Shown piece by piece: positions 1 through 38,448 of a stretch of DNA of 38,448 bases. The position numbers and the translations under genes were made by a program. Origin of the DNA: Spirochaetota bacterium (lineage in GTDB: Bacteria; Spirochaetota; B62-G9; DRHN01); contig CP070841.1 in assembly GCA_020342115.1 (NCBI GenBank), forward strand, positions 1,770,282 through 1,808,729, read 5' to 3'. The notes below the pieces were generated by a model. That model searched no databases and was not told the DNA's origin. It saw nothing but the letters and a program-made list of their open reading frames with translations. How positions within the stretch are numbered: position 1 is the stretch's first letter; each line of letters starts with the position of its first letter.

Positions 1-208
1 AAGGCAATATTTTTAAAAGTGGCTGTCTCCGTCTAAATGAAATTAATTAACGTTTAATAGAGTGTCTTTCACATTTAGACGTGTAAGGCAATATTTTTAA
101 AAGTGGCTGTCTCCGTCTAAATGAAATTAATTAACGTTTAATAGAGTGTCTTTCACATTTAGACGTGTAAGGCAATATTTTTAAAAGTGGCTGTCTCCGT
201 CTAAATGA
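1..208. repeat. Tandem array of 84-bp palindrome-bearing units (left end)
   Basis: Two full 84-bp copies (1-84, 85-168) and a third that stops at about 208 are essentially identical. Each unit holds the 10-bp arms CGTCTAAATG and CATTTAGACG, perfect reverse complements, separated by 32 bp; the next unit's first arm follows after another 32 bp. Arms of alternating orientation therefore recur every 42 bp, about four helical turns. The array runs off the left edge, so its full length is unknown. It ends 18 bp before the start codon of the MinD-like gene. A diverged version of the same unit lies at the right end of the window. Confidence 0.95.
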
Positions 209-226
209 TATACACAGGCAGAATGT

Positions 227-1357
227 ATGGTAATCAATGAGAATGTGAAGAAAAAGATAATACCGGTAGCAAGCGGAAAGGGCGGAGTCGGGAAAACCAT
301 AATAGCAGCAAATCTGGCCCTGGCATTGGCGGCTGAAGGTAAGAAAAGTACGATTGTGGATCTTGATCTGGGGGGATCTAACCTCCATACGTGCCTTGGA
401 TTGAAGAACATAAGCCCGGGAGTTGGCAATTTTCTGTCAGGAAAGGGTTTAGCTTTTAAGGATATAGTGCAAAAAACACCTTATCCTCACCTTCAGCTCA
501 TTCCTGGTGACGTTCTTGTTGCAGGTCTTACAAATCTGTCTCTCTCTCAGAAAAAGAGAATCATGCTACATATAGTAAAACTCGATTCCGATTATGTTAT
601 CATAGATCTTGGTTCAGGAGCACACTCTACAGTTATAGATTTCTTTCTCATATCTAACTCGGGGTTTGTGGTGACTACGCCCCAGGCTACATCTATAGTG
701 AATACCTACAATTTTCTGAAGAACCTCATGTTCCGTTTTTTTCAGAGGGCTCTTTCACCCTACCCTAATGCTTCTGAGTATCTTCGAGACCTTCTTAGAG
801 AACAGAGTCCGAACTCAACACCGACAATCTCTCAGATCGTTGCTGCAATAGAGAGTAAGAATAGTGAAGCCGGACAGAAAGCAAAGCGATATCTTTCGGC
901 GCTGCACCCCAAGCTCATCATTAATCTCGCAGACTCCCCTGACAATGTATATATCAGCGGACAATTGAGAGATCTAATTAAGAGAAACCTCGAGATTGAA
1001 GTAGAATGTATGGGACTTATTTACAATGATAAAACTGTTAAGACGTCTGTTTCAGAATCCGTGCCTCTCTTAAAGTATGACTCTGAATGTCTTGCATCTC
1101 GTTCTATAGTGAGGATTGCTAAGAAGATCCTCCAGTCGGAGCGATTCCCTGTAATGTCGCTGGAGGGTGAACAGTACAAGGATAGCTTTGAGCTGACCAT
1201 GATTGAAGCTCAGAACGATTATGAAGAATCAGTCGTAAAAGCACAGGATAAGGAAAAGCCGGATATCGGTGAGCTCATTTCGCTCATCAGTAATCAAAAA
1301 CAGCAGATCAATGAGCTGAGAGGGACTGTTCGTATGCTGACAATGAAGACCCAATAG
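227..1357 (+). CDS. MinD/ParA-family P-loop ATPase with C-terminal extension
   Basis: This is a cytoplasmic SIMIBI-class ATPase. The deviant Walker A box GKGGVGKT lies at about residues 17-24, the second conserved aspartate motif follows in VDLDLGG, and Walker B is in VIIDLGSG. Family members (MinD, ParA, FlhG, Mrp) position division sites, chromosomes or flagella by switching ATP-dependently on membrane or DNA. At 376 aa it is about 100 residues longer than MinD, and the C-terminus (about 330-376) looks coiled-coil. No MinE, ParB or FlhF gene is visible, so the cargo is unknown. A J-domain gene follows 36 bp downstream on the same strand, which suggests an operon. The ATG has only a weak ribosome site, and a tandem array ends 18 bp upstream, so the promoter must lie within or beyond the array. 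Confidence 0.85.
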   Translation: MVINENVKKKIIPVASGKGGVGKTIIAANLALALAAEGKKSTIVDLDLGGSNLHTCLGLKNISPGVGNFLSGKGLAFKDIVQKTPYPHLQLIPGDVLVAGLTNLSLSQKKRIMLHIVKLDSDYVIIDLGSGAHSTVIDFFLISNSGFVVTTPQATSIVNTYNFLKNLMFRFFQRALSPYPNASEYLRDLLREQSPNSTPTISQIVAAIESKNSEAGQKAKRYLSALHPKLIINLADSPDNVYISGQLRDLIKRNLEIEVECMGLIYNDKTVKTSVSESVPLLKYDSECLASRSIVRIAKKILQSERFPVMSLEGEQYKDSFELTMIEAQNDYEESVVKAQDKEKPDIGELISLISNQKQQINELRGTVRMLTMKTQ

Positions 1358-1393
1358 GGCTTTCATTTTTTTGGTTAAATGATTGATAAATAA

Positions 1394-2179
1394 ATGAAAA
1401 TCGAAAAAGCACTAAATCTTCTCGGATTGAAAAAGGAATCGACTCTTCAGGAGCTGAACTATTCATTCAGACAGCTTGCCAAAAGGTACCATCCCGATTT
1501 TAACAGCGGAAAAGAGGAGTGGGCAAACAGCATGATGACTCAGGTGAATCTTGCGTATGAAGTTGCTCTGGAATACCTTGCACAGTATAAAGAGTGCAGC
1601 ATGACTGGCGGGCGTGAGGATGCTGGACCGCTGCAAGGATCTTTTTTAATGGATTTCAACAGAGCAATGAATAAGGTGCTCGATGGAGTCTATATGTTCT
1701 ATCAATATGGACTCGAGAACATACACATGAGAAAAGAGGGTGTGAGAAAATTCAGATACAGGGATTCACTGAGGATTATACAAAAAGGAATAGAGAGGCT
1801 CGAAGGCTTGAACAACGATGATCCTTTAAAGAGCAGGTTGATGGTTTTTCGAGACTTTTCAAAGGCTTTTTTAAAAAATATGCATATCGATCGTATTTAC
1901 ATGCCATCTTCAAATCCGGATGAGAGCAGTGCGTACAGACACTACAGGGAGGGAAGTATCCTGCTGGATAATGCAATAAAGCTTGTTTTTTTTAGGGATA
2001 TTTTACTCCATCCAATGAAGGACTCAGTCTCAACACTCCTCGAGAAAAGCAATGAGGAGTTCATGAGTGTTCTGGCAAGATACTACAGGAGCTCCTGGAT
2101 TACTGAGACCGTGATGAAAGTATATCTGCTCGATCTTCTTGACAAGATAATAAATGTATTTAAGAAACTGAAGTATTAG
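1394..2179 (+). CDS. J-domain (DnaJ-like) protein with unrecognised C-terminal region
   Basis: Residues 3-60 form a J-domain with the diagnostic HPD tripeptide (YHPDFN, about residues 33-38), which stimulates the ATPase of DnaK-type Hsp70. The G/F linker, zinc-finger and client-binding domains of true DnaJ are absent. The remaining 200 residues are rich in charged and aromatic residues and match no family I recognise. It is best viewed as a dedicated co-chaperone targeting DnaK to a specific client, not the housekeeping DnaJ. It follows the MinD-like ATPase by 36 bp, so that ATPase or its assembly could be the client; this is inference. The 3' end is convergent with the PPDK-like gene, 25 bp away. 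Confidence 0.8.
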   Translation: MKIEKALNLLGLKKESTLQELNYSFRQLAKRYHPDFNSGKEEWANSMMTQVNLAYEVALEYLAQYKECSMTGGREDAGPLQGSFLMDFNRAMNKVLDGVYMFYQYGLENIHMRKEGVRKFRYRDSLRIIQKGIERLEGLNNDDPLKSRLMVFRDFSKAFLKNMHIDRIYMPSSNPDESSAYRHYREGSILLDNAIKLVFFRDILLHPMKDSVSTLLEKSNEEFMSVLARYYRSSWITETVMKVYLLDLLDKIINVFKKLKY

Positions 2180-2204
2180 AGGTTTTTGCCCGACAAGTGG
2201 TTAT

Positions 2205-4823
2205 TCATTCCTCTTCATTTTCACCCACGTTCATCTGGGCTATAGCAAGCTTGGCAATAGGGATACCATAGGGAGAGCAGCTTACATAGTTCAGGCCAGC
2301 ACTTCTTGCAAAGGGGATATTTGCAGGCTCAGCTCCATGTTCCCCGCAAAGCCCCATTGTGATATCGGGACGTGTGAGCTTGCCGCGCTCAGAAGCGAGC
2401 TTAATCAGCTCCTTAACCTGATCTCCAAGGACCTTGAATGGATTATTCTCAAGCAGGTCGAACTCATTGTAATCCGTGAAGAAGGAGTTGAAATCATCAC
2501 GTGAGAGGCCATTTGTTGTCTGGGTAAGATCATTTGTTCCAAAGCTGAAAAACTCTGCATATCTGGCAATACTATCAGCCTGGAGGGCGGCTGCCGGGAG
2601 CTCTATCATGGTTCCCACCTTGTACTCAAGTGGTTCGCTGTCAAAGATCTTCCGTACGTCTTCCTCAATATCCCTGATTCCGAGTATTGATTTTCCCTCA
2701 ATCTTTTTGCCATTGCGAATCGTCTTGATCTCGTTTGCGCTCATTACTAGAGGAATCATGATCTCCGGTTTTACATCGACACCCTCTTTTTTCAGGCTGT
2801 AGGCGGCTTCGAAGATTGCTCGTACCTGCATGTTGTAGATCTCAGGGTAGGAGATGGCAATACGTATACCCCTGTGTCCGAGCATGGGATTGAACTCTTT
2901 GAGCATATCGCTTCTGAGTCGTATCTCATCTGTTGTAAGTTTCGGGTACTTTGACTTCATGAATTTGATAAACGCATCCATAGTTTCTTTTGTATGTGGA
3001 AGGAATTCATGGAGAGGCGCATCAAGGAGCCTGATGGTCACGGGAAGTCCCTCCATTATCTTAAATAGCTTGTAGAAATCGGCAACCTGCATCTCTTTGA
3101 GCTTTGCAAGAGACTTATCTCTCTCCTTTTTGTCTCCTGCAATAATCATTGACCTGAATGTATTGATTCGCTGCTCATGAAAGAACATGTGCTCTGTTCT
3201 GCAGAGACCTATACCCTGTGCCTTGAAGAGTTTTGAAAGCTCTGCATCTTTAGGCTGATCGGCGTTTGCATGAACGTCGAAATCATCACCGATGTTTCGC
3301 TGTACGATATCGAGGTATTCGAGCAGACCGCTTCCCTCTATGGATGGCTTTATGAGATCGACTTTACCGAAGTAAATGGTAGGTATTTCGTAATATGGAA
3401 CATTGATAGAGAGATAGTCGCCTTCCTTGATTATCCTATTCCCTATTTTAATACTGTCTTTCTGGAACTGAATATCTGGAAATACAAGGGCGACTTTTCC
3501 AAGGCTGCGTGCAACAACAGGGGCATGGGAGGCATAGCCGCCTTCGGAGCTAAGTACTCCTTTTGCCACTTCGATTCCCTTTACATCCTCAGCAAATGTT
3601 GCTGGCATGACAAGGATCACGCTCGTATCCTGATTCGTCTGCGATGCCCTTTTGTAGGCCTTCAGAAGCTTGTCTGTGGTGAAATATACCCTGCCTACTG
3701 CAGCGCCAACGGCACCCGCAATTCCTCCTTTCACGTTAGATATTTTTTCAGCGCTTTTCATATCCATGATGGTATGGAGGATCTCAGCGAGCCTGCCGGG
3801 TTTTATTGCATTAATAACAAACTTGTCGTCAACTGCATCCATGGAATGAAGATCAAGCATTGTCTTCATTTCTGCCTGTAGCGATTTATTGGTGACCGGA
3901 ATCTGATCTATTACCCAGAACATACCGTTTTCAACAGTAAACCGGATCTGGCGTATCTCCTTGAAGTGCTTTTCAATTTCAGATGACAGCTGTTTTAGAT
4001 TTTTAAGATATTCCTGATCTATCTTGCCGATGGACTTTCCTTTGGTTTCAGTTGAATCAAATGCATTGACAAAGAACTCTCCCGAGATCTCGCCTTCGCC
4101 TGTTATAATGTTTCTTGTGTAGCAGCTTCCGAAATAGCTTTCCTCACCGTAGTTTCCGAAAGTCATTGCCTGGAACAGCAAAGCGGAATCGACATTGCTT
4201 GAGCTGGTCTTGAAGAAGTTATGAAAAAGCTCTATGATATAGTATAGCTGATCATAAGCGTTTGTATATATCTCCTTTGGATAGAGGTTCTTGAACTCCT
4301 CGATTGTTTCCTTTACGGCCTTCTGTTTCTTCGATGCTTTGAGCCGCTCGTGAAATTTATCAATCTTTTTCTCCCGCCCTTCATCTATTCCTGTCTTTTT
4401 CTCGAGCTCAATAAGTTTAATAAGGACATTTCTATACTCATGATACCCAAACTCAGCTCCAACGAAGTTGACGAATCCTCCTATTGTCTTCTCACACAAG
4501 CCGATGTTGTGAATTGAAAATGCGTGAATCATGTTTAGCTGAGGCGATTCAACAACCTTGATGAGAAGTGGGTTTTTTTCATCGTTGTAGCTCTTATTGA
4601 GCAACCGCTCTATCTTGGAGAGAGGCTCTATAAAGAATTTTTTCGCATCATTCGGATTTTTAGTTATCTCTTCTACCGTATCGTTTGGGAACATGAAACC
4701 GGGAAGTATGGGTGCTCCCAGAGAAGCCAGATCCATAAGACGTTTCCCTCGTATGCCAACGATATCCTGAGATTCCTTGATGTCAAGGTATTCTGTACTG
4801 CTGAAAGAGTAGAACTTTTTCAT
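2205..4823 (-). CDS. ppdK: Pyruvate,phosphate dikinase-like protein with degenerate ATP-grasp domain
   Basis: The length (872 aa from the ATG at 4823) and domain order match PPDK, which interconverts pyruvate, ATP and phosphate with PEP, AMP and pyrophosphate. The swivelling phosphohistidine domain is intact around His433 (GGYASHAPVVAR), but the Thr two residues before His in PPDK is Ala. The PEP/pyruvate barrel is well conserved (GIGLCRTEHMFF, LGHRGIRIA, GTNDLTQTTNGLSRDDF, GLCGEHGAEP). The N-terminal nucleotide domain is aberrant: VRSGA of PPDK reads KVVES near residue 90, and the segment equal to EFT...LQTR reads RFT...IDQI near 294-308. It may therefore be a non-ATP-using paralogue. I chose the ATG at 4823 over a TTG four codons upstream because a TTGGA sits 7 nt before it. 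It is the last gene of the filament locus. Confidence 0.8.
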   Translation of the reverse strand: MKKFYSFSSTEYLDIKESQDIVGIRGKRLMDLASLGAPILPGFMFPNDTVEEITKNPNDAKKFFIEPLSKIERLLNKSYNDEKNPLLIKVVESPQLNMIHAFSIHNIGLCEKTIGGFVNFVGAEFGYHEYRNVLIKLIELEKKTGIDEGREKKIDKFHERLKASKKQKAVKETIEEFKNLYPKEIYTNAYDQLYYIIELFHNFFKTSSSNVDSALLFQAMTFGNYGEESYFGSCYTRNIITGEGEISGEFFVNAFDSTETKGKSIGKIDQEYLKNLKQLSSEIEKHFKEIRQIRFTVENGMFWVIDQIPVTNKSLQAEMKTMLDLHSMDAVDDKFVINAIKPGRLAEILHTIMDMKSAEKISNVKGGIAGAVGAAVGRVYFTTDKLLKAYKRASQTNQDTSVILVMPATFAEDVKGIEVAKGVLSSEGGYASHAPVVARSLGKVALVFPDIQFQKDSIKIGNRIIKEGDYLSINVPYYEIPTIYFGKVDLIKPSIEGSGLLEYLDIVQRNIGDDFDVHANADQPKDAELSKLFKAQGIGLCRTEHMFFHEQRINTFRSMIIAGDKKERDKSLAKLKEMQVADFYKLFKIMEGLPVTIRLLDAPLHEFLPHTKETMDAFIKFMKSKYPKLTTDEIRLRSDMLKEFNPMLGHRGIRIAISYPEIYNMQVRAIFEAAYSLKKEGVDVKPEIMIPLVMSANEIKTIRNGKKIEGKSILGIRDIEEDVRKIFDSEPLEYKVGTMIELPAAALQADSIARYAEFFSFGTNDLTQTTNGLSRDDFNSFFTDYNEFDLLENNPFKVLGDQVKELIKLASERGKLTRPDITMGLCGEHGAEPANIPFARSAGLNYVSCSPYGIPIAKLAIAQMNVGENEEE

Positions 4824-4928
4824 TTTCAAATCCAATTATTTAATATCTTTTAAATTTCCCCTTCAGAGAGGGCAGCTTTTATGTGCTACTATGGACGAAC
4901 CAGATGTTCTAAGAGTATCGAAACGTAG

Positions 4929-5834
4929 TTAAAACAGATCGAGAACCTGCCCGATTCCGCCCCTCAGGAAAACTTCGAATCGTGGACTCGCACCTTCGAA
5001 GAGGTATCTTTGAAGCTTTGAGACATCTTTTATATTTTCACCGGCAACACTGAAGAAGATCAATCCACCATGTTTCACCTTGCCCCATTTGAACAGTGCA
5101 TTGATATCGTTTATCCGTTCGTTCTCGTACCAGATTAGCACCTCTAAACCCACGTATTTATTCGTAAAGCTCTCCACGATCTTTTTCCACGCTTCAACGT
5201 TTCCATTGTGAAAGAGCTCGTTTGTAACCTGTATGGAGTACCTGGGAGTAACCCTCCGCTTCGGAGCCGCTACGGGTACCGCCTCACGGACTGCCTCGCG
5301 TACCTCCTCCCTTCTCTCTCCAATATACTCCTTTTTTGGTTTTACTTTCTTCCCGTAGAGCAGGCTTAAAAAGTCATCTATAGAAGATTTGAGAAGGGCC
5401 CTGTCGATTTCGTTTTCGACAGGGCCGCTATATACTACAATAAGCTCATCTCTTGTGAGAGGAAGTATACTCTCCCACTGGGCTTCGTTTTTTGAGTTTA
5501 TCACGATCAAGCCAGTTTGTGGGTGAAAGTAGGCGAGGATGATATGAAGGTTCCCCCACTCTGAAACAGTTTCAGATATTGGTTTAGCATTCTCTATAGA
5601 TTCTTCGAGGTTGTGTGATTTGAATTCATATCCGAGCTTATCAACCAGCAATGAGTTGACAATTGCCTTTACCTGGAACCTCTGAACAGCGCCATCCTCA
5701 ATCGATTCATTGACGAGGTCAGCAAGATTTGTTCCTCCTGAGAGCTCCGGAACATATCCTGTCACCGCCTTGAAATGGCGTAAAGCAGTGTTGAAGCCTG
5801 ATTTTGTAGAAAGAATGTTGAGATCATTTTCCAT
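4929..5834 (-). CDS. Conserved hypothetical protein co-transcribed with cfpA
   Basis: I recognise no family for this 301-aa soluble protein. It has no signal peptide or membrane segment. Two folded-looking parts (about 1-160 and 195-301) are joined by a basic, proline-containing linker with a repeated R-E-A-V pattern (about 170-195). The C-terminal part is rich in aromatic and beta-type residues. The ATG lies 2 bp after the cfpA stop codon, with an AAAGAG about 8 nt upstream inside the cfpA end, so the two genes are almost certainly translated from one message. From memory, T. pallidum also has one hypothetical gene between ppdK and cfpA. A role as a filament assembly or accessory factor is inference from position only. 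Confidence 0.75.
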   Translation of the reverse strand: MENDLNILSTKSGFNTALRHFKAVTGYVPELSGGTNLADLVNESIEDGAVQRFQVKAIVNSLLVDKLGYEFKSHNLEESIENAKPISETVSEWGNLHIILAYFHPQTGLIVINSKNEAQWESILPLTRDELIVVYSGPVENEIDRALLKSSIDDFLSLLYGKKVKPKKEYIGERREEVREAVREAVPVAAPKRRVTPRYSIQVTNELFHNGNVEAWKKIVESFTNKYVGLEVLIWYENERINDINALFKWGKVKHGGLIFFSVAGENIKDVSKLQRYLFEGASPRFEVFLRGGIGQVLDLF

Positions 5835-5836
5835 GT

Positions 5837-7828
5837 TTAAAGCTCTTTCAATTCATCTAAATCAGTCTTCTTTTTCTTTGTAGGTGTTACGTCTGCTTTT
5901 CGCTTAACACCAGCACCACCACCTGTAGGTGCACCACCAGACGGAGCAGGTTCTGCCATCAGAGATTCAGAGTAAGCCCCCGGCTGTTCTGTCATAGGTT
6001 CTTCAGCTGCAAAACTCTGGTCAATATCCTCACGCATGGTCGACCTTCTGCGTCTGAATGAAGCAAAAGCTGCATCCTGGAATCCCTTTGATATGCCATG
6101 CAGGAATTCATTGAGCACATTCGCCATCGAGCCTAACGTGTACTTCTTACGCTTTATGCTCGTGATGTCAACATCAAGGATAACGCCGGGCTGTATATGG
6201 TAGGGGTTGATGATGTAATCGAACTCCTCAAACTCACGTTCAAGGAAAGTTATTCTATCTTCCAGAATTACCCTTGATTTCGGGTTCCGGTATCCGTAAA
6301 TCGTCTGAAGCTTCTCACGAGATCTCCTGAGCATCTTCTTGAGCAGAGTCTTTTCATGGAGATATGTGTTGTTCAGCTTCTCTACATCGGTCTCACCTGC
6401 TTTTATCAACATCACTTCATTCCAGGTTTTTTTCATGTCTTCATAGAGAGGATCGCCTGAGACACTCTTGATCCTGCGCTTTATCTTGTTTTTTGCACGC
6501 TTTGCTATATCATCGAAATCATTTACCCTGAGGAAAGATTTACTATCCTGGTAAACAATCTCCAATACATCCCATAGATGGGTGATCTCCTTGACAAACT
6601 CCTCCATCTGAACATCGTAGGCTTCACGCTCCTTTAAAAGCTGCGCCTGATCGTAGTATTTCAGCCTCATCGAGTAACGTTCGTCAGGGAGGTTATTGGG
6701 GTCTGTGTCCTCGTATTCTCTGAGGATGAGCTCTCTTGCATTCTTGAGGTTCTCTACATACTGATAGCCCATCTTGGACGTATCGAGTATGGAGGTAAGA
6801 GAGTTTATAGCTGTGTTAAATCCTCTGTTTCTGATATTTTCCATATCGACGATTTTCTTCAGTGTCTCCCTTATATTGATGGGATCGAACTCCTTATGGT
6901 CTATCTCAGCCCGCAATCCCTCAATCTTGTCCATAAGGCTCTTGGCCATAAATGTGTAGCGGCGCGACTTCTCATCCTCTTTATCATCATCAGTATAGTT
7001 GGGAACGCGTTTCATCTTCTCGAACATGATTTCACCATCCGAGAGCTCCGGTTTTCCTTCGTCCACAAGCTGATCCTTGAACCTCTCAAGCTCGCGGTCG
7101 ATGAGATCCATTAATGTGTTCGAGATCTGATCCTTGATGAGATACTCGACTGTTGCCTGATATTGGAAGATCGGGCTAATGAGCTCTGCATCGAGAATGT
7201 TCACAGATAGCTTTACATCAGATACAGTCTTCGGCCGGTCGACATTATCTTTGAAGGAGCATTTAACGATAGAATATGCATTCTCACCTCTAATAAAAGC
7301 TCCTACATCGGTCTTTTGCCGCAGCAGTGAATTTGTATCGTTTTCGAGGTCGTTCAGCCCTCTCTGGACATGTCCCTGTAGGTGGCCGTACATGTTCACG
7401 ATTGATTTCTCTATCTCACCGGTGTTGAACTTGTCTGCCCCACCGATCTGGTCAAGCATCTGGGCAATCTCTTTTGGTGTATAACGGGCCAATGTTTTGA
7501 GCTCTTCTTTGTCGACGAAGTCTCTGATCTTTTTTACCATCTCGTCTTCTGTTGTTACCATGTACCTGTTGAACATGTTCTGATAGTTCTGGTTGAAATA
7601 GTTATAGAGCTTCTGCTTTATTCCGCCCATTATCTCAAGCTCACCAAGTACTTGTTCAGGTAGTTTGATGCGGATCTCCTTGAGTACCTTATCAGTTTCC
7701 TCTTCTATAAGACGTCTGAACTCCTCTTCCTGAATCCTTCCCTCCTGTGCAAGGCTGTGCCGCGAACCCACTGCAGAGGGTTTTGTAGGGTGGAAAATGT
7801 TCGGACTTCTTGGTAATTCGCCTGCCAT
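5837..7828 (-). CDS. cfpA: Cytoplasmic filament protein CfpA
   Basis: The 663-aa length, charged helical sequence and ppdK-side neighbourhood match treponemal CfpA (about 680 aa), the subunit of the ribbon of cytoplasmic filaments that runs along the cell body beneath the periplasmic flagella; its loss in Treponema denticola is reported to disturb cell division. No signal peptide or membrane segment is present. Most of residues 20-590 looks alpha-helical and probably coiled-coil. The tail from about 600 is a low-complexity Gly/Pro/Ala linker ending in a lysine-rich stretch, plausibly a flexible tail outside the filament core. AAAGGAG 6 nt before the ATG is the best ribosome site in the region, and a strong sigma-70-type promoter lies upstream, consistent with an abundant structural protein. 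Confidence 0.85.
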
Positions 7829-7895
7829 ATTAAGCTCCTTTCTGACTTAATAAGTCATTCTGGTTTCGTAATATTTTACCTATCAATGATAAATT

Positions 7896-7924
7896 ATTTT
7901 ACCTCTCTTGTAAAGGTAAATCAA
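7896..7924 (-). promoter_or_regulatory. Predicted sigma-70 promoter of the cfpA operon
   Basis: On the minus strand TTGATT (7919-7924) and TAAAAT (7896-7901) are separated by exactly 17 bp and lie about 65-95 bp before the cfpA ATG. The spacer is bracketed by an inverted TTTACC/GGTAAA pair, and GGTAAAAT recurs about 25 bp closer to the gene, so a regulator could bind here. Confidence 0.6.
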
Positions 7925-7968
7925 ACTATTTTTTTCATGTACTTATTCTTTACAATTAAGGATTATTT

Positions 7969-10293
7969 TTACTGTAATCTTATTATCGTTCTATCAACCT
8001 CCTTTTTGAAATTTTCGCTATAAGAACCCTGCTTGATATCTTCGAGATCGGATATATATTTTTCTTTATTATTCAAGACATCCTTTTTTTCGTCAAGTTC
8101 TTTTAGTATAGCCACGTATCGCTCCCAATCCTGATTTAAGGTTTTTCTGATGTATCTGTGAGCAATATACCAGATAGTATCTCCGTCCACCACTGTATAA
8201 ACTGTATTATCAGGAAGGGTAAATACATTACCTGGATATATCCAGTCAGGATCTCGACCGAGTTCTGCAGGGCTGTCAAGTTCCCTGAAGTCATTTTCTC
8301 TCGCAATCTTATTCGTTAATAGGTATATATCGAGTATGGTTATGCGTATATGGTTTGGAAGAGGGGGAATTTCACTTTCCTGAATGGATGGTTTTGGTAC
8401 TGCTTCAGCCTCTTCCACAAGTGCAATTTCCTCTCCTTCAGTTACAGATGGTCCTTTTTCAGGCAGTAGTAAAAAAAGGAGAACTGCGGCCACCACTACC
8501 AAAGCACCGACTGGGATGATAATCCACTTAAGACGAGCTTTCTTTTTGTCCTCGGCCTCTTTTTGTGCTGCCTCAAAAACCTCTTTTTCGACTCTCGGTT
8601 TTAATAATTCGTGTTTGTATTTACCCTCTTCAGGTTTAATTTTTCCTTCGTCAACTTTTGATTTTAATTCTTCGGGCTTTGGTTTTTCTTTAGGAGGAGC
8701 CGGCAATCCCAGCTCGTCAATAAGCATATTTAGTCTTTGTCTCTCCTCATTGAAAAACTCAATTTTCTCATTTATCTTTTCATCGATTCCCTTATTTATA
8801 TCCTGTGAGAGGGAATATTCATCAGGCGTTACTGTATCTCTCATCAATCTGAACATGGGAAAAAGGTTGCCATTGCTCAGATAAATGTTGCAGAGAAGGG
8901 GGAGATTAACATCAACTGAGCCTGCTGCAAATAAAATCCTGTTGAGATTTCCTTTTATAGTAGTAAGGGCACGGATAGCTTCAGGATTGTTATCTTTTTC
9001 AGCTGCGAGGAGGTCACAGATCCCGCGGGCATTATTGAGTAGATAATAGATACTGGTTATAGTTCTGGGTTTGAGCCTTCTCAATCCTCCCTTTACATTC
9101 TTGTAGTTACCGTAGAACTTCGTATCGCTCTCAATATCCTTGAAAAAACTCTCGAGGTGTTTTACTAATACTGAATCGCTCGGAGAGAGAAGTCCGGAGA
9201 AAAAACCCATGAGTTCAGAGAAGTAACTCTCTGTTATTCTGTTTTTTGTTGGTTCCTCTTGCGAAAAAATATAGGGTATTCCCTGTGCGATTGTACTGAC
9301 ACTCTTCTTAAAAGCAAGAGTCATTTTCACGGGATTTAAGTTAAGATGTGGTTTATCGTTCTGAGCTACCTCTTCAGATAGTGATATGGGAAAAGGGATT
9401 CCTTTATGAGTAAATGTGAGTCGGGCTTCTTTTGCGCTTATTGTGTATCCTAGCAAATCCCTGACTTTACCCTTTTTAAGATCAAAGATCTTTGACTTGA
9501 TTCCTGATGATTCGAAAAGCTCGAGAGCACTGCCCAAGAGTGCAGTATTCATAGAAAGGATATCAATTTTTTCCTTCTTATACTGTTTTCTCTTGAAAAG
9601 CTGGATTACAGATCCAGTGACATCTTCTGTGATAAGAGCTGATATAAGATCTGGATCGATTCCCTGTTTCACAAAGGCATGGTAGTAATTCGATGGGAGA
9701 TGAAAGGCAATGATCCTTTCACTGTTGAAAAAAAGCACCGATCCATGTTTGAGGAGAATGAATCCGGGAAAACGAAAATCGGCAGGGCGAAAACTTAACC
9801 CGTTCTTTGAAAACTGATCCTGTATCCACTTTGTCTTTTCGATATAATGAAGATCCTTCCTCTCTCTGCTTTTTAGATCAAAGATGAGGCGCTTGTCATA
9901 GGAGAGCTGTATGTTACTGTCGTCGAAGAAAGATACCAGCGCACCTCCATCCTTTACCTTCATATCCTGATATTGAGTAATCTTGCTTGTCTCTTTGTTA
10001 AAATTTTTAAGAAATTGTAAAAATTTTCTAACTGTTTCCTTATCCCCAACATAACGGTTTTCCTCTATGTGTTCGGTATTGATATTCCCTGGCTCCATTG
10101 CCGGATTTCCCGTATATGAGTCTGTAACTATAATATTGTACGTATTGGAAATTATTTTTTGATTCAGTGCCTCTGTGTTGCCTATTCTCAGGAAAGGTTT
10201 GTAGTCTTCTCTACTGGAGCCTAGGTATATTATATAGCACTCATCATCTACGTGAAATACACGTTTGTCTATGGGATATGATTCAATATCCAT
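7969..10293 (-). CDS. Single-pass membrane protein with periplasmic LysM-like tail
   Basis: This 774-aa protein has a long cytoplasmic-looking part (1-588) with no family I recognise, then a Lys/Glu/Pro-rich charged linker (about 535-585), one hydrophobic segment (about 589-611, preceded by KKKARLK) and a 160-residue C-terminal part. The tail contains LysM-like sequence: DPDWIYPGNVFTLPDN resembles the end of one LysM unit and YTVVDGDTIWYIAHRYI the start of another. LysM domains bind peptidoglycan. The positive-inside rule puts the large N-terminal part in the cytoplasm and LysM in the periplasm. It lies 140 bp upstream of cfpA on the same strand with its own promoter. A link between cytoplasmic filament and cell wall is an inference. 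The ATG is preceded by AAAGGA at 8 nt. Confidence 0.7.
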   Translation of the reverse strand: MDIESYPIDKRVFHVDDECYIIYLGSSREDYKPFLRIGNTEALNQKIISNTYNIIVTDSYTGNPAMEPGNINTEHIEENRYVGDKETVRKFLQFLKNFNKETSKITQYQDMKVKDGGALVSFFDDSNIQLSYDKRLIFDLKSRERKDLHYIEKTKWIQDQFSKNGLSFRPADFRFPGFILLKHGSVLFFNSERIIAFHLPSNYYHAFVKQGIDPDLISALITEDVTGSVIQLFKRKQYKKEKIDILSMNTALLGSALELFESSGIKSKIFDLKKGKVRDLLGYTISAKEARLTFTHKGIPFPISLSEEVAQNDKPHLNLNPVKMTLAFKKSVSTIAQGIPYIFSQEEPTKNRITESYFSELMGFFSGLLSPSDSVLVKHLESFFKDIESDTKFYGNYKNVKGGLRRLKPRTITSIYYLLNNARGICDLLAAEKDNNPEAIRALTTIKGNLNRILFAAGSVDVNLPLLCNIYLSNGNLFPMFRLMRDTVTPDEYSLSQDINKGIDEKINEKIEFFNEERQRLNMLIDELGLPAPPKEKPKPEELKSKVDEGKIKPEEGKYKHELLKPRVEKEVFEAAQKEAEDKKKARLKWIIIPVGALVVVAAVLLFLLLPEKGPSVTEGEEIALVEEAEAVPKPSIQESEIPPLPNHIRITILDIYLLTNKIARENDFRELDSPAELGRDPDWIYPGNVFTLPDNTVYTVVDGDTIWYIAHRYIRKTLNQDWERYVAILKELDEKKDVLNNKEKYISDLEDIKQGSYSENFKKEVDRTIIRLQ

Positions 10294-10321
10294 ATTGTAA
10301 TTCCTTTTATAGTATGCTTAT

Positions 10322-10349
10322 ATTATACTGTATCAGGATTAAATTTCAA
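10322..10349 (-). promoter_or_regulatory. Predicted promoter of the LysM-tailed membrane protein gene
   Basis: On the minus strand TTGAAA (10344-10349), a 16-bp spacer and TATAAT (10322-10327) lie about 30 bp before the ATG at 10293. The same 71-bp divergent region must also carry the promoter of the rightward GlgD-like gene; only AT-rich sequence is seen for it. Confidence 0.55.
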
Positions 10350-10364
10350 CGAAATTAAATAAAA

Positions 10365-11465
10365 ATGACAGGTTTTCACATACTCATATTTGATGAGGAT
10401 ATTTATGACGGATTTTTAGGGGTAACTGATTATCCTATTATTGAACAACATAATGGAAAAAAAGGAAGGAAGGAAGCTTCCTCATGTAGTGGTGGAAAAC
10501 AGCTGATTTCAAACCTTCCTTTATGGGCCACCTTTAGAGTTCAAGCTCTCATCACTCAGTGTTATTCAGGCAACGTCCCTATGACTGTATTCTCTCTACA
10601 GGAGAAAGACGTTATTTCAAGGCTCAATGCTATTCTGCATAAGGGTGAGATTGGAGAAAATATTATAATCGGAAGAACTGGCAATATAACCGCAATCGAA
10701 TGGCAGGTTCTCGAGCATATTCTGAGGCCTTGTAAAGGACCTTTAAAGGTACAGGTTGGTAAGGTTCCCTCCGATCTCTATGTAATAAAAAAATCATATC
10801 TTCGGAGAGTGATGAAGCAGGGAGAGCATGGCGGTGTCAATATTGCAAAGTGGCTTTTTGATACACATCTTTTTCATAACTTCGAAAGAATTGTTGATAT
10901 TTCAGGGTTCTCCTTTTTAATGAGGAACTCGTATGAATACTACAGGGAAAATATGCGCATCTTTGATTACATGAGGAATAAGGGTTTTCTGGATTTTTAT
11001 GGAAGATTGATTCCGAGCTCTCAAAAAGATAGTGTTGTGTTGGAAAATGGAGTGGTGAGAGATTGTATACTGGGAAATGGGGTAAGTGTTGATGGAACTG
11101 TCGAGCATTCTTTGATCTCTGATGACGTGACAGTGTGCAGGGGTGCGGTTATAAGGAATTCAGTAATTCTTAATTCAAATGTAATTGAGGAAGATGTTAG
11201 GATCGAGAATACCCTGTTGTTTGAGGGAAATGGCAGGATTATCGGCAGCGGATCTGTGATAGGGAGTGAAGAGGAAGTTGATAATAATCTGTACCCGGAA
11301 ATAATTAAAAGGGGTTTAACAGTAATAGGCAGGTATATTCCTGTCCCGTCATATTCACGGATCGGAGCGGGTTGTCTCGTGTTGGGTTCTGAAAATCCTC
11401 TCAGCAGCTCTATTGTGGTTAGTGACTGCGGAGTATTTGATGCGAATAAAGAATTTGTCCCTTAA
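10365..11465 (+). CDS. GlgD/GlgC-like protein: degenerate nucleotidyltransferase plus left-handed beta-helix
   Basis: The C-terminal half (about 220-366) is a hexapeptide-repeat beta-helix of the ADP-glucose pyrophosphorylase type (VVRDCILGNGVSVDG, VIRNSVILNSNVIEE). The stretch before it (FLMRNSYEYYRENMRIFD) matches the GlgC/GlgD region ending in YYxANMxLL. The N-terminus has the general layout of the Rossmann nucleotidyltransferase fold but lacks the G-G-x-G-x-R-L nucleotide loop and canonical substrate residues, so it resembles the regulatory subunit GlgD more than catalytic GlgC. No glgC, glgA or glgB lies nearby, so a role in glycogen regulation is only an inference. The start has no clear ribosome site. 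It converges with the PheA-AroF fusion gene, 5 bp away. Confidence 0.65.
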   Translation: MTGFHILIFDEDIYDGFLGVTDYPIIEQHNGKKGRKEASSCSGGKQLISNLPLWATFRVQALITQCYSGNVPMTVFSLQEKDVISRLNAILHKGEIGENIIIGRTGNITAIEWQVLEHILRPCKGPLKVQVGKVPSDLYVIKKSYLRRVMKQGEHGGVNIAKWLFDTHLFHNFERIVDISGFSFLMRNSYEYYRENMRIFDYMRNKGFLDFYGRLIPSSQKDSVVLENGVVRDCILGNGVSVDGTVEHSLISDDVTVCRGAVIRNSVILNSNVIEEDVRIENTLLFEGNGRIIGSGSVIGSEEEVDNNLYPEIIKRGLTVIGRYIPVPSYSRIGAGCLVLGSENPLSSSIVVSDCGVFDANKEFVP

Positions 11466-11470
11466 TATAC

Positions 11471-13171
11471 TTACTCTTTAAGCCTGTCAACAAGCCAGGA
11501 AACTTCTTTTATAAAACTCCTGTACATAGAGGAATCAAGAGACTGAATCCCATCACTCATTGCCGAGTCGGGCTGGAAGTGTACCTCTACAATCACGCCA
11601 TCGGCGCCTGCAACCAATGCTGCTTTACTCATGGGAAGAATGAGGTCCCGATTTCCAGTTCCGTGTGAGGGATCGACAAAAACCGGGAGATGTGTCTTTT
11701 GCTTTAAGATAGGAACAGCAGAGAGATCGAGTGTGTTCCTTGTTGTCGGCTCAAAGGTCCTGATACCCCTTTCACAGAGTATGATCTGCTCGTTTCCCTG
11801 GCTCAGTATGTACTCTGCCGAGAGAAGAAACTCCTTAATTGTTGCTGACATCCCCCTTTTTAATAATACAGGTTTCTTGCTCTGTCCTATTTCCTTTAAC
11901 AGGGTGAAGTTCTGCATGTTGCGTGCACCCACCTGAAGGATATCGACATAGCGGGCAACAAGCTCGACATCGGCAGGGGATACAACCTCTGAGATTATAT
12001 AGAGACTATAGGTCTCTTTTGCCTCCTTAAGGAGTTTGAGCCCTTCTTCTTCGAGCCCCTGAAAGCTGTAAGGAGATGTTCGCGGTTTGAATGCCCCTCC
12101 TCGAAGGATCTTTACACCGGATTCTTTTATTAGGTTAGCGGTTTTGAAGAGCTGTTTTCTCCCTTCAACAGAGCAAGGACCGGCAATAATAGTGAAATCT
12201 CCGCCACCTATTTTGATCTCACCCCGAGTTTTGCTCGAAAGTGATATTATTGTCCCCTTACCCTTTCTCTCAATACTGAAGAGTGGATGATGTGATTTGT
12301 CTTCATCAACCGCCTGATGTTCATACGCGGCTTTCTTTGCTCCCATCCATACAGGATAACTTCCCAGTATTTTGAGAAAGTTGGTCTGCTCTTTCAACTC
12401 ATCGAGCGCCTCCTTGACATTTGTATCTCGCCTGTGCCCATCAAAATCAAGGTAAAAATAGGATCGCCAGGTTTCGGCTTTGTGAGGTCTTGATTCGAGT
12501 TTTGTGAGGTTAATTCCGTAATCATTAAATACCTTCAACACCTTGTAGAGAGCACCTGGCTGATGAAGGGTAGTGAATACAATCGATGTCTTTGACGCCT
12601 TATCGTGAGCCTTATCCTCTTTCTTTGCTATGATAATAAAGCGAGTTTGATTGTTTGGATAGTCCTCTAACCGTTCTGCGAGGATCTCAAGGTTGTATAT
12701 CTTTGCAGCAATCTTACTTGCGATTGCAGCACTTTTAGGTTCTTTATCCTTTGAGATCTTTAGCGCACTGCCAGCCGTGTCATAAATGGGAATTATCTCA
12801 CAATCTTTTAGACTCTCAAGAAAGGTTGAACATTGAGAAAGGGCAACAGGATGTGAATATATTTTCTTGATCTCTTTAACAGGAAATTTTTTTATTGCCA
12901 GCAGGCAGTGCGAAATAGGAGTGATTACCTCTCCCACGATCTGGAGTTGGGACTCGAGTAGAAGATCGTACGTGGTCGAAATACTGCCTATTAAAGAGTT
13001 CTCAATTGGCAGGAGGCCTTGATCTGTTTCACCACCTTCTACGGCTTCTATCACATCGTCAGAAGACATTTTCGGAATAATTATTACCGATTCACCCCAG
13101 TATTTTATACACGCCTCCTGGCTGAATGAGCCTTCCTCACCCTGAATAGCAACTTTTGGGAGAAGATCCAT
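11471..13171 (-). CDS. Prephenate dehydratase-ACT-DAHP synthase fusion
   Basis: Residues 5-185 are prephenate dehydratase (ENSLIGSIS, and NNQTRF with Thr176), making phenylpyruvate. Residues about 195-270 are an ACT domain with the Phe-binding motifs GALY and ESRP. Residues 325-566 are a type I-beta DAHP synthase (AGPCSVE with Cys333, [46 protein letters not shown]), the first step of the shikimate pathway. No chorismate mutase domain is present, although this is the usual PDT partner in enterobacterial PheA. One chain thus joins the first shikimate step to the committed phenylalanine step, so Phe binding at ACT could control both activities. Translation starts at the ATG at 13171. It is transcribed divergently from the nicotinamidase-like gene. 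Confidence 0.92.
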
Positions 13172-13282
13172 GTACCCCCATCCTCTAATTTGGTTTCAAT
13201 TCAGGAAATAGTAATAACGAATATAATAATATTATCGAGAAGTTCAAAAGGAAGTTAGCGAAAAGGTTTCGGTTGCCCAAAA

Positions 13283-13295
13283 TGGAATAATTCCA
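13283..13295. promoter_or_regulatory. Short palindrome in the aroF/pncA divergent region
   Basis: TGGAAT-A-ATTCCA is a perfect 6-bp-arm palindrome in the 178-bp gap between two divergent genes, about 55 bp before the nicotinamidase start. It could be an operator; there is no other support. The rest of the gap is AT-rich with several TATAAT-like hexamers and no clear -35 box. Confidence 0.3.
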
Positions 13296-13349
13296 TAATG
13301 TTTAGTCAGAGGATATTCTAAAAAATTTTCCTGCAATTGGAAAAATGTA

Positions 13350-13871
13350 ATGAGCAAGGCTTTGATCATTATCGACATGCTGAACGATTTTGTCGATGAA
13401 AGAGGGGCTCTTTTCTGCGGTAAGGATTCAACCCATATTGTGCCTTACATCAAAATACTTATAGAGAAGTATCGAAAAGAAGGAGGGGTCATCATATACG
13501 CCTGTGATGCTCATAGAAAAGATGATGAAGAGTTCAAAAGGTTTAAACCTCACTGTATTAAGGGAACATGGGGGGCTGAGATCCTACAAGACCTCGAACC
13601 GGAAGCTGATGATTACATCATCTTAAAAACACGCTACTCAGCATTTTACGGAACTAATCTTGAGGACATTCTGAAAAAACGCGATGTCGATGAGGTTGGA
13701 ATAGTTGGGGTATGTACATCGATTTGTGTGATGGATACCGTTGGGGGTCTTGCCAACCGGGATTATGATATCAAGGTGTTTTCTCGAGGTATTGCTGATT
13801 TTAACAATAGTGCGGAGAAATTCGCGATCCAAAGGATGAAGGATCTTTACGGTGCTGAGATTGTGAGCTAA
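13350..13871 (+). CDS. pncA: Nicotinamidase-like isochorismatase-family hydrolase
   Basis: The 173-aa cysteine hydrolase carries the triad Asp9 (IIIDMLNDF), Lys93 (LKTRYSAFYGT) and Cys126 (GVCTSICVMDT). The metal ligands of nicotinamidases are also visible: Asp53 and His55 in CDAHRKDDE, and His68 in KPHCIKGTWGAE. These metal residues favour nicotinamidase, which converts nicotinamide to nicotinate in NAD salvage, over other isochorismatase relatives. The protein is cytoplasmic and of typical length. The gspI gene begins 27 bp downstream on the same strand, so it may head that transcript without sharing its function. Confidence 0.85.
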   Translation: MSKALIIIDMLNDFVDERGALFCGKDSTHIVPYIKILIEKYRKEGGVIIYACDAHRKDDEEFKRFKPHCIKGTWGAEILQDLEPEADDYIILKTRYSAFYGTNLEDILKKRDVDEVGIVGVCTSICVMDTVGGLANRDYDIKVFSRGIADFNNSAEKFAIQRMKDLYGAEIVS

Positions 13872-13898
13872 AAAAACATTTTCATAGGGTGAATTTTC

Positions 13899-14264
13899 AT
13901 GCGAAATCTCAGATCATTTACACTGATAGAGGTAATTATCACCCTTGCAATTCTGTCTATCTCACTGCTTGCAATATTCAAGGGAAACATATTCAACCTC
14001 AGATCATCGAAAGTTTCATCCGATCTTACAACAGCGGTCATTGCAGCAGAAACACTTATGAAAGAGGTGATAGTAGGGGGGTATCCAGAGTCTGGTGTGG
14101 TCGATGGAGAGTTCGAGGATGGGTTGTTCGAGGGCCTCAAATGGAACAAGAGTATTGAGGCAATGGAACTTCCTATGGTTGTCGATCTGAAACTCGTTAC
14201 TGTTGAGGTATGGTGGGATAAAAACAAAAGCTACCGATTACAGACGATTGTCTCGAGGCAATGA
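13899..14264 (+). CDS. gspI: Type II secretion minor pseudopilin GspI-like
   Basis: The 121-aa protein starts with a short basic leader followed by SFTLIEVIITLAILSISLLAIF: a type III (prepilin) signal with Glu at position +5 of the mature protein and a hydrophobic helix. The residue before the conserved Phe is Ser, not the usual Gly (RSFTLIEV), which is unusual for prepilin peptidase. GspI with GspJ and GspK forms the tip of the type II secretion pseudopilus. AGGGTGA lies about 7 nt before the ATG. The order I-J-K-L-M is the classical one and identifies the subunit better than its short sequence does. Confidence 0.8.
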   Translation: MRNLRSFTLIEVIITLAILSISLLAIFKGNIFNLRSSKVSSDLTTAVIAAETLMKEVIVGGYPESGVVDGEFEDGLFEGLKWNKSIEAMELPMVVDLKLVTVEVWWDKNKSYRLQTIVSRQ

Positions 14265-14268
14265 TGAA

Positions 14269-14928
14269 ATGAAGAGTTTTAAAGGTTTCACTCTAATAGA
14301 ATTATTGATAGCTATTACTATCGTCTCTGTAATAGCAGCCGCCTGTGTAGTAAGCTTCACCTCGATAAATAGAGTAGTTGATCTACATAGACGAAACGAT
14401 GAGATGCTCCGGGATTTAAGAGGATTTCTGGAGAGTGCTGATGTTGAAATATCAAGTGCGTTCTATGTAAGAGATGACAAGCGAACAATTTTTTTCTCGC
14501 AAAGAAGGGAGATAGGCGATCGTGAAGTAAATAATTTGATGTTTACAACTGTACATCCTCAGCACTATCTTGAGCTTGGTTTAAGGGGAGAAATAATTAA
14601 TGTGCAGTATATTGTTGAATCGAATGAGGATAATCCTGGTCTTCTCACTCTTCGTAAAAGGATCCTTTTCAATACATTCAGCAATGAGGTACAAACCCTT
14701 TCTTTTGAAAGCGAATATGCTTCTTTGATTGAAAATGGAGCAATGGCGGAGTATGTCATAAGGGATGATTTTACCTTGTTTCAGCTCCGCTTTTACAGTG
14801 AAGGAAAATGGCATGACAGCTGGGATTCGAGAAAGCAGAATCAACTCCCGGAGAGCATAGAGCTCATTTTTTCTCTTGGCGGAAAGAAGTATAGAGAGAT
14901 GTTCAATATATTTATTTCAGAGACATAA
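14269..14928 (+). CDS. gspJ: Type II secretion minor pseudopilin GspJ-like
   Basis: I placed the start at the ATG at 14269, 4 nt after the gspI stop, because this gives a proper prepilin leader: MKSFKG followed by FTLIELLIAITIVSVIAAACVV, with Gly at -1 and Glu at +5. An upstream in-frame ATG at 14203 would bury the leader in 22 extra residues. The mature part (about 213 aa) is a beta-rich globular domain with long loops, as in GspJ. The 3' end carries a 20-bp sequence that is repeated exactly at the start of gspK. Confidence 0.8.
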   Translation: MKSFKGFTLIELLIAITIVSVIAAACVVSFTSINRVVDLHRRNDEMLRDLRGFLESADVEISSAFYVRDDKRTIFFSQRREIGDREVNNLMFTTVHPQHYLELGLRGEIINVQYIVESNEDNPGLLTLRKRILFNTFSNEVQTLSFESEYASLIENGAMAEYVIRDDFTLFQLRFYSEGKWHDSWDSRKQNQLPESIELIFSLGGKKYREMFNIFISET

Positions 14929-14998
14929 TACACGGTGTAAATTTAATCTCTTCTCCTAACTGGAAAAAGTTTAATGTTTTTATTTCAGAGACATAATA
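14911..14998 (+). repeat. 20-bp direct repeat joining the gspJ end to the gspK start
   Basis: The 20 bp at 14911-14930 (last codons and stop of gspJ) recur exactly at 14979-14998, from codon 2 to codon 9 of gspK, read in another frame. The copies are 68 bp apart. This looks like a local duplication that supplied the present 5' end of gspK. Confidence 0.85.
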
Positions 14999-15960
14999 AA
15001 AGCTATAGAGCATTTGCCTTAATTGCCATTCTTGTGCTCATCGCATTGCTCTCTCTTATTGCACTGGAATTCTCCAAACGAAGTGGTATAGGTTTAAAGC
15101 TGGCAACCAATTATGCTGATAGAAAAAGGGCATTATATTATGCTTATGGTGGATATCAGGCTGCACTCGCGATTCTGCGAGGTGACAGGAATGGGTATGA
15201 CGGGCCCAAGGATATCTGGTATGGCCAGCTTCCTCCGATCCCTTTTGATAGAGGAGTGATGGCTATAAAAATCGAGGATGAGAAGGCGCGATTCAATATT
15301 AAGAAACTTGTTGCGGCTCAGGGGGCAGATTGGGTTGCTCATGAGAGAAAGAGAGCCATGACTGAGAGGCTTTTCGAAGCCCTGAATCTCGAAAAATCAC
15401 TCATCGATGCAATGATTGATTGGCAGGACTCTGATGATATTTCGAGTCCCAATGGTGCTGAGGTGGCATATTACGGTAACCTTTCATTGCCATACTCACC
15501 GAGAAACGAGCCATTTTTTACCGCTGGCGAGCTTCTTCTTGTAAAAGGGTTTTCTCGAGAGGAGATCTTTCTCCCCCCATCATCAAGAGGGATAGAGCTG
15601 GAAGATGAGTTCGAATCTCTTTCTCACTACATAACTGTATACGGAGATGGGATGATAAATATCAACACAGCTGCACTTCCTGTGCTTATTTCACTCTCGA
15701 GGGATATGGATTACTTTATAGCCAGGGATATCATCGAGTATAGAGAGAATCACCCATTTCTGAGTTTAGAAGATCTGAAGAATGTTGAATCTGTAACCGA
15801 TGTTTTATATGATGAGATAGCATCACTCATAAGTGTCAAGAGTAACACATTCAGGATTACTGCTGAAGGTATTTCAAACCGAATCGTACAGAGGATCGAG
15901 GCAGTTGTATTGAAACAGAGCAAGGGGTTTAAAGTTGTCTACTTTACGAGATCTCTTTAA
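14974..15960 (+). CDS. gspK: Type II secretion minor pseudopilin GspK-like
   Basis: The 328-aa length fits GspK, the large tip pseudopilin. A basic leader (MFLFQRHNKSYRA) precedes FALIAILVLIALLSLIALEF. The position before the cleavage site is Ala, not Gly, and Glu+5 is absent; the latter is normal for GspK. KIEDEKARFNIKKL matches the GspK motif usually reading DExGKINLN. The C-terminal part has the helix-hairpin-helix-like segment typical of GspK (about 245-285, INTAALPVLISLSRDMD...ARDIIEYRE). It binds calcium in Escherichia coli; I cannot assign those ligands here. The gspJ/gspK gap is 45 bp and the 5' end carries a 20-bp duplication from gspJ, so the exact start is less certain. Confidence 0.8.
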   Translation: MFLFQRHNKSYRAFALIAILVLIALLSLIALEFSKRSGIGLKLATNYADRKRALYYAYGGYQAALAILRGDRNGYDGPKDIWYGQLPPIPFDRGVMAIKIEDEKARFNIKKLVAAQGADWVAHERKRAMTERLFEALNLEKSLIDAMIDWQDSDDISSPNGAEVAYYGNLSLPYSPRNEPFFTAGELLLVKGFSREEIFLPPSSRGIELEDEFESLSHYITVYGDGMININTAALPVLISLSRDMDYFIARDIIEYRENHPFLSLEDLKNVESVTDVLYDEIASLISVKSNTFRITAEGISNRIVQRIEAVVLKQSKGFKVVYFTRSL

Positions 15961-17368
15961 CATCAAGATTGGGCTCACAAAGAAAGCTGTGTTTGTTGAA
16001 AAGCTCAACAACAGTTTTCTTGTTTTAAAGACAGAGGAGAGGACTCCTGTCCGGGAAAAAGTCCATATAAACAGATACTATACAGACAGTTTTGAAGAGA
16101 TATTTAATGAGGAGGGAATTACCAGGGAGAACATCTACTACATCATATCTCCACATCACTATTATAGAAATACACTTCGTTTTCCATTCTCTGAACAACA
16201 GAAGATAGAATCTGTGATTAAATATGAGGTGAGGGATTATCTGCCTTCTGAGGAAATTGAATATCTTACCGATTTTTATCTATTTGAAGAAACCCAGTCA
16301 AAGAATAACGTACTCACTTTCACTATTGAGAAGGAAGAGATTGGGCAAATTCTTCAAAGCCTAGGACAATACAGGGAGAATCTAAAGGCAATTATTCCAT
16401 TCGATATTGCAGTATACCAATCAATAGTAACACTCCTGGACATGGATACATTTCTCTTTATGGATCTCCAGGATGATGCTGTGTACCTGCAGTATATCAA
16501 TAATGGAGTGTTGAAAAACATTGTCTTCATAAGATATGAGGATAATAAGCGGTATAAGGAGTCGTTGAGAGCTGAGCTTTTGATGCTTCTGAAGGCTGGA
16601 AGTAATCCTGTTATCTATACAAATACGAGAAGGACTGTAAAGGAGGAATTCGAGAAACTGACGCTTGGAGTGCTTGATGAGACCCAATCCACATACAGGA
16701 AAATTACCTGGAGTAAGGGGGAATCCATTTTTATAAACAGGGAGGATATTGACTTCTCCGATTTAATAGCCTTTTTGGGGGTATTGAGAAATGTTAATCA
16801 GACAAAAGTAAAAAAAGTTAATCTCCTCACCGAAGAGTTCAAACCAAAATTGCGGGGTTATGTGAGCATAAAAGAGTTTACCATACTCGGGAGCGTGCTG
16901 ATCCTTCTTTTAATGATCTCAACGGTCAATCTTTTCTTTGATATCAAATTTAAAAAAGATCGGGTTTTATCTCTCACCAAACGTATGAATGATATGAGTA
17001 TGGAGTATTTTGAAAAGCCTCTCGTCAATGTGGAGGAGACAAAGCAGCTGCTCAGCGATGTTCAGGGGAAGATAGAAAAAATCCACACTGCCACTGACAG
17101 AGAGTTCAGCTCTACACAGCTTCTCAAAGAGTTCTCGGCCTCTTTACCAATTGATGTTGATGTTGAGTATACAGATATCATAGTTGAGAGAGATCATATC
17201 AAATTCTACGGTCAAACAAAGACCTTCTCAGATATTGATAGGATCAAAGAATCGCTGGCTTTATCTGAATATTTCTCGAGGATTGAGGTCTCAAACACCG
17301 GTACAACAGGGAGCACTGAGGGCTTTTCTGTTACCTTTGTATTTGATATTGATGTTGTTGAGGAGTAA
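15935..17368 (+). CDS. gspL: Type II secretion inner-membrane protein GspL/PilM-PilN-like
   Basis: The N-terminal 300 residues look like the actin-like cytoplasmic domain of GspL/PilM (conserved pattern around KIESVIKYEVRDYLP). One membrane helix follows (about 311-333) and then a periplasmic ferredoxin-like domain (about 345-477). GspL recruits the assembly ATPase GspE and pairs with GspM. The start is the TTG at 15935, overlapping the end of gspK by 26 bp and preceded by AAGGGG at 7 nt; no ATG gives a better N-terminus. No gspE or gspF is present in the window, so its partners must be encoded elsewhere. Confidence 0.8.
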   Translation: MSTLRDLFNIKIGLTKKAVFVEKLNNSFLVLKTEERTPVREKVHINRYYTDSFEEIFNEEGITRENIYYIISPHHYYRNTLRFPFSEQQKIESVIKYEVRDYLPSEEIEYLTDFYLFEETQSKNNVLTFTIEKEEIGQILQSLGQYRENLKAIIPFDIAVYQSIVTLLDMDTFLFMDLQDDAVYLQYINNGVLKNIVFIRYEDNKRYKESLRAELLMLLKAGSNPVIYTNTRRTVKEEFEKLTLGVLDETQSTYRKITWSKGESIFINREDIDFSDLIAFLGVLRNVNQTKVKKVNLLTEEFKPKLRGYVSIKEFTILGSVLILLLMISTVNLFFDIKFKKDRVLSLTKRMNDMSMEYFEKPLVNVEETKQLLSDVQGKIEKIHTATDREFSSTQLLKEFSASLPIDVDVEYTDIIVERDHIKFYGQTKTFSDIDRIKESLALSEYFSRIEVSNTGTTGSTEGFSVTFVFDIDVVEE

Positions 17369-17371
17369 AGG

Positions 17372-17911
17372 GTGGATATGAGGAACCTGTTCAGGAGAGT
17401 GTCTAATAGAGAGAAGATACTGATTTTTGTAACTTCTGTGCTGTTGGTAGCATTCTTGGTTTATCAGTTTGTTTTTGTCCCGCTAATGGGAGTAAGAAGA
17501 GAATACGATCTCGAGTGGATGACACTTGAAAAAAGGTTTCATGAGCTCGAAGCACTTGCTCAGAGGTATGCAGATGAGAAAAGTTACCTCAACGCTCTCA
17601 TTAAAACATTTGATACCAAAAAAGGCATTTCCGTACTCACCTTTCTGGAAAACATTGCAGAAGACGTGGGAATAAGGGAGAACATAGAGTATATAAAACC
17701 TCGGGGAAGTGAAACTAAAGATGGGATTACAAGAACAACGGTTGAGCTTAAAATCGATGCAATATCTATAGTTGATCTCATGCGCTTTCTGTATAGAATC
17801 GAGGAGGATAGAAGGGGGGTTACTGTTTCTTATCTGAGGCTGAAACCATACTTTAAAAATAGGGAAAAGTCGGATGTTATCTTTCGTATAACTGATGTAG
17901 ATATTGAATAA
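17372..17911 (+). CDS. gspM: Type II secretion inner-membrane protein GspM/PilO-like
   Basis: The 179-aa protein has a short basic cytoplasmic N-terminus, one membrane helix (about 18-37), a coiled-coil segment (40-75) and a small ferredoxin-like periplasmic domain: the GspM/PilO plan. It stabilises GspL in the inner-membrane platform. The start is GTG at 17372; GAGGAG ends 6 nt before it, whereas the in-frame ATG two codons later is 12 nt away. It is the last gene of the cluster and converges with the SucD-like gene 5 bp away. Confidence 0.8.
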   Translation: MDMRNLFRRVSNREKILIFVTSVLLVAFLVYQFVFVPLMGVRREYDLEWMTLEKRFHELEALAQRYADEKSYLNALIKTFDTKKGISVLTFLENIAEDVGIRENIEYIKPRGSETKDGITRTTVELKIDAISIVDLMRFLYRIEEDRRGVTVSYLRLKPYFKNREKSDVIFRITDVDIE

Positions 17912-17916
17912 TCTTA

Positions 17917-18753
17917 CTAGGACTCATCTGTAGTAGACTCTCTGATGATCTGACCTATCTCCCATATATCATCCACCACAGTTACACCAGCTTCTCTGAA
18001 CAGCTTCTCTTTTTCTATCGCAATCTCCGGGTTACTGTCCTTGTTAAAGATATAGGCGATTACTGGTTTTGGGTATTTCGATTCCATTATGAATCGGGCT
18101 GCATCCTCTTCGAGCCTTCCTTTTGCCTCACCACCGATCACTACCACCTCTGTATTATCGTCGCTTTCGAAATCTTTAAGAATCTCTACATATCCGGTTC
18201 CGGTAACATCCATACCGCCGAGGCTTACAACCATGCTTTCTCCAATCTCTTCTTTATATAGGCTCTGGCATATACGCTTTTCATTGCCGGCAGTTCGGGT
18301 CACAACACCAATATCTCCCTGTATGATGTATTCGTTAGATATAGTGCCGGCCTTGGTCTCACCGGGAACATACACTCCGGCTGATCCCGGACCAATTATT
18401 GTTATATTCTTCTGCTCAGCAATGTTCTTAAGCTTGATTGTTTCTGTAACTGGAATATCAGCAGTGATTATTATGATAAGAGGGATATTTGCTTCAATGG
18501 CTTCAGTTACTGCATTAAAGACAGCATTCTTTGGTACAAAGATTATCGATACATCAATTTCATGTCTTTTAACAGCTTCACTGATTTTATCGTAAACAGT
18601 GACTCCCATTACCTCCTGTCCGTACCGACCAGGGCTTACACCTGCAACTATCTCTGCCTTGTTCTCCAGCATAAGGTTTGTATGCAGTCTACCTTCCGTA
18701 GTGGTGATGCCCTGGATAAGAATTCTTGTTGCCCTTTTCAGCATTATTGACAT
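17917..18753 (-). CDS. SucD-like CoA-binding protein lacking the phosphohistidine loop
   Basis: The 278-aa protein aligns end to end with the alpha subunit of succinyl-CoA synthetase. The N-terminal CoA-binding Rossmann half is recognisable (RILIQGITTTEGRLHTN, IVAGVSPGRYG, GVTVYDKISEAV). The second half is altered: GPNCPG of SucD reads GPGSAG, SRSGTLTYE reads TRTAGNEKR, and the segment with the phosphorylated histidine (MGHAGA) is missing between KPVIAYIFNKDS and EKEKLFREAGV. No sucC-like beta subunit gene is adjacent. Classical ligase activity is therefore unlikely. It may bind CoA or a nucleotide as a sensor, or be a divergent NDP-forming acyl-CoA synthetase relative. The ATG follows a GGGGGA at 4 nt. 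Confidence 0.75.
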   Translation of the reverse strand: MSIMLKRATRILIQGITTTEGRLHTNLMLENKAEIVAGVSPGRYGQEVMGVTVYDKISEAVKRHEIDVSIIFVPKNAVFNAVTEAIEANIPLIIIITADIPVTETIKLKNIAEQKNITIIGPGSAGVYVPGETKAGTISNEYIIQGDIGVVTRTAGNEKRICQSLYKEEIGESMVVSLGGMDVTGTGYVEILKDFESDDNTEVVVIGGEAKGRLEEDAARFIMESKYPKPVIAYIFNKDSNPEIAIEKEKLFREAGVTVVDDIWEIGQIIRESTTDES

Positions 18754-19051
18754 CCATTCCCCCGTTTGTAATCTTTAGCTGTCTTTTTTAAACCTCTCCC
18801 ATCTCCCTACAATAGTATAAAAAAGTATGGGATTCGCTACAATCGGTCTTTAAACTTCTGCCCGGGTAGCTTTGTGGAAGTCCACGAGGTGAAATTCTAC
18901 TGTGATCTGACTTTTTGTAGACTTATAAAAATTATAAAATGAATCTATAATATAATCAATTACTTTCTCTGGGGGCAAATGATATTCCGAATATCTACAA
19001 GTAGATCGAAGTGCCCTGAATATGGTAGAGGGTTTATATTTGGCATTCGTT
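18754..19051. other. 298-bp intergenic region with a possible gene remnant
   Basis: No confident gene lies here. On the minus strand 18850 to about 19045 reads openly into protein-like sequence (for example PPEKVIDYIIDSFYNFYK) ending at a stop. The only ATG in that frame is inside lnt, and the nearest TTG has no ribosome site. It may be the 3' remnant of a lost gene or chance. The promoter of the SucD-like gene should lie at 18754-18850. Confidence 0.3.
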
Positions 19052-20689
19052 CTACCGACGCTTTTTCTCGGGGCGGCCCTTTTCCTTACCAAGAGGTTTC
19101 CTTGCAAGGACTGTGACAGAAAAGATAAAAGATAATCCAAAGATGAACAGGCTTGTCTTCGGGAGAACGTCACCATTTTTTGTATAGAATGTTGGCCGTA
19201 TCCTGTTGCCGACCTCTCCAGTAATATAGCCGACCTCTTTGATAGGAAGAATGTTCACCACTTTGCCATGAGGATTTATGAATGCAGTCACACCATCATT
19301 AGCTGCACGAGCATACCATATCCTGTTCTCAACGGCTCGAAACTTGGTCATACTGAAATGTTGAAAGTGGCCTGCACGTGTTTTTGTCCACATATCGTTG
19401 GATATGTTCACGATAAAATCTGCCCCATTCAGGACAAATTTACGAATGAAATAGCCGTAGGTTCCTTCCCAGCAGATCACTACACTGAACTTCATCTTCT
19501 CATGCTCAAAGACTGTATATTCTGTTCCCGGCGTAAATCCGGCGCTGTCAGTAAATTTATCCAGAATACGCTGAAGAAAGCGTAACCTTTTCCCAATTGG
19601 GAAATGCTCTCCAAAAGGTGTGAGCATTATTTTATCATATTTACTGATTATCTCACCATTGGCATCCAAGAAATAGGCACTGTTTGTCCACACTTCCTCA
19701 TCACCCTTTGTTGGGTAGATCTTTGTGAGATTCTCTACATTCGTTGCTGTATCTTTACCTCTATGGAAGTTGTCAGGTGAGCCTATAATGAAGGAGGTGT
19801 TTAGATCCTGAACGAACTTCTGTATCTTTGTATGGTAGGAGGTTCCATGGATCAGGTTTGGCCTGAGGCTTGTTCTTATAGCGGTTTCTGTCCAGACTAT
19901 TAAATCTATCCCTTTGTTCTCCTCGAAGCTCTGCCGACTCGTATCTATGAGCCGCTTGAGTGCGCCCCATTTCTCCCTTTTCCACTCAGTCCTGGGGCTG
20001 CTTAGAGCCTGTACGAGAACGAGCTTCATCTTTTTTTCATTCGATATGGGTTCATTAAGTCTTACAGTTCCGTAGACAAGGCTTGCTACAATTAATCCTG
20101 CAGATACAATAATTGGGATGGCCCTTCTTAATGAAAGGCCAGGTTCATGTCTCTTACTCCCCAGATGTAGTAAGAAATCAGCAAGGCAGGCATTAAAAAG
20201 AACAAGAACGAATGAAACAAGAGGCTCGCCACCTATATCGGCGATCTGTATGAATCGGAGAAAGTTATGCTGTGTGTAACCGATTGAACCAAAGGTGAAG
20301 CTTAAGAATCCGAAACTCCTTATATATTCGATCGATATCCAGATGAATGGTGTTATGGCTGCCCTGTATTTCGGCAAAGCCCTTGCCAAAATGTTTATGA
20401 AAATCAAAGCGATTACAAAATAGCCGCCAAAGACTACAGTCACGAAGGCTACACCTATTACAGGGAGGTATGCATTCATCCAGAAGAGGTAGAGACAATA
20501 GAAGGGAAAAGCAGCAAGGATTCCATAACCTATGGTTCTTGTAGTGTTTGTTGTATAAACCAGGAAGAAAATCGGGGCAAGGGCAAAAAAGCCCAGAATA
20601 TTAATATTATATGTTGGATATGAAAGCAGAAGCATAAACGCGGAAGCAAAGGATAGGGCTACTGCTATATACCATTTAGGTTCTTGCAT
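19052..20689 (-). CDS. lnt: Apolipoprotein N-acyltransferase
   Basis: Lnt adds the third acyl chain to the N-terminal cysteine of lipoproteins in the inner membrane. The N-terminal 200 residues hold six or so hydrophobic helices. The nitrilase-like periplasmic domain carries Glu268 (WTETAI), Lys353 (KYDKIMLTPFGEH) and Cys406 (VVICWEG), aligning with E267/K335/C387 of E. coli. The residue after Cys is Trp where Tyr is common. A C-terminal helix (about 510-530) is followed by a strongly basic tail. The 545-aa length is typical. The gene is flanked by intergenic gaps of 298 and 137 bp and looks monocistronic. Confidence 0.93.
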   Translation of the reverse strand: MQEPKWYIAVALSFASAFMLLLSYPTYNINILGFFALAPIFFLVYTTNTTRTIGYGILAAFPFYCLYLFWMNAYLPVIGVAFVTVVFGGYFVIALIFINILARALPKYRAAITPFIWISIEYIRSFGFLSFTFGSIGYTQHNFLRFIQIADIGGEPLVSFVLVLFNACLADFLLHLGSKRHEPGLSLRRAIPIIVSAGLIVASLVYGTVRLNEPISNEKKMKLVLVQALSSPRTEWKREKWGALKRLIDTSRQSFEENKGIDLIVWTETAIRTSLRPNLIHGTSYHTKIQKFVQDLNTSFIIGSPDNFHRGKDTATNVENLTKIYPTKGDEEVWTNSAYFLDANGEIISKYDKIMLTPFGEHFPIGKRLRFLQRILDKFTDSAGFTPGTEYTVFEHEKMKFSVVICWEGTYGYFIRKFVLNGADFIVNISNDMWTKTRAGHFQHFSMTKFRAVENRIWYARAANDGVTAFINPHGKVVNILPIKEVGYITGEVGNRIRPTFYTKNGDVLPKTSLFIFGLSFIFSVTVLARKPLGKEKGRPEKKRR

Positions 20690-20826
20690 TTTTAAACCCG
20701 TGAAAGAAAATTGTTTCTATTAATTTTATTAGCGATAGGAGAATTTTTCAAGCGTAAATGGAGAAGAATGCATCTTTAGTTTTGTGAATAGAGATTTTTT
20801 GGATAATCACGAAGAATTAGCTAGTC

Positions 20827-21195
20827 TTATTCTGGGGGTTTCAATGTATAATCAAGAGCATCCGAGATATCAAGTACAGAGCAGGGTTTCATGAGTATTT
20901 TCGATACTCCGAAGCTTTTTGCAAGAACCAGGTTTTTTTCCGAGCCATATCCAGTGATAATCACTATGGGAATGACCCTGTCTTTTTCTCTTACCATCTT
21001 AATAAGGTCAATACCGTCTATTTTCGGCATTTTTAAATCGGTAATGAGCAGATCGAATTTGTTCTTTTTGAACTCCTCATAAGCTTCAGCACCATTATGG
21101 GCAATGACAGCCTTGAAGCCCTTTCTTTCTACAATCTCCCTTATCAAACCTGATATGGTAAGGTCATCTTCTGCTACAAGAATTGTCTTGCACAT
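20827..21195 (-). CDS. Single-domain response regulator (CheY-like)
   Basis: The 122-aa protein is only a receiver domain. It has the acidic pair Asp10/Asp11, the phosphoacceptor Asp53 (LLITDLKMPKIDG), Thr81 (IITGYGS) and Lys103 (LMKPC), all the residues needed for phosphotransfer. No output domain is attached and no histidine kinase is adjacent. It could act in a phosphorelay or in motility like CheY; the sequence does not decide. Cys104 after Lys-Pro is unremarkable. Confidence 0.9.
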   Translation of the reverse strand: MCKTILVAEDDLTISGLIREIVERKGFKAVIAHNGAEAYEEFKKNKFDLLITDLKMPKIDGIDLIKMVREKDRVIPIVIITGYGSEKNLVLAKSFGVSKILMKPCSVLDISDALDYTLKPPE

Positions 21196-21405
21196 TTAGA
21201 AAAAGGTTTCCTGAATATCTATAAATTCATCTGTAAGTCTAATGCTTTTAGGATTCGATTTCAAAGGAATTACTAATTTTTTGCTCTTTTTTGCAGAAAC
21301 TATTATTATCACTACATCAGAAACTTTATTTATATTTAATAATTATTTTAGGAAACAAATTACTATCGTTTCCAATGTGGCTTATCAACATCATAGGAAT
21401 GAAGA

Positions 21406-22317
21406 ATGGAAAAGGGGATTAAGAGACTCATCTCAGAGGAATACGTTGTTCTTGACGGCGCAACGGGTACGCTCCTTCAGGATTCAGGTTTATCTACAGA
21501 CACCCTTCCTGAGGAGTGGAATATTCTTCGGCCTGAGGTGTTGAAGGGCATACACCTTGACTATCTCAGATCTGGGGCTCAGATTATTGAGACTAATACC
21601 TTTGGCGCTACGGCAATCAAGCTTGGTATGAAGGGAAAATCGGACTTGATGGAAGAGGTAAACCGCCGCGGGGCTAGGATTGCAGTTGAAGCACTGAAGG
21701 AATTTAGTGGTGCTATTGAGAACAGTGGTGATAGATATATTGGGGGGTCTGTTGGCCCTACGGGCCAGATGGTTGGTGTGGATATGTCAGAGCAGGAAGC
21801 CAGAAAGAGTTTTGCATCTCAGGGTACAGTACTTGCTGATAATGGTGTAAACCTGTTCATTGTCGAAACAATGATGAATCTCAATGAAGCACTGATCGCA
21901 TTGAGAGCCCTCATGGATGAAACAGATCTTCCGGTAGTCGTATCACTTGTATTCAACAGAACCAAAAAGGGTGACTATAGAACCCTCTACGGAAACACTG
22001 TATCAGAAGCAGTTGAGAAGCTTACCGATGCAGGTGCAGATGCTATTGGGACCAACTGCGGACTAATCGAGGATTACATTGATGTGATTGGTGAGATGAG
22101 ATCCTTAACCAGTATTCCTCTTATACTTTATCCGAATGCAGGGGCACCCAAACTTAGAGGAGATGAGACATATTTCGAGCAGACACCGGAGTTTATGATT
22201 TCCTATCTGGAGAAGGAAATAGAGGCAGGCGCAACAATCATAGGTGGATGCTGCGGAACAACACCCGAGTACACAGCACTCATTTCACAAAGGCTCAAAG
22301 GCCGTAAGCGGAAATGA
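21406..22317 (+). CDS. Homocysteine S-methyltransferase-family protein (MetH N-terminal type)
   Basis: The 303-aa protein corresponds to the homocysteine-binding barrel of methionine synthase alone. DGATGTLLQ opens the barrel. The zinc ligands Cys218 (GTNCG) and Cys282/Cys283 (GGCCGTTPEY) are present. The pterin-, cobalamin- and SAM-activation domains of MetH are absent, so the methyl donor is either S-methylmethionine or SAM (as in MmuM/BhmT types) or a separate methyltransferase partner. AGGA lies 7 nt before the ATG. I see no SAM riboswitch in the 210 bp upstream. Confidence 0.88.
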   Translation: MEKGIKRLISEEYVVLDGATGTLLQDSGLSTDTLPEEWNILRPEVLKGIHLDYLRSGAQIIETNTFGATAIKLGMKGKSDLMEEVNRRGARIAVEALKEFSGAIENSGDRYIGGSVGPTGQMVGVDMSEQEARKSFASQGTVLADNGVNLFIVETMMNLNEALIALRALMDETDLPVVVSLVFNRTKKGDYRTLYGNTVSEAVEKLTDAGADAIGTNCGLIEDYIDVIGEMRSLTSIPLILYPNAGAPKLRGDETYFEQTPEFMISYLEKEIEAGATIIGGCCGTTPEYTALISQRLKGRKRK

Positions 22318-22336
22318 TATATTGCTGTCTTTTGTT

Positions 22337-22357
22337 CCCTCTCGCTAGGAGAGAGGG
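22337..22357. other. Hairpin between convergent genes
   Basis: CCCTCTC and GAGAGGG form a perfect 7-bp stem with a 7-nt loop, 20 bp after the methyltransferase stop. No T-tract follows on either strand, so it is not a canonical terminator, though it may end transcription or protect the 3' end. Confidence 0.45.
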
Positions 22358-22405
22358 TAAGCTCCTCAATTCTAATTTTCGTGCTGAAGTTGCAAGAATA
22401 TATAT

Positions 22406-22432
22406 GAATAAAGAATGCGGTTTGTCCACATT
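22406..22432 (-). terminator. Hairpin after the thioesterase gene
   Basis: Reading leftward, AATGTGG pairs with CCGCATT (one G-T pair) around a 5-nt loop and is followed by CTTTATT, a plausible rho-independent terminator beginning at the TAA stop of the thioesterase gene. A closely similar 27-bp sequence occurs at 34307-34333. Confidence 0.45.
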
Positions 22433-22838
22433 AGGGTGAAGGGGCCGAGAAAAGTTTCTTAAAGAAATCAGGTGTTTTCACGATCTTTCCACTATTATCT
22501 ATAAACGGATGAACCGTGTATCCCTCTGCAGCGAGCTCTTTGTCTTTCTTCCTGTAGATCTTATAGCCTACCTTCAGCCTTGCTTCGGCTATTTCAAGAA
22601 ACTCTGCATGTATTATTACGTTTTCATCATATTTGAGGCCTTTTCTATATCTGCAATAGGCTTCTCTTACAGGCAGTGTGTATCCTCGTTCCTCAAGATT
22701 TTTGTATGGGAGGCCGCCCTGCCTCATCAGTTCGGTGCGTGCTGCTTCCATCCATGAAAAGTAGTGGGTATGATGAGCAACGCCCATCCGGTCAGTTTCA
22801 ACGTAGCGCACCCGTACCTCGATCTGTGCGTTTTGCAT
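22431..22838 (-). CDS. YbgC/FadM-type hot-dog acyl-CoA thioesterase
   Basis: The 135-aa protein is a single 4HBT hot-dog domain. VRYVETDRMGVAHHTHYFSW contains the catalytic Asp16 and the following His23, aligning with Asp18/His25 of E. coli YbgC. Such enzymes hydrolyse acyl-CoA thioesters; the substrate cannot be read from sequence, and the tol-pal genes that accompany ybgC in proteobacteria are absent. The C-terminal codons (APSP, stop) lie in GC-rich sequence that merges with the adjacent hairpin. It is transcribed divergently from the nitrilase-family gene across a 245-bp AT-rich gap. Confidence 0.88.
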   Translation of the reverse strand: MQNAQIEVRVRYVETDRMGVAHHTHYFSWMEAARTELMRQGGLPYKNLEERGYTLPVREAYCRYRKGLKYDENVIIHAEFLEIAEARLKVGYKIYRKKDKELAAEGYTVHPFIDNSGKIVKTPDFFKKLFSAPSP

Positions 22839-23083
22839 ATAAAACTCCGAACTGTTCTTAAATGTAGTATAGTGAATTTCGAGTTATATTTTTTCTTGAA
22901 TAGAGATCTTTTTATTATCAAAATTTTACTTGTCCCAAGAATTTTATCAATGAAATTCGCTAACATAAGAATGCTTTAATATAGTCGTTAACCTTTTATT
23001 TTAAAATGCTCTAAACTCTGCATTTGTTCTAGTATTATATTATCAAAGATACTAGAAGGAATTTTAATAAAGGAGTGCACGAC

Positions 23084-23881
23084 ATGCAAAAGTACAGGAT
23101 ATGCGGAATTCAATTCGAGTCAGGACAGGACAAAGAGAAAAATCTTGAAAAAACATTTTTATATTTCGAGGAAGCGGTAAAACAGAAACCCGATTTTGTT
23201 ATTCTGCCGGAGATGTTTGAAATAGCGGCAAAACCTGACAAAGTGAGTCACTATACACATCCAATTCCATCTGATTTTACTGATACACTTTCAGTGCTGG
23301 CTAAGGACTCTTCAGTAAATCTCATAGGTGGTAGCTTTTTTGAACAAGAGGGAGAATATATATATAATACCTGTCTGGTTTTTGACAGAAAGGGAGAGAT
23401 AGCAGGTAAATACAGAAAGATGCACCTGTTCGATGCCTTTGGTTGGGGAGAATCAACTGTGTTCAGCAGGGGAGAGGAAACGCTCCTTCTTGAGCTTGAC
23501 GGATTGCGTTTTGCGGTTGCCATATGCTATGATGTGCGGTTTCCGGAGATTTTCCGACACTATGCAGTGAGGGGAGCAAAGGTAGTCTTCCTGCCGGCCT
23601 GCTTCCTTCAGCCGAACCACGACCAGTGGCAGCTCAGTACATGCTCAAGGGCGCTTGAAAACACAATATTCGTGGCAACCTCCAATCAGACAGGAAGTGA
23701 TTTCGTAGGCAGGAGTATGGTTGCGAATCCATGGGGAGTCAAGGTCTGCGGAATGGGTATAGAGGAGGGGTACTATACCTGTGATATTGACCTCAGTGTT
23801 ATCGATCAAACGCGTGGAAAGCTCCCGCTTATAGATGGGAGAAGATTTGATGTTATTCTCAGGGATGGGGACGGAGGATGA
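23084..23881 (+). CDS. Nitrilase-superfamily carbon-nitrogen hydrolase (omega-amidase/Nit2-like)
   Basis: The triad Glu43 (LPEMFE), Lys112 (KYRKMHLFD) and Cys148 (AICYDVRFPE) is complete in this 265-aa cytoplasmic enzyme. The motif spacing and the KMHLFD and CYDVRFPE wording resemble the Nit1/Nit2 and omega-amidase branch, which hydrolyses small amides such as deaminated glutathione or 2-oxosuccinamate; the substrate remains a guess. The start is the ATG at 23084, with AAGGAG 8 nt upstream, rather than the overlapping GTG at 23075. The last codons form one arm of an inverted repeat with 24020-24029. Confidence 0.88.
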   Translation: MQKYRICGIQFESGQDKEKNLEKTFLYFEEAVKQKPDFVILPEMFEIAAKPDKVSHYTHPIPSDFTDTLSVLAKDSSVNLIGGSFFEQEGEYIYNTCLVFDRKGEIAGKYRKMHLFDAFGWGESTVFSRGEETLLLELDGLRFAVAICYDVRFPEIFRHYAVRGAKVVFLPACFLQPNHDQWQLSTCSRALENTIFVATSNQTGSDFVGRSMVANPWGVKVCGMGIEEGYYTCDIDLSVIDQTRGKLPLIDGRRFDVILRDGDGG

Positions 23882-24029
23882 ATTTATGACTTTACGAATA
23901 ATTGAGTATCAATATGATTACGCTGACATTTATTCAAACAGGTAAGTCCTTTAATATCAAGAAATAATGTAAAATGGTTGAGAATGAAAGAAGAACTGAT
24001 AAAGTCATGTTTTCATACCCCGTCCCCAT
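23865..24029. repeat. 10-bp inverted repeat flanking a gene boundary
   Basis: ATGGGGACGG at 23865-23874, in the last codons of the hydrolase gene, is perfectly inverted as CCGTCCCCAT at 24020-24029, 16 bp before the oxidoreductase start. The stop region GGGACGGAGGATGA is nearly repeated at the end of the next gene (26138-26151). The 164-bp gap between the genes holds nothing else recognised. Confidence 0.6.
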
Positions 24030-24045
24030 AAATGAGGATTTGTGA

Positions 24046-26151
24046 TTGATAACTCTTCCAGTTTCATGCAATAAAGATTGCGGCGGGGGATGCCCGCTTC
24101 TTGCCCATATAGATAAAGACCGCCTTGTAAAGATCACCAATAATCCCTTCAGGAACCCATATCAAACAGGGTGCGTGCGCGGTTATCAGATGCCACGGGC
24201 GGTATACTCGAAAGATCGCTTGAAACGGCCTCTTATACGAAATGGTCCCAGAGGTTCCGGTAAGTTCAGGGAAGTGTTGTGGGAGGAGGCGCTCGATCTT
24301 GTTTCCAGGAAGCTTCTTGAGGCTAAAGAAGAACATGGTGAAGGTGCTATACTGCCGCTCGGAGGTTCAGGCAGTTGTACAGGTGCAGTGCACAACACAG
24401 CGTTACTCAAAGACAGGTTCTTCGGACTCCTGGGCAGGTGTACAAGAGTTGTGGGTGACTACAGCGAGCATGCCGTTGAATTTGTGAAACAGTATCTTTT
24501 CGGCAAGGCTCACACCGGTCTGGATCCGGGGACACTGCAGTTTTCAAACCTCATCATTCTCTGGGGAGCCAACATCGCAGACACAAGGTTTGGTTGTGAG
24601 ATGCTCTTGCGAGTAAGAGAGGCAAAAAAAGGAGGAGTTCCCGTTATTGTCATAGATCCACGAAGAACAGCAACTGTATCACAGATTGGCTCACAATGGA
24701 TACCTGTGCTGCCTGGAACAGACAGTATATTAATGGCAGCAGTGCTCTGGGTGCTCATGGATGAGGAGCTTATAGATCGAGATTCGGTTAAGAGTTTGAG
24801 TTACGGATTCGACCATCTTGAGGGTTACATTAAAGGTAAGGAAGACGGACAGCCAAAGACACCTGAGTGGGCCGAAGGTGTTTGCAGAACCCCGAAAGAT
24901 GTTATTCGCCGTTTTGCAAAAGCTTACGGTACTACAAAACCTGCTGCCCTTATTCCAGGATTATCTATTCAGAGAACCTGGGGTGGAGAGGAACCGTCAC
25001 GCATGGCAGTGGTGCTTCAGGTAGCCACAGGAAACATCGGAGCAAGGGGAGGGTCCACAGGAAGCAATGTATTGAACAAGCTGCCGTATCCTAAGTGCGG
25101 TACCATAAAGCTGAAGCAAGGGACAAAAGGTACTCCAATACAGGTATACCGCTGGCCTGATGCGGTTATCGAAGGTAAAAATGGCGGATATCCTAGTGAT
25201 ATACAAATCCTCTATTTTGTGGGCTGCAACTTCCTCAATCAGGGGAGCGATATTCATAAGAATATACAAGCTTTTAACAAGGCTGACTTCTCTGTATGCC
25301 ACGACTATTTTCTTACTCCCACGGCACGCTATTGCGATGTGGTGCTGCCTGTTACGACATTTCTGGAGCGAGAGGATATCATCTTTCCGAGGAGCAACCA
25401 CCTCTTCTACTCACACAAGGTTATAGAGCCTTTATACGAATCAAGAAACGATTATGATATATTCTGTGAGCTGGCCGATCGTGCGGGATTCCTGAAAAGA
25501 TATACTGAAAACAGAACAGCAGATGAATGGGTTGCATACCTTCTCAAAAGATCTGAAGTAGAAGATATAGAACAGTTTAAGAAAACAGGTATATATGAAG
25601 GGAAAGATAATTTGCGTACCGGCCTCGCGGATTTTGCTTCTGATCCCGTGGAATATCCTCTGAATACACCTTCAGGACGAATCGAGATCTATTCAGAGAA
25701 ATATAAGGAAACAGGTTTTTCTCCTTATCCTGTATACAGGGTGCTCCCGGCTGATAATGAGTTTCCTCTTCGGCTTGTCACTCCTCATGCAAGGCTCAGG
25801 ATTCATTCACAGAACTACAATATACCCTGGTTCAGGGATCGCCAGGACGACAGGCTCTGGATGCACCCTATTGATGCAAAAAAAAGGGGTATCATTGACG
25901 GTGATAAGGTCATTGTTAAAAGCAGGCAGGGAAGCATGAAGATCGAGGTATTAGTGACCGAAGATATTATGTCCGGCGTTGTGTCAGCCTGCGAAGGAGT
26001 ATGGCCCTCATTTGATGAAGATGGAACTGAAATTAATGGCTCGGTGAATATGTTGACCTCAACAGATCCAACAGAACCCAGTATGGGCTCCCGCACCCAT
26101 TCCGTGCTTGTTGAAGTATCAGCCGGCGCGATTGATAGGGACGGGGGATGA
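24046..26151 (+). CDS. Molybdopterin oxidoreductase (DMSO reductase family), soluble, orphan
   Basis: The 701-aa protein has the family [4Fe-4S] motif right at the N-terminus (Cys8, Cys12, Cys16, Cys43). A likely Mo-ligand Ser140 lies in GDYSEH, as in DmsA-like enzymes. Further markers are VIDPRRTATV, the TPTARYCDVVLPVTTFLEREDI motif and a C-terminal molydopterin-dinucleotide-binding domain (about 570-690, RLVTPHARLRIHSQ). There is no Tat leader, so it acts in the cytoplasm. No iron-sulphur B subunit or membrane anchor gene is adjacent, so the electron partner and substrate are unknown. The start is TTG at 24046 with GAGGA 7 nt upstream; a later start would lose the cysteine motif. Confidence 0.85.
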   Translation: MITLPVSCNKDCGGGCPLLAHIDKDRLVKITNNPFRNPYQTGCVRGYQMPRAVYSKDRLKRPLIRNGPRGSGKFREVLWEEALDLVSRKLLEAKEEHGEGAILPLGGSGSCTGAVHNTALLKDRFFGLLGRCTRVVGDYSEHAVEFVKQYLFGKAHTGLDPGTLQFSNLIILWGANIADTRFGCEMLLRVREAKKGGVPVIVIDPRRTATVSQIGSQWIPVLPGTDSILMAAVLWVLMDEELIDRDSVKSLSYGFDHLEGYIKGKEDGQPKTPEWAEGVCRTPKDVIRRFAKAYGTTKPAALIPGLSIQRTWGGEEPSRMAVVLQVATGNIGARGGSTGSNVLNKLPYPKCGTIKLKQGTKGTPIQVYRWPDAVIEGKNGGYPSDIQILYFVGCNFLNQGSDIHKNIQAFNKADFSVCHDYFLTPTARYCDVVLPVTTFLEREDIIFPRSNHLFYSHKVIEPLYESRNDYDIFCELADRAGFLKRYTENRTADEWVAYLLKRSEVEDIEQFKKTGIYEGKDNLRTGLADFASDPVEYPLNTPSGRIEIYSEKYKETGFSPYPVYRVLPADNEFPLRLVTPHARLRIHSQNYNIPWFRDRQDDRLWMHPIDAKKRGIIDGDKVIVKSRQGSMKIEVLVTEDIMSGVVSACEGVWPSFDEDGTEINGSVNMLTSTDPTEPSMGSRTHSVLVEVSAGAIDRDGG

Positions 26152-26216
26152 CATCTTGACATTAATAAAAGTATACTCCCCAAATAAACCTGCACCATAA
26201 TAAATATTTTTACTTC

Positions 26217-26245
26217 TTGTAAATTACTTTTAAACGTTATATAAT
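26217..26245 (+). promoter_or_regulatory. Predicted promoter of the transglutaminase/TPR gene
   Basis: TTGTAA (26217-26222), a 17-bp spacer and TATAAT (26240-26245) lie 61 bp before the GTG start, in a 155-bp AT-rich gap. The leader ends in a strong AAGGAGA. Confidence 0.6.
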
Positions 26246-26306
26246 AAATTTAGTAAAACTCATATTTATTAACCTACTAATTACACCTTACCCAAGGAGA
26301 CCAGCC

Positions 26307-28412
26307 GTGAAAAAAGCGGCAGTCATTTTCTTGGCTTTTTTTATCGTGGCCATACCAGTTACACTTAAAGCCCAGGATGAGATAGACCCGTGGTATACTT
26401 TGAGCCTCGGGGCCAAGGGAGGCTATATCATGCCTCTCGGGGAGCACGCTGAGTCTCTCGAAGGAGGGATAAATGCCAGTATCTTCATGAATTACAATCC
26501 CCGGTTCTTCAACAATTTCCTCATCCAGCCTGAGTTCATGTTCTCAAGCTTTCAGGGAAAAACCAATAAGGATATATCATCGAACTTTTTTTCACTGGGA
26601 TTAAATGCATCCTACAGTGTCCCAATACTGAACTGGCTAGAGATAAATGCAACGGCAGGGGGCGGTTATTACTTTAATTCTGTAATGAAAAAGAATGTCG
26701 AGGAGGGAAGCGCATCAAACCCGTATGTAAAAGGTTTCCTGGGTGTCGACTTTATCATCTCTTCTCATTTCGATATGAGTGTAGGCGCGAGCTATCTGAA
26801 CTACCTCTCGGCAACAGATCCGATGTCAACACTAATAATCATGGCTACAGGTAACTACCGATTCGGACAGAGCCCTGAAGAGATGGGATACGACTGGAGC
26901 CTTGAGATAAATGAAATCTCGATCAACCCCCTCTTTTCGGCAATGTACAAGTATTATGAAACAGAGCCAGCCGGAAAGCTCAAGATATCGAATGTATCCA
27001 ACAAGGATTTAAAAAATGTCAAAGCTGCCGTGCATGTCAAAGACTACATGGACTACCCTACACCAAGCAAGGTTGTGGATGTATTGAAAGCTGGGGAAAG
27101 TGTGGATATAGACCTTCACATGCTCTTCAACATGAAGGTCCTGTCGGTGACTGAAGACACGCCTCTCACAGCCAATGTAAGCATCAACTACCTCGTAGCA
27201 GAGCGGGACTACACAAAAGAGGAGAGCACAACTTTCAAACTGTACAACAGGAATGCCATGACCTGGAGCGATGACAGAAAGCTTGCAGCATTTATCACAC
27301 CAAAGGATCCTCCTGGAAAGGTATTTGCACGGAGTGTTATCCAGCAGTATCAGGATGAGAAGATCAATGTGCTCAACCAGAATCTGCAGTCAGCAATGGA
27401 GATATTCGATGCGCTCGGTGTGTATGGGCTTGCTTACATTCCAGACCCGAAAACTCCATTTACCAAATTCTCGGAGCAGAAAGATGCTGTTGACTATATA
27501 CAGTACCCCCGGGAAACCTTGCGGTTCAAGACAGGTGATTGCGACGATATGGTGGCACTTTACTCATCGCTTCTCGAGAATATCGGAATCTCAACCGCAC
27601 TTGTTACAATACCGGGCCATATCTTTATGATGTTCGATACAGGTGTGTCGAAGTATGATTACCGTGAAATCACTGAAGATCGTGGTATGTTAATAGAAAA
27701 GGGTGATAATGTCTGGATTCCGGTAGAGGTAACTCTTGCAGGAGAGACCTTTATGAGGGCCTGGCAGGAGGGAGCACGCCAGTATAACAAGACTCTGGTC
27801 AACAATCAGGATGTAGGCATCTTTCCAACTGCAGAGGCATGGAACGAGTTCGTGCCGGTTACCCTTGAGGATTGGGGATGGGAACCTGATGTGCCACAGA
27901 AAGGGCAGATTGCAGAGCTTTACGATAAGGATGTTAAACTGCTTGTAGGGTCTGAGCTGAATCAAAAGGTAAAAGAGATCAAGGATGAGATCGCACAGGA
28001 CCCGCGAAATGCAAAACTCTACAATAAACTTGGAATCACCTACGGAAGATATGGAAAGTACGATGATGCTATAGAAGCGCTGAAAAAGGCCATCCAGTTA
28101 AACACCGGATACGCTTCTGCGTACAACAATCTGGGGAACGTGCATTATCTAATAGGCCGGTACGAGGAAGCACTTTCTTACTATACGAAGGCTCTTAATT
28201 ATAATGAGAGTCCTCTCATCCTCATTAACATTGCTAAAACCGTTCACAAGATGGGAGATTACGAGAAAGCACAAACTTACTATCTCAGTGCAGTAAAAAA
28301 GGACAAGAGGTTCGAAAAAAAGTATGCATACCTCGGTATGGGGTCAGGAACAGAACTTCGAGCTTCTGACAGGGCCAAGATAGATGTGATGGTAGAGTGG
28401 GCCTATCAGTAA
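26307..28412 (+). CDS. Secreted protein: N-terminal beta-barrel-like region, transglutaminase-like domain, TPRs
   Basis: A GTG start with AAGGAGA 6 nt upstream gives a clean signal peptide (MKKAAVIFLAFFIVAIPVTLKAQ). Residues about 30-190 are alternating, aromatic-rich beta sequence like a small outer-membrane barrel (GGYIMPLG, LGLNASYSVPILNWLEINATAGGGYYF). A linker of beta-sandwich character follows (about 200-330). Residues 395-480 match a bacterial transglutaminase-like/cysteine protease fold: Cys412 in TGDCDDMVALY, His438 in PGHIFMMFD and a following Asp near DNVWIPVEV. Residues 555-690 contain about three TPR units (YNKLGITYGRYGKYDDAIEALKKAIQLN). I recognise no named family. A periplasmic or cell-surface peptide or protein-processing scaffold is inference. 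Two FecR/TPR genes follow, the first 11 bp downstream. Confidence 0.75.
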   Translation: MKKAAVIFLAFFIVAIPVTLKAQDEIDPWYTLSLGAKGGYIMPLGEHAESLEGGINASIFMNYNPRFFNNFLIQPEFMFSSFQGKTNKDISSNFFSLGLNASYSVPILNWLEINATAGGGYYFNSVMKKNVEEGSASNPYVKGFLGVDFIISSHFDMSVGASYLNYLSATDPMSTLIIMATGNYRFGQSPEEMGYDWSLEINEISINPLFSAMYKYYETEPAGKLKISNVSNKDLKNVKAAVHVKDYMDYPTPSKVVDVLKAGESVDIDLHMLFNMKVLSVTEDTPLTANVSINYLVAERDYTKEESTTFKLYNRNAMTWSDDRKLAAFITPKDPPGKVFARSVIQQYQDEKINVLNQNLQSAMEIFDALGVYGLAYIPDPKTPFTKFSEQKDAVDYIQYPRETLRFKTGDCDDMVALYSSLLENIGISTALVTIPGHIFMMFDTGVSKYDYREITEDRGMLIEKGDNVWIPVEVTLAGETFMRAWQEGARQYNKTLVNNQDVGIFPTAEAWNEFVPVTLEDWGWEPDVPQKGQIAELYDKDVKLLVGSELNQKVKEIKDEIAQDPRNAKLYNKLGITYGRYGKYDDAIEALKKAIQLNTGYASAYNNLGNVHYLIGRYEEALSYYTKALNYNESPLILINIAKTVHKMGDYEKAQTYYLSAVKKDKRFEKKYAYLGMGSGTELRASDRAKIDVMVEWAYQ

Positions 28413-28423
28413 AGGAAAGAATT

Positions 28424-29335
28424 ATGAAAAAATACCTTTATTTATTTTTTATAGTCCTTTTCCTGGGCTCAGCCTGGGCAGGGCTGGCAGAGGTTGTAAT
28501 TTTATATGAGAGCGGGGAATGCAAGGTTGATCTTCAAGGAAGAGGAAAATGGAAAGATGTAGCCATCGATATGAAACTCAATAAGAACAGTGTTGTCAGA
28601 ACCGGTTTCGATGGTGAGATAGAGCTCGATATAGATGGAGAGAGAATATCTATCGGGAAAAACTCAGAGATTGTAATAAGCGGCCTTTTAGAAAAGCTTG
28701 GTGAAAGAAAGAAACTGGCATGGTTTTCAAATCTCTCTCCTGTTATTAAAAACCTGATTGGAGTTCGATCTGCACACACAGAAACAGCACTGATGGGCGT
28801 GAGAGGGGTTGCAGAGGAGGAAGAGGAGCTTGACTGGATGGGGGAGCTTGAGGAGGATGATCCAAGAACAATGTTTGAGAGTGGAAAAGAGCTGTACAAG
28901 GATGGAGATTACGGTAAAGCAATAAACCTCTTCAAAGAAATAATCGACAAGGAGGAAGTAATTCCCATTAAACATGAGGTAAGCTTTTACCTTGGCTCTT
29001 CAATGTTTCACACCATGCAGTACGATGAGGCGCTTTCCTACCTGAAACAGAGTATGGAGAGAAAAGACGCTTACTATTACGAAATTGCATTGCTCCATTA
29101 CTCTTTTGCGAACTACTTTTCAAAAGACTATAAAGGAGCAATCAGCGGGTTCAGCTCATACACACAAGAGTTTAGTGATGGCACCTTTGCACCTTACGCC
29201 TTACTCATGCTGGGAAAGTCTCACAAAGCCATTGGTGAAAAAGATGAGGCGAAGCGCTATTTTCAGAAGATACAGACGTTGTACAGCAATACAGATGTAT
29301 ACCCTGATGCTATGAACGAGATAAAGGGATTGTAA
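28424..29335 (+). CDS. Secreted FecR-like/TPR protein, first paralogue
   Basis: I placed the start at the ATG at 28424, with AAAGGA 7 nt upstream, because it begins a typical signal peptide (MKKYLYLFFIVLFLGSAWAGLA); an upstream in-frame start overlapping the previous gene would mask it. Residues 25-95 form a FecR-like beta domain (GRGKWKDVAIDMKLNKNSVVRTG, DGEIELDIDG, ISIGKNSEI). An acidic linker (about 130-150) leads to TPR-like helices (150-303). It is 35-40 percent or more identical by eye to the protein at 30268-31167. In spirochaetes such FecR-like proteins are envelope-associated with unknown function. It follows the transglutaminase gene by 11 bp, so they probably share a transcript. 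Confidence 0.78.
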   Translation: MKKYLYLFFIVLFLGSAWAGLAEVVILYESGECKVDLQGRGKWKDVAIDMKLNKNSVVRTGFDGEIELDIDGERISIGKNSEIVISGLLEKLGERKKLAWFSNLSPVIKNLIGVRSAHTETALMGVRGVAEEEEELDWMGELEEDDPRTMFESGKELYKDGDYGKAINLFKEIIDKEEVIPIKHEVSFYLGSSMFHTMQYDEALSYLKQSMERKDAYYYEIALLHYSFANYFSKDYKGAISGFSSYTQEFSDGTFAPYALLMLGKSHKAIGEKDEAKRYFQKIQTLYSNTDVYPDAMNEIKGL

Positions 29336-29437
29336 ATATCTCTTTAATCTACCGCATTTAATGACTAAACTCATAAAGAACTATAGTAAACAATCCATTA
29401 ATTTATTATCCTGTATTGCTAGAGTAGAAAATAATAA

Positions 29438-29644
29438 ATGATTAAAAATTCCAAACTATTTAAGCAGTTTGAGATGGATCTGCAAAGGAAGGAGAAACCT
29501 GATTTCCATAAAAACTTAAAAATTGTAGAGTGTTTACATGAAGAAGCTCTCGAGCTGGGTGTTTTTGGAAAGGAGCCGCTCGATGGTTTGGAAACTGACA
29601 TCAGAGTAGCAAAGGTTGTAAATAATGCTGGAAAAACTTCTTGA
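29438..29644 (+). CDS. Small protein paired with a nucleotidyltransferase (putative toxin-antitoxin partner)
   Basis: The 68-aa protein is soluble, helical and charged. Its layout (N-terminal KLFKQFEMDLQ, then HKNLKIVECLHEEALELGVF and GLETDIRVAKVVN) resembles small proteins commonly encoded just before DUF6036/AbiEii-like nucleotidyltransferases. The last 20 bp overlap the start of that gene, indicating translational coupling. It could be the antitoxin or an accessory subunit; this is inference from context. Confidence 0.65.
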   Translation: MIKNSKLFKQFEMDLQRKEKPDFHKNLKIVECLHEEALELGVFGKEPLDGLETDIRVAKVVNNAGKTS

Positions 29645-30191
29645 ACGTATTGCAAAAGGATTAAGTAAACATAACATTAAATATATGATTATAGGGGGAC
29701 AGGCTGTGCTCCTTTATGGGGAGCCTCGCCTGACAAAAGATATTGATATTACTCTCGGGATAGGACCTGAAGGTCTCGAAGCTTTTTTACCAGTTGTGAA
29801 AGAAATAGGTTTACAGGTACTTGTTGAGGATACAGAGAAGTTTGTTCAAAATACCTTTGTATTGCCAACAAAAGATGAGGGTAGCGGTTTTAGAGTAGAT
29901 TTTATATTTTCAATATCTTCTTATGAAAAGAATGCTATAGAAAGGTGCACGCCTGTAAAGATAGGAGTGACCGAGACAAACTTTGCATCAGTAGAAGACC
30001 TCATAATACATAAGGTGGTGGCAGGAAGACCTAGAGACATAGAAGATGTCAAAGTAATTCTTATTAAAAATAATGATATAGACAACTCATACATCCTTAA
30101 ATGGCTTAAAGAGTTTGATTTCGAGCTGCAGAATGGGTTTACGGAAGTTTTTAAAAAACTGCTAAAAGAGACAGAGAAAGACATTAAATAG
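29625..30191 (+). CDS. Nucleotidyltransferase-fold protein (MNT/AbiEii/DUF6036-like)
   Basis: The 188-aa protein has the signature GGQAVLLYGEPRLTKDIDITLG (about residues 24-45), in which the Asp-Ile-Asp pair binds the metal of nucleotidyltransferases, and a third acidic residue in FRVDFIFS (about 90). SVEDLIIHKVVAGRPRDIEDVKVIL is the typical C-terminal signature of this family. Relatives act as toxins that modify tRNA or proteins or as antitoxins in two-gene modules. The gene overlaps the preceding 68-aa gene by 20 bp. The pair sits between two paralogous FecR/TPR genes, which suggests insertion into a tandem duplication. Confidence 0.82.
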   Translation: MLEKLLERIAKGLSKHNIKYMIIGGQAVLLYGEPRLTKDIDITLGIGPEGLEAFLPVVKEIGLQVLVEDTEKFVQNTFVLPTKDEGSGFRVDFIFSISSYEKNAIERCTPVKIGVTETNFASVEDLIIHKVVAGRPRDIEDVKVILIKNNDIDNSYILKWLKEFDFELQNGFTEVFKKLLKETEKDIK

Positions 30192-30267
30192 TAAGAATCA
30201 AAACACTTGTATGATTGGGAAAACGTAGTAGAATTTATATTATATAAAGTATAAAAGGATATCTCGT

Positions 30268-31167
30268 ATGAGAAAGACGCTGCTTTTATTTGGATTTATC
30301 TTTGTATTATGTGTAGTTCCTCTTACGGCTTCTGAAATATATGTTACCTACATCATTGGTGACTGCATGATCGACGTCGAGGGAAACGGGAAATGGCAGG
30401 ATCCTCTGATAGACATGGAATTAAAAGAGAGCAGTATAATAAGAACAGATTTTAACGGAGAGATAGAGCTTGAGATAGATGGTAACGCAGTCTCAATAGG
30501 ACCAAACAGTTATATGAAGATAAGCAGTCTTCTCGAGAAGGTAAGCGAAAAACGCAAGATGCGCTGGCTGAAGAAGGCAACAAAGTATGCGAAGGTGGTT
30601 AAAAAGAGTGATGACAAGTGGTCTGAGACAGCACTCGCAGGAGTACGAGGTGACAGGGCTGAAAAGGGAGAGCTCGAGTGGGTTGAGGACTTTGAAGATG
30701 ATGAATATCAGCGGGGAATGGAGCTCTTTGAAGAGGGGAGCTACACAACGGCAATCAAGATTTTCGCTAAGATTATCGAGGAGGATGGAATCGACACACA
30801 AGGGGGTGAGGCTTCCTACTACCTTGGTGTTTCGCTGTTCAATAGCCTGCGGTATAAAGACGCTCTGCCCTATCTAGTTGAAAGTATAAAAAATAAGGGA
30901 ACTTCCTTTTATGAGTCTGCATTGATGAACTACGCATTCACCCAGTACTTTTTAAGGAACTACAGAGAGGCTATAGAAGGCTTTACCTCTTATACAGAGG
31001 ATTTCAGTGAAGGGGATTTTGTGCCCTATTCTTTTCTCATGCTTGGAAAGTGCTACAAAGATATGGGACTGAAGAAAGAGGCACGGGTATACTTCACGAG
31101 GGTCGAACAGGAGTTCAGCGACTCAGATGTATACATGGATGCGCTAAACGAAATGAAGGATCTATAA
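30268..31167 (+). CDS. Secreted FecR-like/TPR protein, second paralogue
   Basis: The 299-aa protein has a signal peptide (MRKTLLLFGFIFVLCVVPLTASE), a FecR-like domain (GNGKWQDPLIDMELKESSIIRTD, NGEIELEIDG, VSIGPNSYM), an ETALAGVRG motif shared with its paralogue (ETALMGVRG), an acidic linker and TPR-like helices to the end. Shared residues run the full length, so the two arose by tandem duplication. AAAAGGA lies 8 nt before the ATG. Its last 6 bp overlap the convergent nitroreductase gene. Function is unknown; a periplasmic or outer-membrane location is inferred from the signal peptide. Confidence 0.78.
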   Translation: MRKTLLLFGFIFVLCVVPLTASEIYVTYIIGDCMIDVEGNGKWQDPLIDMELKESSIIRTDFNGEIELEIDGNAVSIGPNSYMKISSLLEKVSEKRKMRWLKKATKYAKVVKKSDDKWSETALAGVRGDRAEKGELEWVEDFEDDEYQRGMELFEEGSYTTAIKIFAKIIEEDGIDTQGGEASYYLGVSLFNSLRYKDALPYLVESIKNKGTSFYESALMNYAFTQYFLRNYREAIEGFTSYTEDFSEGDFVPYSFLMLGKCYKDMGLKKEARVYFTRVEQEFSDSDVYMDALNEMKDL

Positions 31168-31719
31168 GCGGTGTCGACTGTCTTTGTTAAAGAACATAAT
31201 ATCCTCAAGGGAAAGATCGCGTCGATCTTTCGTCCCTCCTTCGGCAGGGTATCCCATTGCAATCAGTGATATAACACGGTAATTAGATGAAAGGTTTAAA
31301 AATTTTTTCGCGCGTTTCGGATTGAACATATTAATCCAGCAGGTCCCTATCCCCAATTCCTGAGCCTGAAGCACGATATGTTCTCCAGATATTCCCATAT
31401 CAAGGAGCTGAACATCGGTTTTTACCACCCTTTTTCCAATTCGGTGCACGATGAGGTGTGTCTTAGCAACCAGTACAACAATCACTGCTGCTTTTTCTAT
31501 GAATCTCGTTCTTCTAAATATCCCTGTTAAAACTTCTGCACAAAACTTTTTCTTGTACTCAGCATCATCAATTACAATGAAACGCCATGGTTGGATATTG
31601 TCAGCAGACGGGGAGAGCCTTGCAGCCTCGATGCATTTGATAATATCCTCACGGGCAATAGGTTTATCGAGGTACTTTCTTGTGCTTTTTCGTTGCTTGA
31701 TTATGTCGATAAGGGCCAC
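31162..31719 (-). CDS. Nitroreductase-family FMN oxidoreductase
   Basis: The 185-aa protein opens with the FMN-binding RKSTRKYLDKP and has ARLSPSADNIQPWRF, the usual second FMN motif, and GIGTCWINMF in the middle. Family enzymes transfer hydride from NAD(P)H to nitro groups, quinones or flavins; the substrate cannot be set. The start is GTG at 31719 with GGAG 6 nt upstream. It overlaps the 3' end of the FecR/TPR gene by 6 bp tail to tail. The aminotransferase gene lies 56 bp upstream on the same strand. Confidence 0.85.
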   Translation of the reverse strand: MALIDIIKQRKSTRKYLDKPIAREDIIKCIEAARLSPSADNIQPWRFIVIDDAEYKKKFCAEVLTGIFRRTRFIEKAAVIVVLVAKTHLIVHRIGKRVVKTDVQLLDMGISGEHIVLQAQELGIGTCWINMFNPKRAKKFLNLSSNYRVISLIAMGYPAEGGTKDRRDLSLEDIMFFNKDSRHRL

Positions 31720-31775
31720 AACAAGCTCCGGGGAAATAGGTTTTCAGCATGTAAATAACTTTCAGCTGACAGCTG

Positions 31776-32951
31776 TTACAGTTTTAAATTCTCAATCTTT
31801 CGAGCAGCCTCTTTAACTTTCTCTATCGATGGAACCAATGCAAGACGAACAAATCCCTCTCCCGGGTTTACTCCATGGGCTTCCTGCGACAGCCAGCTCC
31901 CTGGAGTTGTTACCACTGCAACTTCCTTTGCAAGAAGCTTTTTTGAGAAATCCAGTGATGTATATCCATCTGGGACTTTCTGCCACAGGTAAATTGTTCC
32001 TTTTGGTTCGCAGCGCTCGAGGCCGATCTTTGAAAAAGAGTTTATTATGATATCTCTCTTCTTGCGGTAGTCCTCTCTAAGAACTTTTACATGCTTCTCG
32101 TCTTTGAGTGCAGCAATTGCTGCATCCTGGATGAATGTGGCTGTTCCTGAATCGATATTCGGCTTCACCTTCTTGTAGGCGGAGATTATCCTACTGTCAC
32201 CTGCTATCCATCCTACCCTGTAGCAGGTCATATTGCTGCGTTTGGAGAGTGACTGAAACACAACAACCCCATCTCTTTTGAGCCCTAGTATGGATTGTGG
32301 GGGTTCGTCATAGTAGTTTTCGGTGTATGACTCATCCGATGCCACTATTATATTATAACGATCCCCGACCTCCAGAACCTCCTGATAAAACTCCTTTGTT
32401 GGAAATGCGGTTGTCGGATTATTCGGGTAGTTTATCCAAAGTAACTTTGCTTTTTTTAATACCTTCTTTGGTATTGATCCAAAGTCTGGCAGAAACTTAT
32501 TTTCAGGGAGAAGATTCAGGTAATAGGTTTTTCCCTCAGCAAAATGAGTACCCCTGGACCATGCAGGATAACCTGGATTCAGCGCAAGGGTGTAATCTCC
32601 CGGATTAATGAAGGTTTCAGGGAAGTTGAATATTGCCTCCTTGGAGCCAATGGTCGACATGATTTCGGTGTCAGGATCCAGATCGATTCCAAACCGTTGT
32701 TTGCTCCACCACGCCACAGTTTTTCGATATTCTTCGTTACCGATATAACTCGGATATCCTGATGATTTACGCTTCTCCAATCCCTTTATGCAGGCATCCC
32801 TGATGATCTCAGGAGTTGGGAGAGTTGGATCTCCGACTCCAAAATCAATTGGCTCTATACCTTCCTTCTTCAACTGGTCGACTATATTATCAACATCTGC
32901 AAATGCATAACTCCCTATTTTATTCACCCTTTCTGCTACTGCAATGTCCAT
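31776..32951 (-). CDS. Class I/II PLP aminotransferase, LL-diaminopimelate aminotransferase-like
   Basis: The 391-aa enzyme has fold-type-I features: DFGVGDPTLPTPE at the N-terminus, NYPNNPTTA with the substrate-site Asn-Asn, ASDESY with the pyridine-ring Asp, and SLSKRSNMTCYRVGW containing the PLP lysine. The overall wording is close to DapL/DapC-type enzymes, which make LL-diaminopimelate for lysine and peptidoglycan. Spirochaetes commonly use DapL, but aspartate or alanine aminotransferase remains possible. GGAG lies about 8 nt before the ATG. No other dap gene is adjacent. Confidence 0.85.
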   Translation of the reverse strand: MDIAVAERVNKIGSYAFADVDNIVDQLKKEGIEPIDFGVGDPTLPTPEIIRDACIKGLEKRKSSGYPSYIGNEEYRKTVAWWSKQRFGIDLDPDTEIMSTIGSKEAIFNFPETFINPGDYTLALNPGYPAWSRGTHFAEGKTYYLNLLPENKFLPDFGSIPKKVLKKAKLLWINYPNNPTTAFPTKEFYQEVLEVGDRYNIIVASDESYTENYYDEPPQSILGLKRDGVVVFQSLSKRSNMTCYRVGWIAGDSRIISAYKKVKPNIDSGTATFIQDAAIAALKDEKHVKVLREDYRKKRDIIINSFSKIGLERCEPKGTIYLWQKVPDGYTSLDFSKKLLAKEVAVVTTPGSWLSQEAHGVNPGEGFVRLALVPSIEKVKEAARKIENLKL

Positions 32952-33008
32952 TTCAAATTCTCCGGCCCTTAAATTTGAATTTTAACATACTGTGAGTGGT
33001 TTGATATG

Positions 33009-34130
33009 TCAAACAATAGTAGGATCGAATTCTTTGGCAAGCTCAACCCTCTTTCCAATTGGGGGATGAGAGTGGAAAAGGAGTGCCTTTAGCGGATTTG
33101 GATATGCGAGAAGGAGATTTGATTCAGCAAGGCCTACCATAACATTTATAAAAGATGATGGATCATGGGTTAGATCAAGTGCTGTTTTATCAGCTTCAAG
33201 CTCCTTCACACGCGAATAGGCATTCGTTCCGATAGTTATCGGCAATGATATAAGACCTGAAATAAGGATAAAGACAGGGAAAATTACGAGGGTCGTTTCA
33301 AGGTTATGGGGAAATCCGGTCCAGAGCCCCATAACCCTGCTAATGGCAAAGAGGAGTACAATAGTGGATAAGAACCCAATACCAGAAAGTTTTACCATAT
33401 GTTTTTTCATATGATGGCCGACTTCATGAGCGAGTACAATGAGAATTTGAGCTTCGGTCCTTTTTTTTAGAAGCGTATCAGCAAGGAGGACCCTTCTTGT
33501 TTTCCATAGGCCTGCTAATGCTGCATTTTCTCTCTGAGTTTTTGAGCTCAGGTCAAAGGAAAAAACAGCTTCAAGTTTTATGTGTGCTTTCATTAAAAGC
33601 TCTTTTATCTGTGTGACGAGCTGTTCATTCTCAACTTTTTTCTGCTTGAAGAAGATTGGGAAAATGACAACAGGAAAAAGAAAAGTAATACATATCTGGA
33701 TTGTAAAGATCAGTATTCCTGAGAATAACCACCAATAGTCTGGTGTACGGGAAAAGAAAAAGAAGATGAGAAGCATAAGGGGATATCCAAGGATAAATCC
33801 CAGAATGAGAGCCTTGAGCTGATCAGCGATCCAACCCTTTACTCCCTGAGAGAGCAACCCGAACCGTTTTTCTGTATAATAATCCTTCCTGAATGAAACC
33901 GGGAATATGAGAATCATAAGAGGACACCCAAAGATTAGTATATATGTAAGAAGAGCAAGAGGCATGCTGAAGCGGGTGACAATGTCGGTTATCTTTATTG
34001 TGGCTCCTGAAATATATATTAGTAAGAGATATACAGAAATAACACATAACTCAAAGAAGCTCAGAATATTTTTGGTTTTTGTGTAAAGTTTAGCCTTCCT
34101 CTGGAGGTGAGGGTTAAATAATCTCTCCAT
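33009..34130 (-). CDS. M48 membrane metallopeptidase (Ste24/CAAX protease-like)
   Basis: The protein (373 aa from the ATG at 34130) has the zinc motif HEVGHH in AHEVGHHMKKH, the downstream glutamate ligand in VKELEAD, and FHSHPPIGKRVELA near the C-terminus, all typical of Ste24-type M48 proteases. About six or seven hydrophobic helices surround the active site, with YYTEKRFGL and NAALAGLWKTRRVLLAD matching the family. In bacteria its substrates are membrane proteins or signal peptides; there is no prenylation pathway to suggest CAAX. An in-frame TTG six codons upstream is an alternative start. It is transcribed divergently from the 983-aa TPR gene. Confidence 0.85.
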   Translation of the reverse strand: MERLFNPHLQRKAKLYTKTKNILSFFELCVISVYLLLIYISGATIKITDIVTRFSMPLALLTYILIFGCPLMILIFPVSFRKDYYTEKRFGLLSQGVKGWIADQLKALILGFILGYPLMLLIFFFFSRTPDYWWLFSGILIFTIQICITFLFPVVIFPIFFKQKKVENEQLVTQIKELLMKAHIKLEAVFSFDLSSKTQRENAALAGLWKTRRVLLADTLLKKRTEAQILIVLAHEVGHHMKKHMVKLSGIGFLSTIVLLFAISRVMGLWTGFPHNLETTLVIFPVFILISGLISLPITIGTNAYSRVKELEADKTALDLTHDPSSFINVMVGLAESNLLLAYPNPLKALLFHSHPPIGKRVELAKEFDPTIV

Positions 34131-34306
34131 GTTCTCTTGAACCTTCAATAATCATTTTTAAATCGTATGGTTATTATCGTAAAAATATATAAGGGTCAAG
34201 TAACACTATCAAGAGACAATAGTGCTAAACTATTTCATAAAATGTACTATAATAATAATTAGGACAGTAATTCTTGTTCTCTTACCAGAATGGCAAGAAA
34301 ATTTAT

Positions 34307-34333
34307 AAATAAAGAATGTGGATGATCCACATT
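34307..34333. promoter_or_regulatory. Perfect 10-bp-arm palindrome in a divergent promoter region
   Basis: GAATGTGGAT and ATCCACATTC flank a single base (34314-34334). The site lies 40 bp before the GTG of the 983-aa gene and 55-80 bp after a TATAAT (34248-34253). It may be an operator or a leader hairpin. A similar 27-bp block recurs at 22406-22432. Confidence 0.45.
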
Positions 34334-34373
34334 CAAAGAAGAGAAGTCTTGTTATTAGAGAGGGAGTTTCTGA

Positions 34374-37325
34374 GTGCCGGATCCAAAAGATCTTGAAAAA
34401 ATTGAGCAGATACTCGGTAAGCTTGGTGAAAATGAGCTTGAGATCGGGCAGGTCGAGGAAGGTGAGTATATCCCGAAGGAAGTTCTTCCCCCAGAAGAAC
34501 TTCCTACAGTTTCTGAGGAAGTTGTTCCTGGGACTCCCGAGACAGAGCCCGACCTTGATGAACTGCTCAAAGATATCGAGATAGGACTGAGAGAGGAAAA
34601 GGAGCTCGAAAAAAAGCCTGGTGAAGAAGCGGAGGTTGAGGCTGAACCAGAAGTCAAAGAAGGTATTACTCCGCCTGAGGAAATTGTGCTGCCAGAGGAG
34701 GCTTTGCCGACTAGAGGGCCTGAATTAGAGGAAGAAGAGGCAGTCGAAGAGGAGATAAAGGAGGCTGAAGGGGAAGCTCCTTCAGAGCCTGAGGTCGAAG
34801 CTCCTGAAGCGGAAGGAATCCTTGAACTACCCGGTGGTTTTGACTTCGGTGACCTCGATCTTGTCGAAGGTCCCCATGAAGAGATTTTTAAACCAAAAGA
34901 AAAAATTAAAAAGCCTGAAGAGGAAATCCCACCTGCTGAGGTCGAGATAGAGGGAATTCCGGCTGGGCCGGCAGCCCGGGTTATCCCGGAAGAAGAAGTG
35001 GCAAAAGAAGAGGAGATGGAAGCTGCTGAATTTGATCTACCGGCTGATTTCGATATGGGCGATCTCGAGATGAAGGAGGGGCCTCCAGAGGGGATTTTTA
35101 AAGAAGCAGCAGAAGAGGCTCCTCCTGTTAAAAAGAAGGAAGAGGTTGAGGCAGCTGAGGAGGAATTGGAGAAAGAAGAAATTGAGGTAGCAGAGGAAGG
35201 ATTGGAGAAAGAAGAGATCGAGATGCCGGAGCTCGAGGAGTTGGAAGCACTCGAAGAGGCACTTGAAAAGGAAGAAGTGCTCCCACCTGCTGAGGAGGAG
35301 GCCGTTTCAATTGATGAGCTGGAGTTTGCGGATATTGAGAAAGGTCCTGTCCCTGAAAAGCCTGCGAAGGAAAAGGTTTCGGAAGAAGTAGTTTCGGAGA
35401 TGGAAGCGGTTATGCCCGAAGAAGAGAGGGAGAAGGGGGCTATTGAGATTGAGCTCAGTGATGAAGATATCGTTATTGTTACAACCAAGATAAAACAGTT
35501 GGATCCAAACCTTGCAATAAGAATAAGGGATATTATTATTGGCGAAACACTGGCCGTGGAAGCAATGACTGAATTGATTGGTCTGTTAGTGGGCGATGCA
35601 CCAGAAAAGGAAATCGTTGAGCTGGTTGAATTATTAACAGGTGAAAAAGTTGTACCCAGAGCAAGGGTGCCCGAGGTGATAACGGTTCCTAGACGTCCGA
35701 CGGCGATCACGAGAATTGTAGAAAATCTCGGGCCAGTTGTAAGGGTTGCCGGCCTCTTTGTAGTGATACTTGCTATTGTAACTATTCTATTCATGGTTTT
35801 TATTTACAAACCAATGAGGGCTGGGAGGTATTATAAGGAGGGAATTGAACTGCTCAGAATTGAACAGTATTCCGAGGCAGAGTTAAATTTCAAAAAGGCT
35901 GTAAATATATATGAGAAGGTAAAGGAGTACAATAACTTCGGATGGGAATATATGGTTTCAGGTAATTATAGTGAGGCGATGATAAAGTTTCAGCAGGGAA
36001 TTGAAAAAGATGTAAGAGTAAAAAATCTCGATATAAGACTTAACTCAGCAAAGCTACATAATATACTTGGAAATTACGAGCAGGCTGACCAGTTATATGA
36101 TGTTGTTATTGAACACAAACCGAAGGTCTACGAATTTATAGAATTGAAAGGATTGAACCTCATAGACTGGGGAAAGATAGAGCCTGAACATTTGAACTCA
36201 TCATATATACTGTTCAAAGAGGAGTTTGCAGAGAATCAAAAGTCCCCGGATCCACTCTTCCCGATGCTTTATATACATATCTTAAGAAAAGATGAGGAAA
36301 ACATCGATTATCTTTATGATCTTCTGACAGAACGCTATCCAAGAGTTGTGGACAAAAAGGTATTTACAGAACTTGCAGAGCACTACCTTACAAAGGAAGA
36401 TGTCGATTCTGTGCGGGCTATTATGGCAGATGTGATCCAGGCCGACCCTGACTATCCAGAAGCATATTATACCTTTTCAAAATATTATAAAATAATCAAG
36501 AATAAAACGCTCCAAGAGGAACTTCTGAAGAGGACTATTGAGTTTGAGAATGCAAGGGAGCTTGTTTATCCATGGGAGGCTCGGAACAGAGAACTTCTCT
36601 CCAATGCTTACAACGATCTCGGTGAGATTTATGCAGGTATGGATATACCGGGTATGTCGGCTGAAGCTATAAAATACTTCAAGCAGGCAATAGAAGAGAA
36701 GGATCAGAACGTAAAGTCCTATTTTAACCTTGCTCAGGTCTTCTTCTATGGTGAAAAGAATTATGACATGGCTCGTACATATTATGAACTGGCGAAGAGA
36801 ATGGGTTTTGAGAACAATGATCTTATGTACAATCTTGGTATATTATATTTTTATAATAAGGATTTCGGAAGGGCTCTCAGGCAGTGGTCTGAGCTGACCG
36901 AGACGATGCTCGATAATCCGAATATAAATTATGCAATAGGAAGTGCTCTCCTGCATCTTGGTGAATATAGCTCTGCATTAGGGGAATTGCTCGTTCTTGA
37001 TGAGCTCTATGATGACCTCGTAAAGAGACTCGGAGAGATAAAGCCATGGAGAGCGTATCATAAACGTATAGTTCTTGAAGCTTCTCGAGTAAGCAATAAT
37101 CTTGGTGTTGCATACCAGAAACTTTATGAGATTACGGGTGATCCTGAATACCAAAAAAAGAGTCTTGTGTCTCTTTATAAGGGAGGAGAGCTTGCTGATA
37201 TCATTGGTATTCAGAGAGGTGAGATTCAGTACAATATTAACTACATTATCCATCCTGAAGTCATTCGAGGGGACATGGCCATAAACAGTGATGTCAGCCA
37301 TGATTACAGATTTTTTACTCAGTGA
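34374..37325 (+). CDS. Acidic-repeat/transmembrane/TPR protein (983 aa)
   Basis: Residues 1-455 are a disordered-looking Glu/Pro-rich cytoplasmic region with three imperfect copies of one motif: FDFGDLDLVEGPHEEIFK (about 160), FDMGDLEMKEGPPEGIFK (about 225) and a weaker ELEFADIEKGPVPEK (about 318). A small ordered segment (365-425) precedes one membrane helix (about 458-478, GLFVVILAIVTILFMVFIY). The C-terminal 500 residues are TPR units (YYKEGIELLRIEQYSEAELNFKKA, AIKYFKQAIEEKDQNVKSYFNLAQVFF). The positive-inside rule and TPR placement suggest a periplasmic TPR scaffold. The start is GTG with AGGGAG 7 nt upstream. I recognise no named family. A Glu-rich coding strand produces a long meaningless Ser-rich reading frame on the other strand. 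Confidence 0.8.
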   Translation: MPDPKDLEKIEQILGKLGENELEIGQVEEGEYIPKEVLPPEELPTVSEEVVPGTPETEPDLDELLKDIEIGLREEKELEKKPGEEAEVEAEPEVKEGITPPEEIVLPEEALPTRGPELEEEEAVEEEIKEAEGEAPSEPEVEAPEAEGILELPGGFDFGDLDLVEGPHEEIFKPKEKIKKPEEEIPPAEVEIEGIPAGPAARVIPEEEVAKEEEMEAAEFDLPADFDMGDLEMKEGPPEGIFKEAAEEAPPVKKKEEVEAAEEELEKEEIEVAEEGLEKEEIEMPELEELEALEEALEKEEVLPPAEEEAVSIDELEFADIEKGPVPEKPAKEKVSEEVVSEMEAVMPEEEREKGAIEIELSDEDIVIVTTKIKQLDPNLAIRIRDIIIGETLAVEAMTELIGLLVGDAPEKEIVELVELLTGEKVVPRARVPEVITVPRRPTAITRIVENLGPVVRVAGLFVVILAIVTILFMVFIYKPMRAGRYYKEGIELLRIEQYSEAELNFKKAVNIYEKVKEYNNFGWEYMVSGNYSEAMIKFQQGIEKDVRVKNLDIRLNSAKLHNILGNYEQADQLYDVVIEHKPKVYEFIELKGLNLIDWGKIEPEHLNSSYILFKEEFAENQKSPDPLFPMLYIHILRKDEENIDYLYDLLTERYPRVVDKKVFTELAEHYLTKEDVDSVRAIMADVIQADPDYPEAYYTFSKYYKIIKNKTLQEELLKRTIEFENARELVYPWEARNRELLSNAYNDLGEIYAGMDIPGMSAEAIKYFKQAIEEKDQNVKSYFNLAQVFFYGEKNYDMARTYYELAKRMGFENNDLMYNLGILYFYNKDFGRALRQWSELTETMLDNPNINYAIGSALLHLGEYSSALGELLVLDELYDDLVKRLGEIKPWRAYHKRIVLEASRVSNNLGVAYQKLYEITGDPEYQKKSLVSLYKGGELADIIGIQRGEIQYNINYIIHPEVIRGDMAINSDVSHDYRFFTQ

Positions 37326-37545
37326 CCACCAGTTTTCTCCTGATAAATTCAAATTAATCATTGGTAAACCAGGCAATACGTTTCATAATTCATTGTATTA
37401 TAAGTATATAATTTAGCCACCTATGAACTAATTAATCTTGCTCAGATAGATGAAAGTTGTTATATTTAGCCGAAAAGTTTTACCCGAAGCATTTTTAAAG
37501 ATGCGTGAATAATGAGCCAATTGTGAATCGTGAGAGGAGTAGGAG

Positions 37546-38190
37546 ATGAGGTTGCTTATGCTTGGTAATAAGTTGGGAATGACTCAGGTTTTCGAACAAA
37601 ATGGCACTGTAATCCCGGTGACTGTTTTGAAGATAGGACCCTGTTGGGTTGTCGATAAAAGAACAGAAGAAAAGAATGGATACAACGCAGTTATTCTAGC
37701 TTATGAAGATATAAAGGAAAATAGAACTCGCAAGAGTGAGGAAGGACAATTCAAAAAGGCGAAACTCTCTCCCAAAAGATATATGAGGGAATCAAGGGTA
37801 ACAAAGGAGGAGCTTGATAAGTTTGAAATAGGCCAGGAAGTCAACATCGATCTCTTCAAAAAGGGTGATTTTGTTGATATATCCGGAAGATCGAAGGGTA
37901 GAGGGTTTACAGGTGTGATGAAGAGGCATGGAATGGCTGGGGCCAAGCGGTCTCATGGAACTCATGAGTATTTCAGGCATGGGGGTTCAATTGGTGCTTC
38001 AGCATCTCCATCCAGAGTTTTTAAAGGAAAAAAGATGGCTGGAAGATATGGCGGGACGAGGGTAACTCTTCAAAACCTTGTGGTTGCTGACGTAAGGCCG
38101 GATAAAAGTATAATGATAGTTAAAGGTGCTGTGCCGGGTCCGAATAGGGGTAATATAGAAGTTGCACATTCTATCAAACGTATGAAATGA
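37546..38190 (+). CDS. rplC: Ribosomal protein L3
   Basis: The 214-aa protein is uL3: GNKLGMTQVFEQNGTVIPVTVL at the N-terminus, SKGRGFTGVMKRHGM and the loop GGSIGASASPSRVFKGKKMAGRYGG, then RVTLQNLVV. L3 binds near the peptidyl transferase centre and is an early assembly protein of the 50S subunit. GAGGAG sits 6 nt before the ATG. The usual neighbours rpsJ and rplD are not here: a TPR gene ends 220 bp upstream, and downstream only a 16-codon open frame (38187-38237, overlapping the stop as ATGA) precedes a tandem array. A TATAAT at 37407-37412 could be its own -10 box. Confidence 0.95.
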   Translation: MRLLMLGNKLGMTQVFEQNGTVIPVTVLKIGPCWVVDKRTEEKNGYNAVILAYEDIKENRTRKSEEGQFKKAKLSPKRYMRESRVTKEELDKFEIGQEVNIDLFKKGDFVDISGRSKGRGFTGVMKRHGMAGAKRSHGTHEYFRHGGSIGASASPSRVFKGKKMAGRYGGTRVTLQNLVVADVRPDKSIMIVKGAVPGPNRGNIEVAHSIKRMK

Positions 38191-38255
38191 AGAGCATACT
38201 TATTTCCGAGAATTTTCAAATCCCTGATATAAAATAAGCATACAACAAATTGTCA

Positions 38256-38448
38256 TCTAAATGTAGGTAGGTAACCTTTAACAGAGCGGTATTCACATTT
38301 AGACGGAATGGATAAACTTTATAAGAAGCGTCTTTCTCCGTCTAAATGTAGGTAGGTAACCTTTAACAGAGCGGTATTCACATTTAGACGGAATGGATAA
38401 ACTTTATAAGAAGCGTCTTTCTCCGTCTAAATGTAGGTAGGTAACCTT
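38256..38448. repeat. Tandem array of 85-bp palindrome-bearing units (right end)
   Basis: Copies start at 38256, 38341 and 38426, giving a period of 85 bp, and the array runs off the window. Each unit has the same 10-bp arms as the left array (CGTCTAAATG, CATTTAGACG) 32 bp apart, with 33 bp to the next unit. The first arm at the boundary is degenerate (TCATCTAAATG). The 32 bp inside the arms match the left array at 21 positions by eye, and CTCCGTCTAAATG and TTCACATTTAGACG are identical in both. The two arrays share orientation. Confidence 0.95.

Follow-up and report, generated by a model that had tools for sequence, protein, structure and literature searches.

The tandem array at the left end of the analysed window, a scaffolded stretch of 38,448 bp from a 3.53-Mb spirochaete genome (G000, C1:1770282-1808729), is best explained, with moderate confidence, as one locus of a dispersed, intergenic and hairpin-forming satellite family, which resembles REP and BIME repeats and was probably once mobilised in trans. 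Five 10-bp arms, at 30-39 (CGTCTAAATG), 72-81 (CATTTAGACG), 114-123, 156-165 and 198-207, alternate between these two orientations, with gaps of exactly 32 bp and an arm-to-arm step of exactly 42 bp, confirming between 30 and 207 the evenly spaced, alternating half-sites of the original prediction. Over positions 1-208, Tandem Repeats Finder returned a period of 84 bp, with 2.5 copies and 100% matches. Since a scaffold gap of 100 N directly precedes base 1, the array is truncated, and 2.5 head-to-tail units are present on the minus strand (1..208, read from 207 down to 1). Unit 1 consists of an A hairpin (156..207), in which CATTTAGACG and CGTCTAAATG surround a 32-bp spacer and are predicted to form a 10-bp stem in single-stranded DNA, and of a 32-bp B linker (124..155). 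The A hairpin and the B linker of unit 2 (72..123 and 40..71) are identical to those of unit 1, the same fold being predicted for the former, whereas unit 3 is a truncated A hairpin (1..39) with its arm at 30-39. The neighbouring gene, on the plus strand and outside the element, encodes a ParA/MinD-like P-loop ATPase of 376 aa (227..1357), with 19 bp between the last arm and its ATG at 227. Another array of this family, absent from the original prediction and cut by the contig end, occupies the right end of the window (38254..38448, minus strand), with arms at 38254, 38296, 38339, 38381 and 38424.

The same pattern is found throughout the genome. CATTTAGAYG-N31-34-CRTCTAAATG has 87 exact occurrences in the 3.53 Mb and its reversed control has none, and therefore the pattern is not due to chance. 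A covariance model of the unit, termed R1, gave 140 matches in the G000 genome, which in some cases include matches on both strands to one unit, and the family amounts to about 120 units at roughly 60 places. To describe the unit we dissected 45 arrays from 40 stretches (610 kb including the window), chosen mostly around pattern matches; later stretches, beyond these 45 arrays, held decayed monomers and more arrays. The unit is polar, namely, CATTTAGAYG-A-CRTCTAAATG-B, and about 85 bp long. The spacing of approximately 42 bp, which was to be checked genome-wide, holds across the family loci. The 32-bp gaps described on both sides of each arm are exact in the array at 1-208; genome-wide, A is usually 33 bp and B 32 bp, with a period of 84-86 bp. 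Units follow each other head to tail, from one to six per array, closing with B-CATT(T), and monomers are frequent.

The two ends of the arrays behave differently. The 33 clean left ends that we tabulated, using arms with at most two mismatches, a criterion that favours conserved ends, start at the '<' arm, and on the right 36 of 37 arrays finish with CATT, past which conservation falls to background, near random. The left-end 4-mers vary (TATT, AATT, CCTT, CAAT, GATT) where the right end stays CATT, and thus there is no locus-specific target duplication. A few arrays (451109, 975846, 1390935, 2337971 and the right array of the window) have differently phased ends.

Pairing between arms points to a hairpin across A. 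First, at arm base 9 the combinations with the partner across A were T-A in 59 cases, C-G in 23, T-G in 2 and C-A in none, while across B the same position was looser, namely, A-T 38, G-C 13, A-C 7, G-T 4 and G-G 1. Second, in an alignment of 57 units the base-9 pair had 12 both-side changes, where shuffling gave a mean of 2.9 over the entire stem, and the whole-stem covariation score, whose strength comes mainly from one stem position, exceeded 500 of 500 shuffles. Third, at least two distinct A-spacer backgrounds are associated with CG arms (e.g. in the window and in L078), and one unit (L188 4292-4341; G000:3198291), a perfect 21-bp hairpin or palindrome with an 8-nt loop, has arm base 7 changed on both sides. 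Since related units are not independent, we take this covariation as support for a hairpin across A, not as proof. The A halves of the window are predicted to fold as single-stranded DNA (z -3.7), unlike B (z 0.1), and the folded single strand that had been envisaged as an alternative is supported for the A half. The spacers themselves have a symmetric consensus and no internal covariation. A long 85-bp hairpin centred on CRTCTAAATG was considered and rejected, its paired cells not being above independence.

Coding sequence makes up 79% of the sample, yet each of the 45 dissected arrays is intergenic, with overlaps of a few bp, and once of 46 bp, at naive ORF ends; the location inside genes that would have counted against a binding array was not what we found. 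With a stricter ORF cut, divergent regions contain 14 arrays, against a length-based expectation of 8.9, convergent regions 4 (6.8 expected) and co-directional regions 24 (26.4 expected); in the last, array and gene strands are split 12:12, with no preference. The promoter bias is at most mild, too weak for an operator role. From the intergenic location, this strand split and the mild bias together, the arrays do not look like a set of operators, terminators or leader RNAs. A transcribed regulatory RNA or attenuator in gene leaders, in particular, seems to us highly improbable: the A half is a predicted hairpin and the window array precedes a start codon at short distance, but both orientations relative to genes are equally frequent, and neither a terminator-like site near the window array nor an Rfam match in the window was found. 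The neighbours of the arrays are genes of all kinds, and no ParA/MinD link was seen beyond the window in an unsystematic inspection; that the window array directly precedes a ParA gene is, in all likelihood, a coincidence.

In a search of 393 genomes from the phylum, R1 matched G000 and G002 only, under strict filters with which weak matches may be lost. As G002 belongs to another genus of the same family as G000, the repeats are thus found in two genera of one family. In the G002 arrays, arms, 42-bp alternation and CATT end are all retained and the spacers have diverged; the arm spacing stays at 41-44 bp in both genera. For the genes beside G002 arrays that have a homologue in the G000 sample, which are few, none matched genes beside G000 arrays. 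Exact arms are absent from the sampled parts of G001 (148 kb) and G005 (129 kb), two members of the same family, and viral, phage or plasmid contigs gave no match. G001 has a 41/83-bp two-level tandem repeat of its own, without these arms (L208 7012-7213), which may represent either a coding repeat or a comparable satellite. A pattern match in Tannerellaceae (L035) looks like chance, as its spacer matches neither of the two spacer types.

A repeat copy was also found in CP070825 (L038 1-1786; 136-138 kb), a record labelled Candidatus Aminicenantes. Its flank has 98.8% identity to G000 over 1,176 bp, and the gene beside it is 99% identical to G000:1479929-1480618; nothing similarly close turned up in 20 other genomes from the Aminicenantes phylum. 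On these grounds horizontal transfer to Aminicenantes was rejected; judging from these identities, the contig most likely comes from this species or one closely related to it, a probable mis-binning within a public chromosome-level MAG. This contig, the only strain-level homologue, provides no empty site, as homology ends before the array.

Pairwise identity is 0.91 for the central arm and 0.58 for the spacers, a difference that might also reflect selective pressure at a bound site. Given such strongly conserved arms and a spacing of 41-44 bp, a helical-phase reading is possible, in which a cooperative protein binding double-stranded DNA (a nucleoid organiser, partition protein or global regulator) would occupy a phased array, its dimers sitting on the quasi-palindromic arms, CRTYTARAYG, and possibly on TTTAAA centres midway, along one helix face. 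We regard this alternative as fairly unlikely and as weaker than the satellite. It is consistent with near-invariant arms among diverging spacers, with a spacing retained between two genera despite strongly divergent spacers, with the symmetry of the spacer consensus without covariation, which fits protein half-sites, and with the excess of arrays in divergent intergenic regions. It does not account for the fixed polar ends and the many monomers, nor for a difference in covariation, clean at A and loose at B, between two gaps that would be equivalent in a duplex array; moreover, the promoter bias is weak and without strand preference, and the comparable genes beside the arrays differ between the two genomes. 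Similarly, parS-type partition arrays form one or a few clustered loci beside parAB, near oriC, unlike the roughly 60 dispersed loci found here. A dedicated cooperative-binding array or partition site, as originally suggested, is therefore unsupported, in view of this number of loci, their mixed neighbours and their confinement to two genera, together with the monomers, polar ends and lack of strand preference.

Units from different arrays share a mean identity of 0.66, and neighbouring units from 0.61 to 1.00, with at least 0.95 in 11 of 45. Owing to this broad range, the arrays look as if assembled from distinct copies as well as enlarged by local duplication. Near-identical neighbours in many arrays would also be expected from a passive satellite, growing only by slippage and recombination and spreading by rare segmental duplication, with its hairpin arms kept perfect by template-switch repair, and with neither transposase nor function. 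Quasi-palindrome correction could yield arm covariation as well. Dispersed intergenic satellites have been reported in another spirochaete, Leptospira interrogans (PMC6749651). Yet roughly 60 dispersed loci that share their unit boundaries but not their flanks are difficult to explain without a process that defines these boundaries, and we consider a purely passive origin improbable.

The favoured mobilised satellite would instead work as follows. The unit of about 85 bp comprises a 52-bp imperfect hairpin, formed by the arms around spacer A, and a linker B of about 33 bp ending in CATT(T). Single units would have been spread by a hairpin-recognising, single-strand transposase of the Y1/HUH type acting in trans, with insertion beside a CATT-like target and no duplication of that target. 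With the same CATT at the end of every unit, later copies could land directly behind earlier ones, stacking by self-targeting, after which slippage or recombination would multiply units locally. The 42-bp rhythm would then stem from the geometry of hairpin plus linker, and not from selection for helical phase. In a more specific version of this scheme, put forward tentatively, the unit's own right-end CATT would recreate the target, so that copies stack head to tail, and the driving enzyme, acting in trans, would be a domesticated single-copy Y1 protein retained by both genera.

IS200/IS605-type elements insert without target duplication. The fixed ends, the lack of such a duplication, the hairpin beside a recurring tetranucleotide and the right-end CATT resemble Y1/HUH elements and REPs in their logic; with the ends of IS200/IS605-type elements (Y1 HUH) the family shares a short cleavage or target motif adjacent to a hairpin (PMC6006769). 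No autonomous element with these repeat ends was found, and Y1 cleavage at CATT is putative. Y1_Tnp proteins are encoded in G000 (three), G002 (five) and G003 (one), with a sub-threshold fragment in G004 and none in G001, G005, G006 and G007. Two reciprocal-best pairs, of 50% and 53% identity, link G000 with G002, and their G000 members are single-copy Y1 transposase-like proteins of 294 codons (G000:74061-74943, L192) and 303 codons (G000:1548634-1549543, L194). Shared by the two genera, these two proteins are candidate mobilising enzymes for the repeat family, but a lead only, because no Y1 gene is flanked by repeats: no arms lie within 1.5 kb at up to one mismatch, nor convincing arm pairs at up to two mismatches, unlike GTAG-type REP/RAYT loci. 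It also speaks against Y1 mobilisation that a crude local GC-skew proxy gave no lagging-strand or other replication-strand bias (31/60).

With respect to known systems, BIMEs and REPs are, in the account drawn on here, many intergenic palindromic units with regular spacing and alternating orientation, single or clustered (PMC2817692), and the REP hairpin adjoins a short conserved tetranucleotide (PMC6006769). The present repeats are likewise palindromic, alternating, regularly spaced and intergenic at many loci, and so share the BIME-like mosaic of REPs with RAYT (TnpA_REP). However, GTAG REPs and REPtrons have a stem of 7-20 bp, a short loop of 2-20 nt, a GTAG or GTGG foot and a repeat-flanked Y1 transposase gene, whereas here the foot is CATT/TTTAG, the loop is of about 32 nt, the unit is larger (85 bp) and there is no such gene. 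CGTC-tagged REPs, known from five phyla including Spirochaetes and comprising the Neisseria dRS3/NIME clusters (PMC3733652), are similar in their short stems, in having no dedicated transposase and in their clustering (theirs in Neisseria). Their CGTC tag, however, is unpaired, the stem has 8-9 bp and the loop 4-5 nt, and a CCA tail follows; in our family CGTC is part of the paired stem and is replaced by CATC in most copies, and the loop is again of about 32 nt. The dispersed non-coding satellites of L. interrogans, tandem repeats of tens of bp between genes that were read as transposed satellites (PMC6749651), share the spirochaete host, the tandem organisation and the intergenic scatter, but their listed units are of 37, 46 and 69 nt, as opposed to about 85 bp. 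Unlike in CRISPR, with its identical direct repeats and unique spacers, the repeats alternate in orientation, and the spacers recur within arrays and are alike between arrays.

Based on these comparisons, the family is a lineage-restricted new variant among dispersed intergenic palindromic or satellite repeats, being neither a GTAG nor a CGTC REP. In practice, these arrays disrupt assembly: an array arm is found within 100 bp of 19 of the 61 scaffold gaps (L057-L096), in a sample chosen around arrays. Dispersed satellites have been reported as rare in bacteria (PMC6749651), and a family that combines precisely defined unit ends with tandem growth and an enzyme that may act in trans would permit a direct test of satellite transposition.
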